Of a stretch of DNA of 64,000 nucleotides, positions 1-64,000 are shown piece after piece. Under the pieces are notes generated by a model. The model worked only from the letters and a program-made list of their open reading frames with translations. It was not told the origin of the DNA and ran no database searches. Within the stretch, counting starts at the first letter, position 1; each line of letters begins with the position of its first letter. The stretch spans positions 962,011 through 1,026,010 of the forward strand of contig NZ_KB910516.1 in NCBI RefSeq assembly GCF_000372825.1, read 5' to 3'. The DNA is from Methylobacterium sp. 77 (GTDB taxonomy: Bacteria; Pseudomonadota; Alphaproteobacteria; Rhizobiales; Beijerinckiaceae). Both the position numbers and the translations under genes were made by a program.

Positions 1-1
1 G

Positions 2-1222
2 GATGCCCTCGTGACCAAGAAGGGCAACGCCCTCATCCTCGACCTCGCCGAGGATCTCGGGCTTGCCCATACCGATCAGACCAAGCTGCGCCAGTGTCTG
101 ATCAACCTGCTCAGCAACGCGGCGAAATTCACCGAGAACGGGCGGATCACCCTCTCCGCCGTGCATGAGAGCGTCGCCGGTGCGGGCTGGCTCGTCTTCC
201 GCGTGACGGATACCGGGATCGGCATGAACCCGGAGCAGCAGGCCAAGCTCTTCGAGCGCTTCACCCAGGCCGACGCCTCGACCACGCGCCGCTTCGGCGG
301 GACCGGGCTCGGTCTCGCCATCACGAGGGCCTTCGCCACCATGCTCGGGGGGCAGATCGACGTGGCGAGCCGCGAAGGCGAGGGGACCACCTTCACCATC
401 CGGATTCCGGCGCAGTACCGCGAAACCGGAGCGACAGTGGATGAGGTGACGCGCGACGGGTCAGCCCCGCTCACGCCGGAGGCGGCGAAGACCGGCGATC
501 AGGTCCTCGTCATCGACGACGATCCGGCAACGCGGGACCTGCTCACGCGATTCCTTGAGAAGGACGGCTTCAAGGTGGCGAGCGCGGCCGACGGCCGCGA
601 GGGTCTGGAACGGGCGCGCGCCCTGCGCCCACGGGTGATCCTCCTCGACGTGACCATGCCGCGCATGGACGGCTGGTCGGTCCTGCGCGCGCTGCGCGCC
701 GACCCCGATCTCGGGGCGACGCCGGTGATCATGGTGACGGTGCTCGACGAGCAGAGCCTCGCCTTCTCCCTCGGCGCCACCGACTACCTGCACAAGCCCA
801 TCGAATGGGGGCACCTGAAGGAGGCGATGGAGCGGTTCAAGGCGGCGGCGTCCGATGGACCGGTGCTCGTCGTCGACGACGATGCCGACGTGCGCGAGCG
901 GATGACGGCGATGCTGACCCGGGAGGGCTGGCGCGTGGCCTCAGCCGAGCACGGCCGCGCCGGGCTGGAGGCCGTCGCGGTCAAGAAGCCCTGTCTCATC
1001 CTCCTCGACCTGATGATGCCCGAGATGGACGGGTTCGGCTTCCTGCGCGCGCTGCGGGCGAAGCCGGAATGGCGGGACATCCCCGTGGTCGTGCTGACCG
1101 CCAAGGACGTCACCGCCGACGACCGCCGTCGTCTCGCCGGTCAGGCCGACCGGGTGCTGCAGAAGGGCCAGCTCAGCCTGTCCGACCTTTCCGACGCCCT
1201 TCGCTCCCTGGTGGCCTCATAG
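2..1222 (+). CDS. Hybrid sensor histidine kinase, 3' part
   Basis: The gene is truncated at its 5' end by the window edge, and the reading frame is open from base 2. What remains is the HATPase_c domain followed by two receiver domains. Counting from the in-frame GTG at base 11, the N box NLLSNAAKF is at about 32-40, DTGIGM at 67-72, the F box [10 protein letters not shown] at 81-90 and GGTGLGLAI at 96-104. Receiver 1 (about 164-275) has acceptor Asp213 in LLDVTMP and Lys262 in HKP. Receiver 2 (about 284-400) has acceptor Asp333 in LLDLMMP. Hybrid kinases of this type autophosphorylate and relay phosphate to receivers. The sensing and His-containing parts lie outside the window, so the signal is unknown. 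Confidence 0.93.
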
Positions 1223-1239
1223 CGCGACGTGGGCCGCCA

Positions 1240-1692
1240 TCACACGCCCGGCTTGCCGCGGCGCCTGCGCACGCGCTGGGCGCTGAGCAAACTGTCCGGC
1301 ACCAGGGTGGCAACGACCGGGCTCGGGAAATGATCGAACGCAGCGCCGGTGGCTGCGTCGACGCCAATGCCGATGATGCCGCCGGCAATGACGTTGCCCG
1401 CCATGCCGGCCGCCCCGGTTCCCACGACCTGGGTCCGCACGGGGATGGTCTCAGGCCGGAAGCCGGGCTTGGCGAAGGTGACGTCGAACTCGTCGGAGCG
1501 GTCCACATCGAGGGAGCAGGGCGTCGCCGGGCAAGCATAGCCCTTGGTGCTGGTCATCATGGCGCCCGGGGGCTCCGTCTGGAACGCCATCTTCTCCGAC
1601 GTCCCGCGCGTGATGCTGCCGCACGCTCCGAGGCCGGCCATGGCACACCCCGCCGCAACCATGGCCGCAGCTCTCAAAACTCGCCCCGTCAT
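1240..1692 (-). CDS. Small lipoprotein with PEGA-like domain
   Basis: The 150-residue protein begins with a basic, hydrophobic signal ending in a lipobox LGAC, with the lipidated Cys at residue 24, so a lipoprotein is likely. The following part (about 36-85) has the pattern of a PEGA-type beta domain: TEPPGA near 40, then TPC, then KPGFRPETI. A Gly/Ala-rich stretch (VVGTGAAGMAGNVIAGGIIG) may contact or span a membrane, and the C-terminus is basic. It converges on the histidine kinase gene, 17 bp away. No specific function is recognised. PEGA domains are often found in cell-envelope proteins, so an envelope role is only an inference. Confidence 0.75.
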   Translation of the reverse strand: MTGRVLRAAAMVAAGCAMAGLGACGSITRGTSEKMAFQTEPPGAMMTSTKGYACPATPCSLDVDRSDEFDVTFAKPGFRPETIPVRTQVVGTGAAGMAGNVIAGGIIGIGVDAATGAAFDHFPSPVVATLVPDSLLSAQRVRRRRGKPGV

Positions 1693-1866
1693 GCCGTCCC
1701 CCAGCGCCGTATTTTGATCGGCACGAGGTTGTGGCGCGGCAGCGATCAGCTCGCAAGAGTAGTAATGAGCGTCCTCGTCCGCGATACACAGGCATCCCGG
1801 CGAAATCCGCGGCGACGTCCCCGTCTATCGAAGATCTCGACGGTGCTTCCAGGGCTGATTACCGGC

Positions 1867-2199
1867 TCAGATCGTCTCATAAGCGAAAAGGAGCGTGATC
1901 GTGGACAGTCCAAGAAGGCCGATGACGAAGCAAATGTCGGCGACACGCTCCAGCCGCATGGCGAGAGGCCGATCGTCGTCGAGGCGCATCGAGAGATAGG
2001 AAGCCGCCGCACTCGCGAGAAAGAGGATCGCCGTCAGCGAAACGGCCTCGTCGACATGGCTCGGGCCGATCTGCGCCTCGGCGATCTTCACCAGTCCGAC
2101 CAGCGTCGTGCAGACGCCGATCATCGTTCCCGCCGCGGGCAGGATGTGCTGGGACAGGGCGCGGGCACCGTCGCCGCGGTTCGGGCGTCGTCCAATCAT
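1867..2199 (-). CDS. Small membrane protein of unknown function
   Basis: This 110-residue protein has three hydrophobic segments, at about 18-36, 51-70 and 87-108, with basic residues at the N-terminus (MIGRRPNR). It is probably an inner-membrane protein. The ATG start is supported by a GGAGAAA ribosome-binding site about 7 bases upstream. No known family motif is recognised. It stands alone in minus orientation between the lipoprotein gene and the Rmf-like gene, with about 170 bp on either side, so it is likely its own transcription unit. Confidence 0.7.
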   Translation of the reverse strand: MIGRRPNRGDGARALSQHILPAAGTMIGVCTTLVGLVKIAEAQIGPSHVDEAVSLTAILFLASAAASYLSMRLDDDRPLAMRLERVADICFVIGLLGLSTITLLFAYETI

Positions 2200-2365
2200 G
2201 GGTTTCTCCGGCGCCGGGATGGCTCAGGCCACACCGATTACCTCATGATTTGCCCCAGATCCTCGAGCCCTCTCCTCAGCCGGACAAGGGCTCGACGACG
2301 ATGGGCTCACTCTGCAGAACGACCCGAGCCGTCCGGCGGCAGTTCTCGACTCGGTCGGCTCATGA

Positions 2366-2563
2366 TCAGGTCGCTGTCTGTGGATCGACGGTACCCGCTT
2401 CGCTCGCGCTAACATCGCTGGCCGCCTCGTCATAGGCCTGCATCCAGGCGGCATGATCGTCGCTGCCATCGGAATAGGGACAGCTGTCGCGTGTCTGGCC
2501 GTAGAGGCGGGCATTCCGCCCCTTGATGAAGGGGCTGTCGCTGGCGGTGGCGGCATCACTCAT
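2366..2563 (-). CDS. Ribosome modulation factor-like small protein
   Basis: This 65-residue protein starts at ATG 2563 with a good GGGAGA ribosome-binding site 7-8 bases upstream. Its core, FIKGRNARLYGQTRDSCPY followed by AAWMQAYDEA, has the layout of ribosome modulation factor: a G-x-A-x-x-x-G segment, a CPY motif, then a Trp-containing amphipathic helix. In gammaproteobacteria Rmf dimerises 70S ribosomes in stationary phase, and short relatives occur in alphaproteobacteria. Whether this one binds ribosomes is inference. A terminator-like hairpin on the same strand lies about 85 bases upstream, so the promoter is either short or read through. The C-terminal tail is acidic and Ser/Ala-rich. 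Confidence 0.65.
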   Translation of the reverse strand: MSDAATASDSPFIKGRNARLYGQTRDSCPYSDGSDDHAAWMQAYDEAASDVSASEAGTVDPQTAT

Positions 2564-2646
2564 GGCTCGTCTCCCATTCAGGATGTGGCTCGAACCAAGG
2601 CAACGCGGCAGCACGGCGGAGGATCGCTTCTCCATGTCCCTGAAAC

Positions 2647-2678
2647 GAAAAACCCGCCGCGGCGCGAGCCGGGCGGGT
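2647..2678 (-). terminator. Intrinsic terminator upstream of the Rmf-like gene
   Basis: On the minus strand an ACCCGCC arm pairs with GGCGGGT across a GC-rich middle and is followed at once by TTTTT, the standard intrinsic terminator pattern. No minus-strand gene ends here. The hairpin would either end a short upstream transcript or act as a leader structure for the Rmf-like gene. Confidence 0.6.
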
Positions 2679-2848
2679 GAAGGAAGAGTCTCTTAGCCAG
2701 ATGAGAACGATCCCGAGGACCTCCGGTTCCATGGCACGTCGGATCGCCTCCGAAACGTCGGGTCACGGCACTGTGCAAGTCTCCGGCTTGCGTGCCGGCT
2801 CGGGGACTGGCAAGTCGAGCCCGCGACGTGCCGCATCGGGAATCAGCC

Positions 2849-3775
2849 TTGTCCGCGCAACTGCAGACGATTGCAGGAATCGTCATTTATCATCCGGATG
2901 AGGCGAATCTCATTCGACTCGCCGCCGTGCTGGCGCCCGACGTGCGGGAGATCGTGATTTACGCCAATTCCGCTGTCTCCCCGCAGATGGAGGAGCGCCT
3001 GCGGAATTCGGCAGCCGGTACGTTGCTGATGGTGATGCGGCCCGGCAGCAATATCGGCCTCGGGGCTGCCTACAACGACCTTCTCAACCACGCCTCGGGG
3101 CAGGGCGCGACCTTCCTTCTACTTCTCGACCAGGACAGCCTGCCACCGCCGGGGGCGATCCCGAAGCTCGCCGCACGACATGCTCAGCTCACGGAGGCCG
3201 GAGAGAAGCCTGCCATAGTCGGCCCGCGACCGACGGACTGGGCCGGTGAAGCGTTGAGATCTCCGCCCAGACGGGAAGGTCTCGCGGTCGCGCCCAACTC
3301 ATCCCGCGTCCAGTTCGTGATCTCGTCGGGTTCCCTCATCAATTGCGTTGCGGCAGGCGCTGTCGGTCCGTTTCGAGCGGATTTCTTCATCGACGCCATT
3401 GACGTCGAATGGTGCATGCGCGCCAACCACCGGGGCTACTCGACCTGGATCGCGGAGGACGTACTGATGGCGCACGAACTCGGTCGTGGCCTGATCCGGC
3501 TATCCTTCGGACTGCTGCTCACCGACCAGCCGCCGCGACGGCTCTACACCTTTCTCCGCAACCAGCTCGTCATGCTGCGCATGCCGCATGTTCCCCTGAG
3601 CCACAAAGCCAAGACTCTTCTTGCACTCCCGCTCCGCTTGGCAGTCTATCTCAAACACAACCGGTTTTCTCGCGAATCGCGTACAGCGATCTGGCACGGA
3701 CTGATTGACGGAGCACGAGGACGGGCAGGCGCACCGGAAGCCGTGTTCAGAAAAATCGCCAACCTCCGACATTGA
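2849..3775 (+). CDS. GT2-family glycosyltransferase (rhamnosyltransferase-like)
   Basis: This is a glycosyltransferase of family 2 with a GT-A fold. The N-terminus TIAGIVIYHPDEANL is the usual first strand of rhamnosyltransferase-type enzymes. LLLDQDS carries the metal-binding DxD-like motif, SGSLI and GPFRADFFID precede the IDVEWCMRA helix that corresponds to the catalytic ED motif, and the C-terminus is basic. I chose TTG 2849 because GGGA lies 7 bases upstream. An in-frame GTG at 2792 would add 19 residues but has no clear ribosome site. Base composition is ordinary high-GC, unlike the next two genes. It heads a run of three glycosyltransferases facing an ABC exporter, so a surface-polysaccharide role is inferred. 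Sugar donor and acceptor are unknown. Confidence 0.85.
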   Translation: MSAQLQTIAGIVIYHPDEANLIRLAAVLAPDVREIVIYANSAVSPQMEERLRNSAAGTLLMVMRPGSNIGLGAAYNDLLNHASGQGATFLLLLDQDSLPPPGAIPKLAARHAQLTEAGEKPAIVGPRPTDWAGEALRSPPRREGLAVAPNSSRVQFVISSGSLINCVAAGAVGPFRADFFIDAIDVEWCMRANHRGYSTWIAEDVLMAHELGRGLIRLSFGLLLTDQPPRRLYTFLRNQLVMLRMPHVPLSHKAKTLLALPLRLAVYLKHNRFSRESRTAIWHGLIDGARGRAGAPEAVFRKIANLRH

Positions 3776-3901
3776 ACACTATTCTACCACACCAGGTATC
3801 GAATGCACAGTAATTCGACAGAACTTAATCAAATTTAAAGACAATGAATTCAGCAAACGCGGCTGGAATGGGCACCACGAAAGGGTTCGGAGTGATTAGT
3901 C

Positions 3902-4762
3902 GTGATTAATGTCAACTGCGTGTATGGGCCAGACCATGTCGATCATATCCGAGAGGTTCTCGCACCCTCTTTGAACGACGCTTCCGAGCATGACATCAAG
4001 TTTAACTGTATGCCCTACTTATCCGAATCCAACGTCCGAATCGGAACATGTCAAATTGGGTCCGTCCACTTGACCGATCTGGACAATCCTACGGGGAAAA
4101 ATCTTGGATTCGCGGAAGCCCACAACAAGATCTTTGAAATTTTAGACGAAGACGTTTTTTTTATCATTATCAACCCCGACTGCATTGCGACCGCTGGGTG
4201 CATCGATGCGTTGGTGGCGTTGTTCGAGAAAAGAGCCAAGAAACCGGGAATCGTGGAAGGCCGGCAATGGCCGTATGAACACCCGAAGGAATATGACCCT
4301 TTCACACTGGAAACGCCTTGGGCAAGCGGCGCGTTCGCTTTGATAAACAGCGAAGCCTATCGTCTTGTTGGGGGCATGGACGAACGTTTTTTTATGTATA
4401 TGGAAGATGTAGACTTGAGTTGGGCAATGTGGAATGCCGGATTTCCAGTTTACTATGAACCCGCATCTTGCATCATACACTTTTCGGGGGGTCGCTACTA
4501 TCGGCCAGACTTATTGGAGAGAGAGAAATATTATTCTCTAAGAAATTTTCCGTTGCTTTTACGCAAATTTTTTGGAGATAGTGGAGAAATTCAAGCTTGG
4601 ACATACATCAGAAAATCAGTCGACCCCGAACTTGTCAAGCTGTTAGAAGAGGATGTGCAGACGAACTTCGCGGATTTCCCGAAAGCCACCCAGGTAACAT
4701 CGACTCGATCTAATAAAATCAAAGTCCTTGGGTTATGCCAATTCCACGAGATAAGAAAATGA
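3902..4762 (+). CDS. GT2-family glycosyltransferase, AT-rich
   Basis: The 286-residue protein has a family-2 glycosyltransferase core. NPTGKNLGFAEAHN is the loop typical of rhamnosyltransferase-type enzymes, IINPDC supplies the metal-binding Asp, and WASGAFALINSEAYRLVGGMD followed by ERFFMYMEDVDLSW is the acceptor/catalytic block with the ED pair. The start is GTG 3902 with GGAG 9 bases upstream. Codon use is clearly AT-richer than the flanking genes, with many A/T third positions, suggesting horizontal acquisition. Its stop overlaps the next gene start in an ATGA, so the two are translationally coupled. The donor sugar is unknown. Confidence 0.88.
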   Translation: MINVNCVYGPDHVDHIREVLAPSLNDASEHDIKFNCMPYLSESNVRIGTCQIGSVHLTDLDNPTGKNLGFAEAHNKIFEILDEDVFFIIINPDCIATAGCIDALVALFEKRAKKPGIVEGRQWPYEHPKEYDPFTLETPWASGAFALINSEAYRLVGGMDERFFMYMEDVDLSWAMWNAGFPVYYEPASCIIHFSGGRYYRPDLLEREKYYSLRNFPLLLRKFFGDSGEIQAWTYIRKSVDPELVKLLEEDVQTNFADFPKATQVTSTRSNKIKVLGLCQFHEIRK

Positions 4763-6474
4763 AGTTTCACGTCCTGGCCAAGAACAAGCATAGCGAAGCT
4801 CGCTTCAGGGCCGCCCACAAAAGCCTGCCTCCCGTCTTCCATCATAATATAAGATCTTATTTGTCTACGGTCAGCAATATCATAGATGACGATTCGGCCG
4901 ATTACGCTTTTCTCATTCAAGAAGATACATATTTGCCTGACGATTTTTCCAGCATTGCATCTGATCTCGTAGAAAAACTTGATGCCGAATGGCCTAACTG
5001 GGGCATTTGTGGAAATTCGGGTATTTCCGCGTTCTCGTTCGGGCACAACGCCTCGAATGTCATACGGTACAATTTCGACAGTCAAGCGGGGCCGAATGCC
5101 TCCGAATTCATTGTTCCGGCACAAACCGTCGATAACTCGGCAATTCTGCTCAACTGCCGCGCGTTGCGACGCGCTCGTTTGTCTCTGCCCGATTTCGCCG
5201 GTGTTGAGTTACACAGTATTATTTTAAGTATTGAATGCGCCGCAAAAGGACTGGCGATCGTCATAGCCCCCCAGATGGCCTGCTTCCATGGCAGCAAAGA
5301 CAACACGTTGTCCTTCAGCAAATCGCGGGAGACACCGTCGATCAAAACCTACCTCGCGACAAAGTTGTTAAACAATCAGATCGCAACATCTAACGGCCCG
5401 TTAAGCGTTGCGCTGAGCACCGCGAGTAATCGTATAGATCTGGAGATGGCGGCGTTGTCGAACTCTGCAGCGTCTCGTCGCCAGAAAAAACTGAATATCC
5501 TCATAAGATCGCAATTTCGTCACCCAGAAATGCTCAAAAGGACTCTACAGACTGCCAAGTCCTTTTCTGTTGCGACTCGGCCATACGTCTCAACAAATAT
5601 TGTTGTTGTTACGGACAAAGGCGATGTGATACCAAGCTTTGTCAGCCAGTGGGCTGATAAAATCGTTTCTGTCTCACCTTACCAAGCTAGAGATTCCCGA
5701 TCTCTGCTTATTAGAGATGGAATCTTAGCTGAAGAGTCTGATTTCACATGGATCGTCGATGATGACGATTGGATTTTTCCGAATGAGGCAGGCCGGCTTG
5801 CTCTCATATTATGCACTTGCCCACCATCGTCCGTTGTGTTTGTGAACAGTCAACATTTTATGGAGACGTTTGCCTCTGAAGGTCCGATCATGGCATCCGG
5901 ATATTCAATTCATGAGGATCGCCATTTCCCAGCAAAGTTTTGGAGTGGCAGCCTTGGCGGCGTCAATCATATCCCGATCTGCGGAATGATCATATCGACC
6001 GATTTATTGAAACTTACCCCTGAACGAGTATTTACTCGTTTGGAATATTTAGAGGACTACGCGCTGCAGTTATTCTCTCTTCAATCGACAAAATTCCCGC
6101 CAATAGTTTTGGATAAACAGTTTTCTGGAATATCCATTCGAGATCCTGCCGGATCTATTCCTAATTCAGTTAACGAAAAAGATAGAACGAAATGGAATCG
6201 CTCATTAGCCGAGCTTTCTTATTTACTAGCACAGAGCAAATCGACAGCATTACCGATCATGTCATTGCCATCCATATCTAGAAGTTCAATAACTTTGGAT
6301 ACTCTTTCCGGTAGAGAAAGGAAGGCGCTGCTCGCACTTCGAGCTTTGCGAGGCGCGTCACTCTTTTTTCGTAACCCTAGAAAAACTATAGCTTATTTTC
6401 GTTCCGCCCGCGAAGGGTATTTAAATCGAGGTTTGCGAGGCCTATTATCGGCATTAGCATCCGCAAAAAAGTGA
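4759..6474 (+). CDS. Large two-part glycosyltransferase-like protein, AT-rich
   Basis: From the ATG that overlaps the previous stop (ATGA), this encodes 571 residues; an in-frame ATG 24 bases upstream is also possible. The C-terminal half (from about residue 235) resembles a GT2 domain: ILIRSQFRHPEMLKRTL at its start, IVVVTDKGD, then IVDDDDW as the metal-binding acidic motif, and LEYLEDYAL as a possible catalytic block. The N-terminal half has FLIQEDTYLPDDF and NWGICGNSG, which suggest a second, more diverged transferase-like domain. Codon use is AT-rich, as in the preceding gene. It is likely cytoplasmic or membrane-associated. Its exact reaction cannot be read from the sequence. Confidence 0.75.
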   Translation: MKFHVLAKNKHSEARFRAAHKSLPPVFHHNIRSYLSTVSNIIDDDSADYAFLIQEDTYLPDDFSSIASDLVEKLDAEWPNWGICGNSGISAFSFGHNASNVIRYNFDSQAGPNASEFIVPAQTVDNSAILLNCRALRRARLSLPDFAGVELHSIILSIECAAKGLAIVIAPQMACFHGSKDNTLSFSKSRETPSIKTYLATKLLNNQIATSNGPLSVALSTASNRIDLEMAALSNSAASRRQKKLNILIRSQFRHPEMLKRTLQTAKSFSVATRPYVSTNIVVVTDKGDVIPSFVSQWADKIVSVSPYQARDSRSLLIRDGILAEESDFTWIVDDDDWIFPNEAGRLALILCTCPPSSVVFVNSQHFMETFASEGPIMASGYSIHEDRHFPAKFWSGSLGGVNHIPICGMIISTDLLKLTPERVFTRLEYLEDYALQLFSLQSTKFPPIVLDKQFSGISIRDPAGSIPNSVNEKDRTKWNRSLAELSYLLAQSKSTALPIMSLPSISRSSITLDTLSGRERKALLALRALRGASLFFRNPRKTIAYFRSAREGYLNRGLRGLLSALASAKK

Positions 6475-6769
6475 ACATAGTAATGTCGAAAGTCGTGGAC
6501 TTAGACCATGCATTACGTCGAGAGGAGATCGACCGCCGATCTTTATTGGCCAGTATCTTGTTCGCAATGTGCTCAGAGCTACCCTAAGCAACGTTATCGC
6601 CTGAGATATAATATAGCTCTGCGTACGTTACTGATAATCCCGGCAGCAGAAGGGCCGTATATCGTGGGACTGTCCGCATCAGCTACTGCCAAACCAGCTT
6701 CGCAGGTCCGTTAGCATTGAATAATCAAAAAATTTTTGTCCAGAAAACCGTCAGCAACTTGACGACCGT
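6475..6769. other. AT-rich gap between convergent units
   Basis: These 295 bp lie between the end of the glycosyltransferase run and the end of the convergent ABC ATPase gene. The composition remains AT-rich like the island genes. I see no convincing gene. A 13-base A/T palindrome (CAAAAAATTTTTG, near 6726-6738) could help termination, but no GC stem precedes it. Confidence 0.5.
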
Positions 6770-7525
6770 TCAAACTGTCACATCCGCGGCATAAGCCGCC
6801 AGAACCTCCTCCGGCGCGCCGTCCATCATCAGCGTGCCGCCCTTCATCCAGAGCGTCCGGTTGCAGAAGCGCTTGATGGCGGCGTTGTCATGGGATGCGA
6901 GAAACATGATGCTCGCCTTCTGGATCATGCCGTGGAGCCGCTGCTCCGCGCGCTCCGCGAAGGCCGCGTCGCCGACACCGATCACTTCGTCGAGGATCAG
7001 GATGTCGGGATGGACGGCCGTGCTGACGGCGAAGGCCAGCCGCAGCAGCATGCCGCTGGAATAGGTACGGATCGGCAGGGACAGGAACTCGCCGAGTTGG
7101 CTGAATTCCTCGACGTCGGGGACGATCGCCTGGGCCTGCTTGTGGTCGAGTCCGAGCATGATGCTGCGCATCTCGATGTTGTCATAGCCCGTGGCATCGC
7201 CGTCCATGCCCATGGAGAGGTCGATCAGGGAGGAGATGCGCCCCTCGATCGAGACCATGCCCGATGTCGGCGGATACACGCGGCTGAGCACCCGCAGGAG
7301 CGTCGTCTTGCCGGCGCCGTTGCCGCCGACGAGCCCGATGCGATCGCCATCGCGCGCCACGAAGCTGACCTGGCTCAGCGCCTTCACCACCTGGATGCTG
7401 CTGTCGCGGTCGTTCTGCAGACCGCCACCGACCGTACGCCGCAGGATTTCGCTCTTCAGGGCACGGCCGCGGGAATTGTAGACGGCGAGCTCGACGCTCG
7501 CCTTGTCCAGCACGATATGAGCCAT
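6770..7525 (-). CDS. Polysaccharide ABC exporter, ATP-binding subunit (Wzt/KpsT type)
   Basis: This 251-residue ATPase energises export of a completed surface polysaccharide across the inner membrane. Walker A GGNGAGKTT is at 67-75, the signature YSSGM at 155-159, Walker B DILILDE at 174-180 and the H-loop His at 212. The YSSGM signature followed by RLAFAVS, and the long N-terminal lead before Walker A, mark the Wzt/KpsT/TagH group. It lacks the extra C-terminal carbohydrate-binding domain of long Wzt proteins, so it is the short type. The start lies 7 bp downstream of the permease stop, making a two-gene operon. It converges on the glycosyltransferases, with which it probably shares a pathway. 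Confidence 0.92.
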   Translation of the reverse strand: MAHIVLDKASVELAVYNSRGRALKSEILRRTVGGGLQNDRDSSIQVVKALSQVSFVARDGDRIGLVGGNGAGKTTLLRVLSRVYPPTSGMVSIEGRISSLIDLSMGMDGDATGYDNIEMRSIMLGLDHKQAQAIVPDVEEFSQLGEFLSLPIRTYSSGMLLRLAFAVSTAVHPDILILDEVIGVGDAAFAERAEQRLHGMIQKASIMFLASHDNAAIKRFCNRTLWMKGGTLMMDGAPEEVLAAYAADVTV

Positions 7526-7532
7526 GATGCCC

Positions 7533-8321
7533 TCAGAGCCAGTAGACGACGCGGTGCGAATATTTTCCCGCGAACGCCAGGGTGAACAGCCATCCGGCCA
7601 CGAGCAGGCCTAGCAGGATGACATAGGACGTCGCGCTCGGCACATGGCCCAGCAGGGGCTCGCGCATCACGTCGAGCATGCTGGCGAAGGGATTGAGGAT
7701 GAGCACCGGGTGGTCGACACGCAGTTGCGACGGCTTGAAGACGACCGGTGAGACGAAGAACGCGACCTGCACGACACTCGCGACGATCTGCGGAATGTCG
7801 CGAAATCGTGCCGACAGGATCGCCAGGAGGTAGCCAATCCAGGCCAGATTTGCGAGCACCAGCAACAGGCCTGGGACGAACAGAATGATGTCCCAGTCAA
7901 TTGGCGAGCCCATGACGACAAATAATACCGGCAAAATAATCAGGTTGTGAGCAAATACGAAGAGGTTTCTAGAAATCGTTCTCAGTATGTACGTAAAACG
8001 AGGCAGCGCTACCTGTCGAATGATGCTGTCATTTTCCGTGAAACTTGAGCAACTTTCGATGATCGTTTGCGAGATCAAGCCCCAGAGAATGAGCCCGGCA
8101 CCGAGATGCGGCAGATAAGCAGCCATGGAGGTGCCAAACAGCGACGCGTAGATCCCGCCCATTCCGAAGATCATGACGGCCATGCTGAGCGTCAGCCACA
8201 ACTGACCGACGCGCGACCGCCGATACCGGCGGATCACGTCGTTCTTGGCCAGCATCCACCACATACGCCATGCGCCGAAGCCTCCGAGGACGTCAGCGAC
8301 CCCTCCTGCTACCAAACCCAT
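7533..8321 (-). CDS. Polysaccharide ABC exporter, permease (Wzm/KpsM type)
   Basis: This inner-membrane permease has about six hydrophobic segments and partners the ATPase downstream. The N-terminal MLAKNDVIRRYRRSRVGQLWLTL is the characteristic amphipathic lead-in of ABC-2 polysaccharide exporters, and the ENDSIIRQVALPR segment and LNPFASMLDVMREPLLG near the C-terminus also fit Wzm. I chose ATG 8321 (262 residues) because GGGAAAGAG lies just upstream. An in-frame GTG at 8387 adds 22 residues but lacks a ribosome site. It is the first gene of the exporter operon; the roughly 230 bp upstream must hold its promoter, which I could not identify. Confidence 0.9.
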   Translation of the reverse strand: MGLVAGGVADVLGGFGAWRMWWMLAKNDVIRRYRRSRVGQLWLTLSMAVMIFGMGGIYASLFGTSMAAYLPHLGAGLILWGLISQTIIESCSSFTENDSIIRQVALPRFTYILRTISRNLFVFAHNLIILPVLFVVMGSPIDWDIILFVPGLLLVLANLAWIGYLLAILSARFRDIPQIVASVVQVAFFVSPVVFKPSQLRVDHPVLILNPFASMLDVMREPLLGHVPSATSYVILLGLLVAGWLFTLAFAGKYSHRVVYWL

Positions 8322-8552
8322 GCGGTCTCTTTCCCGGAGCCATGCTCCCGCGGAGCAGTCGATGATGCGCCTCCCCAAAGCATGCACTTACGCATATTGG
8401 CAAGAAACGGATTTTCGATGAGGCGGGTAGGCTGGCGCAATACGGTCCCGGATCGGACGGCGATCTGATCCACCGAAAGGGTATCGTCGAACCGACGATC
8501 TATCGCCGGTAGATCGTCGACGGCAGCCACGTCGACACCGGTTCGATGCGCA

Positions 8553-9485
8553 TTACCCCGCCTGCCTCTCCTCGCCGGCGAGGTCCAGCAAAGTCTGGCG
8601 CAGCCAGCGATGGGCGGGGTCGTTGTCGTAGGAGGCGTGCCACAGCATCGAGATCGCCACCTCGTCGAGGGCGACCGGCGCGGGGCTGACGGCGAGGCCG
8701 AGCGTTCCGGCGAAAAGGGTGGCGAGGCGCTCCTGCATGGTGGTGAGAACGGGCGCGCTGCGGACCAGGAACGGCACCGCGAGGAAGCGCGGCGTCGTCA
8801 CCGCCAAGTCGCGTCGCAGACCAAGGAGGGCGAGCGCATCGTCCACCACCCCGTGGGCGGTCTCCTTCAGGCTGGTGAGCACATGGGGAAAGCGCAGATA
8901 ATCATCGAGCGAAATCGGCGGCGTCACGCCGAGGAGGTCGGCGTTGAACAGGCAGACGTAGCGGTCGCGATAGAGCAGGCGCTGCTTGTGGTGGATCTGA
9001 CCCTGGCTGAACATGCCGATACCGAGATCGACCCTGTCCGCGTCGAGCTCCTGCAGGATGCGGATACGGTCGATGGAGCGCAGGAGCAGGCTGATCCCCG
9101 GTGCGTGCCGACGCAGATAGGCGAGGAGGCGCGGCCCGAGCAGAACCTCTGTGGAATCGGGCAGGCCGATGGTGAAGGTGCGCGTCACGCTGCGCGGATC
9201 GAACGCCTCGTCGCGGCGGACAAGGGATTGGATCTGTCGCAGCAGGGTCCGGACGGGTTCGGCGAGAGCGAGCGCACGGGGTGTTGCCCGCATCCCCTCG
9301 GGCGCGCGGGTCAGCAATTCGTCGCCGAAGGTGGTGCGGAGCCGGGCAAGACTGCTGCTCATGGCCGATTGACCGACACCGATCCGAGCGGCGGCACGGG
9401 TGACGCTCCGTTCCGTGAGCAGGGCGTCGAGGGCGACGAGGAGGTTGAGATCGATGCGCGATAGATCGACGTGATCAATAGTCAT
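8553..9485 (-). CDS. LysR-family transcriptional regulator
   Basis: This 310-residue protein has an N-terminal winged helix-turn-helix, LNLLVALDALLTERSVTRAA through FGDELLTR (about residues 12-60), and a C-terminal type-2 periplasmic-binding-like effector domain. The DLGIGMF segment and the PRFLAVPFLV segment suggest the NodD/NahR-like branch. The reading frame stays open far upstream, but ATG 9485, directly before MTIDHVDLSRIDLNLL, matches the usual start of the family. It is transcribed divergently from the small secreted protein at 9585. An inverted repeat in the shared 99 bp could be its operator. The effector is unknown. Confidence 0.92.
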   Translation of the reverse strand: MTIDHVDLSRIDLNLLVALDALLTERSVTRAAARIGVGQSAMSSSLARLRTTFGDELLTRAPEGMRATPRALALAEPVRTLLRQIQSLVRRDEAFDPRSVTRTFTIGLPDSTEVLLGPRLLAYLRRHAPGISLLLRSIDRIRILQELDADRVDLGIGMFSQGQIHHKQRLLYRDRYVCLFNADLLGVTPPISLDDYLRFPHVLTSLKETAHGVVDDALALLGLRRDLAVTTPRFLAVPFLVRSAPVLTTMQERLATLFAGTLGLAVSPAPVALDEVAISMLWHASYDNDPAHRWLRQTLLDLAGEERQAG

Positions 9486-9508
9486 TATCGATCCTATCTG
9501 TTTGATCC

Positions 9509-9527
9509 ATGCTGCATCGCACAGCAT
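9509..9527. promoter_or_regulatory. Inverted repeat, possible LysR operator
   Basis: ATGCTG-N7-CAGCAT lies in the 99-bp gap between the lysR-type gene and the divergent secreted-protein gene. LysR regulators usually bind imperfect inverted repeats in such positions. It does not fit the strict T-N11-A rule, so the assignment is tentative. Confidence 0.35.
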
Positions 9528-9584
9528 ATTCGCTCCAGAAGCAAGGGCGACACGCTCCTTGCACAGTGAGCGAGACCCGACACC

Positions 9585-9947
9585 ATGACCATTAGAACCT
9601 TCATCGCCGCCGCCGTCCTCACCGCCGGTGCTCTCACGGGCACCGCCTCGGCCGAGACGATCAAACCCCTCGACGGTGGCAGCGTCAGCCTCGGCGAACT
9701 CTCCGGCGTGGCTTATTACACCGCCGAGCCCAAGGGCTACCGGGTGGTCGTGACCCTGGCCCGCACCGAGACGGGCCGTGCCGTGCGGTTCGAGACGATC
9801 CTGGGCTCCGGCCAGAGCGTGACTCTCTCGACCCCGCAGGAGCTCGGCGCCACGGCCGATGCCATCGAGATCAGCCGCACCGGCGATACCGTCGCCGTGA
9901 GTCGGCTTCGTGCCGAGCCGACGCGGGAGGCATCGGCCCTCAATTAA
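9585..9947 (+). CDS. Small secreted protein of unknown function
   Basis: This 120-residue protein has a clear Sec signal peptide: a basic start, a hydrophobic stretch of about 15 residues and TASA-ET as a likely cleavage site near residue 23. The mature part is about 97 residues, predicted to be mostly beta strands (GVAYYTAEPKGYRVVVTL, AVRFETILGSGQSVTL), with no Cys. Short periplasmic proteins of this kind are common in Methylobacterium, but I recognise no family function. It is divergent from the LysR-type gene, which may control it, and is followed by a strong hairpin terminator. Confidence 0.75.
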   Translation: MTIRTFIAAAVLTAGALTGTASAETIKPLDGGSVSLGELSGVAYYTAEPKGYRVVVTLARTETGRAVRFETILGSGQSVTLSTPQELGATADAIEISRTGDTVAVSRLRAEPTREASALN

Positions 9948-9981
9948 GGGGATGCCCGGCATGACCGGGTCTCCCGACCCC

Positions 9982-10018
9982 GAAGGCCTCTCCGTTCTCA
10001 TGAATGGGGGAGGCCTTC
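9982..10018 (+). terminator. Hairpin terminator after the secreted-protein gene
   Basis: A 12-bp stem (GAAGGCCTCTCC pairing with GGGGGAGGCCTTC, one G-T pair) with a loop of about 13 bases lies 35 bp after the stop codon. There is no long T run after it, only TCTCCGTCTTC, so termination may be partly Rho-assisted. Confidence 0.6.
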
Positions 10019-10121
10019 TCCGTCTTCGGCCCTCCTCATTCGTCTTACGCCCCGACAATCCTATAAGAGGCGTGCGCGGTCACGCATCACGAGCGACGCT
10101 CGCCGAGGACAGAAACGGGCC

Positions 10122-10304
10122 ATGGCAGGATTGAAGGACAAACGCGGCTTCGTCGACAAGGACAGGCTCGACCTCTCCGAGCGGCAGGCCGTCGAGCATT
10201 GGATGAAGCGCTGGGGCGTCACGCGCGATCAATTGACCTCCGCCCATCGCAAAGTCGGCCATATGGTCAAGGATATCGCCGCCGAACTCGGCAAGAAACG
10301 CTGA
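10122..10304 (+). CDS. DUF3606-domain small protein
   Basis: This 60-residue, highly charged protein matches the DUF3606 pattern: DLSERQAVEHWMKRWGVTRDQLTSAHRKVG and then a short amphipathic helix ending in basic residues. The WGVT-DQL segment and the VG near position 45 are the conserved family landmarks. The function of DUF3606 is unknown. Members are small and abundant in Rhizobiales, often in several copies, and the size fits a DNA- or nucleoid-associated helper, but that is inference. It stands alone between the secreted-protein gene and the EEP-family gene. Confidence 0.85.
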   Translation: MAGLKDKRGFVDKDRLDLSERQAVEHWMKRWGVTRDQLTSAHRKVGHMVKDIAAELGKKR

Positions 10305-10386
10305 CGTTAAACGCTGACGAGAAACGTTTGGACCAGACGAAGCGTTGAGACGCGACGACGACCGGGAAAAGGCGGGAGGCGGGCGG

Positions 10387-11238
10387 GTGCCACTCAAGAG
10401 ACACGGGCTGCTCCCATGGGGCGGCATGCTGAACGACCGCCGTTACGCCGTTTCCGAATCCGCCCGCTGCGCCGATCTGCGCGCCCTGAGCGCGCCCGAC
10501 CGCAACCGCTTCCGCAAGATCGTGAGTTGGAATCTGCTGCGGCGCACGGGCGCCAAGGTGGACGGCATCGTCGAACTGATCGAGCGCGAGCAGCCCGACC
10601 TCCTCCTGATGCAGGAGGCGACGAAGGAGATTGCGTCGATCAAGGAGCGGCTCGGCGGGCACTATGCCTGGGCGCCGCTGCCCGGCCGTATCCACGGACT
10701 CGCGATGTGGAGCCCGCATCCCTGGGCCGCCCCGCCCATCGTCGTCAAGCTGCCGTCCGGCGCCCTCGTCGACCGGGTCTGCCAGATCCTGGACATGGGC
10801 GATTTCGGCGTCGCCAACGTCCACCTCTCGCATGGCCAGGTGCTCAACCGGCGCCAGTTGCGGCGGATCGAGCAGAGCCTGCCCGCACGCGCGGCGGTGA
10901 TCGGCGATTACAATCTCGTCGGCCCGGCGCTGCTGCCGGGTTTTCGCGATGCCGGACCGCGGATTCCGACCCATGCCATGGTAGACATCGTGCCGCTCCG
11001 CATCGATCGCTGCCTGGTGCGCGGGCTCGCCTGCCTCGGCCGCACGGTGCTGCCGCGCGGCGCCTCCGATCACCGGCCGATCGTGGTGCACCTCGCCCCC
11101 GCCCCGGCACAGCCGACGGCACACGATATCAGAGGTATGGCAGCAATAGTCGCACGGCTGCGTCGCGCAGCCGGACGGGAAGCGACCGTCGCGCCAGGTC
11201 TTCGGACGTCAGGCGCGCCTCCATCTTCGTCCGCATAA
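10387..11238 (+). CDS. Endonuclease/exonuclease/phosphatase family protein
   Basis: The 283-residue protein has the EEP-fold signatures in order: VSWNLL with the metal-binding Asn, LLMQEA with the catalytic Glu, VANVHLSHG, IGDYNLVGP and SDHRPIVVHL with the terminal catalytic Asp-His. Enzymes of this fold hydrolyse phosphodiester or phosphomonoester bonds in DNA, phosphoinositides or lipids; the substrate here is unknown. I chose GTG 10387 because GGGAGG lies 7-8 bases upstream; a TTG at 10345 is possible. The last 37 or so residues are low-complexity and overlap the convergent cardiolipin synthase gene by 110 bp. The neighbourhood suggests, weakly, a phospholipid-related role. Confidence 0.85.
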   Translation: MPLKRHGLLPWGGMLNDRRYAVSESARCADLRALSAPDRNRFRKIVSWNLLRRTGAKVDGIVELIEREQPDLLLMQEATKEIASIKERLGGHYAWAPLPGRIHGLAMWSPHPWAAPPIVVKLPSGALVDRVCQILDMGDFGVANVHLSHGQVLNRRQLRRIEQSLPARAAVIGDYNLVGPALLPGFRDAGPRIPTHAMVDIVPLRIDRCLVRGLACLGRTVLPRGASDHRPIVVHLAPAPAQPTAHDIRGMAAIVARLRRAAGREATVAPGLRTSGAPPSSSA

Positions 11239-12565
11239 ACCGGTCGAGCCGGTCGGCGAAAGCCCGGTCGTAGACTTCGACATTGAGCTCGAAATTCAGG
11301 CGGAAGCTGCGCATGTCCCAGTTCGCGCTGCCGACGAAACTCCATTCGCCATCGACGACGAGTAGCTTCGAATGGTCGAAGGGCGGCTCGTCGAGCCAGA
11401 TCCGCACGCCGCTCTCGAGCAGGGGCGCCACATGCGCCCGCGTCGCCCAATCGACGTAACGATGGTTGCTCGCGCGCGGGATGATGACATCGACCCGGAT
11501 GCCCCGTGTCGCGGCGAGCGCGAGGGTGGTGGACAGGATTTCGCTCGGCAGAAAATAGGGCGTCACCAGGCGGATGCTGTGTTGGGCGCAGGTGATCGCC
11601 GACATCACGGCGAACTCGATCTTCTCGATATCCGCGTCCGGTCCCGACGTGACGACGCGAGCCTCAATCTCGCCGGCGGGGCCGAGCGGGGGGAACCAGC
11701 GTTCGCCGTCGAGTTCCTCACCCGTCACGAAGGCCCAGTCGCTGGCGAAGGCCTGGGTCAGTTGCTCGACCACGGGTCCCTCGATGCGGAAATGGCTGTC
11801 GCGCACAGGGTCGGGCGGAGACGTCGCCACGAGGTTCTCGTCGGCGATGTTGATGCCCCCGGTGAAGCCGATGCGCCCGTCGACGATGAGAATCTTCTTG
11901 TGGCTTCGCAGGTTCAGGAACGGCATCCGCCAGGGCAGGGCGGAATGCATGAACAGACCCACCGGCACCCCGGCCCGGCGCAGGCGCCGCGCCATCGCCG
12001 GAAAGAAGTAGCCGCTGCCGATCCCGTCGATGAGCACACGGACCTCGACGCCGCGATGCCTGGCGGCCAGCATCGCCTCGAAGAAGCGGCTCCCCGTATC
12101 GTCGTTGCGGAAGATGTAACTCGACAGGGCGATGCTGCTTCGCGCGCCCTCGATCGCCGCCAGCATGGCCGGGTAGGCCTCGTCGCCGTTGCGCATTGTC
12201 TCGAGCGCATTGCCGCCGAGGAGGGAGAGTTTCGTGATCCGACGGACGGCGCGGTCCAGGGGCCGCAGATCATCGGGAACGGTCGCGTCGGGGATGGCGG
12301 GGGAGCCCACCTGCTGCGAGGGCCGCACCCGCAACTGTCGCGCGCGACGCGACACCCGGTTCACGCCGAAGATCGCATAGAGGATCGTCCCGAAGATCGG
12401 CGACAGCCAGGCAAGGCCGATCCAGCCGATGGCGGTGCCGATCTCTCGCTTGCGCAGCAGGGCGTGGACCGAGACGAGAAGGGCCAGAGCGATACCGAAC
12501 AGGGCCAGCACGTCGGCCCGGATCGAGCCGGTCGCCTGCAGCCATCGGTGGAGAAGGTCTTCCAA
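11129..12565 (-). CDS. cls: Cardiolipin synthase (phospholipase D family)
   Basis: This 478-residue membrane enzyme probably joins two phosphatidylglycerols to make cardiolipin. Two N-terminal transmembrane segments (about 18-36 and 44-66) precede two PLD domains with HKD motifs: His222-Lys224-Asp229 in SHKKILIVDG and His398-Lys400-Asp405 in DHSKLLVVDG, the second followed by GSANWDMRSF. This is the ClsA-type layout. The start is TTG 12565, chosen because the first membrane helix needs residues upstream of the next possible start; no strong ribosome site is visible, so the start is uncertain. Its 3' end overlaps the convergent EEP-family gene. Confidence 0.92.
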   Translation of the reverse strand: MEDLLHRWLQATGSIRADVLALFGIALALLVSVHALLRKREIGTAIGWIGLAWLSPIFGTILYAIFGVNRVSRRARQLRVRPSQQVGSPAIPDATVPDDLRPLDRAVRRITKLSLLGGNALETMRNGDEAYPAMLAAIEGARSSIALSSYIFRNDDTGSRFFEAMLAARHRGVEVRVLIDGIGSGYFFPAMARRLRRAGVPVGLFMHSALPWRMPFLNLRSHKKILIVDGRIGFTGGINIADENLVATSPPDPVRDSHFRIEGPVVEQLTQAFASDWAFVTGEELDGERWFPPLGPAGEIEARVVTSGPDADIEKIEFAVMSAITCAQHSIRLVTPYFLPSEILSTTLALAATRGIRVDVIIPRASNHRYVDWATRAHVAPLLESGVRIWLDEPPFDHSKLLVVDGEWSFVGSANWDMRSFRLNFELNVEVYDRAFADRLDRFMRTKMEARLTSEDLARRSLPVRLRDAAVRLLLPYL

Positions 12566-12633
12566 GGATCAGCCCAGTCTGAGAACGGGATCGCGAGACG
12601 ACGAACTCTTTAGCCCCGAGCCCGCGGAAAGAC

Positions 12634-14862
12634 CTAGCGTCCGGCCGTCCCGGCGGCAGCCTCCGCAAGGTGCGCCTCCTCGCGCGAATGCGTCGGGCGC
12701 AGGGTCTCGGTCAGGAGTTCCACCTGCGTCACGAGCCGGACGAGACTGTCGGCGCGGGGCAGGTCGGGATGGGCGGGGAGGGCGCTGCCATCCTCGGCGA
12801 GCCGGGCGAGGGTGGTGGTGATCCACAGGGTCCAGGCGCGGCACGCCTCCACCTCGTTCTCGGCATCGCTCTTCGGGTCGCGTCTCGGCTCGGCGGCATA
12901 GCGCAGCGCCGACAGGCGCGCGCCGATCCGGCGCAATGTCGCGTCGGCGACCATGGCGGTCTCGACCTGCGGATGTCGTCCGGCGCGCGGCTGCTGGAGA
13001 GCGCGGGAGAGGGCGGCCTCCAGGGTATTGAGGGCGAGGCCGCTCGCCCGCGCCGCCTGTTCGGCTGCCCCGCTCCGCTCGGCCTCCGCCCGGTTCGAGA
13101 GCACCGTGCGCGCGAAATCGGCATGCGCCTTCACCGCCTTCTTCAGTTCGAGGCGGACCTGATCCGGCTCCCAGACCGGCCACAGAAGCAGACTGCTCGC
13201 CACGGCGATGAGACCGCCGAGGAGGGTGAAGAGCGCCCGCATGCCCGCGACTTCCCAGGAGGCATGGCCCGGCTCCATCACTTCCACCAGCAATACGACG
13301 AGGGGCGTCAGGCAGGCGATGAAGACGCCGTAGCTCACCTGCCGCGCGGCAAAGCCGATGATGCTCAAGGGGAAGATCAGGGCCGCCAGCGTCAGGGTCG
13401 TGGTGGCGACGCTGGCGAGCAGGGCGCCGAGCATGCCGCCGAGCACCGTGCCGCCGATCCGCTCCAGGGCTCGCTGCCAGGTGGCGGCGTAGAAGGGCTG
13501 CATCGTCAGCACCACCGTGATGGTGAGCCAGTGGGTGAACGGCCCCGGCCAGAGCAGGGTGAGGCCGAGGACCGGTGCCGTGACCACACTCGCTCGGATC
13601 GCGTGCCGCAGGTTGGGCGAAGCCAGGGTGAAGTTCGCCTTCAGCGGGCCGAGCAGACGCCGGCGCAGCGGCAGGCTGGCACTGCCCAGCAGAGTGCCGC
13701 CGGGGCGATACCCTTCCGGCGTCGAGAGCTTGGCCCCGATGCGCACGCGGTCGAGGATGCGTTCGGCGAGGGCCTTGAGGGCCGGATCGGAGGAGAAGCC
13801 ACGCCCGGCCCGCTCGATCGAACGCTCGATGCGCGCCAGATCGAGAATGGTGTCGTCGCGGATCGCCCGCGCGACCACGAGGAGGAGCGGCCTCAGCCGC
13901 CGCAGCAGGCGCCGCGTCCGGACCTGGCGGTTGGGGTTGAGATCGGCCTCGATCCGGTCGGACAGGGCAATCAGCGCGGCGAAGGCCTGCTCGGCACTCT
14001 CGAGCCGGATCAGGGCCTGGGCGGTTCGGTCTGAGACGCGCTCGCGGCTGCGGGCGAGGTCGACGATCAGGCTGCGTGCGAGCTCGATCGCCTCGCGCAC
14101 GCCGCGACGATGGGCGCGGGCATGGTCGTCGAACCCGGCCGCATCGGCCTTCTCCGAGGCCGCGAGGTCTTCGAGGTCGCCGCTGAGCAGGGCGAGCCGG
14201 CGCCAGACCTCGGCCACCGCCCTCTGGGTCGGGCGATAGGGGTTGAGGCGCCACAAGGCGAGCGCCAGCACCGTCGCCCACAGGCCGCCGGCCAGCACCA
14301 TCGCTCCGGCGACGGCGGCTTCGCTGCCGGAGAGCGGTCGGTCGAGGGCGAAGGCCAGGACGAGCACGAGGACGTTGCCGGCGGTTTGCTCCTGCACGCC
14401 CCAGACGCGGGCATAGGTGCAACAGAAGATGACGAGGGTCGCGACCGGCACGACGAGGGCGGGGCCATGCGGCTGCATCAGCCCGAACAGGCTCCATACG
14501 ACGCCGGCCAGCACCGAGAACACCGCGAGCACCATGAGGCGCGAGCGCATCGGACCGCCGATATCGGCAAAGCAGGTCAGATTGGCCGCGAGCGCCATGA
14601 TCAGGAGGGGTGGCCACGCCACGAATTCATGGACGAGGATGACGGTGCCGAAGGCGCAGGCCGCCCGAATCCCCTCCATGATGCTGAGACCGCGTGGGTC
14701 GAGGGCGATCGGCAAGCGCGCCAGATTCGATCCCGGAGCGGAGAGAGATCCGCGGCCTAAGAGGAAACCGGCGGCGCGCCGGCGCCGAAGGCTCTCGGAG
14801 GCGGCACCGCCAGCCTTGATATTGGGGCCCGTCTTGGCCGTCGGGATGGAAGGGAGGGGCAC
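12634..14862 (-). CDS. FUSC-family membrane transporter
   Basis: This 742-residue inner-membrane protein has two hydrophobic clusters, at about 62-175 (including MEGIRAACAFGTVILVHEF) and 415-540 (including TVVLTMQPFYAATWQRALERIGGTVLGGMLGALLA), separated by a charged cytoplasmic part rich in Arg. The second cluster with QPxxAATWQRxxxRIGGTxxG is the FUSC/aromatic-acid-exporter signature. Relatives export fusaric acid or aromatic carboxylic acids, usually with a membrane-fusion partner, which is absent here. The GTG 14862 start is a best guess; ATG 14679 is in frame but would remove part of the first helix. It lies upstream of cls, 68 bp apart, possibly in one operon. Confidence 0.88.
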   Translation of the reverse strand: MPLPSIPTAKTGPNIKAGGAASESLRRRRAAGFLLGRGSLSAPGSNLARLPIALDPRGLSIMEGIRAACAFGTVILVHEFVAWPPLLIMALAANLTCFADIGGPMRSRLMVLAVFSVLAGVVWSLFGLMQPHGPALVVPVATLVIFCCTYARVWGVQEQTAGNVLVLVLAFALDRPLSGSEAAVAGAMVLAGGLWATVLALALWRLNPYRPTQRAVAEVWRRLALLSGDLEDLAASEKADAAGFDDHARAHRRGVREAIELARSLIVDLARSRERVSDRTAQALIRLESAEQAFAALIALSDRIEADLNPNRQVRTRRLLRRLRPLLLVVARAIRDDTILDLARIERSIERAGRGFSSDPALKALAERILDRVRIGAKLSTPEGYRPGGTLLGSASLPLRRRLLGPLKANFTLASPNLRHAIRASVVTAPVLGLTLLWPGPFTHWLTITVVLTMQPFYAATWQRALERIGGTVLGGMLGALLASVATTTLTLAALIFPLSIIGFAARQVSYGVFIACLTPLVVLLVEVMEPGHASWEVAGMRALFTLLGGLIAVASSLLLWPVWEPDQVRLELKKAVKAHADFARTVLSNRAEAERSGAAEQAARASGLALNTLEAALSRALQQPRAGRHPQVETAMVADATLRRIGARLSALRYAAEPRRDPKSDAENEVEACRAWTLWITTTLARLAEDGSALPAHPDLPRADSLVRLVTQVELLTETLRPTHSREEAHLAEAAAGTAGR

Positions 14863-15124
14863 CGTAACACGATCCGCCGGGCGGCATGCCCGGTGACAGC
14901 CGGTTTAAAGCCGATCGACGGCGCGCAGAACCCATCTTCACGCGTGCAGTGCACCATCGCCATGCGGTTCGCGATGCCCCTGGCGGCCAAGCGCTGCGGC
15001 GGCAGCTGTATACATTTTCGCTCCGATCCGCCGTGGATCGTGCCTCTTGGCCGGTACCTTGCATACCAGATTTGCCCCCGACAATCGGTCAGCGGCAATG
15101 GTCATCGAGGAAAAGCGCAACACG

Positions 15125-16738
15125 ATGAGAGGCTTGGCAGAACATCTTCGCGTGGGGCTCGTGGCCGCGGCGCTCGTCACCGGCAGCATGGTTCCGGCGG
15201 CCTGGGCGCAGGGAACGCTGCGGATCGGCATGACCGCATCGGACATCCCGCTCACCACCGGCCAAGCCGACAATGGCGGCGAGGGCATGCGCTTCATGGG
15301 CTACACGGTCTATGACGGGCTCATCAACTGGGACCTGTCGAGCGCGACCAAGCCCTCCGACCTCTCCCCCGGTCTCGCCACCTCCTGGGAGGTGGATGCC
15401 GCCGACAAGACCAAGTGGATCTTCAAGCTGCGCCCCGGCGTGAGCTTCCATGACGGTTCGCCCTTCACCGCCGATTCGGTGGTGTGGAACCTCGATAAAC
15501 TCCTCAAGAACGATGCGCCGCAATTCGATCCGCGCCAATCGGCGCAGGGGCGCTCGCGAATCCCAGGTGTCGCCACTTACCGCGTGGTCGATCCGATGAC
15601 GGTGGAGATCACCACCAAGGTGCCGGACGCGACGCTGCCCTACCAGATCGCCTGGATCATGATGTCCTCGCCGGCGCAATGGGAGAAAGTCGGCAAGAGC
15701 TGGGACGCCTTCGCCAAGACCCCGTCGGGGACGGGACCGTGGAAGCTCACCCTGTTCGCTCCGCGCGAGCGTGCCGAGATGGCGCCCAACGCCGAGTATT
15801 GGGACAAGGCGCGGGTGCCCAAGCTCGACAAGCTGGTGCTGGTGCCGCTGCCGGAGGCCAATGCCCGCGTCGCGGCCCTGCGATCGGGTCAGGTCGACTG
15901 GATCGAGGCGCCCCCGCCGGACGCCGTCGCCTCGCTCAAGGGCGCGGGTTTCAGCATCGTCACCAATGCCTATCCGCATAACTGGACCTGGCACCTGTCG
16001 CGGATCGAGGGCTCGCCCTGGAACGATATCCGCATTCGCAAGGCGGCCAACCTCGCCATCGACCGCGAGGGCATGAAGGATATGCTCGGCGGCCTGATGA
16101 TCCCGGCCCAAGGCTTCATGCCGCCCGGCCACCAGTGGTTCGGTCATCCGACCTTCAAGCCGACCTACGATCCGGAGGGGGCCAAGAAGCTCCTGGCCGA
16201 GGCCGGCTACGGCCCGGACAAGCCGCTCGTGACCAAGATCCTGATCTCGCCATCGGGCTCGGGCCAGATGCAGCCGCTGCCGATGAACGAGGTGATCCAG
16301 CAGAACCTCGCGGAAGTCGGCATCAAGGTCGATTTCGAGGTGGTGGAGTGGAACACCCTGATCAACCTGTGGCGCGGCGGTGCCAAGGCGGAATCGGCGC
16401 GCAAGGCCACGGGCCTGAACTTCTCCTACTTCATCCAGGACCCCTTCACCGGCTTCGTCCGGCACGCCCAGTGCAACCTCGCCGCGCCGAACGGCACCAA
16501 TTGGGGTTTCTACTGCGACCCGGAGATGGACAAGCTCTTCGACGAAGCCCGCAACGCCTTCGACAAGACCGAACAGACCAAGGTGCTGGAGAAGATCCAC
16601 GAGAAATACGTCAACGAGGCGCTGTTCCTCATGGTCGCCCACGACACCAACCCGCGCGCCATGAGCCCGAAGGTGAAGGGTTTCGTCCAAGCACAGAACT
16701 GGTTCCAGGACTTCTCGCCGATCACGGTCGGGAAGTGA
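15125..16738 (+). CDS. ABC transporter substrate-binding protein, family 5
   Basis: This is the periplasmic receptor of a peptide/nickel-type importer. From ATG 15125 it encodes 537 residues, beginning with a Sec signal peptide (basic start, VGLVAAALVTGSMVPAAWA) cleaved before QGTLRIG. The SBP_bac_5 domain follows: YDGLINWD, LATSWEV, WIFKLRPGVSFHDG and a typical GTGPWKL near residue 205. Upstream in-frame ATGs (15098) and a GTG (15047) exist, but only 15125 puts the signal at the N-terminus. It heads a five-gene importer operon ending near an amidohydrolase, so the ligand may be an amino-acid derivative or peptide; this is inference. Confidence 0.92.
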   Translation: MRGLAEHLRVGLVAAALVTGSMVPAAWAQGTLRIGMTASDIPLTTGQADNGGEGMRFMGYTVYDGLINWDLSSATKPSDLSPGLATSWEVDAADKTKWIFKLRPGVSFHDGSPFTADSVVWNLDKLLKNDAPQFDPRQSAQGRSRIPGVATYRVVDPMTVEITTKVPDATLPYQIAWIMMSSPAQWEKVGKSWDAFAKTPSGTGPWKLTLFAPRERAEMAPNAEYWDKARVPKLDKLVLVPLPEANARVAALRSGQVDWIEAPPPDAVASLKGAGFSIVTNAYPHNWTWHLSRIEGSPWNDIRIRKAANLAIDREGMKDMLGGLMIPAQGFMPPGHQWFGHPTFKPTYDPEGAKKLLAEAGYGPDKPLVTKILISPSGSGQMQPLPMNEVIQQNLAEVGIKVDFEVVEWNTLINLWRGGAKAESARKATGLNFSYFIQDPFTGFVRHAQCNLAAPNGTNWGFYCDPEMDKLFDEARNAFDKTEQTKVLEKIHEKYVNEALFLMVAHDTNPRAMSPKVKGFVQAQNWFQDFSPITVGK

Positions 16739-16739
16739 G

Positions 16740-16862
16740 AGCGTCGGTCCTTCCCCTCGCGGGGAGGGACCGAGGGTGGGGCTGGCTCCGCCAGCCTTTG
16801 AAAGGTGAGGGCCGCTGGTCCCCCACCTCCATCTCCTTCCCGCCAGGGGGGGAGTGCCGCCA
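16740..16862. repeat. Intergenic palindrome-rich repeat
   Basis: The stretch between the binding-protein and first permease genes holds several GC-rich hairpins, including CCCTCGCGGGGAGGG and GGCTGGCTCCGCCAGCC. This resembles the small palindromic intergenic elements of Rhizobiales. It differs in sequence from the repeats at 60-63 kb. It may reduce read-through from the highly needed receptor gene to the permeases. Confidence 0.5.
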
Positions 16863-16891
16863 CAATGGATCGAGGTCATCCGGATGCTCCC

Positions 16892-17845
16892 ATGCTGAGC
16901 TTCATCCTCCACCGCCTGCTCACCGTCACCCCGGTGGCGCTGGGCGTCAGCATCGTCTGCTTCCTGCTGGTGCATCTGGCGCCCGGCGATCCCCTGAGCG
17001 CCGTCCTGCCGGTGGACGCCACGCAAGAGACGATCGACGCCATGCGGACCGCCTACGGCTACGACAAGCCGCTGCCGGTCCAGTACGCGCTCTGGCTCTG
17101 GAAGGTCCTCCACGGCGATCTCGGCACATCGATCGCCAGCGGCCGCCCGGTCCTGAACGAGGTCGGGCGCGCGGTGGTCAACAGCCTGATCCTCGCCTCC
17201 GTCGCGACCCTGATCGGCTTCACCTTCGGCTGCCTGTTCGGCTTCGTCGCCGGCTACTTTCGCGATTCCGCCCTCGACCGGGCCGCCTCCGCCATCTCGG
17301 TCTTCGGGGTGAGCGTGCCGCATTACTGGCTCGGCATGGTCATGGTGATCGTGTTCTCGGCCCAGCTCGGCTGGCTGCCCTCTACCGGAGCCGGCCCCGA
17401 CGGATCGGGTAACTGGAGGCCGGATCTTGAGCATCTGCGCTACATCATCCTGCCGGCCATCACGATGTCGGTGATCCCGATGGGCGTCATCGCCCGTACC
17501 GTCCGGGCGCTCGTCGGCGACATTCTCTCCCAGGATTTCGTCGGGGCGCTGCGTGCGAAGGGGCTCTCGGAATTCGGCGTGTTCAAGCACGTGGTGAAGA
17601 ACGCGGCCCCCACCGCGCTGGCGATCATGGGGCTTCAGCTCGGATACCTGCTCGGCGGCTCGATCCTGATCGAGACCGTGTTCGCCTGGCCCGGCACCGG
17701 CTTCCTCCTCAACGCCGCGATCTTCCAGCGCGACCTGCCGCTGCTGCAGGGCGCCATCCTCGTCCTGGCGATGTTTTTCGTCGCGCTCAACCTCATCGTC
17801 GACGTCGTGCAGACGGCACTCGACCCGCGCATCGAGAGGGGCTGA
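16892..17845 (+). CDS. ABC transporter permease, DppB/OppB type
   Basis: This 317-residue inner-membrane permease of the peptide/nickel importer family starts at MLSFILHRLLTVTPVALGVS, the family-typical N-terminus (membrane helix followed by LVHLAPGDPL). It has about six membrane helices. The EAA-like loop reads IARTVRALVGDILSQDFVGALRAKGLSE, through which it contacts the ATPases. An ATG at 16865 with GGGAG upstream would add 9 residues and is a real alternative. Its TGA overlaps the next ATG by one base, so the two permeases are coupled. Confidence 0.93.
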   Translation: MLSFILHRLLTVTPVALGVSIVCFLLVHLAPGDPLSAVLPVDATQETIDAMRTAYGYDKPLPVQYALWLWKVLHGDLGTSIASGRPVLNEVGRAVVNSLILASVATLIGFTFGCLFGFVAGYFRDSALDRAASAISVFGVSVPHYWLGMVMVIVFSAQLGWLPSTGAGPDGSGNWRPDLEHLRYIILPAITMSVIPMGVIARTVRALVGDILSQDFVGALRAKGLSEFGVFKHVVKNAAPTALAIMGLQLGYLLGGSILIETVFAWPGTGFLLNAAIFQRDLPLLQGAILVLAMFFVALNLIVDVVQTALDPRIERG

Positions 17846-18771
17846 TGGCACTCGGAACCAGTCCGGCCGCATCGGCCATCGACATTGCCGGCGGCGCGCC
17901 CCCGCTCACCGCCGCACCGGACGCCTTCGTCGCTTCACGCGGGTTCTGGGGCAACGTGCTGGCCAAGCTCCTGCGCGACCCCGTGGCGATGACGGCCGCC
18001 TTCGTCATCCTCGCCATCGTCGCCATCGCGCTGCTGTCGCCGTGGATCACTCCCATGGACCCGTATCGCGGCTCGATGGTGCGGCGGCTCAAACCCATAG
18101 GCGACGCCACCTACATCCTCGGCTCGGACGAGCTCGGACGCGACATGCTGAGCCGCCTGATGCTGGGCGGGCGCCTTTCCCTGTTCATCGGCGTCACGCC
18201 GGTGATCCTGGCCTTCATCCTCGGGTCCGGCATCGGCATCCTCGCCGGCTATGTCGGCGGCTGGCTCAACACCGTTCTGATGCGCACCATCGACGTGTTC
18301 TTCGCCTTCCCTTCGGTGCTGCTCGCCATCGCGCTCTCGGGCGCATTGGGCGCGGGCGTGTTCAACTCCATCGTCTCGCTGACCTGCGTGTTCACGCCCC
18401 AGATCGCCCGCGTCGCGGAGAGTGTGACCACCCAGATCCGCTCACGCGATTATGTCGACGCGGCCCGCCTCTCGGGCGCCTCGACCTTGACGATCCTGCG
18501 GGCGCAGGTGCTCGGCAACGTGCTGGGTCCGATCTTCGTCTACTCCACCAGTCTCATCAGCGTGTCGATGATCCTCGCCTCGGGCCTGTCCTTCCTCGGC
18601 CTCGGCGTGAAGCCGCCGGAGCCCGAATGGGGCCTGATGCTCAACACCCTGCGCACGGCGATCTACGTCAATCCCATGGTCGCTGCGCTGCCGGGCCTCG
18701 CCATCTTCATCGTCTCGATCTCGTTCAACCTGTTCTCGGACGGCCTGCGCTCGGCGATGGAAGTGAAGTAG
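17845..18771 (+). CDS. ABC transporter permease, DppC/OppC type
   Basis: The second permease of the importer has 308 residues. A charged N-terminal tail of about 40 residues precedes the first helix (AMTAAFVILAIVAIALL) and the family motif ILGSDELGRDMLSRLMLGGRLSL. The EAA-like ATPase-contact loop is VTTQIRSRDYVDAARLSGAS. GLSFLGLGVKPPEPEWGLML near the end is also diagnostic of DppC. About six helices are visible. The gene is sandwiched between the first permease (one-base overlap) and the first ATPase (adjacent start), in a tight operon. Confidence 0.94.
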   Translation: MALGTSPAASAIDIAGGAPPLTAAPDAFVASRGFWGNVLAKLLRDPVAMTAAFVILAIVAIALLSPWITPMDPYRGSMVRRLKPIGDATYILGSDELGRDMLSRLMLGGRLSLFIGVTPVILAFILGSGIGILAGYVGGWLNTVLMRTIDVFFAFPSVLLAIALSGALGAGVFNSIVSLTCVFTPQIARVAESVTTQIRSRDYVDAARLSGASTLTILRAQVLGNVLGPIFVYSTSLISVSMILASGLSFLGLGVKPPEPEWGLMLNTLRTAIYVNPMVAALPGLAIFIVSISFNLFSDGLRSAMEVK

Positions 18772-19836
18772 ATGAGCACGCAGTCCGCAACGAATCCGGT
18801 CCCCTCCGCCCGCGACCGGGGCGGCCCCGGCCAGCCGCTCCTCATCGTCGAGGGGCTGGTGAAGCATTTTCCGGTCAAAAAGGGGGTCGGCGGCAGGAAG
18901 GCCGTCGTGCGCGCCGTGGACGGCGTCGATTTCGACATCAAGAAGGGCGAGACGCTGGGCGTCGTCGGTGAATCCGGCTGCGGCAAGTCCAGCACCGCCC
19001 GGCTCATCATGGGCCTGACCCAGCACGACAAGGGCGAATTGCTGTTCGACGGCGAGCGCATCGGCAGCCGGGCGCTGCCCTTGCGGGAGTTCCGCGCCCA
19101 GGCCCAGATGGTCTTTCAGGACAGCTATTCGTCGCTCAATCCGCGCATGACCATCGAGGGCTCCATCGCCTTCGGGCCCCAGGTCCACGGGGTGCCGAAG
19201 CGTCAGGCCATCGAGCGGGCGCGCAGCCTGCTCGCCCGCGTCGGCCTGGAACCGGCACGCTTCGCCGCCCGCTACCCGCACGAACTCTCCGGTGGTCAGC
19301 GCCAGCGCGTGAACATCGCTCGCGCCCTGGCGCTCGAGCCGCGCCTCGTGGTCCTCGACGAAGCGGTCTCGGCCCTCGACAAGTCCGTGGAGGCGCAGGT
19401 GCTGAACCTGCTGATGGACCTCAAGCAGGAATTCGACCTCACCTACCTGTTCATCAGTCACGACCTCAACGTGGTGCGCTTCATCTGCGACCGGGTGGCG
19501 GTGATGTATCTCGGGCAGGTGGTGGAGATCGGCCCAGCCGATACCGTGCTGGCCGCCCCCGCCCATCCCTATACCAAGGCACTCCTGGCCTCGATGCCCT
19601 CGATGGACCCGGACAACCGCACCACCGTGGCGCCCCTGGCCGGAGACCCGCCCAATCCCATCGACCCGCCGCCGGGCTGCCGCTTCCACCCACGCTGCAG
19701 CATCGTCGAGGATGTCTGCCGGAGCCATGTCCCGCCCCTCGGCCCGGTCGATCCCGTCCATCGCGTGGCCTGCCTCGCCCGCCAGCCGGGATCGGGCCAT
19801 TCCGCGGCACCGACCGGAGGGGCAGTGGCGGCATGA
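18772..19836 (+). CDS. ABC importer ATP-binding protein, DppF/OppF type
   Basis: This 354-residue ATPase energises the family-5 importer. Walker A GESGCGKSS is at 66-74, the Q-loop in VFQDSYSSLNPRM at about 114-126, the signature LSGGQ at 172-176, Walker B LVVLDE at 192-197 and the H-loop His at 230. The C-terminal oligopeptide-ABC extension has CRFHPRCSIVEDVC, the usual Cys-rich motif of this group. FQDSYSSLNPRMT marks the OppF/DppF member of the pair. The start directly follows the permease stop, and the end overlaps the next gene by 4 bp (ATGA). Confidence 0.94.
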   Translation: MSTQSATNPVPSARDRGGPGQPLLIVEGLVKHFPVKKGVGGRKAVVRAVDGVDFDIKKGETLGVVGESGCGKSSTARLIMGLTQHDKGELLFDGERIGSRALPLREFRAQAQMVFQDSYSSLNPRMTIEGSIAFGPQVHGVPKRQAIERARSLLARVGLEPARFAARYPHELSGGQRQRVNIARALALEPRLVVLDEAVSALDKSVEAQVLNLLMDLKQEFDLTYLFISHDLNVVRFICDRVAVMYLGQVVEIGPADTVLAAPAHPYTKALLASMPSMDPDNRTTVAPLAGDPPNPIDPPPGCRFHPRCSIVEDVCRSHVPPLGPVDPVHRVACLARQPGSGHSAAPTGGAVAA

Positions 19837-20870
19837 GCGACGCAATGACGACCGCCAAGGGCGAACCCGCCGTCGCGATCGAGCGGCTCTCCGTCACCTT
19901 CGGCGGCAAGGTCCGCGCGGTCGATCGCGTCGATCTCACTCTCGCTCGTGGGCAGGCCATCGCCCTCATCGGCGAGTCCGGCTCGGGAAAGAGCGTGACC
20001 CTGCGCGCGATCATGCGGCTCAATCCCGAGCGCAAGACGGCGATCGAGGGCCGCATCGTCGTCGCCGGCCGCGACGTGATGGCGATGGGCAAGCGCGAGT
20101 TGACCGCGTTGCGCGGGCGTGAAGTGGCGATGATCTTCCAGGAGCCGCTTCTGGCCCTCGATCCCGTCTACACGGTGGGCCGTCAGATCATCGAGGCGAT
20201 CCGCCAGCACGAGAAGGTCGGTGCCGCCGAGGCGCGCGCCCGCGCGCTCGAACAGTTCGAGCGGGTGCGCATCCCGAGCCCGGAGCGGCGCCTCGACGCC
20301 TATCCGCACGAGATGTCGGGGGGCATGCGCCAGCGCGCGATGATCGCCCTCGCCCTTGCCTGCAACCCGAAGGTCCTCCTCGCCGACGAACCGACCACGG
20401 CCCTCGACGCCACGGTGCAGATCCAGATCCTGCTGCTCCTGCGTGACCTGCAGGCGGAGCTCGGGCTCTCCACCATCTTCGTCACCCACGATCTGGGCGC
20501 GGCCGTCGAAGTCGCCGACCGGATCGCCGTCATGTATGCCGGCCGCATCGTCGAGGAAGGCTCGGCCCGGCAGGTGGTGCTGAACCCGCATCATCCCTAC
20601 ACGATCGGCCTCCTGCGCAGCCGCGCCGACGGAGCCCTGGCCAAGGGCTCCCGACTGCAGACCATCCCCGGCAGCCCGCCCGATCTCGCCAACCGCCCGC
20701 CGGGTTGTCCCTTCGCACCGCGCTGCTTCCTCGCCGAGGATCGCTGCCGCGTCGGCGACCCACCTGTGGTCGAGGCCGGACCGGGGCATCGCGCCGCCTG
20801 CTGGAAGACCGACGATGCGGCGGGTAGCTTCCAGTCGCAGCGGGCAGAATTGACGGCGGCGTCGGTGTGA
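19833..20870 (+). CDS. ABC importer ATP-binding protein, DppD/OppD type
   Basis: The partner ATPase has 345 residues. It carries Walker A GESGSGKS, the Q-loop [16 protein letters not shown], the signature [12 protein letters not shown], Walker [13 protein letters not shown] and the H-loop in VTHDLG. The C-terminal motif is [29 protein letters not shown] marks the DppD/OppD member. It overlaps the previous gene by ATGA. The amidohydrolase gene follows 82 bp later, suggesting that imported material is its substrate. The five transporter genes make a complete importer: receptor, two permeases, two ATPases. Confidence 0.94.
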
Positions 20871-20952
20871 TCGGCCCTTCCCACCTCAGCGGAGGAGGGA
20901 GACGCGCGGCACCGATCGTTTTATCTGGGTCGAGACGACAACGGACACTCCT

Positions 20953-22209
20953 ATGAGCACGACCCACAATCTCCGCGTCGACGGCGCACGCCTGTGGTCC
21001 ACGATCATGGAGACCGCCCGGTTCGGCGCCACCCCGGCCGGCGGGATCAATCGGCTGACCCTGTCGGAGGAGGACAAGCGGGTCCGCGACTGGTTTCGGG
21101 ACGCCTGCGAAGCCGCGGGGCTGGACGTCGGCGTCGATGCGCTCGGCACACAATTCGCCCTCCGGCGCGGCCGCGACATGACGAGATTGCCCATCGCCTG
21201 CGGCTCGCACCTCGATACGCAGCCGACGGGGGGCAAGTTCGATGGCATCCTCGGTACACTGGCGGGGCTGGAGGTGATGCGCGCGCTCAACGATGCCGGC
21301 ATCGAGACCGACGCGCCGCTCCTTCTGGTCAACTGGACCAACGAGGAGGGCTCGCGCTACGCCCCCGCCATGATGGCGTCGGCCGCCTATGCCGGGGAAT
21401 TCACCGTGGAGGACATCCATTCGCGGCTCGACGCCGCCGGCATCAGCGTGGCGCAGGCACTGGAGACCATCGGCTATCTCGGGACCGAGCCCGTCGGTGA
21501 GCGCCAGATCGGAGCCTTCGTCGAACTACATATCGAGCAGGGCCCGATCCTGGAAGCCGAGGAGACCACCATCGGCGTCGTCGAGGGCGGGCAGGGGATC
21601 GCTTGGTTCGATGGTGTGGTGACAGGATTCGAAAGCCATGCCGGCACCACCCCGATGCCGCGCCGGCGTGACGCCCTCAACGGCCTTGCCGAGATCGCGC
21701 TGGCCGTCGAGCGCATCGCCCATGCACACGGCCCCACCGCTGTGGCGACGATCGGCGAAGCGGTGATCGGCGCGCCTTCGCGCAACGTCATACCCGGTCG
21801 CATCCGCTTCACCCTCGACCTGCGCGACCCGAAGAGCGAGACCCTCGACGCGGTCGAGAGCGAATTACGGGCAGAGCTGGAAGCCATCGCCGTCCGGCGC
21901 GGGCTCGAGATCGTGCTCACCCGAATCTGGCGCAAGGAACCGGTGCCGTTCGACACCGGGGTGGTGGGGGCGGTCGAGGCGGCGACCAGGGGACTGGGTC
22001 TCAGCCATCGCCGTATGGTGTCGGGCGCCGGCCACGATGCCTGCAACATCGCTGGACTCGCCCCGACGGCCATGATCTTCGTGCCCTGCCGCGATGGGAT
22101 CAGCCATAACGAGGCCGAATCGGCGACCCAAGTCGATTGCACCGCCGGCGCCGACGTCCTGCTCCAGACCCTCCTTGCCCTTGCCGACGCGCCGGCGCAG
22201 ACCGGCTGA
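20953..22209 (+). CDS. M20-family amidohydrolase (N-carbamoyl amino acid/allantoate type)
   Basis: This 418-residue cytoplasmic metalloenzyme belongs to the group of N-carbamoyl-L-amino acid hydrolases, beta-ureidopropionases and allantoate amidohydrolases. Likely metal ligands are His and Asp in GSHLDTQPTGGKFDG, Glu in NEEGSRYAPAMM, His in HIEQGPILEAE and His in ISHNEAE near the C-terminus. The dimerisation domain begins near ESHAGTTPMPRRRDA. Residues alone do not separate the possible substrates. Its place after a complete family-5 importer suggests uptake and hydrolysis of ureido or carbamoyl compounds for nitrogen; no hydantoinase or ureidoglycolate gene is next to it. Confidence 0.88.
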   Translation: MSTTHNLRVDGARLWSTIMETARFGATPAGGINRLTLSEEDKRVRDWFRDACEAAGLDVGVDALGTQFALRRGRDMTRLPIACGSHLDTQPTGGKFDGILGTLAGLEVMRALNDAGIETDAPLLLVNWTNEEGSRYAPAMMASAAYAGEFTVEDIHSRLDAAGISVAQALETIGYLGTEPVGERQIGAFVELHIEQGPILEAEETTIGVVEGGQGIAWFDGVVTGFESHAGTTPMPRRRDALNGLAEIALAVERIAHAHGPTAVATIGEAVIGAPSRNVIPGRIRFTLDLRDPKSETLDAVESELRAELEAIAVRRGLEIVLTRIWRKEPVPFDTGVVGAVEAATRGLGLSHRRMVSGAGHDACNIAGLAPTAMIFVPCRDGISHNEAESATQVDCTAGADVLLQTLLALADAPAQTG

Positions 22210-22580
22210 GCGGCCCCTATCCCAGCGAGATCGAGGCGGATCGCCGGGCTGGGCGCGTCCAACGGCGATCCGAACAGCGTCGATCATCGGCAGGCGATAT
22301 GCGGTTGCGTCCAAACGATGGGGCGATTGCTTGAATGTGCCTCATCGGCGCCGATTCTCGAGACGCGGCAAGCGGGCTCGGCCGGTCGAAAACGGGTCAC
22401 GACGCTGGCATTCGACGTCACGGCAGCGAAAATCGCTGGAGACGGATGCGGAAGTGTTTCTTTTCCGATGCGCACCGGGTTGTGTTGCGATCGAAAAACA
22501 CGCACCGACATATTGCTTCGGAACATCCTGGCACAAAAACGTTCACGTTAGACGGCGCATCAGCCAGGGAAGGAGCAACC
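22210..22580. other. Gene-free gap before the PAS-PAS-XRE gene
   Basis: These 371 bp follow the amidohydrolase stop. I see no gene with credible codon use. The last 65 bases contain a possible general-stress promoter and a strong GGAAGGAG ribosome site serving the next gene. Confidence 0.5.
22520..22543 (+). promoter_or_regulatory. Possible EcfG (general stress) promoter
   Basis: GGAAC is followed after 15 bases by CGTT, close to the alphaproteobacterial EcfG consensus GGAAC-N16/17-CGTT. It lies 38 bases before the ATG of the PAS-PAS-XRE gene, a suitable distance. The spacer is one base short, so confidence is limited. Confidence 0.35.
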
Positions 22581-23672
22581 ATGTCGACACGGTCGCTGAT
22601 GGATCCATCCGGACGGTCGGATGGTGCATCACGTCGGTTGCCGTCCCGCCGTTTGCTGAAGCTCCTGGAAAGTACCACGGAGGTCGGCTTCTGGTCCGCG
22701 GACCTCGATGGGCTCGGCATCAACGGATCGATCGGGCTCCACAGGGTTCTCGGCCTGTCCCCATCGATCGCGCTGAGCTTCGGTGTCGTCGAGGCGATGA
22801 TGCATCCCGACGATCGCGCAGCGCATACGGACATGCTGACGTTGCTGCGCGAGGGCCGGCCTCTGAAGCGGGAGTTCCGCATCATCCGGCCGGATCAGAC
22901 ACTGCGCTGGATCGCCAGTCACGCCGAGGTGGTGCTCGGCCCCGGCAACCGTCCGAGCCAGGCGATCGGCGTCGTCGAGGACGTGACCGACCGCCACGAG
23001 GCCAAGCATTCCGCGGAACAGGGGCATGATCGCGCCAAGGCCCTGATCTCGGCCACGGCCGCAGTGGTCTGGATCGTCAGTTCCGACGGGAAGGCGATCG
23101 ACATGCCGCTCTGGGAAGACCTCACCGGGCAGAGCCGCGAGCAGTTCCAGGGACTCGGCTGGATCAATGTCCTGCATTCCGACGACCGGGAGCGAACGAA
23201 CTTCGCCTGGCGCACGGCGCTCAGCCACGACACAGCCTATAACACCGATTACCGCGTCCTCTGCATCGACGGGATCTATCGCTGGTTCAACGCCCGCGGC
23301 GTGCCGATCATGAACCGGGATGGCTCGGTGAAGGAGTGGGTCGGCGTGTGCTTGAGCGTGCCGGGGCAGAGCCGCTTCCAGGCCGCCTCATCGACCACCG
23401 ACGTCCGCGGCCCTGCGACCGATATCGGTCGCGGCGGCGAGGAGCTGACTTCTGCCCAGGTCAGGGCCGCACGCGGGTTGACCGGCCTGTCGAAGGACGA
23501 ACTGGCACGACGCGCCAACGTTTCGGTGTCGACGATCGTGCGGATCGAGGATTCTGACGCGACTATCCGCCCGCGACGCGACACCGTGAAAGCAATACGC
23601 CAGGTTCTGGAACAGGCGGGTGTGATCTTCACCTTCGATCCGGGGCACAAGCCCGGAGTGCGGGAGGCATAG
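22581..23672 (+). CDS. PAS-PAS-XRE sensor/regulator
   Basis: From ATG 22581, preceded by GGAAGGAG at 7 bases, this encodes 363 residues. Two PAS domains lie at about 35-140 (ESTTEVGFWSADLDG to AIGVVEDVTDRHEAK) and 155-260 (SATAAVVWIVSSDG to EWVGVCLSV). Each ends with the PAC-type strand EFRIIRPDQTLRWI or DYRVLCIDGIYRWF. The C-terminus (about 292-360) is an XRE-type helix-turn-helix: SAQVRAARGLTGLSKDELA, then RRANVSVSTIVRIE and AIRQVLEQAGVIF. No kinase, GGDEF or EAL domain is present, so it looks like a one-component regulator in which PAS sensing controls DNA binding. The ligand is unknown. Confidence 0.85.
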   Translation: MSTRSLMDPSGRSDGASRRLPSRRLLKLLESTTEVGFWSADLDGLGINGSIGLHRVLGLSPSIALSFGVVEAMMHPDDRAAHTDMLTLLREGRPLKREFRIIRPDQTLRWIASHAEVVLGPGNRPSQAIGVVEDVTDRHEAKHSAEQGHDRAKALISATAAVVWIVSSDGKAIDMPLWEDLTGQSREQFQGLGWINVLHSDDRERTNFAWRTALSHDTAYNTDYRVLCIDGIYRWFNARGVPIMNRDGSVKEWVGVCLSVPGQSRFQAASSTTDVRGPATDIGRGGEELTSAQVRAARGLTGLSKDELARRANVSVSTIVRIEDSDATIRPRRDTVKAIRQVLEQAGVIFTFDPGHKPGVREA

Positions 23673-23711
23673 GACTCAATCCCCGAAAGGCGGACGTCTG
23701 CTAGCTTACGG

Positions 23712-23730
23712 GGCGGCGATTCACGCCGCC
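23712..23730. terminator. Hairpin between convergent genes
   Basis: A perfect 7-bp stem GGCGGCG-N5-CGCCGCC lies in the 58-bp gap between two converging genes and directly abuts the stop codon of the minus-strand gene. It has no T run, so it may act in both directions with help from Rho. Confidence 0.45.
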
Positions 23731-25797
23731 TCAGACGGAGACCGCCAGCCGCTCCCGGATCAGCTTGCCCAGCTCGCCCCTGCGCGCGCGCATGGTCAGG
23801 CGGATGACGCGATCGTTCTCATCCGGACAGATCGTATTGACCTTGCCTGCAAGCACGATCATCCGCTCGTTATCGGCGAAGCTCAGTTCGCTGCGGAAGA
23901 GCAACATCAGGATACGCCCGTTCCCGGGATCGGTATCGAGAGCCTGCGAGAAGATCTTGGCCGCCTCGTTCGCGGCCCCATAGCGGAACAAGCGCTCGCC
24001 CGCCTCCAGCATCAGGCTGGGATCCGCCCCGGACACATGGGCGACCGCACGCCAGGCCGCCAGGATCGACTCCTCGTCACCCGTCGACTCGATGGCTCTG
24101 GCTGCCATCCGCCTGATCCGGCCCTGGCTGTTGGTCATCAGTGCCGAGACGTAGTAGCTCAGCCGTTCCTCGTCCTTCTCTTCGTCGGCCAGCCGACCGA
24201 GGGTCTTCCAGGGCTCTTCGAATTCGGCATCCGACTGACAGGCGCGCAGGATCAGATCGCCGCCGCGCTGGCGGTTCCCCTTGGCGATGGCGATCTCGCC
24301 GTAGAGCCAGATCGCGGTGGCACTTTCCGGATCGCGCTGAAGCTCGTCATCGGCGATCTCGGCGAGGGCACCCCAATCCTGGAGCTTCATCGCGCGCCCG
24401 CTCCTGCCCAACACCGTATCGTCCACCTCGGCGTCGGGCAGTACCAGCGAACGACCATCCTCGACCGCCTTGATTCCCAATCGACGTGCTCGCAGGGCGA
24501 TGCGGACGGCGCGCTCGCTCTCCTCGGGGCAAACGACCGCGATCAGTGCCGTCAATTCGGCCAAGCGCTGATCGTCGGCGAAAGCCAATTCACTGCGGTA
24601 GAGCAGCATCAGAAGGCGTCCGTTCGTCGGATCCGCGGCGTAGGCGACCGCGAAGATCTCGGCCGCGTCGCGAGCCGCACCGGCCCGGAGCAGGCGGTCA
24701 CCGGCCTCGATCAGGATGCCGAGATCGGATTGGGCCGCCGCTGCGACCTGCCGCCAAGCGTCCACGGCCGCCTCGTCGGTGCCGGTCTGCTCGATGATCT
24801 TCGCCGCCATCCGCATGACTCGGCTTTGACCGCTGGTCATGAGTACGGACGCCAGGAATTTGAGTCTCTCCTCGTCCTGCTCGTCGTCGGCGACGCGAAC
24901 CAACGCCTTCCAGGGCTCCTCGAAGGATGGTTTCGCCTGGCAGGCACGGATGATCAGGTCGATGCCGCGCCGACGATCTCCCCGCGAGAGTGCTATCTCG
25001 CCATGTAGCCAGATCGCCGTCGGGCTATCCGGATTGTCCTGCATCTCGGAGGTGGCGATGGCGGAGACCATCGGCCAATCTTCTTGCTTCAACGCGCGCC
25101 GGATCCGCGACAGCAGCGTTTCGCTGGCATCCACGTCCGGTTTGTTCTGGTCGAGCAGCCTGTTGTATTCGTGGATCGCCCGCTCGGCATTGGAGTAGAG
25201 CGAGATCCTGTCGCTCTGGACGACCCCGACGACGTCGCAGAACTCACGGATCATGTTGACGTTCGGCGAGATGACGATGAATCCGCTCGTCGCCAGCCGT
25301 TGCTTGATCACGGCCGTGAAACGGTCGGTGAACTCGGCCGTATGGGGTACGACATCGCCTTCGACGAGATAGGTCTCGTAGGGCAATCCGTAAGAGAGAG
25401 CATACCGGAAGGCCACGCTGATATCGGCTGGGACGTTCTTGTATTCCACATCCATAAAGGCATCGATATTGGCCACGAACGACACGAACTTGATCAGACT
25501 CGCCGCGTCGATCCGGTGCATCTTGGCGGCGAACACACAGTTCCGCCTCAGCGTATGATGCGACACGATTCCGGCCATTCGGCCCACGGGGCTCGAGATG
25601 TTCGCCTCCCGCCGAAGCCTGCCGATGGCGGGCCGTCGCACCCCCGTGATGGTGTCGCAGAAAGCGCGGCGCTCCACCTTCGAGGCGCATAGGATACCGA
25701 CACGCCGGTTCGTCGGGATGGCAGCGGTCAGCCCGCAAAGGACGGCATGCGACCGCGATTGGAGTGAGCTGACCCAGACGTTCTCGAAGATCAGCAT
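23731..25797 (-). CDS. KpsT-like pseudo-ATPase fused to duplicated helical repeats
   Basis: The 688-residue protein has two parts. Residues 1-215 align by eye with KpsT/Wzt ATPases: an RRVGILCASKVERRAF stretch where Walker A should be, TGVRRPAIGRLRR matching the TSG-RI strand, then IREFCDVVGVV and an AERAIHEYN ending as in KpsT. The catalytic motifs are gone: no GxxGxGKS/T, no YSSGM signature, no LDE Walker B, and the H-loop His is Pro (SPNVN). Residues about 225-440 and 458-680 are two clearly similar copies of a TPR-like helical block, each with ATAIW or PTAIWL, then GEIA, ACQ, EEPWK, DEERL and DPTNGRLLMLLYRSEL-like segments. A regulatory or scaffold role in polysaccharide export is inferred. 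Confidence 0.75.
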   Translation of the reverse strand: MLIFENVWVSSLQSRSHAVLCGLTAAIPTNRRVGILCASKVERRAFCDTITGVRRPAIGRLRREANISSPVGRMAGIVSHHTLRRNCVFAAKMHRIDAASLIKFVSFVANIDAFMDVEYKNVPADISVAFRYALSYGLPYETYLVEGDVVPHTAEFTDRFTAVIKQRLATSGFIVISPNVNMIREFCDVVGVVQSDRISLYSNAERAIHEYNRLLDQNKPDVDASETLLSRIRRALKQEDWPMVSAIATSEMQDNPDSPTAIWLHGEIALSRGDRRRGIDLIIRACQAKPSFEEPWKALVRVADDEQDEERLKFLASVLMTSGQSRVMRMAAKIIEQTGTDEAAVDAWRQVAAAAQSDLGILIEAGDRLLRAGAARDAAEIFAVAYAADPTNGRLLMLLYRSELAFADDQRLAELTALIAVVCPEESERAVRIALRARRLGIKAVEDGRSLVLPDAEVDDTVLGRSGRAMKLQDWGALAEIADDELQRDPESATAIWLYGEIAIAKGNRQRGGDLILRACQSDAEFEEPWKTLGRLADEEKDEERLSYYVSALMTNSQGRIRRMAARAIESTGDEESILAAWRAVAHVSGADPSLMLEAGERLFRYGAANEAAKIFSQALDTDPGNGRILMLLFRSELSFADNERMIVLAGKVNTICPDENDRVIRLTMRARRGELGKLIRERLAVSV

Positions 25798-26110
25798 GAA
25801 CGCCCATCTCGCCGGGAGACCGGTACGCAGCGTCTCGCCGCGCGTGTTTCAGGTCGAGGCCCCACGTCGATCTCCCTGCTCGAATCTAGAGCGATGCTAC
25901 GCCAGGAAGCAACAGCCCGCATCGAGAAATGGCGCACTGACAAAGGCTTAGTCGATAACCCAGCACGGATATCCCACCTCGCGACCCTGTCCGCAAGGTC
26001 CGGTCGCCGAGTCCAGTTCTCGCACCATATCGTCAAAGCCAGTCATATGCCCTTGCCGAGCGTCTCCCACACAGTCTCGGTGTCGCCGGACCTGTCGCGG
26101 GAAATAGGCC
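25798..26110. other. Gap between two minus-strand envelope genes
   Basis: These 313 bp separate the start of the KpsT-like gene from the end of the GT61 gene. No gene with plausible coding character or clear terminator is visible. It must hold the promoter of the KpsT-like gene, if that gene is not read through from the GT61 gene. Confidence 0.45.
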
Positions 26111-27676
26111 CTATCGTGGCGGTCGCGACCGATCGTCGGCGTTTCCCGCCTTACCGGGAGAGCCGCCACCGGACCGATCCTCGTCGAGAAAGCGGAGAAA
26201 TGCCGGACCATCGACGTCCCAGCTGTTCAGGGCGCCGATATGGGGCTCCATCCAGGCCCGGTAGCGATGGCCCATCACAAGGCTGAGGCGGGCAAAGTTG
26301 AGGCGCAGACGATAGGTGCCATCCTGGATCGGAATGATCTCGGTGATCCGCGTGCCGGGCTCCGCGAACACGATGTGCGCCAGGCCGGCCCCATGAGGAG
26401 CGACGATCCGCGTCGCCGACGACACGATGAAGATCTGCTGCCATAGCGGCATCCTCCCGAGCATCACGCTCGCATACCCTCTCGCCACGACCTGCGCCTC
26501 GATCTCAGCCTCGTTCCGCAAGGCGCGTCTGTCGGAATCACGGCGGCAGATGTAGAGCGCGTCGGGAGCCGTCGCGTTCTCCTGGATGGCGATGGCGCGG
26601 GCGGATTGCTTCACCCGCTCGATGATGGGCGCCACGCGCTCCCAATAGGTGAGGCCCTGCATGCCGCTGCGGGCAACCAGCAGGCGGCGAACGAAGAGAG
26701 CGTCGCCGACATCCACCACCTGCTGGGGCAGGCCGGACAAGCGCAGCGTCTCCTTTTCGAAGGGTGGCGCCTGGTCGCTGAGGAGGATCGCCGCTTCGGG
26801 CGCCGCGTCCTCGAGCATCCAGGAGAAGAGCGGCAGGCGATCCACCAGCCAGTGATAGATCCCGCGCGTACCCTTGATGGCGAAGAAGCCGGCGGTGATG
26901 GTGGGCGCCCCTTCTCGCGACAGGCGCGAGACAGGCAAGCCCTTCGAGACGACGACGCTGCCGTCCTCGCGCCAGATCTGGCCGTCCCGATCCACGAACA
27001 CGTCACGGTACTCGATGATCTCGGGCGGCTTTGCCCGTGCGGCCCTCTTTCCGAAACCCTCGATGTCGCCGATGACGGCGGCGGCGTGATGGGACGGGGT
27101 CCGCTCGCTCGACCGGATTTCCACGGTACCTTGAGCACGCCGCTCGGAATCGGGAAACGGAAACGTGATCGCCGTCGCCGCCCTGGATTCGGTGGCGGAC
27201 CCGGGCGACACGTAGCCGGCCTCGGACAGCGCCGCCGTGATCTCCGATCGAAGGGCGGCATCCTTGGTATGTGCCAGGAACGATTTCGCCTGACGTGCAA
27301 ATTTCGGGTCCTTAAACACCGATGGATCGGCCGTGAAAATCTTCCAGGCAGCGGCACTCTCACCGAGCAGCAGGAACTTGCGGCTCACCGCGTGACGGTC
27401 CGCATGGGGCCATCCGGCGTCCAGGCACTGGCCTTCGGCCCAGCCAAGCGCGTCCGCATCCTGCGTCTCGCCAGCCGCACGGATGAACATGGCCATCAGC
27501 GGAGGGCTTTCCTTCACGCGATCGGCGTCGCGGGCCAGGGTCAGGATCGTCTGCCAATCGGCTCTCTCGAAGGCCGTTTGACAGTCTAGGAACCTGGACC
27601 GCCGAGACCTGAAGACATTCCAGGGTGAGACGCGCTTGAGAAGACGTGTGGCAACTTTGATTACGGGGTGGAACAT
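26111..27676 (-). CDS. GT61-family glycosyltransferase
   Basis: This 521-residue protein has a C-terminal GT61 (formerly DUF563) domain, about residues 215-500: FFAIKGTRGIYHWLVDRLPLF, YICRRDSDRRALRNE with the conserved Arg-rich motif, then APHGAGLAHIVFAEPGT, the nucleotide-sugar site signature of the family. The first 160 residues are helical and TPR-like (ADWQTILTLARDADRV, AVSRKFLLLGESAAAW). No signal peptide is seen. Bacterial GT61 enzymes are usually found in exopolysaccharide or capsule loci. It lies upstream of the KpsT-like fusion gene on the same strand, suggesting related roles. The C-terminal tail (GGGSPGKAGNADDRS) is low-complexity. Confidence 0.86.
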   Translation of the reverse strand: MFHPVIKVATRLLKRVSPWNVFRSRRSRFLDCQTAFERADWQTILTLARDADRVKESPPLMAMFIRAAGETQDADALGWAEGQCLDAGWPHADRHAVSRKFLLLGESAAAWKIFTADPSVFKDPKFARQAKSFLAHTKDAALRSEITAALSEAGYVSPGSATESRAATAITFPFPDSERRAQGTVEIRSSERTPSHHAAAVIGDIEGFGKRAARAKPPEIIEYRDVFVDRDGQIWREDGSVVVSKGLPVSRLSREGAPTITAGFFAIKGTRGIYHWLVDRLPLFSWMLEDAAPEAAILLSDQAPPFEKETLRLSGLPQQVVDVGDALFVRRLLVARSGMQGLTYWERVAPIIERVKQSARAIAIQENATAPDALYICRRDSDRRALRNEAEIEAQVVARGYASVMLGRMPLWQQIFIVSSATRIVAPHGAGLAHIVFAEPGTRITEIIPIQDGTYRLRLNFARLSLVMGHRYRAWMEPHIGALNSWDVDGPAFLRFLDEDRSGGGSPGKAGNADDRSRPPR

Positions 27677-27925
27677 GTCGATCTGCGCTCTCCTTTGCTG
27701 CTCTTCACCTCATTCTTGATCCACGCGGAAGAAGAACTCGTTCGCCGGTCGATGATCAAAGCTTTCGTGGCAGCATTCTCAGGCGGCCATGGTCGGCACG
27801 CAACGAGGGACGTGTCGTCCGCAAGTGAGTTGAGGATGGGATACTGTCCTGCAATATCACACCTTCGCATCCGCAAAATCATGTGATAATTCCGCCCGGC
27901 TGACTCAACTTTAGGAGGTTTACGC

Positions 27926-28336
27926 ATGATCGCTCGCTCCAAACTCCCCCTTCTCCTTGCCATCGCCGCTCTGGCCGCTCCCATCGCCATCACCTCGCCT
28001 GCCTCCGCCAAGGGCAACAAGGTCATCTCGATGATCGACACCGACAATGACGGCACGATCGACCTCAAGGAAGTCCTGGCCGTCGCCGGCGCCAAGTTCG
28101 ACGCCCTCGAAGGCGACAAGGACGGCACCCTCGACGCCAAGGAGCTGAAGGGCCGCGGTGGCAAGAAGGCGATCGCGGAAGCCGATCCGGACAAGGACGG
28201 CACCCTCGACAAGAAAGAGTACCTCGCCCTCGTCGAGTCCCGCTTCAAGGCGGCGGATCCCGACAACGACGGCACCCTCGATGCCGCCGAGTTGAAGACC
28301 CCCGCCGGCAAGGCCCTGGTCAAGCTGATCAAGTAA
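27926..28336 (+). CDS. Lanmodulin-like EF-hand protein (lanthanide binding)
   Basis: This 136-residue periplasmic protein has a signal peptide cleaved near SPASA-KG (about residue 28) and four EF-hand loops at 38-49, 62-73, 87-98 and 111-122, separated by 12, 13 and 12 residues. This very short spacing, the Pro at loop position 2 (DPDKDGTLDKKE, DPDNDGTLDAAE), the LDAKELKG and LDKKEYLA segments and the end PAGKALVKLIK match lanmodulin, the selective lanthanide-binding protein of Methylobacterium. Loop 1 is DTDNDGTIDLKE (no Pro) and loop 2 is EGDKDGTLDAKE (Glu first, Gly second), so it differs from the AM1 protein as I recall it. AGGAGG sits 7 bases before ATG 27926. A strong terminator follows, so it is monocistronic. 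Confidence 0.88.
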   Translation: MIARSKLPLLLAIAALAAPIAITSPASAKGNKVISMIDTDNDGTIDLKEVLAVAGAKFDALEGDKDGTLDAKELKGRGGKKAIAEADPDKDGTLDKKEYLALVESRFKAADPDNDGTLDAAELKTPAGKALVKLIK

Positions 28337-28394
28337 GCAGACGCGGCGCATAAGCGCCGCGAGTGCGGCGGCCGCAGGCTGCAACGGACGATGA

Positions 28395-28430
28395 AGCCCC
28401 CATGCACCAGCGCGCATGGGGGCTATTTTT
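28395..28430 (+). terminator. Intrinsic terminator after the lanmodulin-like gene
   Basis: A perfect 11-bp stem, AGCCCCCATGC pairing with GCATGGGGGCT across a 7-base loop, is followed by ATTTTTAT. This is the clearest Rho-independent terminator in the window, 58 bp after the stop codon. Confidence 0.9.
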
Positions 28431-28482
28431 ATGGCGGCCGAACGACAGGCCGCGGCGTGAGATGCCGCGACCGGGTCCGGTC

Positions 28483-30111
28483 TCAGAAAACGTGGCGTAG
28501 CAGAAAGAAGAGGCTCCCCGCGAGCGTGATCGCTGCCGGCAGCGTCAGGACCCATGCGAGCGCCATGTTCCGGATCGTCGAGACCTGCAGGCCCGATCCG
28601 TTGGCCGCCATGGTACCGGCGACACCGCTCGACAGGATATGCGTCGTCGAGACCGGCAGCCCGTAGAGTTCGGCGAGGCCGATCGTGCCTGCGGCCACCA
28701 TCTCGGCGGAGCCCCCTTGAGCGTAGGTGAGATGCGTCTTGCCGATCTTCTCGCCCACGGTGACCACGATGCGCTTCCAACCGACCATCGTGCCGAGGCC
28801 GAGTGCCAGGGCGACCGCGACCTTCACCCAGGTCGGGATATAGCGGGTGCCGTCGTTGAGGAGGCCGGAATAGGCCTTCAGGGTCTTGGTTTCCTCCACC
28901 GACAGGCTCGCACCGGCATCGCGCAGCAGGCGGATCGCATCGGAGGCGAGGTACATGTCGTTGCGCAGGTTCGGCGTCGCTGCCGCCGGCACCTGACGGA
29001 TCGCGCCATGCTTCTGGACCGAGGACGCAATATCGTCGGAGAGCGAGGCGAGCGCGGCATAGACCTGAGGCTGGTTCAGGTCCTTGGTGCGCAAGGCCTC
29101 GGCGACCTGAATGCGGGCGGAAGCGGGCTCGGGCAATCCCCGCCCGTCGGCGTGGGCCTGAAACACGGCGCTGGCCCCGTGAGATTGCTCCACGAAGACC
29201 GGGGTCATGTCGTCCGACATGGTGCGGTTGAGGGCGTAGGCGGTCGGCGCTGCGCCGATGAGAATGAGCATGATGAGCCCCATGCCCTTCTGCCCGTCAT
29301 TGCCGCCGTGGAAGAACGATACGAGGGTGCAGGTGGAGATCAGCACGCCACGGATCCAGAGAGGGGGAGGGGTCTCGCCCTTGGGCGCCTCGTAGAGATC
29401 CTTGCGTTTGATCAGGGCCTTCATGGCGAGGAGCAGCCCCGCCGCCATCACGAAGCCGAGGACCGGTGAGATCAGCAAACCCTGAAGCACCTTGAAGGCC
29501 TGCGACCACTCAACGCCCGACGTACCGTGGCCATCCGAGGCCATGAGCTGATTGGCGAGACCGACGCCGATCACCGAGCCGATGAGGGCGTGCGAGGAGG
29601 AATTCGGCAGGCCGAGCGCCCAGGTGCCGAGGTTCCACAAAATCGCGGCGATGAGGAGCGAGAAGATCATCGCATACCCCGCCCCAGAGCCGACCTGAAG
29701 GATCAACTCCACGGGAAGGAGGGTGACGATGGCATAGGCGACCGCGCCGGAAGACAGCATGACGCCGAGGAAGTTGAAGAAGCCGGACCAGACCACCGCC
29801 GCGAGCGGCGGCATGGAGTGGGTATAGATCACGGTCGCCACGGCATTGGCGGTATCGTGGAAGCCGTTCACGAATTCGAAGGCGAGGGCGATCAGCAGCG
29901 CCAGCGCCAGAAGGGCGAAGGCACCGATGGCCAGAGGCGTTTCGCCGACGGCGTTCATATCCTGGATCAGGCTGAACAGGGCGTAGGCGAGACCCGCCAC
30001 GAGGACCGCCAGAAATGCGATGACGCCACCGGAATGGACCCCATGGTCGAGACGCGGTCCCGGGCGGGCATCGGCCGCCGGCAAGGCTTGTGTTGAAAGA
30101 GAATCGGACAT
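28483..30111 (-). CDS. Inorganic phosphate transporter, PiT family
   Basis: This 542-residue inner-membrane symporter of the PiT family takes up phosphate (often as metal phosphate) with protons. Family signatures occur in both halves: EFVNGFHDTANAVATVIYTHSM near residue 78, PNSSSHALIGSVIGVG near 170, HGGNDGQKGMGLIML near 262, and GLPVSTTHILSSGVAGTMAANG near the end. A long cytoplasmic loop (about 295-400, with helical QVYAALASLSDDIASSV) divides the two halves, as in the larger PitA proteins. About ten helices are visible. It converges on the lanmodulin-like gene. No phoU-like gene is adjacent. Confidence 0.93.
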   Translation of the reverse strand: MSDSLSTQALPAADARPGPRLDHGVHSGGVIAFLAVLVAGLAYALFSLIQDMNAVGETPLAIGAFALLALALLIALAFEFVNGFHDTANAVATVIYTHSMPPLAAVVWSGFFNFLGVMLSSGAVAYAIVTLLPVELILQVGSGAGYAMIFSLLIAAILWNLGTWALGLPNSSSHALIGSVIGVGLANQLMASDGHGTSGVEWSQAFKVLQGLLISPVLGFVMAAGLLLAMKALIKRKDLYEAPKGETPPPLWIRGVLISTCTLVSFFHGGNDGQKGMGLIMLILIGAAPTAYALNRTMSDDMTPVFVEQSHGASAVFQAHADGRGLPEPASARIQVAEALRTKDLNQPQVYAALASLSDDIASSVQKHGAIRQVPAAATPNLRNDMYLASDAIRLLRDAGASLSVEETKTLKAYSGLLNDGTRYIPTWVKVAVALALGLGTMVGWKRIVVTVGEKIGKTHLTYAQGGSAEMVAAGTIGLAELYGLPVSTTHILSSGVAGTMAANGSGLQVSTIRNMALAWVLTLPAAITLAGSLFFLLRHVF

Positions 30112-30587
30112 CGGAAAGGCTCTCCGCGCGACGATGATGGTGCGGGAGCCCTCTGAGCCGATACCGTATCAGTTCCATGACAGGTCGACGTCGATGCCTG
30201 CCAAACATGCCTCGCGGCAGGCGAATCACTCGACACAGCAATGCTGGCTGCAAACGATTCGCGCGGTCGACATTCTCGAAAAAGAAAGAGGTTGAGCGCT
30301 AAGGAGGGTGAGCTTCGTCGTTCACCTCACCAAAAAGCGCCAATTCCTGTGCGCTGCAGCACGTTTGCGCGTCGAGACTTGTTTTAAGGGCTAAAGAACC
30401 CCAGATACAACGGCATCATGACAACGTCGTATCGTGGCCTGTTAAAAGTCACGGGACGGATCGGAAGGAACCAGGGCATCGTCGTTATGCCTCGGGGCTG
30501 AAGGACCGTCAGTTACGGCGGATTTCAATCCACGGTCCCATCGGGCGCGCGCCCGCCAGAGACGCAGATCCTGCGAGTACGTCTTAC
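30112..30587. other. Gap between divergent pit and GcrA-like genes
   Basis: These 476 bp separate the start of the phosphate transporter from the start of the GcrA-like gene, so both promoters must be here. I found no convincing Pho box, riboswitch, tRNA or small gene, and no clear stem followed by a T run. Confidence 0.5.
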
Positions 30588-30821
30588 ATGAATCAACTCG
30601 TTCGCCTGTCACAGATCGGCGATGCAGACGCCATTGCCGAACCGTCGGCCGAACTGCGCGTGCCTTTCGCACAGTCGGGTGCCTTCGTGTGCAAGTTCAT
30701 CATCGGCGAGCCGAACGATCGTGCGGTCTGCTGCGGCGCACCGGCGCCGGACGGCAAGAGCTGGTGTGCATTCCACCGCCGCATCGTCTTCGAGCCGGCG
30801 CGCCCCGGCCGACTTCGCTAA
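30588..30821 (+). CDS. Small protein with GcrA-like C-terminal domain
   Basis: The 77-residue protein ends in CKFIIGEPNDRAVCCG, then SWCAFHRRIVFEPAR. This fits the C-terminal half of the alphaproteobacterial cell-cycle regulator GcrA (C-x-W/F-P-I-G-x-P, then FCG, then YCxxH), probably a small Cys/His metal-binding or sigma-factor-contact fold. The N-terminal helix-turn-helix of full-length GcrA (about 170 residues) is missing; instead there are only 35 residues of low similarity. It could modulate GcrA or sigma-70, but this is inference. The ribosome site is weak. A hairpin terminator lies 30 bp downstream, so it is a single-gene unit. Confidence 0.7.
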   Translation: MNQLVRLSQIGDADAIAEPSAELRVPFAQSGAFVCKFIIGEPNDRAVCCGAPAPDGKSWCAFHRRIVFEPARPGRLR

Positions 30822-30850
30822 ACCGTCGATCCTCGACTTTATCTCTACGA

Positions 30851-30882
30851 TGCCTCGCCGGCTCGATCCGGCGGGGCATTTC
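30851..30882 (+). terminator. Intrinsic terminator after the GcrA-like gene
   Basis: An 11-bp stem TGCCTCGCCGG/CCGGCGGGGCA (one T-G pair) with a 6-base loop is followed by TTTCG. It is short of T residues but well formed. Confidence 0.7.
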
Positions 30883-30948
30883 GCGTGAGCGGATGCCGCC
30901 GGCTAAACTCCGATCGTGAGCCCGCCGATGCAGGCTCGTCCGGAACGA

Positions 30949-31605
30949 TCACTCTTCGGGATCGTCCCGATCTTCCGGCTCGCGGATGGTCTCGAACGAG
31001 CGCCCGCGCAAGCTGTTCAGATCACCGGCGCGGACGACGAGATAACCGGCCTCTCGTGCCTGCCGGAGTCGAGCAGCCCGGTAATCCGTGAAGCCCTCGT
31101 CTCGACGGCGATAGACAGGGATTTCGTCCGAGGTATAGCCGTAACGAAAGCCGGACGCTTCCACGTAGGACGGCTGATAGGCACGGACGGTCCAGGATTG
31201 CGCCCGCGCGATCCGAGCGACGGGAGGCCTGACGGCAACGGCTCGGATGCCCTGGCGATCGGCCGGCACGACGCGCCGGGCGATCTTGGGTGAGGATACC
31301 TTCCTGATCGCCTGCCGGTTCGCCGTCGCCGACCGGGTTCTGCCAGCCACGTCGCGGCGAATCCGAGGACCCTGTCCTCCACTGGCCGCGACGTCCGCCT
31401 TTCGGACCTCTTGCGGCTTGGTCTCCTCGCGGCCGACGACGGGCGAGGGCGCCGCCTTGCGTTCGGGCGGATCGGTCCATGTCCGTCCCGCCGGTGCGGG
31501 CGTCGCGTCCTCGGCAGAAGCGGGGTTCGCGAACAACGTGGCGCCGAGCGCCAGAATGCCGATCGATGAGACGATGGCGGAAAACCGATGATTCTGGACT
31601 GCCAT
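30949..31605 (-). CDS. Secreted basic protein of unknown function
   Basis: From ATG 31605, with GGAGAGGG just upstream, this encodes 218 residues. It has a Sec signal peptide (FSAIVSSIGILALGATLF ending ANPASA-ED, cleavage near residue 32). The mature part has a low-complexity, Arg- and Pro-rich middle (about 35-135) and a more ordered C-terminus: SWTVRAYQPSYVEASGFRYG, then EIPVYRRRDEGFTDYRAA and an acidic tail. No family is recognised. The basic middle could bind nucleic acid or polyanions, but this is speculation. It lies alone in minus orientation after the GcrA-like gene. Confidence 0.7.
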   Translation of the reverse strand: MAVQNHRFSAIVSSIGILALGATLFANPASAEDATPAPAGRTWTDPPERKAAPSPVVGREETKPQEVRKADVAASGGQGPRIRRDVAGRTRSATANRQAIRKVSSPKIARRVVPADRQGIRAVAVRPPVARIARAQSWTVRAYQPSYVEASGFRYGYTSDEIPVYRRRDEGFTDYRAARLRQAREAGYLVVRAGDLNSLRGRSFETIREPEDRDDPEE

Positions 31606-31847
31606 CGACCCTCTCCAGGCTGGTGCCGAGAGATCGGATGCGAAACAGCGATCCATCTCCGCACTCGCCGCACCGCAATTGAAGGCGGACGGTCGAAAGA
31701 GCTTAACGAAACCTTATGATCGCGTCCACGATGCTGTGCCAAACCGCGATGGATTTGAAGCTTCGACCCGTCGCGGCTTGACCGGGTCATTCGGCCGGCT
31801 CATTCCGCACGGTGATGAAGGTTCGCTTGCGAAGCGAATGCGGGGCT

Positions 31848-33173
31848 TTAGCTCAGCGTGGCATCGGTGGGCCCGTTTCCGGCCAGCACCCGATGGGCCC
31901 TTTCGCGGTCGAGATCCCCCTCCCAGGCGGCGACCACGACGGTGGCGACGCAATTGCCGACGAGGTTGCCGACCGCGCGAGCCATGCCGACGAACCAATC
32001 CACCGACAGGACCAGGACGAGGCCGATCGCCGGAATGCTCGGCACCGCATTGAGGGTCGCGGCCAGGATCACGATGGCCGAGCCCGGCACGCCGTGGGCG
32101 CCCTTAGAGGTGACGAGTGAGATGCCGAGCACCAGCAGGAGGTCGCCGAAGCTCAGCGGCGTGTTCGTCGCCTGCGCGATGAAGACCACGGCGAGGGTGA
32201 GATAGATCGAGAAGGCGTCGAGGTTGAAGGAATAGCCGGTGGGCACCACGAGGCCGACGACCGAATCCTTGACGCCGAGATGCTCGAGCTTGCGCATGAT
32301 CTGCGGCAGCACCGCATCGGAGGAGGCCGTCGCCAGGACGATGGTCAGCTCCTCGCGTAGATAAGCGAGGAATTTGAAGATGTTGATCCCGACCAGCGCC
32401 ATCACGCCACCGAGCACGACCACGACGAAGAAGAAGACCGCCACGTAGAACAAGGCGACGAGCGACACGAGTTGCTGCAGCGAACCGATTCCGTAGCGAC
32501 CCACCGTGTAGGCGACGGCGCCGAGGACGCCGAGGGGCGCCAGCCGCACGATGAGCCCCATCGCCTTGAACAGGACGGTGGAGAGAGCCTCGATCAGACC
32601 GGTGACGCGGGCACCCGCCTCTCCGCCGACAAGAGCCAGGCTGATGCCGAAGATGATGGCGAAGAACAGCACTTGGAGGACGTCGTTGCGGGCCAGCGCA
32701 TCGAAGGAGGTGGTGGGTATGATGTTGAGGATGAAGCTGGAGAGGCCGCCGCCCTGGAGCTTGTGCGCGTTCTCAGCGTAGGTGTTGAGCGCCTTCGGAT
32801 CGAGAGTCGAGGTATCGATGTTCATGCCGTGGCCGGGGCCGAACAGGTAGGCCAGAATCAGACCGAGGGCCAAGGCCACCGTGGTCATGACCTCGAAATA
32901 GACCAGCGCCTTCACCCCGACCCGGCCGACCTTCTTGAGGTCGCCCGCTCCGGCGATTCCGTGGACGACGACACAGAAGACGATCGGCGCCACGATCATC
33001 GAGATCAGCTTGAGAAAGCCGTCGCTGAACACCTTCAGGCCTTGGGCGAAGCCGGGGGCGACCATGCCGAGGACGATACCGAGGATCAGCGCCACGACCA
33101 CCTGGAAGAACAGCGATGTGTAGAGCGGCGCGCGGGTCGCGGGGACCGCAGTGGAGAAGGCGGCAGTCGACAT
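31848..33173 (-). CDS. dctA: C4-dicarboxylate/proton symporter
   Basis: This 441-residue inner-membrane transporter of the DAACS family takes up succinate, fumarate and malate with protons or sodium. Diagnostic segments are LGMVAPGFAQGLKVFSDGFLKLI, the helical hairpin SSDAVLPQIMRKLEHLGV (serine-rich family motif), GLVVPTGYSFNLDAFSIYLT and SKGAHGVPGSAIVIL, all in the expected order. ATG 33173 gives the normal length; the frame is open upstream but without family similarity. The stop lies in a segment that by chance resembles a tRNA 5' end. Methylotrophs use DctA for growth on multicarbon acids. No dctBD genes are adjacent. Confidence 0.94.
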   Translation of the reverse strand: MSTAAFSTAVPATRAPLYTSLFFQVVVALILGIVLGMVAPGFAQGLKVFSDGFLKLISMIVAPIVFCVVVHGIAGAGDLKKVGRVGVKALVYFEVMTTVALALGLILAYLFGPGHGMNIDTSTLDPKALNTYAENAHKLQGGGLSSFILNIIPTTSFDALARNDVLQVLFFAIIFGISLALVGGEAGARVTGLIEALSTVLFKAMGLIVRLAPLGVLGAVAYTVGRYGIGSLQQLVSLVALFYVAVFFFVVVVLGGVMALVGINIFKFLAYLREELTIVLATASSDAVLPQIMRKLEHLGVKDSVVGLVVPTGYSFNLDAFSIYLTLAVVFIAQATNTPLSFGDLLLVLGISLVTSKGAHGVPGSAIVILAATLNAVPSIPAIGLVLVLSVDWFVGMARAVGNLVGNCVATVVVAAWEGDLDRERAHRVLAGNGPTDATLS

Positions 33174-33376
33174 TGGTTCGGTCCACGCACGAGATCGGAG
33201 GTCGCAGCAAGGGCCGTGCCGATCAAAACCGGTTGCCGTCCGGGCTCGGCCGACACACATGGCTACCGACCCGAAGGCGAAGGCGACCTCGCCCATGCGA
33301 TCTTCGTCGGCAACGGTCGGCCGGGATTTCCCCTGTAGAGCTCCACAATCGCCCCGGCGTGGAGAGGAGAAACGCC

Positions 33377-33943
33377 ATGAGACGATTCCTGTCGGTCCTC
33401 GCCCTGGTGGGCGGCGTCGCACCCGCCCTCGCACAGGCCCCGACTGCTGCGCCACCGGCTCCTGCGGCAGCCGCACCCGCGACTTCGGCCGCTCCGCAGA
33501 CCTACGAGAGCAAGGTCGTCAACGGGAAGGGTGAACCGATCGGAACGATCGCCATCCGCGATGGGGCGAGCGCGTTGGTGCTGCGTCTGGCAATCCAACC
33601 CGGCGGCCTGCCCCCGGGCTGGCACGGCATCCACTTCCACGCCGTGGCCGATTGCTCGGACATGGAAAAGTTCGAGAAGTCGAAGGCCCACGTGAACCAC
33701 GACCAGAGCAAGCACGGCCTGCTCAACCCGGAAGGTCCCGACGAAGGCGACCTGCCGAACGTCTATGCCAATGCGGACGGTTCGGTGAATGCGGAAGTGT
33801 CGAGCGAGACGCCGCTCACGGGGGAGGGCGGATTGAAGGATGCCGACGGATCGGCCCTGATCATCCACGCCAATGCGGACGACCATACCAGCCAGCCCAT
33901 CGGCGGTGCGGGTGCCCGGATCGCCTGCTCGGTGATCAAGTAA
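33377..33943 (+). CDS. sodC: Periplasmic Cu,Zn superoxide dismutase with altered zinc ligand
   Basis: The 188-residue protein has a signal peptide cleaved near ALAQA (residue 20), an Ala/Pro-rich linker (about 20-40) and a Cu,Zn-SOD domain. It would convert periplasmic superoxide to peroxide. Copper ligands are His86, His88, bridging His105 and His164. Zinc ligands are His105, His113 and Asp125, but the residue matching bovine His80 is Asp122 (GPDEGDLPN in place of GPHxGDLPN). The structural Cys pair is probably Cys93 and Cys184 (ACSVIK). ATG 33377 has GGAGAGGAG 6-8 bases upstream. It is divergent from dctA with about 200 bp between. The missing zinc His may change metal affinity. Confidence 0.92.
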   Translation: MRRFLSVLALVGGVAPALAQAPTAAPPAPAAAAPATSAAPQTYESKVVNGKGEPIGTIAIRDGASALVLRLAIQPGGLPPGWHGIHFHAVADCSDMEKFEKSKAHVNHDQSKHGLLNPEGPDEGDLPNVYANADGSVNAEVSSETPLTGEGGLKDADGSALIIHANADDHTSQPIGGAGARIACSVIK

Positions 33944-34065
33944 TCCACCCTCGCATCCTCGACCCATGGCTGCGAGGCAAGGCTTAGAGGCACGGCTTCG
34001 AGGGGATACGACGGCCGAGACGGACATCAGGGCGACCGCATGAGCGGGCGCCTTGTGTCTTGTCT

Positions 34066-34095
34066 GGCTCAGCGCTGAAAGGTCAGCGCTGAGCC
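34066..34095 (-). terminator. Perfect 13-bp inverted repeat over the dxs stop codon
   Basis: GGCTCAGCGCTGA and its exact complement are separated by 4 bases, and the right arm contains the dxs stop codon. On the minus strand it forms a very stable hairpin right at the end of dxs. No T run follows, so it may be a Rho-aided terminator or an mRNA stabiliser. Confidence 0.6.
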
Positions 34096-36068
34096 TTGCC
34101 GATGCTCACGAGCTTGGCGCCGGACCGTGCCTTCTGTTCCGGCAAGGTGGCCATGACGGTCTTGACGATGCTGTCGGCGTCGAGGCCGGCTTCGGCGTAC
34201 ATCGTGTCCGGGTTGTTGTGGTCCTGGTACAGGTCCGGCAGCGTCAGCGTCCGCACCCGCACCCGGCCCGCATCCAGCGCGCCCTTCTCCGACAGGAGAT
34301 GCAGCACCATCGCGCCGAAGCCGCCGACCGAACCCTCTTCCAGGGTGATCAGGACCTCGTGGGAGGCGGCCAGATCCAGGATCAGCGCCTCGTCGAGCGG
34401 CTTGGCGAAGCGCGCATCCGCCACCGTCACGGCGATGCCGGCGCTCTCCAGCTGGTCGGCCGCCTTCAGCGCCTCGCCGAGGCGCGTGCCGAGGCTGAGC
34501 AGCGCCACGCGGGCCCCCTCGGGGCGCCGCACGATCCGGCCCTTGCCGACCGGCAGCGGTACGCCGCGCTCGGGCAGGTCGACGCCCACACCCTCGCCGC
34601 GCGGATAGCGCAGGGCGATCGGGCCGCTGTCATGGGCGTGCGCCGTGGCCACCATATGCACCAGCTCGGCCTCGTCCGAGGCCGCCATCACCGTCATGTT
34701 CGGCAGGCAGCACAGATAGGCGAGATCGAACGCGCCCGCATGGGTCGCGCCGTCCGCCCCCACCAGGCCGGCCCGGTCGAGGCAGAACCGCACCGGCAGG
34801 TTCTGCAGCGCCACATCGTGCACGACCTGGTCGTAGGCCCGCTGCAGGAAGGTCGAGTAGATCGCCACGAACGGCTTGTAGCCCTCCGTCGCCAACCCGC
34901 CGGCGAAAGTCACCGCGTGCTGCTCGGCGATGCCGACATCGAAGGTCCGGTCGGGATGCGCCTTGCCGAACAGGTCGATGCCCGTGCCGCCCGGCATCGC
35001 GGCGGTGATCGCCACCACCTTGTCGTCGGCATCCGCCGCCTTGATCAGGCTCTCGCCGAAGACGCGGGTATAGGCCGGCGCGTTCGGCTTGGCCTTGGCC
35101 TGCACCCCCGACAGCACGTCGAACTTGACGACGCCGTGGTAGCGGTCGGCCGAGGCCTCCGCCGGCGCGTAGCCCTTGCCCTTCCGGGTCACCACGTGGA
35201 GCAGGATCGGGCCCTCATCCGAATCGCGCACGTTCTTCAGGATCGGCAGGAGATGGTCGAGATTGTGCCCGTCGACCGGGCCGACATAGTGGAAGCCCAT
35301 CTCCTCGAACATCGTGCCGCCGCCCACCACCAGCGAGCGGGCATATTCCTCAGCCGCCGCGGCGCGCTGGTAGAGTGCCTTCGGCAGGAGCTTGCCGAGC
35401 TGCTTGGCGGTCTCGCGCAGGGAGCGATAGGTCCCGCCCGAGGCCAGGCGCGCGAAATAGGCCGACATCGCCCCCACCGGCGGGGCGATCGACATGTCGT
35501 TGTCGTTGAGGATCACGATCAGGCGCGAATGCAGCGCGCCGGCATTGTTCATCGCCTCGTAGGCCATGCCCGCCGACATCGAGCCGTCGCCGATCACCGC
35601 CACCATGTTGCGGCGCTTGGGTGCGGGCGCGCCCTTGGCCTTGGCCGACGCCTCGTCGAGATCGCGCCCCACCGCCATGCCCAACGCCGCCGAGATCGAG
35701 GTCGAGGAATGCGCTGCGCCGAACGGGTCGTAGACGCTCTCCGAACGCTTGGTGAAGCCCGACAGCCCGCCCGGCTGGCGCAGGGTCCGGATCCGGTCGC
35801 GCCGCCCCGTCAGGATCTTGTGCGGATAGGCCTGGTGACCGACATCCCACACGATCCGGTCGTCGGGCGTGTCGAACACGTGATGCAACGCCACCGTCAG
35901 CTCGACCACGCCGAGACCCGACCCGAGGTGACCGCCCGTCACCGACACCGCGTCGATCATCTCAAGACGCACCGCGTCCGCCACACCCTGGAGCGCGCTC
36001 TCCGGAAGCGCACGAAGAGAAGACGGCTCGTCAAGCCCGTCGAGGATCGAGGTTTCTATCCGTGACAC
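34083..36068 (-). CDS. dxs: 1-deoxy-D-xylulose-5-phosphate synthase
   Basis: This cytoplasmic enzyme condenses pyruvate and glyceraldehyde 3-phosphate with thiamine diphosphate, the first step of the MEP isoprenoid pathway. The 661 residues include [39 protein letters not shown], the thiamine-binding [18 protein letters not shown] with [13 protein letters not shown], and the second-domain [13 protein letters not shown] stretch ([18 protein letters not shown]). I chose GTG 36068 because TGAGG lies about 9 bases upstream; a TTG at 36107 would add 13 residues. xseB lies upstream in the same direction, as in many alphaproteobacteria, so the two may be cotranscribed. Confidence 0.95.
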
Positions 36069-36165
36069 CGAAGCAACCTCACGCCCGGAGGAAAGACATG
36101 CGCGCAAAGATTTGCGGCAGATGAATATTCTTTAGAGAACCGAGACGCATCGCGACCTCTCGGCC

Positions 36166-36450
36166 TCAACCGACATCGAGGGGAGCGACGCCCGCCGCCC
36201 GCCCGTCGGGACCCAGCGTGATCGTCTGAATCCGGGCCTCTGCCTTGCGCAGCAGGCCCTCGCAATGCCGCTTCAAGGCCTCGCCGCGCTCGTAGATCGC
36301 GACCGATTCGTCGAGGGGCACATCGCCCTTCTCAAGACGCCGCACGATCTCTTCGAGCTGTTCGAGCGCCTTCTCGAACGGCAGGTCGAGGCCCTCGTCG
36401 GACGCCTTCGAATCGGTTGTCGCCGCCACGGCAGATCGCGCTGCGGTCAT
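36166..36450 (-). CDS. xseB: Exodeoxyribonuclease VII small subunit
   Basis: This 94-residue cytoplasmic protein is the small subunit of exonuclease VII, which trims single-stranded DNA with the large subunit XseA. The signature runs [20 protein letters not shown], then [21 protein letters not shown], forming the usual helical hairpin. The first 20 residues and the C-terminal [15 protein letters not shown] are variable extensions. It precedes dxs by about 100 bp on the same strand. The partner xseA is not in the window, which is common because the two genes are often unlinked. Confidence 0.95.
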
Positions 36451-36616
36451 CTCAGGTTACCCCTCATCCTGCCGGTCTAAGCCTGCGTGCGCCTGCCCGA
36501 CAAGCCCAAGGGGGCGTGGGCTGCCCCATGCGGCGGCACTTCGTCAAGGGTGGCGTCGTTTCGGCCACACTGAATTCCTGCCATTCTCGACCTGGGGGGG
36601 GGAGCCTCGTCTCGCG

Positions 36617-37132
36617 TCACGCCAGGGCGAGCATGAACGGCGTTCCCTCGAACGCGTCGGCCCCTCGACCGATCCCAGCGATGGCGGCCGACATCCGCCC
36701 ATCGCGCGCCAGCAGCCGGTCGGCGATCTCGACGAACAGGGCATTGGGAGTCGCCGATGGCGATGCAGCACGCAAGGCACGGGCGATCTCGGCCTCGTCC
36801 CTCTCCGGCGCCAAGGCGCAGGCGGCGATGTAGGCCGCCGCGGTGGAGCGACTGATGCCGGCATAGCAATGGATCAGGAGAGGCTGGTCCCGGTCCCAGG
36901 CGGCGGCAAAATCGAGGATGCGGCGCACATGCACCTCGCCCGGCAGGACATGCCCATCGAGGGGAGCGACGATGTCGCTGACCTCGATCACGCAGTGGCG
37001 ACCTTCCCCGATGATGTCGGGCCGGGCGATCGCGGTCCCGACCTTCATCAACGTCATCAGGTGGCTGGCGCCGGTGCACGCCAGGCTGGACGTCAACTGG
37101 GATAGGGGGCAGACGTGGATATACGACATCAT
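36617..37132 (-). CDS. Tyrosine phosphatase-like protein
   Basis: This 171-residue protein has a cysteine phosphatase P-loop, HCYAGISRSTAAAYIAA (residues 87-103), matching HC-x5-R-S/T with nucleophile Cys88 and Arg94. The general-acid Asp may lie in the DFAAAWDRD stretch just before. It is of the small, dual-specificity-like type found in Rhizobiales, and the start MSYIHVCPLSQL is typical of these. Substrate is unknown; phosphotyrosine or phosphoinositide is possible. Two ATGs in tandem (37132 and 37129) could both start. Its start overlaps the end of the HD-domain gene upstream, so the two are probably coupled. Confidence 0.85.
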   Translation of the reverse strand: MMSYIHVCPLSQLTSSLACTGASHLMTLMKVGTAIARPDIIGEGRHCVIEVSDIVAPLDGHVLPGEVHVRRILDFAAAWDRDQPLLIHCYAGISRSTAAAYIAACALAPERDEAEIARALRAASPSATPNALFVEIADRLLARDGRMSAAIAGIGRGADAFEGTPFMLALA

Positions 37133-37725
37133 GAACCGGAGATAAGTGCCTGGAATCTGGCGAGGAACCGGGCTTGCGCTTCAGCGGTGGACCAGGGCTC
37201 GATCAATGCCGACACCTCCAGACCCGTTGCTTCGGGACGACCGAAGATCATGCCGGCCTCGTCCTCGGAAAAGCCCGCGAGCCTCGTCGCCTCGAGATAG
37301 GCCGCCACCGCGTCGGCGCGTTTGACGAGGCGGGCTTCCTCCTCGGTTGGATCCTGCAGGCCGAATCGCAGGCGGATCGCCGCCATCAGGCGCAGTTCCA
37401 CCGTCTTGTAGGACGGGCCGATCGTCGCCTTGAACGGCGAGATGATGTCGCCGATCACATATTCCGGCGCGTCGTGCAGAAGAAGTTCGAGGCGCTGCAC
37501 CCGGCTTCGACCGGGTGCCAGAACCGCGCCGAGCGCCTCCACCAGCAGAGCGTGCTGGGCCACGGAAAAGACGTGCGGCCCGGCGGTCTGGCCGTTCCAG
37601 CGCGCGACCCGGGCAAGGCCGTGGGCGATATCGGCGATCTCGATATCCTTGGGTGAGGGATCGAGGAGATCGAGGCGGCGGCCCGACAGCATCCGCTGCC
37701 AAGCGCGCGGAGCGACCGAACTCAA
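37129..37725 (-). CDS. HD-domain phosphohydrolase (YfbR-like)
   Basis: The 198-residue protein has an HD-type metal-dependent phosphohydrolase core: NGQTAGPHVFSVAQHALLVEAL supplies the first His, LLLHDAPEYVIGDIISPFK the HD pair, and KRADAVAAYLEATRL the distal Asp. This resembles the YfbR 5'-deoxynucleotidase group and related HD proteins. I chose TTG 37725 because it overlaps the tag stop (TTGA) and has GGGAG 7 bases upstream; an ATG for MLSGRRLDLL would lose 12 residues. It lies between tag and the phosphatase gene in a tight three-gene run, which suggests nucleotide or DNA-repair housekeeping. Confidence 0.85.
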   Translation of the reverse strand: MSSVAPRAWQRMLSGRRLDLLDPSPKDIEIADIAHGLARVARWNGQTAGPHVFSVAQHALLVEALGAVLAPGRSRVQRLELLLHDAPEYVIGDIISPFKATIGPSYKTVELRLMAAIRLRFGLQDPTEEEARLVKRADAVAAYLEATRLAGFSEDEAGMIFGRPEATGLEVSALIEPWSTAEAQARFLARFQALISGS

Positions 37726-38342
37726 GGCTGGGCTCCCATGGCCGCGCAGGCCGCATGGCGGTGGCAGCCGACGAGATGGTCGTTCACCATGCCCACCGCC
37801 TGCATGAAGGCATGGACGATGGTCGGGCCGCAGAAGCTGAATCCTTCCGCCTTGAGGGCGCGAGAGATCTGGCGTGAGACCTCCGTCTCGGTGGCGATGC
37901 CGGCCCTGTCCCGCGCCTCCCCCTGAATCGGCCTGCCGCCGACGAAATCCCACAGGAACCGCGAGAAGCCCGGCCCACGCTCCTCGAGGGCGAGGAAGGC
38001 GCGGGCGCCCGCGATGGTGCCGACGATCTTGGCGCGGTTCCGGATGATGCCGGAATCCTGCATCAGACGCTCGACGTCATCCTGCGTGAACCGCGCGATG
38101 GCCTCCGGCCCGAACCCGGCGAAAGCCCGGCGGAAGCCGTCGCGGCGGCGCAGGATGGTGATCCAGGACAGGCCGGCCTGGAACCCGTCCAGGATCAGTT
38201 TTTCGTACAAGGCTCGGCCGTCATGCTCGGGCACGCCCCATTCTGTGTCGTGATAAGCGACGTAGACCGGGTCGAGCCCGGCCCACCAGCAGCGCGGGCA
38301 GCCGTCGGGATGCTGGATCAGGCCTGTGGAATCGTGCGGCAT
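37722..38342 (-). CDS. tag: DNA-3-methyladenine glycosylase I
   Basis: This 206-residue DNA repair enzyme removes 3-methyladenine from alkylated DNA. Diagnostic features are CPRCWWAGLDPVYVAYHDTEWG at the N-terminus with the zinc-binding Cys, ALYEKLILDGFQAGLSWITIL, NRAKIVGTIAGARAFL, and GFSFCGPTIVHAFMQAVGMVNDH followed by GCHRH with the C-terminal zinc ligands. Length is normal for the family. It is the first gene of the run with the HD-domain and phosphatase genes, overlapping the former by 4 bp. Confidence 0.96.
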   Translation of the reverse strand: MPHDSTGLIQHPDGCPRCWWAGLDPVYVAYHDTEWGVPEHDGRALYEKLILDGFQAGLSWITILRRRDGFRRAFAGFGPEAIARFTQDDVERLMQDSGIIRNRAKIVGTIAGARAFLALEERGPGFSRFLWDFVGGRPIQGEARDRAGIATETEVSRQISRALKAEGFSFCGPTIVHAFMQAVGMVNDHLVGCHRHAACAAMGAQP

Positions 38343-38387
38343 GAACGCAGCCTAACCGGAACGAATGCAGAACGCCAGACGACGGCG

Positions 38388-39239
38388 TCAGCCGGCCGGT
38401 GAGACTTCAGGGAAAGCGAAAGTGGCGAAGGACGGCTTCTCGACACCGAGAATCGTACCGCCGGCCCGAACCGGCTCTCCGGCGGCGACCGCGTCGGCGA
38501 GACGGTCGAGGCGCAGCATGGCGAGTCCGCGCGAACCCGAGACGCTGCCGATCGCGCCAAGCCCGCGCGGCCCGGCACTCACCTCGGCGCCTGAGATCAA
38601 TGCCTCGCCCTCGGTGGAGATCACGGGGACGATGCGGGTGCGGGCGGTGCCACGATGCTGCATGCGCGACACCACTTCCTGCCCGACATAGCAACCTTTC
38701 CGAAAATCGACGCCGCCGAGTTGATCCATCAGTGCCTCGTGCGGGAAGGCTTCGCCATAGGCGAAGTCGCGACCACCCTCGGGGATGCCGAGCCCGATAC
38801 GGTGCGCGTGATAATCGGCCTCCGTGGCATCCGCCGAGAACGCACCTTCGGAGAAGACGAGGCGCTCGCCCAACGAAGCGAGGCGTCCCTCGCGCAAGCG
38901 TTCGGTGTCGGCAGAGGTCTCGGCACCGTCCCATGACGCGGCGATCCCCAGCGTCGGATCGACGGCGATCGTCACCTTGGCGCGCAGGCGATAGAGCGTG
39001 AGGCGCTTGGCCAGAGCCGGGGCCTGTTCGGCGGGGCAATCCAGGCGGAAGCCGTCGCCGGAGCTCCAGATCAGGAAATCGAACAGGATCTTGCCCTGCG
39101 GGGTCAGCAGCCCGCCGAGGCGCGCCTCTCCCGGTTCGAGGGTCTCGATATTGCAGGTCACCACGCCCTGGAGAAAACTCGTGGCCTCCTCGCCCGCGAT
39201 AGTCATAACGGCGCGGTCCGGCAGCAGGGCGATCGGCAT
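38388..39239 (-). CDS. ygfZ: Folate-binding protein YgfZ
   Basis: This 283-residue protein is a GcvT-like folate-binding protein needed for maintenance of some iron-sulfur enzymes. The hallmark is RKGCYVGQEVVSRMQHRG near residue 195, matching the K-G-C-Y-x-G-Q-E motif with its reactive Cys. ATFLQGVVT-type text (SFLQGVVTCNIETLEPGEA) near the N-terminus and GLLTPQGKILFDFLIW also fit. ATG 39239 follows GAGGAG at 5 bases. It is divergent from pyrC, with about 150 bp between. The SUF operon in this window shares its iron-sulfur role. Confidence 0.93.
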   Translation of the reverse strand: MPIALLPDRAVMTIAGEEATSFLQGVVTCNIETLEPGEARLGGLLTPQGKILFDFLIWSSGDGFRLDCPAEQAPALAKRLTLYRLRAKVTIAVDPTLGIAASWDGAETSADTERLREGRLASLGERLVFSEGAFSADATEADYHAHRIGLGIPEGGRDFAYGEAFPHEALMDQLGGVDFRKGCYVGQEVVSRMQHRGTARTRIVPVISTEGEALISGAEVSAGPRGLGAIGSVSGSRGLAMLRLDRLADAVAAGEPVRAGGTILGVEKPSFATFAFPEVSPAG

Positions 39240-39393
39240 GTGAACTCCTCGAACGACATCCTGCGACGCCTTCCCGGTACGCGTCATGAACGAGCATTAC
39301 AGGGCGAGAGTGCAGGGCGCGGCGTTGCGCGCCGCACGAGGCTGACATAAGCCGCCGCCAGCCGTGTCTCAACGCCGATCAGGAGCGACCCCG

Positions 39394-40731
39394 ATGGACC
39401 AGCCCTTCGATCTCCTCCTCACCGGCGGCAGGATCGTCAATCACGACGGCGAGCACGCTGCCGATCTCGGCATCAGGAACGGGCGGATCGCCGCCATCGG
39501 CGACCTGTCCCGGGCGGAGGGCGAACGCCAGGACTGCACCGGACTGCACCTGCTGCCCGGCGTCATCGACACCCAGGTCCATTTCCGCGAGCCCGGCCTC
39601 GACCACAAGGAAGACCTCGAATCGGGATCCCGCGCCGCGGTGATGGGCGGCGTCACCGCCGTCTTCGAGATGCCCAACACCAACCCGCTGACCACCAGCG
39701 CCGAGGCCCTCGCCGACAAGGTCGCGCGGGGCCACCATCGCATGCATTGCGACTTCGCCTTCTGGGTCGGCGGCACCCATGAGAACGCGACGGAGGTCGC
39801 CGCGCTCGAACGCCTGCCGGGGGCCGCCGGCATCAAGGTCTTCGTCGGCTCCTCCACCGGCGCGCTATTGGTAGAGGACGATGCCGGCGTCGCCGAGATC
39901 CTCAAGCGTACCCACCGCCGTGCCGCCTTCCATGCCGAGGACGAGCCGATGCTGCGCGAGCGCAAGGGCCTGCGGGTTCCAGGCGATCCGTCCTCGCACC
40001 CGGTCTGGCGCTCGCCCGAGGTCGCGCTGAAGGCGACGCAGCGCCTGGTGCGGATCGCGCGGGAGACCGGCGCGCGCATCCACATCCTGCACATCTCCAC
40101 GGCGGAGGAGATGGTCTATCTCGCCGATCACAAGGACGTCGCCAGCGTCGAGGTGACGCCGCATCACCTCACCCTCGACGGCACCGAGGCTTATGCGCGC
40201 CTCGGTACCCTGGTGCAGATGAATCCGCCGGTGCGCGACGCCGCCCATCGCGACGGGATCTGGCATGGGCTGACACAGGGTGTCGCCGACATCCTAGGCT
40301 CGGATCACGCGCCGCATCTGCTCGAGGAGAAGGCCAAGCCCTATCCCGACTCACCCTCCGGGATGACCGGCGTACAGACTCTGGTGCCGATCATGCTCGA
40401 CCACGTCGCCAACGGGCGCCTCTCCCTCGCCCGTTTCGTCGATCTGACGAGCGCCGGCCCGAAGCGCCTGTTCGGCATCAGCCGCAAGGGCCGCCTCTCG
40501 GTGGGTTACGATGCCGACGTGACGGTGGTGGATTTGAAACGCCGCGAGACCATCCGCAACGATTGGATCGCCTCGAAATGCGGCTGGACGCCCTATGACG
40601 GCGTCACCGTCACCGGCTGGCCGGTGGGCACGCTCGTGCGGGGCAAGCGCGTGATGTGGCAGGGCGAACTCGTCGGCCCATCGAGCGGGGAGGCGGTGGT
40701 CTTCGACGAGGCGTTGCCGACCGCACCGTAG
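39394..40731 (+). CDS. pyrC: Dihydroorotase
   Basis: This 445-residue zinc amidohydrolase closes carbamoyl aspartate to dihydroorotate in pyrimidine synthesis. The sequence shows GVIDTQVHFREPGLDHKEDL, GGVTAVFEMPNTNP, a metal-bridging KVFVGSSTG lysine, HILHISTAEE, VEVTPHHLTL and SDHAPHLLEEKAKPYPDSPSGMTGVQT in family order. The first metal site reads QVH rather than HVH, which I take to be normal for this alphaproteobacterial subfamily. ATG 39394 has AGGAG 7-8 bases upstream; GTG 39364 is also in frame. No other pyr gene is adjacent. Confidence 0.92.
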   Translation: MDQPFDLLLTGGRIVNHDGEHAADLGIRNGRIAAIGDLSRAEGERQDCTGLHLLPGVIDTQVHFREPGLDHKEDLESGSRAAVMGGVTAVFEMPNTNPLTTSAEALADKVARGHHRMHCDFAFWVGGTHENATEVAALERLPGAAGIKVFVGSSTGALLVEDDAGVAEILKRTHRRAAFHAEDEPMLRERKGLRVPGDPSSHPVWRSPEVALKATQRLVRIARETGARIHILHISTAEEMVYLADHKDVASVEVTPHHLTLDGTEAYARLGTLVQMNPPVRDAAHRDGIWHGLTQGVADILGSDHAPHLLEEKAKPYPDSPSGMTGVQTLVPIMLDHVANGRLSLARFVDLTSAGPKRLFGISRKGRLSVGYDADVTVVDLKRRETIRNDWIASKCGWTPYDGVTVTGWPVGTLVRGKRVMWQGELVGPSSGEAVVFDEALPTAP

Positions 40732-40742
40732 CGCTCGTCCCT

Positions 40743-40756
40743 ACCGCTTAAGCGGT
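40743..40756. promoter_or_regulatory. 14-bp perfect palindrome
   Basis: ACCGCTTAAGCGGT lies 12 bp after the pyrC stop and 74 bp before the PAP2 gene. It has no loop, so it is more like a dimeric protein site than a terminator. No regulator is assigned. Confidence 0.35.
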
Positions 40757-40795
40757 GCTGCCGAAGACGACGCCGTAACAAAACGTCAACCCGCC

Positions 40796-40816
40796 GATGC
40801 TACCCTGAATAGCATC
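40796..40816. promoter_or_regulatory. Inverted repeat before the PAP2 gene
   Basis: GATGCTA-N7-TAGCATC lies 13 bases upstream of ATG 40830. It could be an operator or a leader hairpin that affects the ribosome site, which follows at once (GGGGTGGGG). Confidence 0.35.
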
Positions 40817-40829
40817 TGGGGTGGGGCGT

Positions 40830-41771
40830 ATGCGGCGTAACCAAGCTTTGTCATGGATCTTTGGTGGGCTCGCGACGGCTTACGGCCTGGCGATGCCGCT
40901 CCTGCTCGGATTTCGTCTTGAGATTCTGCCGCTGGCAATCGGATTCGCAGCCATATCGCTGATGGTCGGAATCCAGCTATTTTACACGGCGATAAGACCA
41001 AACCGCATCATCGCCGACCTCCTCGGGACAACGACCGTGACATGCTGGTCTCTCGGCATGACCGGTATGATCGCCTTGGCCGCCCTGGGGACGGGCGCCC
41101 CCCTGATCGATCACCACCTCATCGCCCTCGATCGCGCGATGGGGCTCGATGCGAAGGCCTTCGTTGAATGGGTGTCCCAGTGGGACTTGGTCGTTCTGGT
41201 GCTGATGACAGCCTATGAGAGCTCGATCGCCCTCATTTTCGTGACCCTGTTCACACTCGTCCTCGCGTCTCGATCACACAGCGCGTGGCGCTTCTGCGCC
41301 TGCATCGTCGGCGCGGCGCTCGTCTGCACTCTGGCTTCGGGGATCGCTCCCGCCGTGGGAGCTTTCGAGGCACTGAACCTGTCATCCGACATCCTGGCGC
41401 GACTTCCGGACGGGGCCGGCATCTACCACCTCCACGCCTTCGAGGCGTACCGGAACGGCGCGACGAGAACCATCGACGTCACCCAGCCGGCAGGGGTGGT
41501 GACCTTTCCGTCCTTCCACACGGCCGTGGCGGTTGCGACGGCTCATGCCTGGAGGGAGATGCGCGTCCTCGCGGTGCCCGTCGCGGTCTGGAACGCCCTC
41601 GTCGTCATATCGACGGTTCCGATCGGCGGTCATTACTTCGTCGATCTCATCGCCGGGGCGGCCGTCTGTTCCGCCCTCCTTCTTCTCACCCGTGACCGGC
41701 GAAGCAAAGAGCGGACGATGCCCGAGATGAGCCCGGTCGGCATCCACATACCGGCACCGGGAGCCGCTTGA
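40830..41771 (+). CDS. PAP2-superfamily membrane phosphatase
   Basis: This 313-residue protein has about six membrane helices and a C-terminal PAP2 core. The visible motifs are VTFPSFHTAVAVATAHAW (PSFH with the catalytic His) and PIGGHYFVDLIAGAAV (GGHYxxD with the nucleophilic His). The first K/R-rich PAP2 motif is not clearly seen; the long luminal loop (about residues 180-225, with YHLHAFEAYRNGATRTIDV) suggests the inositol phosphotransferase-like branch. It probably acts on a lipid phosphate or lipid-linked substrate at the periplasmic face. ATG 40830 follows a G-rich ribosome site; GTG 40821 is an alternative. Confidence 0.82.
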   Translation: MRRNQALSWIFGGLATAYGLAMPLLLGFRLEILPLAIGFAAISLMVGIQLFYTAIRPNRIIADLLGTTTVTCWSLGMTGMIALAALGTGAPLIDHHLIALDRAMGLDAKAFVEWVSQWDLVVLVLMTAYESSIALIFVTLFTLVLASRSHSAWRFCACIVGAALVCTLASGIAPAVGAFEALNLSSDILARLPDGAGIYHLHAFEAYRNGATRTIDVTQPAGVVTFPSFHTAVAVATAHAWREMRVLAVPVAVWNALVVISTVPIGGHYFVDLIAGAAVCSALLLLTRDRRSKERTMPEMSPVGIHIPAPGAA

Positions 41772-42007
41772 CTCAACCAGGAAGCGGAAGACGCCATCCG
41801 GATCGGAAGATCCTCCCGGACCGACCGGTTTCCTGCCGCCCGTGACGGATCGAGAGATCCGACACCCAATTCATGACGCATCCGACAGGAGTTCGTCTCC
41901 CGTCGTCCCTGCATCGGCGAATCTGGAAATCAGGAGCCTAAGGCTGGCATCGACGCCCCAAAGGCATCTCTTGTCAGGGACCCGTCGAAAAATCGATACG
42001 CTTCGGC

Positions 42008-42262
42008 TTAATGCTGGGGCGCCGTGGTGAAGGCGCCGCCGCGGATGCGGTCCGGGAAACCCTCGGCGTAGCGCGCGGTGGCGTCCTCGCCGTAGGTCAT
42101 CACCAGCTCCTGGAACGCGGCGAACAGCGCGGCCTGGGCCATGCAATCGCCGTCGAGCCCGTCGAGGCAGCCTTCCGCGAACGCTTCCGACACGTAGCCG
42201 AGGGCGGCGCGCTTGTCGTCGAGATCGGCCTCGAAAGGCGCGGGAGCGGTATCGATCTGCAT
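42008..42262 (-). CDS. Short conserved hypothetical protein
   Basis: From ATG 42262 this encodes 84 acidic residues (MQIDTAPAPFEADLDDKRAA to the end TAPQH), predicted to be mostly helical with FAEGCLDGLDGDCMAQAALFAAFQELV in the middle. It contains two Cys. No signal peptide, membrane segment or known motif is seen. The codon use, with strong third-position GC, supports a real gene. It is flanked by about 235 and 165 bp gaps. Function unknown. Confidence 0.6.
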   Translation of the reverse strand: MQIDTAPAPFEADLDDKRAALGYVSEAFAEGCLDGLDGDCMAQAALFAAFQELVMTYGEDATARYAEGFPDRIRGGAFTTAPQH

Positions 42263-42427
42263 GGCGAAAACATCGGTTGCGCCGAAGAATGGCCCGGCGG
42301 ATATCCGAAACATAGGCCGAGGCCGGCGCGCCGGGAAGTCGGGAATTGCGAAGCGGTTAACGCGGACGGTCGAATACGACGAATTTTTCCTCAGCCCATC
42401 CCTTGTTGCCCGAACGCAACAATATTC

Positions 42428-42898
42428 TCACCCCCCGAACCGGCTGGCCAGGGCGTGGGACAGGCGTTCGCCCTCCACGACATAGCGGGACGCCGCTTCG
42501 TTCGCGGAAGGCGTGCAGGCTCGGTAGGTGAGGGAATAGCCGCGATAACCACGGTTATAGGCTCCGGCGAGCCGGTCCCTCCGCCCCGGCGTCACCCCCT
42601 CCGCATCCATCAGCGCCTTCATCCGGGTCGGCCATTCCGCCGCATCCGAGGCCGCGCACAGGCTGCGCAGGAAGGAGAGCGAGCCGATGATCTCGGACAG
42701 CCGCATCAGATCGCGGTCGTAGGGAGCGGGCGGCGGCTCGGCCGGAGCGGGGGGCTCCTTATCCTTCTCCGAGGATTTCTGCGCAGGTCGTGCGGAGGCC
42801 GGTCGCTGCTGCGCCGTGGCGATGTCGGGCACGCTCGACACGAATCCTGCGAGCACCAGCAGGACCGCCTGAGACGGACGTCGCTTCACACCCGACAC
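42428..42898 (-). CDS. TIGR02301-type secreted protein
   Basis: From GTG 42898, with GAGGAG 5 bases upstream, this encodes 156 residues. A signal peptide (basic KRRPS, then AVLLVLAGFVSSVPDIATA) is followed by a Pro/Lys-rich linker and a conserved domain: APYDRDLMRLSEIIGSLSFLRSLC, then RMKALMDAEG, AYNRGYRGYSLTYRAC and a final helix. This pattern is the Rhizobiales family TIGR02301, of unknown function. Two conserved Cys may form a disulfide in the periplasm. It lies just downstream of the Nudix gene on the same strand. Confidence 0.82.
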   Translation of the reverse strand: MSGVKRRPSQAVLLVLAGFVSSVPDIATAQQRPASARPAQKSSEKDKEPPAPAEPPPAPYDRDLMRLSEIIGSLSFLRSLCAASDAAEWPTRMKALMDAEGVTPGRRDRLAGAYNRGYRGYSLTYRACTPSANEAASRYVVEGERLSHALASRFGG

Positions 42899-42996
42899 GG
42901 TCACTCCTCGTCCTTCGCTCCCGTGCCCCTCATCCGTCAGGCTTAAACGTTCTCCCGACGATCCCGTTCTCCACAGTACCGACGAGTGAACCCGTC

Positions 42997-43473
42997 TCAT
43001 CGGGGTCCCGCATGGTCACCGACCAGCGCGAAGGCCTCGGCCACCGTTTCCTGGAGCCCCGGCGTCGTCGCGAGATCGGCGAGCTCCTCGAGAAGGGCCC
43101 AGCGCACGTCCAGAGCCTCGGGACCGGGTGCCGGCTCTCCCGACGCCCAGAGAGCCGCATGGGGATGGACGACGTAATGGTGACGCACGCGGCCGTCCTC
43201 GGCGCGCAGGATGATCTCGGTCGGGATCAGGGACCGGACGACGATGGCCGAGACGCCGACTTCCTCGTGCAATTCGCGCAAGGCCGCCTGCGCCAGCGTC
43301 TCGCCGGCCTCGACCAGGCCACCGGGAAGGGTCCAGACCCCGCGCAGGGGCTCGTTGGCTCTCGCGGCCAGAAGCACCCGCCCGTCGCGAATGACGGCGA
43401 TGGATGCGCCGACGAAGGGTCGCGCCGGGAAGAGCCGGACGTCGGAGCCGTCCTCGCTCGCTGCTTCGCTCAT
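42997..43473 (-). CDS. Nudix hydrolase
   Basis: This 158-residue protein has a complete Nudix box, [23 protein letters not shown] (residues about 64-86), with all catalytic Glu residues, so it is likely an active Mg-dependent nucleoside-diphosphate-linked hydrolase. The N-terminal [20 protein letters not shown] and [13 protein letters not shown] resemble ADP-ribose or 8-oxo-dGTP-type enzymes, but the substrate cannot be named. I chose ATG 43473 (MSEAASED). The FG-GAP-like gene lies 13 bp upstream on the same strand, making one operon with the SDR gene. Confidence 0.9.
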
Positions 43474-43486
43474 GATGCTCGCGGGT

Positions 43487-44686
43487 TCACGGTTGCGGAG
43501 AGATGAGCGCGACGCGCCCGTCGGCGAGGCCGACGAGGAGGCGCGTGCGTGCGCCCTGGCCGATGGCGGCGACACCGAAGGCGGCAAGGCCGGGCAGAGG
43601 GATTCGCCTCACCTCGCGGATGCCGTCCTTCAGGGACAGGATCGCGAGAGCGCTGCGGTCGGCCACCGGCAGGGCGAGTTCCGGGACGCCATCCCCATCG
43701 GCATCGAGGACGGACGCGAGATCGGTCCCGCCCTCGCCCGGCGACAGGTCGGTATAGCCGGTCGCCTCGCCGGCAAGGCGCAGGGCATTGGCGTCATAGG
43801 TCCAGATTTGGAGGATTCCGGCCCCGTCGGGTGCCGCCACCGCGGCGATCTGGGGCCGTCCGGCCGCCGAGAAATGACCGATCGCCGCGACCTTCAATGC
43901 CTGCCCCCCCGGTCTCGTGGCCTGGACGGGGCTCCGGGCGAGGATGGACCAAGCCTTGTCGGTCTCCGCCGAGGGCTTGCCGGGCTCTGCCGAGGGCTTG
44001 CCGGACTCCGCCGCGGATTTGCCGACCAGGGCCAGGGCCGATCCGCCGTCCTGCGACGTCACCGCCACGAAAACCGGCCGGCCGTCCATCAGCGCCACCA
44101 CCGGGCGGCGCAGGGCGAAAGCCGCATCGGAACCGGCCGAGACGGCGGTGGTGACGATGGGGACGGGCTTCGGGTCCGCGCTCATCCCAATTGGCTGGCG
44201 CTCGCGGATGGTGAGCGTGCCGGCGCGCTCGGGCTCGCTGGCATTGGGACGAACGGGTTCGGACAGGTGGGCGCTGACCGGGCCGAGGGTCGCGCGGCGG
44301 GAGCCGGCGATAGCGCCGCGCGGGGTCTCCGATGCGGCGAGCCCCTCCACGGCTTCGGCACCGAGCAGAATCGTCGCGACCTTGCCATCGCTGAATGTCA
44401 GGGCGGCCCCGCCCTCGTCGCCCCATATGACGGCGATGGGCACATCCTCCACCACCTCGCCCTTCAATCCCTTGGGGCGGGCGAGAGGGAGAAGACCCGA
44501 CGTCGCCACCGCCAGGGAGACCTCGCTGCCGGGTCCGCGCATGGCGCGGGCCGTGAAGGGCAGGTCGAGGATCGTCACCACAGGGTCGGTTTTGACGGGT
44601 TCCGCCTGGACGGGTTCGGCGCTCAGGAGCGAGACGGCGAGGATTGGAGCCGCGAGGAGCGCCGAGAGCGCACCTCGTTCAGACAT
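43487..44686 (-). CDS. Exported VCBS/FG-GAP-like repeat protein
   Basis: The 399-residue protein has a signal peptide ([23 protein letters not shown]) and a long beta-rich mature part with repeats resembling integrin/FG-GAP blades, such as [29 protein letters not shown] with a calcium-loop-like [10 protein letters not shown] 7-residue tandem repeat ([21 protein letters not shown]) sits near residues 222-242. A beta-propeller in the periplasm is likely; function is unknown. ATG 44686 overlaps the SDR stop by 8 bp, so it is translated downstream of that gene. Confidence 0.75.
43962..44024. repeat. Three tandem 21-bp units inside a coding region
   Basis: Three head-to-tail 21-bp units with a few differences encode the 7-residue repeat Gly-Lys-Pro/Ser-Ser/Ala-Ala-Glu-x in the VCBS-like protein. 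The unit length keeps the frame, so copy number could vary without breaking the gene. Confidence 0.7.
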
Positions 44687-45434
44687 GCTGGCCGCCGTTG
44701 ATGTGCAGCTCGGCACCGTTCACGTAGGACGAGGCTTCGGTGCACAGGAAGTAGATCGCCTTCGCCACCTCGTCGGGCGTGCCGAGGCGGCGCTGCGGGA
44801 TGCCCGCCACGATCTTGTCGGTGCCCGGCGACAGGATCGCCGTATCGATCTCGCCGGGCGAGATCGCGTTCACGCGGACGCCGAGGGGTCCGAAGTCGCT
44901 GGCCATCTCGCGGGTGAGGCCGGCCAGGGCCGCTTTCGACGTGCCGTAGGCCGCCCCCGCGAAGGGATGCACGCGGGAACCCGCGATCGAGGTGACGTTG
45001 ACGATGGAGCCCTTGGCGCGGGTGAGTTCCTCACACAGGCCGCGTGCCAGGAGCAGGGGCGCGAAGACGTTGACCTGGAACACCTTGCGCCAGTCGCCGA
45101 ATTCGGTGGCAATGGCGCCGAGGCGCTCGCCGTTGCTGCCCTTGGGCGAGATGCCGGCATTGTTGACCAGCGCGTGGAGCAGACCGCCCTCTTCGGCCAG
45201 GCGCCCGGCGACTTCCGCCACGCCGCGCATCGTATCCTCGGGGTCGGAGAGATCGACCTGGAGGTGATCCTCCGGACCCATCTCCCACGGGCAGTTCTCG
45301 GGAAAGGCGTGGCGGGAACAGGTGATCACCCGCCAACCGGCCGCGGAGAAGCGCTTGACCGTGGCGTGGCCGATTCCGCGGCTCGCGCCCGTCAGCAGCA
45401 TGATGCGACGGCGTTCGTTGCTCGATGTGGCCAA
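44679..45434 (-). CDS. Short-chain dehydrogenase/reductase
   Basis: This 251-residue classical SDR has the Rossmann cofactor motif TGASRGIGHATVKRF near residue 15, NNAGIS near 91, catalytic Ser in NVTSIAGS near 148 and catalytic Tyr-x-x-x-Lys in YGTSKAAL near 162, with INGGQHV at the end. It is NAD(P)H-dependent. The substrate is unknown. It is the first gene of a minus-strand run with the VCBS-like, Nudix and TIGR02301 genes. Confidence 0.9.
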   Translation of the reverse strand: MATSSNERRRIMLLTGASRGIGHATVKRFSAAGWRVITCSRHAFPENCPWEMGPEDHLQVDLSDPEDTMRGVAEVAGRLAEEGGLLHALVNNAGISPKGSNGERLGAIATEFGDWRKVFQVNVFAPLLLARGLCEELTRAKGSIVNVTSIAGSRVHPFAGAAYGTSKAALAGLTREMASDFGPLGVRVNAISPGEIDTAILSPGTDKIVAGIPQRRLGTPDEVAKAIYFLCTEASSYVNGAELHINGGQHV

Positions 45435-45578
45435 GGCCGTTCCTTCAGGATCGGGAGGCGGTAAACACTCGAAAAAACCGCCGTGCCGTGCCCAGGTCTA
45501 AGCCGCGCCGACGGGGAAATCCAGGGTCGATCCCGCGGCGCAGCAAGGCTGGAACCCTTCCAGAAAGCGCCCCTTTCC

Positions 45579-46244
45579 TCAAGGATAGAGCCTGGCCCCG
45601 CTCCAGCCGCCGCCGGACCTGGTGAAGCGGACGCGGTCATGGAGCCGGTAGGGTCCATTCTGCCAGAACTCGATCGAGACCGGTGCGATGCGAAAGCCCG
45701 TCCAGTTTTCCGGCCGCGGGACCGGCTGGTCCTCGTAGCGGGACGACAGGGCGGCGACCTCCGCCTCGAGGGTGGCGCGGTCGGCGAGGGGGCGCGACTG
45801 GCGGCTGGCATGTGCGCCGATCCGGCTCTCGCGGCGGCGGCTGGCGAAATAGGCATCCGCTTCCTCGGCCGTCACAGGGCTCACGGCTCCGCGCGCGCGG
45901 ACCTGCCGGCGCAGGCTCTTCCAGTGCAGAACGAGCGCGGCCTGCGGATTCTGCGCCAGTTCCTCGCCCTTGGCAGAGTCGACGTTGGTATAGAAGACGA
46001 AACCGGTTTCATCGACGCCCTTGAGCAGGACCATCCGGACGTCGGGAAGGCCATCGGAGCCGGCCGTGGCGAGCGCCATGGCGTTGGCATCCTCCGATTC
46101 CGAGCGCTCGGCCTCGCCCATCCAGGCGGCGAACAGCGCCCAGGGGTCTGTGGACAGCGTGAAGTCTCCACCGGGCCCGAGCGGGTCGGGGAGGGGTGGG
46201 ACAGCGCCGGACGCGGCCGGCTCATCGATCCTTAACCGATCCAA
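45579..46244 (-). CDS. pdxH: Pyridoxine/pyridoxamine 5'-phosphate oxidase
   Basis: This FMN enzyme of 221 residues makes pyridoxal 5'-phosphate. Diagnostic segments are [60 protein letters not shown], and the C-terminal [26 protein letters not shown] with the catalytic region. I chose TTG 46244 because AGGA lies 7 bases upstream and it gives the normal family length; the frame stays open further upstream without similarity. It is divergent from the lipoprotein gene. SufS and the NifS-type enzyme in this window use the cofactor it makes. Confidence 0.94.
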
Positions 46245-46334
46245 GGCGTAATCCTGTTGGTGAGATCCGGGTCGGGGGCACCGACGTGGGACACGATTTG
46301 TCGTTGTTCGAGTCACGTCGTGAGAACAGGTGTA

Positions 46335-46862
46335 ATGCGTCGGAGCGAGAGTAAAGCCCAACCTACCCTCACCCGCGCCATCGTCGCACCCCGGCCCGCT
46401 CGTGCCCGATGCGCAGCCGTGCTGGCCTCGGGCAGCGTGGTCTTGGCCTTGTCGCTGGCCGGCTGCGGCATTCCCATTCTCACGTTTCAGAGTGAGACCA
46501 AGGAAGAGCCGGCCGTGACGGTCCCGGAGCCCCTGGTCACGGGCAGCATCGACAAGCGCCCGAAGAGCTTCGGCGGCGAGATGTCCGACGAGGATTGGCG
46601 CCGGGCGCATGCGGCCCTGGCGGTGGCGCTCGATCCGCAGGGCAACGGCCGCCCGGTCAAATGGGACAATCCGGATTCGTCCTTGCGCGGATCGATCAGC
46701 CCGACCGGCCTTCCCTATGTCGCCAACGACCTGATCTGCCGGGACTTCCTCGCCTCGGTCATCGCGCCCGTCCGCAGCCGGTTCGTTCGCGGCACCGGCT
46801 GCAAGCCCTCGGGCGGCGAATGGGAGTTGACCCGCGTCCGCATGGCAAAATCGAAGGCTTAA
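46335..46862 (+). CDS. Lipoprotein, surface-antigen-like
   Basis: From ATG 46335 the gene encodes 175 residues with a long N-region and a lipobox LAGC near residue 45 ([10 protein letters not shown]), so an outer- or inner-membrane lipoprotein is likely. The C-terminal half has [26 protein letters not shown] and [13 protein letters not shown], similar to the 17-kDa surface-antigen-like RT0821/Lpp0805 group. Three Cys in the mature part may form a disulfide. Function is unknown. It is divergent from pdxH and upstream of the DnaJ-domain gene. Confidence 0.75.
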
Positions 46863-47044
46863 GGCCTAGATCGTCCGATGCCGGGGATCGTCCGGCGGAC
46901 CAGCGGGTTGACGCGTGGATCGAACCGACGAATCCTGTCGGACGACCGTTGCAGAGAAGCAACAGCCATTCCACATAGCGGATGACTTCGACAGGGAGCG
47001 GGCATGAGCCCGGCCCCGTGCGGCACCGAGACCGATATCAGACG

Positions 47045-47983
47045 ATGCGCAATCCCTACGACGTTCTGGGTGTGGCCAAGGGCGCCAGCGAGGCCGACAT
47101 CAAGAAGGCCTATCGCAAGCTCGCCAAGGCCTATCATCCCGACACCAACAAGAACGACGCCAAGGCGAAAGACCGCTTCTCAGAAGCCAACAGCGCCTAC
47201 GAGATCGTCGGCGATGCGACCAAGCGCGCCCAGTTCGACCGTGGCGAGATCGATGGCGACGGGAAGCCGCGCGCATCCGGGTTCGAAGGGTTCGGCGGCT
47301 TTGGCGGCGGCCCCGGTGGCGGCCGTGCCTCGGGATTCGACTTCGAGAGCGCGGCACGCAGCCGGGCCGGCGGCGGCGGGATCGGCGAGGACATCTTCTC
47401 GCACCTGTTCGGCGACACGTTCCGCGGCGGCGGAGGCGCGGGCCCCGGCGCCCGAGGACCGATGAAGGGCGAGGATCTCGCGGCCGAGCTTTCCGTGACC
47501 CTGGAACAGGTGGCGAGCGAGGAGAAGCTGCGCATCTCCCTCGGCGCGCGCGACGTGGACGTCGTGGTACCCAAGGGCGTCGTGGACGGGCAGACCATCC
47601 GCCTGCGCGGCCTCGGTGGGGCCGGCGGTCCGCGCTCTTCGCCGGGCGATGCCCTCCTGACCATCCGCATCCTTCCGCATCCGCGCTTCTCCATGGAGGG
47701 GGCGGACCTGCGCACGTCCGTGGACCTGCCCCTCGAGGATGCGATCCTCGGCGGCCCGATCCGGGTCCCCACGCTGAGCGGCGCCGTGGAGATGCGCATC
47801 CCGGCGATGACGAGTTCGGGTCGGACCTTCCGTCTCAAAGGCAAAGGCCTTCCGAAGAAGGACGGCACCCGCGGCGACCTGTTCGCCACCACGGCGATTT
47901 CGCTGCCCGCGGGTGAGGACGAATCCCTCCTCGCCTACGCTAAGAACCGCCGGGCGGCGCGCACCGGCTCTGGACAGGTCTAG
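47045..47983 (+). CDS. DnaJ-domain co-chaperone (CbpA-like)
   Basis: The 312-residue cytoplasmic protein starts with a J domain, [21 protein letters not shown], with the HPD motif in AYHPDTNK and then FDRGEID. A Gly/Phe-rich linker (about 80-130) and the two C-terminal peptide-binding subdomains follow, for example [19 protein letters not shown] and [24 protein letters not shown] text ([14 protein letters not shown]). There is no Cys-rich zinc finger between them, so it is a type II/CbpA-like protein. It would stimulate DnaK. fabI lies 113 bp downstream on the same strand. Confidence 0.92.
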
Positions 47984-48096
47984 GCTCGGACTTCCGTCAC
48001 CGGCACACCTCCGCTAAGGATGCCTCGGCGCGAGCGCTTCCCCCGGCTGCGGATGGGTCCGCTCCAGCGCGCGACAGCCTCTCGCTCAGGTGACTC

Positions 48097-48942
48097 ATGG
48101 CGGACACGAACCCGGTACACGATCACGTCGGCGGCTTGCTCGCCGGAAAATGCGGTCTGGTGCTCGGTGTCGCCAATAACCGGTCCATCGCCTGGGGCAT
48201 CGCCAAGAGCGCCCATGCCCATGGGGCCAAGCTCGCCTTCAGCTACCAGGGCGATGCCCTGAAGAAGCGGGTCGAGCCCCTGGCGCGCGAACTCGACGCC
48301 CATGTGGTCGGTCATTGCGACGTCACCGACGGCGCTTCGATCGACGCCGTGTTCGCGGAGGCGAGCCGAGTCTTCCCGCAGGGGATCGACTTCGTCGTCC
48401 ACTGCATCGCCTTCTCCGACAAGGACGAGTTGACCGGCCGCTACGTCGAGACGTCGGAGGCGAACTTCACCAAGTCGCTGATGATCTCGTGCTACTCGTT
48501 CACGGCGGTGGCCCAACGGGCCGAGAAGCTGATGCCCAATGGCGGCTCGCTCCTCACGCTCACCTATTACGGCGCCGAGAAGTGGATGCCGCATTATAAC
48601 GTGATGGGCGTCGCCAAGGCCGCGCTCGAAGCCTCCGTGCGTTATCTCGCCGCCGATCTCGGCCCCTCGAAAATCCGCGTCAACGCGATTTCCGCCGGGC
48701 CGATCAAGACCCTGGCCGCGTCCGGCATCGGCGACTTCCGCTACATCCTGAAGTGGAACGAGTACAACGCCCCCTTGCGTCGTACCGTGACCATCGAGGA
48801 AGTCGGCGAGACCGCCTCCTACCTCATCTCCGACATGTCGCGCGGCATGACCGGCGAGATCCTGCATGTGGATGCCGGCTACCACGTGGTCGGCATGAAG
48901 AACCCAGAGGCGCCGGACCTGAGACTCGACAGCAAAGAGTGA
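48097..48942 (+). CDS. fabI: Enoyl-[acyl-carrier-protein] reductase (NADH)
   Basis: This 281-residue cytoplasmic enzyme does the last reduction of each fatty-acid elongation cycle. Diagnostic parts are GLVLGVANNRSIAWGIAKS (cofactor site), HCIAFSDKDELTGRYVETS, SLLTLTYYGAEKWMPHYNVMGVAKAALE with the catalytic Tyr-x6-Tyr-x6-Lys pattern, and RVNAISAGPIKTLAASGI. This is the FabI type targeted by triclosan. The start ATG at 48097 follows a modest ribosome site (CTCAGGTGACTC). No other fab gene is adjacent. Confidence 0.96.
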   Translation: MADTNPVHDHVGGLLAGKCGLVLGVANNRSIAWGIAKSAHAHGAKLAFSYQGDALKKRVEPLARELDAHVVGHCDVTDGASIDAVFAEASRVFPQGIDFVVHCIAFSDKDELTGRYVETSEANFTKSLMISCYSFTAVAQRAEKLMPNGGSLLTLTYYGAEKWMPHYNVMGVAKAALEASVRYLAADLGPSKIRVNAISAGPIKTLAASGIGDFRYILKWNEYNAPLRRTVTIEEVGETASYLISDMSRGMTGEILHVDAGYHVVGMKNPEAPDLRLDSKE

Positions 48943-49044
48943 GGCTCGCCATGTGCGGGAGCGCTCCGCGCCGGAGGCGTCCCTTGGATTAGGCGGGGTG
49001 TCTCGATCCGCTCCGAGGCCGCTACCCGCCGAGGGCCCGCCTCC

Positions 49045-50100
49045 ATGAAATCCAGGCCCACCTTCGATGACGCCGCGGCCGCCGGTATCATCACCGCCGA
49101 ACAGGCGCGGGCGCTCGCTTCGTTCTACGCCGCGAGTTTGCACGCTGCGAAGCCCGGGCGGGCCGTGTCCTTCGATCTCGCCCACGTGCTCTGGTATGCC
49201 GGGGCCCTCGTCGTCATCGGTGCGATGGGCCTGTTCTCGACCCTGGCCTTCGGCCTGATGGGCGGTCCGGCCCTCACGGCCACCGCCTTGTTCTATGCGG
49301 CCGTCTTCATCGCCGCCGGACAATTTCTCCGCACCACCCGCGACCTGCCGGTCCCCGGCGGCCTCCTCGTCGCCTGCGCCGTCGCGATGACGCCGCTCGC
49401 CGTCTACGGCCTGCAGGAGAGCTGGGGTTGGAGCGGGCACGGACGGCCGGGCGCCTATCGCGAGATCTTCGCCTGGATCAAGGGCGGCTGGGTGCCGATG
49501 GAAGCGGCGACGCTGGTGGCCTCCGCCATCGCCCTTCGCGTCACGCGCTTCGGCTTCATCACCCTGATCGCGGCGGTGTCGTTGTGGTTCCTGTCGATGG
49601 ATCTTGGCGCCTGGGCCACGAGCCCGGACCTCGATTGGGAGACCCGGCGGACGATTTCGCTCTGGTTCGGTCTCGGCCTCGTCGCCTTCGCCTGGGCGGT
49701 CGATCTGCGCCAGAAGCAGGCGGATTACGCGTTCTGGCTCCATCTTTCCGGCATCCTCACCTTCTGGGGCGCGGTGACGTGGCACCATTCCGACAGCGAG
49801 GTCGCGAAAGCGCTCTACGCCCTGATGAATGTCGGCCTGATCGGCTTCGCCATCTTCCTCTCGCGCCGGATCTACGCGGTGTTCGGCGCCATCGGCGTCG
49901 CGCTCTATCTCGGCGATCTGGCGAGCCGGGTCTTCCGCGACTCTCTGCTCTTCCCCTTCGCCCTGTCGCTCATCGGCCTCGGCATGATCGGGCTCGGCAT
50001 CCTCTATCAGCGCAACGCCCGGCGGGTCGGCGGCACGATGACCCGGGCGCTGCCGGCGAGACTGACGCGCTGGCGGCCCGACCACGCGGATCGTGCATGA
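49045..50100 (+). CDS. Multi-spanning membrane protein of unknown function
   Basis: The 351-residue protein starts with a soluble helix (RPTFDDAAAAGIITAEQARALASF), like the N-terminus of DUF2157-type proteins, followed by about nine hydrophobic segments beginning near residue 47 (VLWYAGALVVIGAMGLFSTL) and ending at LGMIGLGILYQRN. It is clearly an inner-membrane protein. No transport or enzyme motif is visible, though the N-terminal helix and helix count resemble DUF2157/DUF2339-like proteins. Function is unknown. It stands about 100 bp after fabI. Confidence 0.8.
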   Translation: MKSRPTFDDAAAAGIITAEQARALASFYAASLHAAKPGRAVSFDLAHVLWYAGALVVIGAMGLFSTLAFGLMGGPALTATALFYAAVFIAAGQFLRTTRDLPVPGGLLVACAVAMTPLAVYGLQESWGWSGHGRPGAYREIFAWIKGGWVPMEAATLVASAIALRVTRFGFITLIAAVSLWFLSMDLGAWATSPDLDWETRRTISLWFGLGLVAFAWAVDLRQKQADYAFWLHLSGILTFWGAVTWHHSDSEVAKALYALMNVGLIGFAIFLSRRIYAVFGAIGVALYLGDLASRVFRDSLLFPFALSLIGLGMIGLGILYQRNARRVGGTMTRALPARLTRWRPDHADRA

Positions 50101-50278
50101 GCGATTTCGTCAGTCGTCGTCGGTTTTCGCGAACGCCCCCGACAGCGTCTGCGCGCCGATCAGGGTGGCACCGTCCCGCTTGATCACTTGTGCGGAGTGC
50201 CGGCGCCTTCGACGACACCGAGACCATCGAAGCGCGTGCGATCCATGAAGGCATGGCACATGCGCTTCGTGCTTGAGA

Positions 50279-51268
50279 TCAATCGGGTACGGTCAGCTCA
50301 GCGATGCCCGGCTGGGCGTCGGGATAGCGCGGGTCCATCGCCTCGAGGGTGTTGGCGATCGTGCGGGCGACGAGGAGGTTGCGGTACCATTTCCGATTGG
50401 CGGGCACCACGTGCCAGGGTGCGTGCGAGGTGGAGCAGCGGCTCAGGGCGTCGGTAAAGGCGGTCTGGTAGGCGTCCCAGGATTCGCGCTCGACGAGGTC
50501 GGCCGCATCGAACTTCCAGTGCTTCTCCGGGTCCGCGATCCGCGCCTCCAGCCGCTCCTTCTGCTCCTCCTTCGAGATGTGCAGGAAGAACTTGAGGACG
50601 GTGACGCCCGAGAGAGTCAGCATCCGCTCGAAATCGTTGATGAGATCGTAGCGCGGTCGCCACACGCCCTCCGGCTCCAGGGATTTCACCCGCACCACCA
50701 GCACGTCCTCGTAATGGCTGCGGTTGAACACGCCGATCATGCCGCGCCCCGGCGCCTTGGCGTGGTAGCGCCAGAGGAAGTCATGGTCGCGCTCCTCGGC
50801 GCTCGGCACCTTGAACGACCAGACCCGGCACCCCTGCGGGTTCACGCCCTCGAAGACCGAGCGGATCGTCCCGTCCTTGCCGCCGGTATCGATGGCCTGA
50901 AACACGACGAGGAGACTGCGCCGATGCTCGGCATAGAGCCGTTCCTGCAACTCCTGGATACGGCCATGCTCGACGACAAGGGCTTCCTTGGCCGCCTCCT
51001 TGTCGAGACCGCCATCGGAATCGGCGTCGATGGCGCCCAGATCGACCGCCTCCCCCGGTTGCACCGTAACGATGCCCGAGGCGGCGCAGGAGGCGAGGGC
51101 GGCCGTATCGATCGGAGCTCCGCGCGCGGCGTGACGCACCGCCGAGCGGGCCCAGGCGGCGGAGGACGGAGGTTGGTCCGATTCCGAGCGACGAGGGGGC
51201 AGTTCCCGCTTATGCCCGCTCTCTTCGCCCGATTGGCCCGAATGCCGCTTGCCGTGCTTCTTCGACAT
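50279..51268 (-). CDS. Polyphosphate kinase 2 family protein
   Basis: This 329-residue protein is a PPK2-type enzyme that transfers phosphate between polyphosphate and nucleotides. The core shows LVVFQAIDTGGKDGTIRSVFEGV (the P-loop, with GKDGT), then FLWRYHAKAPGRGMIGVFNRSHYEDVLVVRV and FLHISKEEQKERLEAR with the lid Arg residues. The GxDGT loop and VNPQGCRVWSFK place it near the class II/III nucleotide phosphotransferase branch, but the class cannot be fixed by eye. ATG 51268 begins a basic 45-residue extension (MSKKHGKRHSG) that may bind polyphosphate. Confidence 0.9.
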   Translation of the reverse strand: MSKKHGKRHSGQSGEESGHKRELPPRRSESDQPPSSAAWARSAVRHAARGAPIDTAALASCAASGIVTVQPGEAVDLGAIDADSDGGLDKEAAKEALVVEHGRIQELQERLYAEHRRSLLVVFQAIDTGGKDGTIRSVFEGVNPQGCRVWSFKVPSAEERDHDFLWRYHAKAPGRGMIGVFNRSHYEDVLVVRVKSLEPEGVWRPRYDLINDFERMLTLSGVTVLKFFLHISKEEQKERLEARIADPEKHWKFDAADLVERESWDAYQTAFTDALSRCSTSHAPWHVVPANRKWYRNLLVARTIANTLEAMDPRYPDAQPGIAELTVPD

Positions 51269-51464
51269 GATCACACTTCGCCTTATACGATATTCAATCG
51301 ATGCAGCGGGCACGGCACCGGTGAGCCGCCTTTTTTCAGGAAAGGGCGTCTGCAGATGCCCGTAGCGCATGGAGCAACCTTGAGCGCGACAACGATCCGC
51401 AGCCTTGGCCGTTCCGGCCTCGCTTCGTCCGAAGCGGGCCGGCGCGCATGAGCGCTCCTGTCGC

Positions 51465-52049
51465 ATGACGGTGTATTTCGTTCGACATGGCCAGACCGAC
51501 TGGAACGCGGCAGGCCGGCTCCAGGGCCAGCGCGACGTGCCCCTCAACGCCACGGGACGGGGCCAGGCCGAAGCGGTGGCCGAACGGCTGAAGGCCGTGG
51601 CGGGAGCCGACCTCGCCGAAGCCGAGTTCGTGGCAAGCCCACTCCTGCGTACGCGGCAGACAATGGAGGTGCTCCGAGCCAGCCTCGATCTCGCTCCGGG
51701 CGACTATGACGTCGACGACCGCCTGATGGAGATCAATTTCGGCAGTTGGGAAGGCTCGACCTGGGCCGAGATCCGCCGGCGCGATGGCGGCAGCGCCCTG
51801 GCGCGGGATCGGGACCGCTGGGGTTATCGCCCACCCGGCGAGCGTTCGGAGAGCTATGCCATGCTGGTGGAGCGAGTGAGGCCGGCGATCACGGACCTGC
51901 GCCGGCCAGCGGTGATCGTCGCGCATGGCGGGGTCGCCCGCGCCATCCTGGTGATCCTTGGCTATGCCAGCATCCGTGAGGCCCCGCGCATGGGCATCCG
52001 CCAGGGCAGCGTGCTCGTCCTCGATCAGTCCCGCTGGCGTTGGGCCTGA
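51465..52049 (+). CDS. Histidine phosphatase (phosphoglycerate mutase-like)
   Basis: This 194-residue cytoplasmic enzyme has the RHG motif in VYFVRHGQTDWNAAGRLQGQRDVPLN, with catalytic His8, and the second His in VIVAHGGVARAILV near residue 150. The size and DxxLxExxFGxWEG segment (DRLMEINFGSWEG) fit the broad-specificity phosphatase/GpmB-like branch rather than glycolytic PGM. Substrate is unknown. ATG 51465 is the only start that leaves the RHG motif at the family position. The Pls-type gene follows 153 bp later on the same strand. Confidence 0.88.
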   Translation: MTVYFVRHGQTDWNAAGRLQGQRDVPLNATGRGQAEAVAERLKAVAGADLAEAEFVASPLLRTRQTMEVLRASLDLAPGDYDVDDRLMEINFGSWEGSTWAEIRRRDGGSALARDRDRWGYRPPGERSESYAMLVERVRPAITDLRRPAVIVAHGGVARAILVILGYASIREAPRMGIRQGSVLVLDQSRWRWA

Positions 52050-52202
52050 ATCCCTTTCTCCGCGAAGGGCGGTTCTAGGCGGGTCCGCAAACGTGCTAGA
52101 CGGCGCGACCAAATCAGGGGCGCCGCGATTTCGGCACGATCCGGGCGCCTACCCGGTCAAAAGGACGGTCTCGCAGCGGTGGGACCGGCAGCGGAGCATC
52201 GG

Positions 52203-55200
52203 ATGAGCAGTCTCGCCGAGACAACCCGGCCTCGGGCAGAGTCGCTTCTGGACAAGACAGGTCCGGATGAGACGACGTCGCGGAGCGGCGCCGGAGTGCC
52301 TGGGCGGAAGGCCGTCCTGCGCGGGGAGAGCCGCCCGGACCTCATACGGAACGAGGTTCTGGGGGAGCTCTTCGCCGAGAGCGCCCGGCTTCGCCCCGAC
52401 CATCCGGCCATCGTCGACGGTGCGACCAGGGATGCGGCGGGCCGCCATCCGAAACTCTCCTATGCCGACGTCGCCTCCCGCGCCGGCGCCATCGCCCGCG
52501 GCCTCGCCCATCGTGGGATCGGCCCCGGTGACGTTGTCGGTCTCTGGATGGCGCGCGGTCCCGATCTGCTGATCGCCCAGATCGGCATCACGATGTCGGG
52601 AGCGGCGTGGCTGCCTTTCGATGCCGAGGCGCCCGCCGACCGCGTCGCCGTCTGTCTCGACGATGCCGCAGCGAAAGCGCTGCTGGTCTCGCCCGCGCTC
52701 GCGCCCCAGGCGCCATCCGGAACCCCCGCCCTGACGCCGGAGGCGCTCCTCGCGCAGGTGCCGGTGGACGCGCCTCGTCCCGACCCGCGTGCCGCCGGCC
52801 TCACGCCCGCGCATCCGGCTTACCTGATCTACACCTCCGGCTCGACCGGCGTGCCGAAAGGCATCGTCATCAGCCACGCCAATATCTGCCACTTCCTCCG
52901 GTCTGGAAACGCCATCTACGGCATGCGCCCCGACGACGTGGTGTTCCAGGGCGCCTCGGTGGCGTTCGATCTCTCCATGGAGGAGATCTGGGTTCCCTAC
53001 CTCGTCGGCGCGACGCTGTTCGTGGCGAGCCCGGCGATGATGGGCGATGTCGAGGCGCTGCCCGACATCCTGACGCAGAACCGCATCACCGTCCTCGACA
53101 CGGTCCCGACGCTGCTCGCCATGCTGTCGCAGACGCTGCCGAGCGTCCGCCTCGTGCTCCTCGGCGGCGAGGCCCTGCCGGAACCGTTGGTCGCCCGCTG
53201 GGCGACGGGTTCGCGAAAACTGTTCAACACCTACGGTCCGACCGAAGCCACGGTGGTGGCGACCGCCGCCGAGATGCGTCCGGGGGATCCCGTCACCATC
53301 GGCGGACCGATCCCGAACTATTCCGTCTACGTGGCCAGCGAGAGCCTGGAACTCCTCGAGCCCGGCCAGCAGGGCGAACTCCTCATCGGCGGCCCCGGCG
53401 TGGCAGGCGGCTATCTCCAGCGGCCTGAATTGACGGCGGAGAAGTTCGTCGCCAACCCGTTCTCCTCCGATGGGACCGACCCGGTGCTCTATCGCTCGGG
53501 CGACGCGGTCTCCCTCGACCCGCTGGATCGGATCGTCTTCCACGGGCGCATCGACGACCAGGTGAAGATCCGCGGCTTCCGGGTGGAACTCGGCGAGATC
53601 GAATCCCGCATTCAGGCCCAGCCCGGCATCAACCAGGCGGCCGTGGTCCTGCGCCAGGACGACGGCGTCGACCGCCTCGTCGCCTTCCTGATCCCTGAGC
53701 GGGGGACGGAGTTCGACAAGGCGCACCTGCGCCAGACCCTCGCCGAACAGATGCCGCCCTACATGGTGCCGGGACATTTCGAGGTGGTGGAGGTGCTGCC
53801 GCGCCTGACCTCGGGCAAGGTCGACCGCAAGGCCCTGCGCATCGCGACGCTCACCGTCGCCGACCTCTCCGGCGAACAGGAACTGCCGCAGAACGAGACC
53901 GAGGCGGCGATGCTGGCCGCGGCCAAACAGGTCTTCGGCAACCAGCCGATCCCGTTCGAGGCCGACTTCTTCACCGATCTCGGCGGCCATTCACTGCTCG
54001 CCGCCCGCTTCGTCGGCGCGGTGCGCGAGGCGCCGGCGCTGGCCGCGATCACGCTGCAGGACGTCTATGGCCGGCGCACGCTGCGGGCGATGTCGGAAGC
54101 GCTGATCGAGCGCACCGGCGGGGTCGGCACGCAGATGGCCGTGCGCGACCTCGGCTTTTCCGCGCCGCCGCTCCTGCGCCGTTTCCTGTGCGGGACCGCT
54201 CAGGCGGTCGCCTTACCATTCGTGATCGCCCTCGCGACCTCGCAATGGCTCGGCATCTTCGTCACCTATCTGCTGCTCACCGGCGGCTCGCTCGGCTTCT
54301 TCGGCGAGATGGCGGTCTTGCTCCTCGTCTATATCGGCATCAACGCCGTCACGGCCTCCATCGCCGTCGCCGCCAAGTGGCTGATCCTCGGGCGCACCAA
54401 GCCCGGCCGTTACCCGCTCTGGGGCGTTTACTACTACCGCTGGTGGCTGACGCAGCGGCTGACCCCGCTGGTCCACGTCAAATGGCTCCAGGGCTCACCC
54501 GCCATCGCCATCTACCTGCGCCTGCTCGGCGCCAAGATCGGCGCCGACGCGCTCATCTCCGACATCGAAGTCGGGGCGCCCGACCTTCTCAGCGTCGGGG
54601 AGGGGGCCTCGCTCGGCGGCCGCCTCGTCATCGCCAATGCCGAGGTGATCGGCAACGAACTCGTCATCGGCCCTGTCAGCATCGGCGCGGACGTCGCCAT
54701 CGGGACCTCCTGCGTCATCGGCCCCGATACGACGATCGGAGATTTCGCAGAGATCGCCGACCTCACCACGATCCCCACCGGCACGGTGGTGGAGCGCGCC
54801 GAGCAATGGGACGGCTCACCCGGCCGCAAGGTCGGCATGGCCGATCCCGACGACCTGCCGCAGCCCGCGCAGGCCTCGCCACGTCGGCGTGCCGGGTTTC
54901 TCGCCGTCTATGCCTTCCTGCTGGCGGCGATCCCGGCCGTCGGGCTGCTGCCGATCTTCCCTGCCTTCTACATCTTCGATCAGCTCAGCGATTCGCTCAG
55001 CGACATCACCGATATCGACTATCATTGGTATCTGCCGCTGCTGACCTGGCCCACCGCCATGCTGATGACGGCGGGCACCGTGCTCCTCATCGCCGGCATC
55101 CGCTGGCTGGTGCTGCCACGGGTCTCGTCCGGCACCTACTCGATCCATAGCGGCTTCTACCTGCGCAAATGGGCGGTGGCGCTGGCCGCGGAAGTGACCC

Positions 55201-56315
55201 TCGAGACGCTCTCCTCGCTCTTCGCCACGGTCTACATGAGGGCCTGGTACCGGTTGATGGGCGCGCGGATGGGGCAGGGGGCGGAAATCTCCACCAATCT
55301 CGCCGGGCGCTACGATCTGGCCGATATCGGCGCCCGCAACTTCATCGCCGACGAGGTGGTGTTCGGCGAGGAAGAGGTCCGTCGCGGCTGGATGCACATG
55401 CATCCGGTGAGCACGGGCCCCCGCGTCTTCGTCGGCAACGACGCGGTGGTGCCGCCGGGCGCCGTCATCCCCGAGGACATGCTCGTCGGCATCAAGTCGA
55501 AGCCGCCCGCCAACGATCTGATGGCGCCGGGGGACACCTGGTTCGGCTCGCCGCCGATCAAGCTTCCCTCACGCCAGAAGGTCGATCTCGGCTCGGACGC
55601 GCAGACCTACGAGCCGGGCATGGGACCGAAGCTGCGGCGCGGCATCTTCGAGGCGTTCTCGACCTCGTTCTCGCCGATGCTGTTCATCACGCTGGCGATC
55701 TCGGCGATCGACTTCTATTTCTACCCCGCCATCCTGGCGCAGGACTGGACCGGGCTCGCCGTCAGCTTCATCGCCGTCAGCGTCGCCATCGCCTTCATTC
55801 AGTCCTTCACCGTCATCGGCGTGAAGTGGCTACTGATGGGCGTCTACGAGCCCGGCATGCGGCCGATGTGGTCGTGGTGGGCCATGCGCACCGAGGCCGT
55901 GGCCGTGCTGTACTGGGGTCTGGCCGGCAAGGTGCTGCTCGAACATCTCGTGGGCACGCCGTTCCTGCCCTGGATGCTGCGCCTGTTCGGCGCGAAGATC
56001 GGCCGGGGCGTCTGCATGCTCACCACCGACATCACCGAGTTCGACTGCGTCACCATCGGCGACTATTCGGTGATCAACCGGACCTCGGCGCTCCAGACCC
56101 ATCTCTACGAGGACCGGATCATGAAGGTCGGTCGGGTCGTGGTGGGCGAGGGCGTCTCCGTGGGCGCGTTCTCGACCGTCCTCTACGACACCAAGGTCGG
56201 CAATTACGCGCGCCTGCGCCCGCTCACCATCGTGATGAAGGGCGAGTCGATCCCGAGCCATTCGGAATGGGAGGGAGCGCCGGCGGTGCCGGTGCTGCAC
56301 ATGCCGAGGAACTGA
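52203..56315 (+). CDS. Pls/PosA-type non-ribosomal peptide synthetase
   Basis: This 1370-residue multidomain protein carries an adenylation domain at about 40-560 (LIYTSGSTGVPKG near 207-220, FNTYGPTEATV near 340), then a carrier domain with the phosphopantetheine Ser597 in DLGGHSLLAARF. There is no condensation or thioesterase domain. The remaining C-terminal half has about six membrane helices (near 660-730, 900-975, 1150-1210) alternating with three left-handed beta-helix (hexapeptide) domains at about 766-880, 1000-1120 and 1262-1365. This is the terminal domain type of Pls, the membrane-bound epsilon-poly-lysine synthetase. It probably makes a homopoly(amino acid) at the inner membrane; the amino acid cannot be read from the sequence. 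ATG 52203 has GGAG 6-7 bases upstream. Confidence 0.9.
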   Translation: MSSLAETTRPRAESLLDKTGPDETTSRSGAGVPGRKAVLRGESRPDLIRNEVLGELFAESARLRPDHPAIVDGATRDAAGRHPKLSYADVASRAGAIARGLAHRGIGPGDVVGLWMARGPDLLIAQIGITMSGAAWLPFDAEAPADRVAVCLDDAAAKALLVSPALAPQAPSGTPALTPEALLAQVPVDAPRPDPRAAGLTPAHPAYLIYTSGSTGVPKGIVISHANICHFLRSGNAIYGMRPDDVVFQGASVAFDLSMEEIWVPYLVGATLFVASPAMMGDVEALPDILTQNRITVLDTVPTLLAMLSQTLPSVRLVLLGGEALPEPLVARWATGSRKLFNTYGPTEATVVATAAEMRPGDPVTIGGPIPNYSVYVASESLELLEPGQQGELLIGGPGVAGGYLQRPELTAEKFVANPFSSDGTDPVLYRSGDAVSLDPLDRIVFHGRIDDQVKIRGFRVELGEIESRIQAQPGINQAAVVLRQDDGVDRLVAFLIPERGTEFDKAHLRQTLAEQMPPYMVPGHFEVVEVLPRLTSGKVDRKALRIATLTVADLSGEQELPQNETEAAMLAAAKQVFGNQPIPFEADFFTDLGGHSLLAARFVGAVREAPALAAITLQDVYGRRTLRAMSEALIERTGGVGTQMAVRDLGFSAPPLLRRFLCGTAQAVALPFVIALATSQWLGIFVTYLLLTGGSLGFFGEMAVLLLVYIGINAVTASIAVAAKWLILGRTKPGRYPLWGVYYYRWWLTQRLTPLVHVKWLQGSPAIAIYLRLLGAKIGADALISDIEVGAPDLLSVGEGASLGGRLVIANAEVIGNELVIGPVSIGADVAIGTSCVIGPDTTIGDFAEIADLTTIPTGTVVERAEQWDGSPGRKVGMADPDDLPQPAQASPRRRAGFLAVYAFLLAAIPAVGLLPIFPAFYIFDQLSDSLSDITDIDYHWYLPLLTWPTAMLMTAGTVLLIAGIRWLVLPRVSSGTYSIHSGFYLRKWAVALAAEVTLETLSSLFATVYMRAWYRLMGARMGQGAEISTNLAGRYDLADIGARNFIADEVVFGEEEVRRGWMHMHPVSTGPRVFVGNDAVVPPGAVIPEDMLVGIKSKPPANDLMAPGDTWFGSPPIKLPSRQKVDLGSDAQTYEPGMGPKLRRGIFEAFSTSFSPMLFITLAISAIDFYFYPAILAQDWTGLAVSFIAVSVAIAFIQSFTVIGVKWLLMGVYEPGMRPMWSWWAMRTEAVAVLYWGLAGKVLLEHLVGTPFLPWMLRLFGAKIGRGVCMLTTDITEFDCVTIGDYSVINRTSALQTHLYEDRIMKVGRVVVGEGVSVGAFSTVLYDTKVGNYARLRPLTIVMKGESIPSHSEWEGAPAVPVLHMPRN

Positions 56316-56334
56316 CGCGGAAATCCAACACGAA

Positions 56335-56362
56335 AGGCGGCGGGCCATTGGGCACGCCGCCT
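56335..56362 (+). terminator. Hairpin terminator after the Pls-type gene
   Basis: AGGCGGCG pairs with CGCCGCCT across a 12-base loop, 20 bp after the stop codon and followed by GTTG. It is GC-rich but has no T run. Confidence 0.55.
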
Positions 56363-56585
56363 GTTGCATATTCCGTTATGGCCGCTTCTCGCCGAGCCAT
56401 GCGGAAACCTTGGCCGCCCCGCGTCCGACTCGACTCACACGGTCTCGGAGTAGGGGTTCGGTGACACCGGTTTCCCAGGCCTCGGCAGGCTGATTGGACT
56501 CGGATTCTCGGGTCCACCACGTTCCAGACCATCGCCTGAAACAAGCCCTGCACGCCCGAGATCGCTCCGAACGAAGCCGCCGGCC

Positions 56586-57242
56586 TCAGCCCGCCTGGTC
56601 TTTCGGACCGAGCCGCTTGTCGAGATAGGTGTCGACCGTCTGGGTCAGCTCGTCGACTTTGCCGTCGAAAAAGTGGTTGGCGCCTTCCACCATCTGGTGT
56701 TCGATGATGACGCCCTTCTGGGTCTTCACCTTCTCGATCACCGGCATCACCTCGCGGGCCGGAGCTACGCGGTCCTCGGAGCCGTGCACGAACAGGCCGG
56801 AGGACGGGCAGGGGGCGAGGAAGGTGAAGTCGTAGCGGTTGGCCATGGCCGCGATCGAGATGAAACCTTCGATCTCGGGACGGCGCATCAGCAGCTGCAT
56901 GCCGATCCACGAACCGAACGAGACACCGGCGATCCAGCAGGCCCGCGCCTCCGGGTTGACCGACTGCACCCAATCGAGGGCCGAGGCGGCATCCGAAAGC
57001 TCGCCCGTACCGTGGTCGAACGCGCCCTGGCTGCGGCCGACACCGCGGAAATTGAACCGCAGAGCGGCGAAGCCGCGATTGGCGAAGGTGTAGAAAAGAT
57101 TGTACACGATCTGATTGTTCATCGTTCCCCCGAACTGGGGGTGCGGATGCAGCACGATCGCGATTGGCGCGCCCTTCTTCTTGGGAGCTTGGTAGCGCCC
57201 TTCGAGACGGCCGGCGGGGCCGGTGAAGATGACTTCGGGCAT
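56586..57242 (-). CDS. Alpha/beta hydrolase
   Basis: This 218-residue hydrolase has an oxyanion-loop text HPHPQFGGTMNN near residue 33, LRFNFRGVGRSQG near 63 and the nucleophile elbow GVSFGSWIG near 105 (Ser107). The acid is probably Asp in HGSEDRVAP near 155 and the His in EGANHFFDG near 186. It resembles the DUF-type alpha/beta hydrolases found beside SUF operons in Rhizobiales. Substrate is unknown. ATG 57242 has GGAAAG 4-7 bases upstream. It is divergent from the SUF operon, with two Irr-type boxes between, so it may share the iron control. Confidence 0.9.
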   Translation of the reverse strand: MPEVIFTGPAGRLEGRYQAPKKKGAPIAIVLHPHPQFGGTMNNQIVYNLFYTFANRGFAALRFNFRGVGRSQGAFDHGTGELSDAASALDWVQSVNPEARACWIAGVSFGSWIGMQLLMRRPEIEGFISIAAMANRYDFTFLAPCPSSGLFVHGSEDRVAPAREVMPVIEKVKTQKGVIIEHQMVEGANHFFDGKVDELTQTVDTYLDKRLGPKDQAG

Positions 57243-57337
57243 GGTCTTTCCAAAACTCCTGGCGCCGCTCGGTGAACGCAACCCATCCTGTCGGCCAACG
57301 CGCCTTGACTCGCTGCGCCGCACTCTTAAAAACGCTC

Positions 57338-57351
57338 TTAGAATAATTCTA
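57338..57351. promoter_or_regulatory. Irr-type iron-control box 1
   Basis: TTAGAA-TAA-TTCTA is a near-perfect dyad of the TTTAGAA-N3-TTCTAAA type bound by Irr in Rhizobiales. It lies between the divergent hydrolase and NifS-type genes, about 170 bp before the SUF operon start. Confidence 0.65.
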
Positions 57352-57356
57352 GGTCA

Positions 57357-57371
57357 TTAGAACTATTCTAA
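57357..57371. promoter_or_regulatory. Irr-type iron-control box 2
   Basis: TTAGAA-CTA-TTCTAA repeats the dyad about 20 bp from the first box centre to centre, two helical turns. Tandem boxes on the same face favour cooperative binding. Confidence 0.65.
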
Positions 57372-57507
57372 ACTAGATCGTATCGAGAGAACTCGGATCG
57401 GTCGCCCCACGAAGCTCGGCGCTTGGCGAAGACGTGTCGTGCCGGCGCCTTAGCATGATGACGGGGGGCAAGAGCAAGGAAATGTCGGTTCGGGCCTTGA
57501 CCAACGC

Positions 57508-58668
57508 ATGACTATTTCGCGCGCCTATCTCGACCACAACGCGACATCTCCGGTTCGTCCGGAGGTGGCGGCTGCGGTCGCGCGCGCGCTGGAATTGCCG
57601 GGCAACCCCTCGTCGATCCATCGTGAGGGTCGTGCGGCGAAGGCTGCACTGGAGGCGGCGCGCGACCATCTCGCCACCCTTGTCGGGGCCGGCCGGGGCC
57701 GTATCGTCTTCACCAGCGGCGGCACCGAGGCGGCGAATGCCGTCCTGTCGGGCGCATTGACGAAAGTCGGACATCCTGCGCCGACGCGTCTTCTGATGAG
57801 CGCGACCGAGCATCCTTGCGTCGCCGCCGGGCACCGGTTCTCATCGGGAGCCGTCGAGATCGTGCCAGTCGACGGGGCCGGCGTCCTCGATCTCTCCGCA
57901 TTGGAACGGAGCCTGGACCGCCTGAGCGACGAGGCGGTGCTGATCTCGGTTCACGCCGCCAACAACGAGACCGGGGTGATCCAGCCCCTGGCCGAGATCG
58001 TTGCCCTCGCCAGGGCGCATGGTCGCGCGCTGGTCCATAGCGACGCGGTGCAGGCCGTGGGGAAGATGCCCCTGGATTTCGAGGGACTCGGCCTCGACGC
58101 GCTGACCCTGTCCGGCCACAAATTCGCTGCGCCGAAGGGCACCGGCGCGATCGTTCTCGCCGAGGGCGTCACGCTGGAACAGGCGTTTCTGCGTGGCGGC
58201 GGTCAGGAGGCGCGCCAGCGCTGCGGCACGGAGAACCTGCCGGGCCTCGTCGGCCTCGGCGAAGCCGCGCGCATCGCCATGGCGCAGCTCGCCGGAAACG
58301 ATGCAGGCCTGCGTGACGCGGTCGAGGCCACCCTGCTCCGGATCGCCCCGGATGCCGTGGTGTTCGGGAGCCGTGCACCGCGCCTTCCCAACACCCTGTG
58401 CTTTGCCGTACCTGGCCTCGATGCGGCGACCGCACTGATGGCGCTGGATCTCGCCGGCATCGCGATCTCGTCCGGGTCGGCCTGCTCGTCCGGCAAGGTT
58501 TCCCGCTCACCCGTTCTGGCGGCGATGGGGGTGAGCCCCGCGCTGGCTGCGGGGGCGCTCCGCGTCAGTTTCGGTTGGAACAGCACGGAAAGCGACGGGT
58601 CACGCTTCCTCGCGGCCTTCGAACGGCATGCGGCGACCCTATATCAACGGCGAGGGCAGGCGGCCTGA
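57508..58668 (+). CDS. Cysteine desulfurase, NifS/IscS type
   Basis: This 386-residue PLP enzyme takes sulfur from cysteine and is the first gene of the SUF operon. It shows YLDHNATSPVRPEV, GNPSSIHREGR, ATEHPCV, VHAANNETGVIQPL, the PLP Lys in LSGHKFAAPKG and the persulfide Cys in ISSGSACSSGKV near residue 326. This places it in the class I NifS/IscS group, whereas the second desulfurase of the operon (sufS) is class II. No Rrf2-type regulator gene precedes it. ATG 57508 is the natural start. sufB begins 75 bp after its stop. Confidence 0.93.
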   Translation: MTISRAYLDHNATSPVRPEVAAAVARALELPGNPSSIHREGRAAKAALEAARDHLATLVGAGRGRIVFTSGGTEAANAVLSGALTKVGHPAPTRLLMSATEHPCVAAGHRFSSGAVEIVPVDGAGVLDLSALERSLDRLSDEAVLISVHAANNETGVIQPLAEIVALARAHGRALVHSDAVQAVGKMPLDFEGLGLDALTLSGHKFAAPKGTGAIVLAEGVTLEQAFLRGGGQEARQRCGTENLPGLVGLGEAARIAMAQLAGNDAGLRDAVEATLLRIAPDAVVFGSRAPRLPNTLCFAVPGLDAATALMALDLAGIAISSGSACSSGKVSRSPVLAAMGVSPALAAGALRVSFGWNSTESDGSRFLAAFERHAATLYQRRGQAA

Positions 58669-58743
58669 AGCGCTGCACATCCCAAGCCATCCTCTCGCGA
58701 AAACCCCCGGCCCTTGACGCCGGTGTAGGTCAGGAGACGTGCA

Positions 58744-60213
<1,470 letters not shown>

Positions 60214-60237
60214 GCCGGCGCAACCACATCCAGCGCG

Positions 60238-60372
60238 CACTTCCCCTCTCCCCCTGCGGGAGAGGGTGGCCCGCGAAGCGGGTCGGGTGAGGGGAGCGCG
60301 TTTTCCGGAGAGGTCGCCCCTCTTCCGCCTGCTCCGCAGACACCCTCCCCCGCAGAGGGGGGAGGGTTCGCG
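60238..60372. repeat. Palindromic repeat between sufB and sufC (units A and B)
   Basis: Two units follow each other. Unit A (about 60243-60298) pairs CCCCTCTCCC with GGGAGAGGG and contains TGGCCCGCGAAGCGGGTCG. Unit B (about 60319-60369) has CACCCTCCCCCGCAGAGGGG. Both are the type of mobile intergenic palindromes seen in Rhizobiales. An inverted copy lies at the end of sufD. Confidence 0.75.
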
Positions 60373-60405
60373 ATCCAACGATTCGAGACTTAGGACTACG
60401 CTGCA

Positions 60406-61158
60406 ATGATCGAAATCAAGAACCTCGTGGTCGCCATCGAGGACAAGCAGATCCTCAACGGCCTCAACCTCACCGTGAACGACGGCGAGGTCGCCGCCAT
60501 CATGGGGCCGAACGGCTCGGGCAAGTCGACCCTGTCCTACGTCATCGCCGGAAAGGAGGATTACGAAGTCCTCGACGGCGAGATTTTGCTGGATGGCGTG
60601 AACATCCTCGAAATGTCGCCTGACGAGCGCGCCGCCTCCGGCGTCTTCCTGGCCTTCCAGTACCCGCTGGAGATCCCGGGCGTCGGCACCATGACCTTCC
60701 TCAAGGCGACCCTGAACGCCCAGCGCAAGGCGCGCGGCGAGGGCGAGCTCTCGACCCCCGATTTCATCCGCAAGGTGAATGCGGCAGCCGAGAAGCTGGA
60801 GATCAACAAGGAAATGCTTCGGCGCGCCCTCAATGTCGGGTTCTCCGGCGGCGAGAAGAAGCGCATGGAGATCCTGCAGATGGCCCTGCTGGAGCCGAAG
60901 TTCTGCGTCCTCGACGAGACCGATTCCGGCCTCGACATCGATGCCCTGCGCATCGTCTCCGAGGGCGTGAACGCGCTGCGGGCGCAGGGGCGCTCGTTCC
61001 TCGTGATCACCCACTACCAGCGCCTCCTCAACCACATCGTGCCGGACGTGGTCCACGTGATGTCGCAGGGCCGCATCGTGAAGTCGGGCGGCAAGGAACT
61101 GGCGCTCGAACTCGAAGCCTCCGGCTATGCCGAGTACCGCACGGACGAGGCCGCCTGA
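60406..61158 (+). CDS. sufC: Fe-S assembly ATPase SufC
   Basis: This 250-residue ABC-type ATPase drives SufB-SufD rearrangement. It has Walker [10 protein letters not shown] near residue 36, Q-loop [13 protein letters not shown], signature [11 protein letters not shown] near 150, Walker [13 protein letters not shown] and the H-loop His in VITHYQR. It is a cytoplasmic ATPase without membrane partners, which is typical of SufC. sufD starts 2 bp after the stop, so the two are coupled. Confidence 0.97.
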
Positions 61159-61159
61159 G

Positions 61160-62632
61160 ATGGCCGACATCACTCCGCTCCGCTCCGCGGCCGAGACCGG
61201 GCTCTCCAAGCTCTTCGAAGCCACCAGAATGAAGTACCCCACGGGCGTCTCGATCGCCCGCGAGGAGGCCTTCCGTTACTTCGAGGCGGTCGGCCTGCCG
61301 ACCCGCCGCGTCGAAGCCTTCAAGTACACCGACCTTCGCAGCGCGTTCCGCGATGCGGCGCATCCGGCCGAGATGCCGACGGCGGAGGTGGCGAAGGCTG
61401 CCGTCGCCGAGGCCAAGGGCTTTGCCGGAATCGAGGCCGCGCGCCTCACCTTCGTCAACGGCCACCTGATCGCGGACCTCTCCGACCTCGGCCGCATCCC
61501 GGCCGGCGTCACCGTGACCCCGCTGACCCAGGCGCTCACCGAGGGCCATGCGCTCCTCGACCAGCTGACGCCGGTGCGTCAGGCCTCCGAGAATCCGATC
61601 TATCAGCTCAACACCGCCTTCCTGGCGGATGGCGCGCTGATCGCGGTGGAGGCCGGCGCCCAGGTCGATGCGCCTCTGCACCTGCGCTTCATCGCCACCG
61701 GCTCGGAGGCTTTCTCCACGGCCACCCGCACCCTGGTGGTGCTGGGAGAGGGCGCCGAGATCACGATCCTCGAATCGCATGAAGGACCGGACGGCGTCGC
61801 CTTCCAGCCCAACGATGCCCTCGACGTCGTGATCGCCGACAAGGCCACCTTCCGCCACGCCCGCCTCAACGCCGAGGGCCGCGAGGCCGTGGCGCTCTCG
61901 ACCCTGTCGGCGAAGCTCGGGGCGGACGCCTCGATCGAGACGGTGAACGTCGTCGTCGGCGGCGTCCTCTCGCGCCATCAGGTCTACCTGAGCTTCGCGG
62001 GGGCGGACGCCAAGGCCGTCGTCAACGGCGCGGCCATGCTCAACGGCCGGCAGCTCGCCGACACCACCTTCCTGGCGGATCATGCGGCCACGGGCGGGCT
62101 CAGCCGAGAGCTGTTCAAGACCGTGGTGGACGGTGAAGCCACGGGCGTGTTCCAGGGCAAGATCATCGTCCAGCAGGCTGCCCAGCAGACCGACGGCAAG
62201 ATGATGTCCGCCTGCCTCATCCTGTCCGACGAAGGGCAGATGATGAACAAGCCCGAGCTGGAGATCTTCGCCGACGACGTCGCCTGTGGCCACGGCGCCA
62301 CCTGCGGCGCGCTCGACGAGGATCTGCTGTTCTACCTGATGCAGCGCGGGCTGCCGAAGGCCCAGGCCGAGAGCCTGCTGGTCCAGGCCTTCCTCGGCGC
62401 GGCTGTCGAGGCGGTCAGCCACGAGGGCGCGCGCGAGGCGCTGGTCGGCACCATCGAGGCCTGGCTCGCGGCGCGGGGGGGAGAAAAAACCCTCCCCCCT
62501 CTGCGGGGGAGGGTGCCTGCGGAGCAGGCGGGAGAGGGGAGCGACGATTCCGGATCGCGCGCTCCCCTCATCCGACCCGCTGACGCGGGCCACCTTCTCC
62601 CGCAGAGGGGAGAAGGACCCGCACGACGGTAA
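61160..62632 (+). CDS. sufD: Fe-S assembly protein SufD with repeat-derived C-terminal tail
   Basis: This 490-residue protein is the SufD subunit of SufBCD. The SufD core contains RVEAFKYTDLRSAFRDA near the N-terminus, VVLGEGAEITILESHEG, NVVVGGVLSRHQVYLSF and the C-terminal GHGATCGALDEDLLFYLMQRGLP with AFLGAAVEAVSHEG. It normally ends near TIEAWLAARG (about residue 438). The last 50 or so residues (PPLRGRVPAEQAGEG, LIRPADAGHLLPQRGEG) are encoded by a palindromic repeat that also runs to the stop codon. ATG 61160 is 1 bp after the sufC stop. The tail may be tolerated because it lies at the end of the fold. Confidence 0.95.
   Translation: MADITPLRSAAETGLSKLFEATRMKYPTGVSIAREEAFRYFEAVGLPTRRVEAFKYTDLRSAFRDAAHPAEMPTAEVAKAAVAEAKGFAGIEAARLTFVNGHLIADLSDLGRIPAGVTVTPLTQALTEGHALLDQLTPVRQASENPIYQLNTAFLADGALIAVEAGAQVDAPLHLRFIATGSEAFSTATRTLVVLGEGAEITILESHEGPDGVAFQPNDALDVVIADKATFRHARLNAEGREAVALSTLSAKLGADASIETVNVVVGGVLSRHQVYLSFAGADAKAVVNGAAMLNGRQLADTTFLADHAATGGLSRELFKTVVDGEATGVFQGKIIVQQAAQQTDGKMMSACLILSDEGQMMNKPELEIFADDVACGHGATCGALDEDLLFYLMQRGLPKAQAESLLVQAFLGAAVEAVSHEGAREALVGTIEAWLAARGGEKTLPPLRGRVPAEQAGEGSDDSGSRAPLIRPADAGHLLPQRGEGPARR
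62478..62618. repeat. Inverted copy of the palindromic repeat, inside sufD
   Basis: This stretch is the reverse complement of the 60.2-60.4 kb element: unit B first (CCCTCCCCCCTCTGCGGGGG), then unit A (GACCCGCTGACGCGGGCC). It lies within the sufD reading frame and forms the last 47 or so codons. Confidence 0.75.
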
Positions 62633-62645
62633 AGGAACACGATCC

Positions 62646-63110
62646 ATGGAGCCGCCGCCGAGGCTGAACGACATCGCGCCCCACCTGCGATCCTTCGCGC
62701 GCGAGCAGCGCCGATTGATGACCCGGGCGGAAGCCCTGTTCTGGGAGCAAGTCCGAGGTCGCCGCTTCAACGGTCATAAGTTCAAGCGGCAGGTTCCAAT
62801 CGCGCCCTACATCGTCGATTTCCAATGTGTCTCGGCGCGGCTGGTCATCGAACTCGATGGCGAACCACATGAAACCGAAGCGCGGAAAAACCATGATGCC
62901 CAGCGCGACCTTTGGCTCGCCAAGCAAGGCTTCCAAGTCCTGCGCTTCCCGAACGACCTCGTCCTCGACAATCTCGGCGCTGTGATGAGCAGGATCGAGC
63001 AAGCCATCGAAGGGCAGCGCCGCCCCTCTCCCGCCTCGCTCCGCGAGGCACCCTCCCCCGCAGAGGGGGGAGGGTCGCGCACGCTGGACCTCCAACAGGT
63101 TTCGCCATGA
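62646..63110 (+). CDS. DUF559 protein (PD-(D/E)XK-like nuclease domain)
   Basis: The 154-residue protein has the DUF559 pattern: RRLMTRAEALFWEQVRGRRF, GHKFKRQVPIAPYIVDFQ, ARLVIELDGEPHE, then QRDLWLAKQGFQVLRFPN. The Asp in VDF and the Glu-x-Asp in IELDG resemble a PD-(D/E)XK site, so endonuclease-like activity is plausible; its role is unknown. The gene starts 13 bp after sufD, separated from sufS by an ATGA overlap. Its residues from about 126 (SPASLREAPSPAEGGG) are encoded by a repeat unit. It does not belong to the known SUF machinery and was probably inserted. Confidence 0.85.
   Translation: MEPPPRLNDIAPHLRSFAREQRRLMTRAEALFWEQVRGRRFNGHKFKRQVPIAPYIVDFQCVSARLVIELDGEPHETEARKNHDAQRDLWLAKQGFQVLRFPNDLVLDNLGAVMSRIEQAIEGQRRPSPASLREAPSPAEGGGSRTLDLQQVSP
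63023..63075. repeat. Palindromic repeat unit B inside the DUF559 gene
   Basis: A direct copy of unit B (CACCCTCCCCCGCAGAGGGG core) lies in the last part of the DUF559 reading frame, 32 bp before the sufS start. The gene is thus bracketed by repeat sequence on both sides. Confidence 0.75.
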
Positions 63111-64000
63111 ACGCACCCGTTCTCACCCAGCCCTACGACGTCGAGGCGATCCGGGCCCAGTTCCCGATTCTCTCCCAGACGGTCTACGGCCGGCCGCTGG
63201 TCTATCTCGACAATGCGGCCTCGTCGCAGAAGCCGCGCGCCGTCATCGACGCCATGGTGAACTGCATGGAGACGGGCTACGCCAACGTCCATCGCGGGCT
63301 GCACTTCATGGCGAATGCCGCCACGGAAGGGTTCGAGGGCGCGCGCGAGACCACGCGGCAATTCCTCAACGCGGAGTCCACCGACGAGATCATCTTCACC
63401 CGCAATGCCACCGAGGCCTACAACCTCGTGGCCTCGTCCATGGGATGGGCCGGCCTGATCGGGGAGGGGGACGAGATCATCCTCTCGATCATGGAGCACC
63501 ATTCCAACATCGTGCCCTGGCACTTCCTGCGCGAGCGGCGCGGTGCCGTGATCAAGTGGGCGCCGGTGGACGACGCCGGCAACTTCCTCGTCGAGGACTA
63601 CGAAAAACTGTTCACGCCCCGGACCAAGATGGTGGCGATCACCCACATGTCGAACGTGCTCGGCACGGTGACGCCGGCCGCCGAGATCGTGCGGATCGCC
63701 CATGCCCACGGGGTGCCGGTGCTCCTCGACGGGGCGCAGAGCGCGGTCCACCAGCCCATCGACGTGAAGGCGCTGGATTGCGACTTCTTCGTCTTCACCG
63801 GCCACAAGGTCTACGGCCCGACCGGCATCGGCGTGCTGTACGGCAAGAAGGAATGGCTGGACCGGTTGCCCCCCTATCAAGGCGGCGGCGAGATGATCCG
63901 AACCGTGTCGCAGGACACGATCACCTACAACGATCCGCCGCACCGCTTCGAGGCGGGCACGCCGGCGATCATCGAGGCGGTGGGCCTCGGCGCCGCCCTC
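63107..64000 (+). CDS. sufS: Cysteine desulfurase SufS, 5' part
   Basis: The gene starts at ATG 63107, overlapping the DUF559 stop (ATGA), and runs off the window. The visible 298 codons show a class II desulfurase: FPILSQTVYGRPLVYLDNAASSQKP, YANVHRGLHFMANAATEG, IIFTRNATEAYNLV, IMEHHSNIVPWHFL and the PLP Lys in FVFTGHKVYGPTGIG near residue 230. The catalytic Cys lies beyond the window. It supplies sulfur to SufBCD, usually with SufE or SufU, neither visible here. Its translation is coupled to the inserted gene. Confidence 0.94.
   Translation, partial: MNAPVLTQPYDVEAIRAQFPILSQTVYGRPLVYLDNAASSQKPRAVIDAMVNCMETGYANVHRGLHFMANAATEGFEGARETTRQFLNAESTDEIIFTRNATEAYNLVASSMGWAGLIGEGDEIILSIMEHHSNIVPWHFLRERRGAVIKWAPVDDAGNFLVEDYEKLFTPRTKMVAITHMSNVLGTVTPAAEIVRIAHAHGVPVLLDGAQSAVHQPIDVKALDCDFFVFTGHKVYGPTGIGVLYGKKEWLDRLPPYQGGGEMIRTVSQDTITYNDPPHRFEAGTPAIIEAVGLGAAL

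Follow-up and report, generated by a model that had tools for sequence, protein, structure and literature searches.

A lanmodulin of Methylobacterium sp. 77 with the EF-hand loop type most often read in its genus

According to PMC10232371, lanmodulin (LanM) is characterized by four EF-hand motifs in fewer than 200 residues, EF hands 12-13 residues apart, Pro at loop position 2 (Pro2) of at least one EF hand, a three-helix bundle with metal sites on its rim, low-picomolar lanthanide binding, ~10^8 selectivity over Ca, disorder-to-order folding and periplasmic export; in the known structures described there, the EF hands form the pairs EF1-EF4 and EF2-EF3. The number of Pro2 loops varies, being given in PMC12603986 as three, two and one of four for the LanMs of three species, that of M. 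aquaticum 22A being the one with two. The same paper, reporting earlier work, states that exchange of Pro for Ala in the M. extorquens protein lowers selectivity for lanthanides over Ca while lanthanide affinity is kept. In the 22A protein (Maq22A_c02050), the second residues of EF1 and EF2 are Thr and Lys, and the loops follow the motif D(orE)xDxDxxxxxxE. It bound 3.65 mol La per mol according to ICP-MS after gel filtration; La made it more compact, Ca less so for the His-tagged form, and qPCR showed a 10.3-fold increase in expression of its gene with La (PMC9260416). A LanM of this T/K type is already known, published and La-binding. Deletion of lanM in 22A did not impair growth on methanol (PMC9260416), and the shuttle role of LanM is therefore putative in general.

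Here we describe a lanM gene located in a 64,000-nucleotide stretch of the Methylobacterium sp. 77 genome (the window), where a 136-residue open reading frame runs on the forward strand from an ATG start to a TAA stop. The features of the locus are as follows.

27864..27888, + strand: conserved upstream block TTCGCATCYGCRAARNCRTGTGATA, a possible promoter judged from sequence; exact pattern in 4 of 91 loci
27913..27918, + strand: Shine-Dalgarno-like AGGAGG, read in the sequence
27926..28336, + strand: lanM, lanmodulin, 136 aa
27926..28009, + strand: signal peptide (residues 1-28) assigned by eye, probable cleavage following ...SPASA
28037..28072, + strand: EF1 loop DTDNDGTIDLKE, residues 38-49, Thr at position 2
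28109..28144, + strand: EF2 loop EGDKDGTLDAKE, residues 62-73, Glu at position 1 and Gly at position 2
28184..28219, + strand: EF3 loop DPDKDGTLDKKE, residues 87-98, Pro at position 2
28256..28291, + strand: EF4 loop DPDNDGTLDAAE, residues 111-122, Pro at position 2
28395..28424, + strand: terminator-like hairpin and T run 3' of lanM, 11 pairs, 8 of them G-C, then ATTTTT

The N-terminus, as read by eye, has a charged start, a hydrophobic core and an A-x-A motif, and all but one of residues 1-29 fall below pLDDT 50 in the predicted LanM model. The loops begin at residues 38, 62, 87 and 111, leaving gaps of 12, 13 and 12 residues between successive EF hands, and their position-2 residues are Thr, Gly, Pro and Pro; the spacing, the Pro of loops 3 and 4, the Thr of loop 1 and the Glu-Gly start of loop 2 had all been described correctly in an earlier, sequence-only reading of this DNA. 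Upstream of the gene, the AGGAG of the Shine-Dalgarno-like site is common to the window and all three aligned relatives, the sixth base being variable. The loci with the exact TTCGCATCYGCRAARNCRTGTGATA pattern are the window's own (L001) and L007, L008 and L009; the pattern always lies upstream of lanM and may represent a promoter or control site, although a sigma-70 scan gave no promoter-like site at 27864-27888. Farther upstream, the DNA is in part less conserved between the window and these three loci. The single terminator-like hairpin is no more than shuffled sequence gives (mean 0.9).

The protein scores 173.3 bits (E 2.3e-51) against the NCBIfam equivalog model for LanM, NF053806, the cut-off of which is 135 bits, and among sequence matches a LanM comes first at 131.2 bits, compared to 33.1 bits for the best calmodulin. 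LanM also ranked first when the fold of the predicted model was compared using VIA-align, which shows just the highest-ranked chains from Foldseek (50 rows); the Ancylobacter chain 9PI2 is absent from these rows, and its fold is not judged by that. The model was built without metals and carries no information on affinity. The hallmarks set out in PMC10232371 are recognizable in the size (136 residues) and four EF-hand motifs of the protein, in the spacing of its EF hands, in the Pro2 of EF3 and EF4 and, in the predicted model, in a three-helix bundle with the metal sites on its rim, whereas the calmodulin-type spacing of ~25 residues is absent and calmodulin is not the best sequence match. The C-terminal ...AGKALVKLIK aligns without gaps to ...AGSALVNLIR of M. 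extorquens LanM, in keeping with the lanmodulin-like end sequence noted earlier. True orthology with LanM, which had been put forward conditionally, is thus upheld by NF053806, the best sequence match and the fold match, and the alignment revealed no closer likeness to calcium EF-hand proteins.

To place the loop type, 84 rows were compared, comprising 80 loci kept of 295 encoding a relative, the window, and three PDB chains. EF1 starts with DT in 62 rows and EF2 with Glu in 58; by genus name, EF2 Glu1 is present in 55 of 60 loci labelled Methylobacterium, and both EF1 and EF2 start with DP in all six Methylorubrum loci. Because these loci were chosen by likeness to the query, and the comparison is hence biased, a second, less biased set was made by searching NF053806 in 111 genomes of the genus, species named Methylorubrum included. 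Matches above the cut-off occurred in 110 of these, 183 matches in total, and loops were read in 150 of them (the window's locus and 30 others obtained in the searches, plus 119 retrieved separately), such that the remaining 33 weaker matches could shift the counts below, those per genome above all. Among the 150 matches listed, the second residue of EF1 is Thr in 105 cases, Pro in 44 and Ile in 1. EF2 opens with Glu in 107 and with Asp in 43, and its second residue is Lys in 77, Pro in 41, Ser in 13, Thr in 11, Gly in 7 and Ala in 1. Pro2 is confined to EF3 and EF4 in 91 of the matches listed, present in all four loops in 37 and confined to EF4 in 12; the others have it in EF1, EF3 and EF4 (6), in EF2, EF3 and EF4 (3), or in EF1, EF2 and EF4 (1). 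The description of the Methylobacterium sp. 77 protein as 'divergent', with 'altered' first and second loops, does not survive these counts, nor the Thr and Lys at the same places in a published La-binding LanM (PMC9260416). Judged by its sequence, the gene is a true, ordinary LanM of the commonest type read in the genus.

Counted by genome, again for the matches listed, 70 of 109 genomes with a match have only the type with a non-Pro EF1 and a Glu EF2, 20 have only the DP/DP type, 13 have both, and 6 have other mixes. The Glu-Gly start of EF2 is found in 7 of the 150 matches listed, in seven genomes including that of the window, and the cores of these seven LanMs share 95 to 100% identity with the query; one of the seven genomes (G051) has a second LanM match, outside the 150 that were read. 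Many genomes of the genus have two to four LanM matches, and one of the 111 (G040, 99% complete) has none.

The LanM of 22A is similar to the window protein in its EF1 Thr2, the lack of Pro2 in EF2, a location outside the lut cluster, a comparable length (134 aa) and, as given in PMC12603986, Pro2 in two of four loops. The two differ at EF2 position 2, which is Lys in 22A and Gly here, and in gene neighbours, which in 22A include purine biosynthesis, hemolysin, adenylate cyclase and mucR (PMC9260416). The Thr and Lys of 22A are taken from that paper and agree with the locus of the M. aquaticum type strain (L044), the LanM of which is 64% identical to the window LanM over 123 aligned positions. 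In contrast, Mex-LanM of Methylorubrum extorquens (PDB 6MI5, 8FNS) has Pro2 in each of its loops, and its EF2 and EF4 start with Asp and Asn, respectively; Pro in all four loops and a weak EF4, as stated in the sequence-only reading, agree with the account in PMC10232371. Also unlike the window protein, Hans-LanM (8DQ2) and Ancylobacter lacus LanM (9PI2) have Asn1 and Glu9 in EF1 to EF3 and Pro2 in EF2 only, and a long branch with full support separates the two from the remaining 82 rows.

The genome, which the nearest relatives of its LanM place in Methylobacterium, is a single contig of 4.66 Mb with one LanM match, and a search for an additional, orthodox lanM, a possibility raised earlier, returned only this one at E <= 0.001 (three candidates scored). 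Two XoxF-type dehydrogenases with WDYD and one of MxaF type with WDYA at the metal-ligand place are encoded, a difference that we take to distinguish the two types. Homologues of all seven lut genes tested (lutA, B, D, E, F, G and H) are present, 69 to 86% identical, in a cluster at ~1,062,857-1,071,196, some 73 kb from lanM; the names are presumed from the gene order of the cluster, for which the Methylorubrum aminovorans locus L078 served as reference. All seven adjoin lanM in three of six Methylorubrum loci (L058, L077 and L078), and a LutH-like receptor of 29 to 42% identity lies near lanM in five other of the 80 loci (L055, L057, L064, L080 and L082). Since lanM does not adjoin lut in Methylobacterium sp. 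77, the working link between them rests on analogy. The gene order PAS - TPR - GT61 - lanM - 235-aa protein - sodC - dxs is found in all five close relatives examined, which are five of the six other Glu-Gly genomes (G008 left out); the 235-aa protein has no Pfam match. To this otherwise shared order the window adds two genes, one for a phosphate transporter of the PHO4 family (28483-30111) and one for a dicarboxylate symporter (31848-33380). Both are absent in the five relatives, where the symporter has just two short matches, both antisense to sodC. A functional link between lanM and the phosphate transporter found no support, the latter being near lanM in none of the 80 loci (thresholds of 40% identity and half the transporter length) and in none of the five relatives. 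For aerobactin-like chelator genes (IucA/IucC, PF04183), the genome gave no matches.

Overall, we consider it very probable that this gene encodes the single lanmodulin of a Methylobacterium with lanthanide-dependent methanol dehydrogenases, with a loop type usual for the genus. The signal peptide read by eye suggests that the protein would be exported to the periplasm. By analogy with the LanMs of 22A and M. extorquens, the apo form would be largely unfolded, would take up lanthanides brought in by LutH and its partners and would then fold, with approximately three to four ions bound in the EF loops and compaction on binding; its role would probably be to buffer lanthanides or move them between LutH uptake and the XoxF enzymes or excretion. 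Because EF3 and EF4 retain Pro2, one Pro loop is kept per EF pair (1+4 and 2+3), and the lack of Pro2 in EF1 and EF2 probably means, following the published Pro-to-Ala result, that lanthanides and Ca are told apart less sharply. High lanthanide affinity would be expected to persist, with calcium rejection somewhat below that of M. extorquens LanM, and EF2 would be the likeliest site of change.

Two alternatives would deny the protein this role. A calmodulin-like calcium EF-hand protein merely resembling LanM would be in line with the generic EF-hand families that were all a Pfam search returned, and PMC12603986 describes Lys, less often Thr, as common at position 2 of calmodulin-type loops; however, the equivalog score above its cut-off, the 12-13-12 spacing, the two Pro2 loops, the first rank of LanM by both sequence and fold, and the XoxF-type and lut genes of the genome render this so improbable that we rejected it. 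It is also highly unlikely that lanM is a decaying or non-functional copy. The ~73 kb between lanM and the lut cluster and the two neighbouring transporter genes absent in the relatives examined could be read in that sense, but the reading frame is intact, its loops and ligands are conserved, the loops are near-identical in relatives, and no other LanM match exists in the genome. Relative to those of L007, L008 and L009, the window LanM has 13, 15 and 14 amino-acid changes (1, 0 and 1 of them in the loops), compared to 16, 17 and 22 codons with silent changes (3, 3 and 5 of them in the loops).

A further alternative retains LanM function but alters the order in which metals load: EF2 (Glu1-Gly2) would be weak, EF3 together with EF1 or EF4 would be tight, and the preference for light or heavy lanthanides would be unlike that of M. 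extorquens. A Glu in the first position of the loop is uncommon among EF hands and could weaken EF2. Among the 150 matches listed, Pro2 accompanies Glu1 in none of 107 EF2 loops but Asp1 in 41 of 43, and in La-bound Hans-LanM the first loop residue is one of the metal ligands (PMC10232371). However, the EF2 loops with Glu1 among these matches keep D3 (107/107), D5 (107/107), D9 (105/107, Thr in 2) and E12 (107/107), and this near-complete retention of the other ligands argues against decay of the site, such that EF2 is probably still a metal site. In addition, the 3.65 La taken up by 22A LanM imply that most sites were filled, though at high La. The association of Glu1 with loss of Pro2 also reflects few independent events: on the LanM tree (103 columns, 19 of 77 inner branches open, rooted on the Hans and Ancylobacter chains), EF2 Glu changed four times and EF2 Pro twice, giving three independent pairs on well-supported branches, which are too few for a sign test, and we therefore make no statistical claim. 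No measurement on a Glu-Gly EF2 was found in our searches of open-licence papers. A binding order or preference unlike that of M. extorquens LanM, as suggested in the sequence-only reading, is possible, but we hold the full scheme of a weak EF2 and tight EF3 to be rather unlikely. More speculative is its extension to the genus, in which the M. extorquens LanM would be the less usual type and the common type would pair Pro2 with non-Pro loops and exchange Asp-Pro for Glu in EF2, resulting in a weak site at EF2, another loading order and softer discrimination between lanthanides and Ca; the 13 of 109 genomes with both types among the matches listed might then divide the work between them.

Insofar as the window LanM is ordinary for its genus, what it still offers is a natural counterpart to the all-Pro form. 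In most of the 150 matches listed, neither EF1 nor EF2 has Pro2 and the second loop opens with Glu, and the detailed affinities that we met in the literature are those of the all-Pro M. extorquens LanM and of Hans-LanM. Natural pairs of both types, some within one genome, are ready-made tests of the effects of Pro2 and of position 1, and would concern lanthanide choice and calcium rejection in the all-Pro versus the common type.

Among the uptake genes, a TAG inside the LutH match raised the candidate of a broken receptor, which was rejected: the open reading frame (L090:10636-13197, 853 aa) is whole, the TAG being its own stop, overrun by the match by six codons. A second LutH-like TonB receptor (G000:C1:2857542-2860004, L088) is 41% identical to M. 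aminovorans LutH. Per 100 alignment columns, the two XoxF-type genes (G000:C1:1211154-1212776, L002, and 2817353-2818921, L003) share 91 to 100% DNA identity over columns 300-1099 and 62 to 89% over columns 1100-1899, a pattern that looks like gene conversion.
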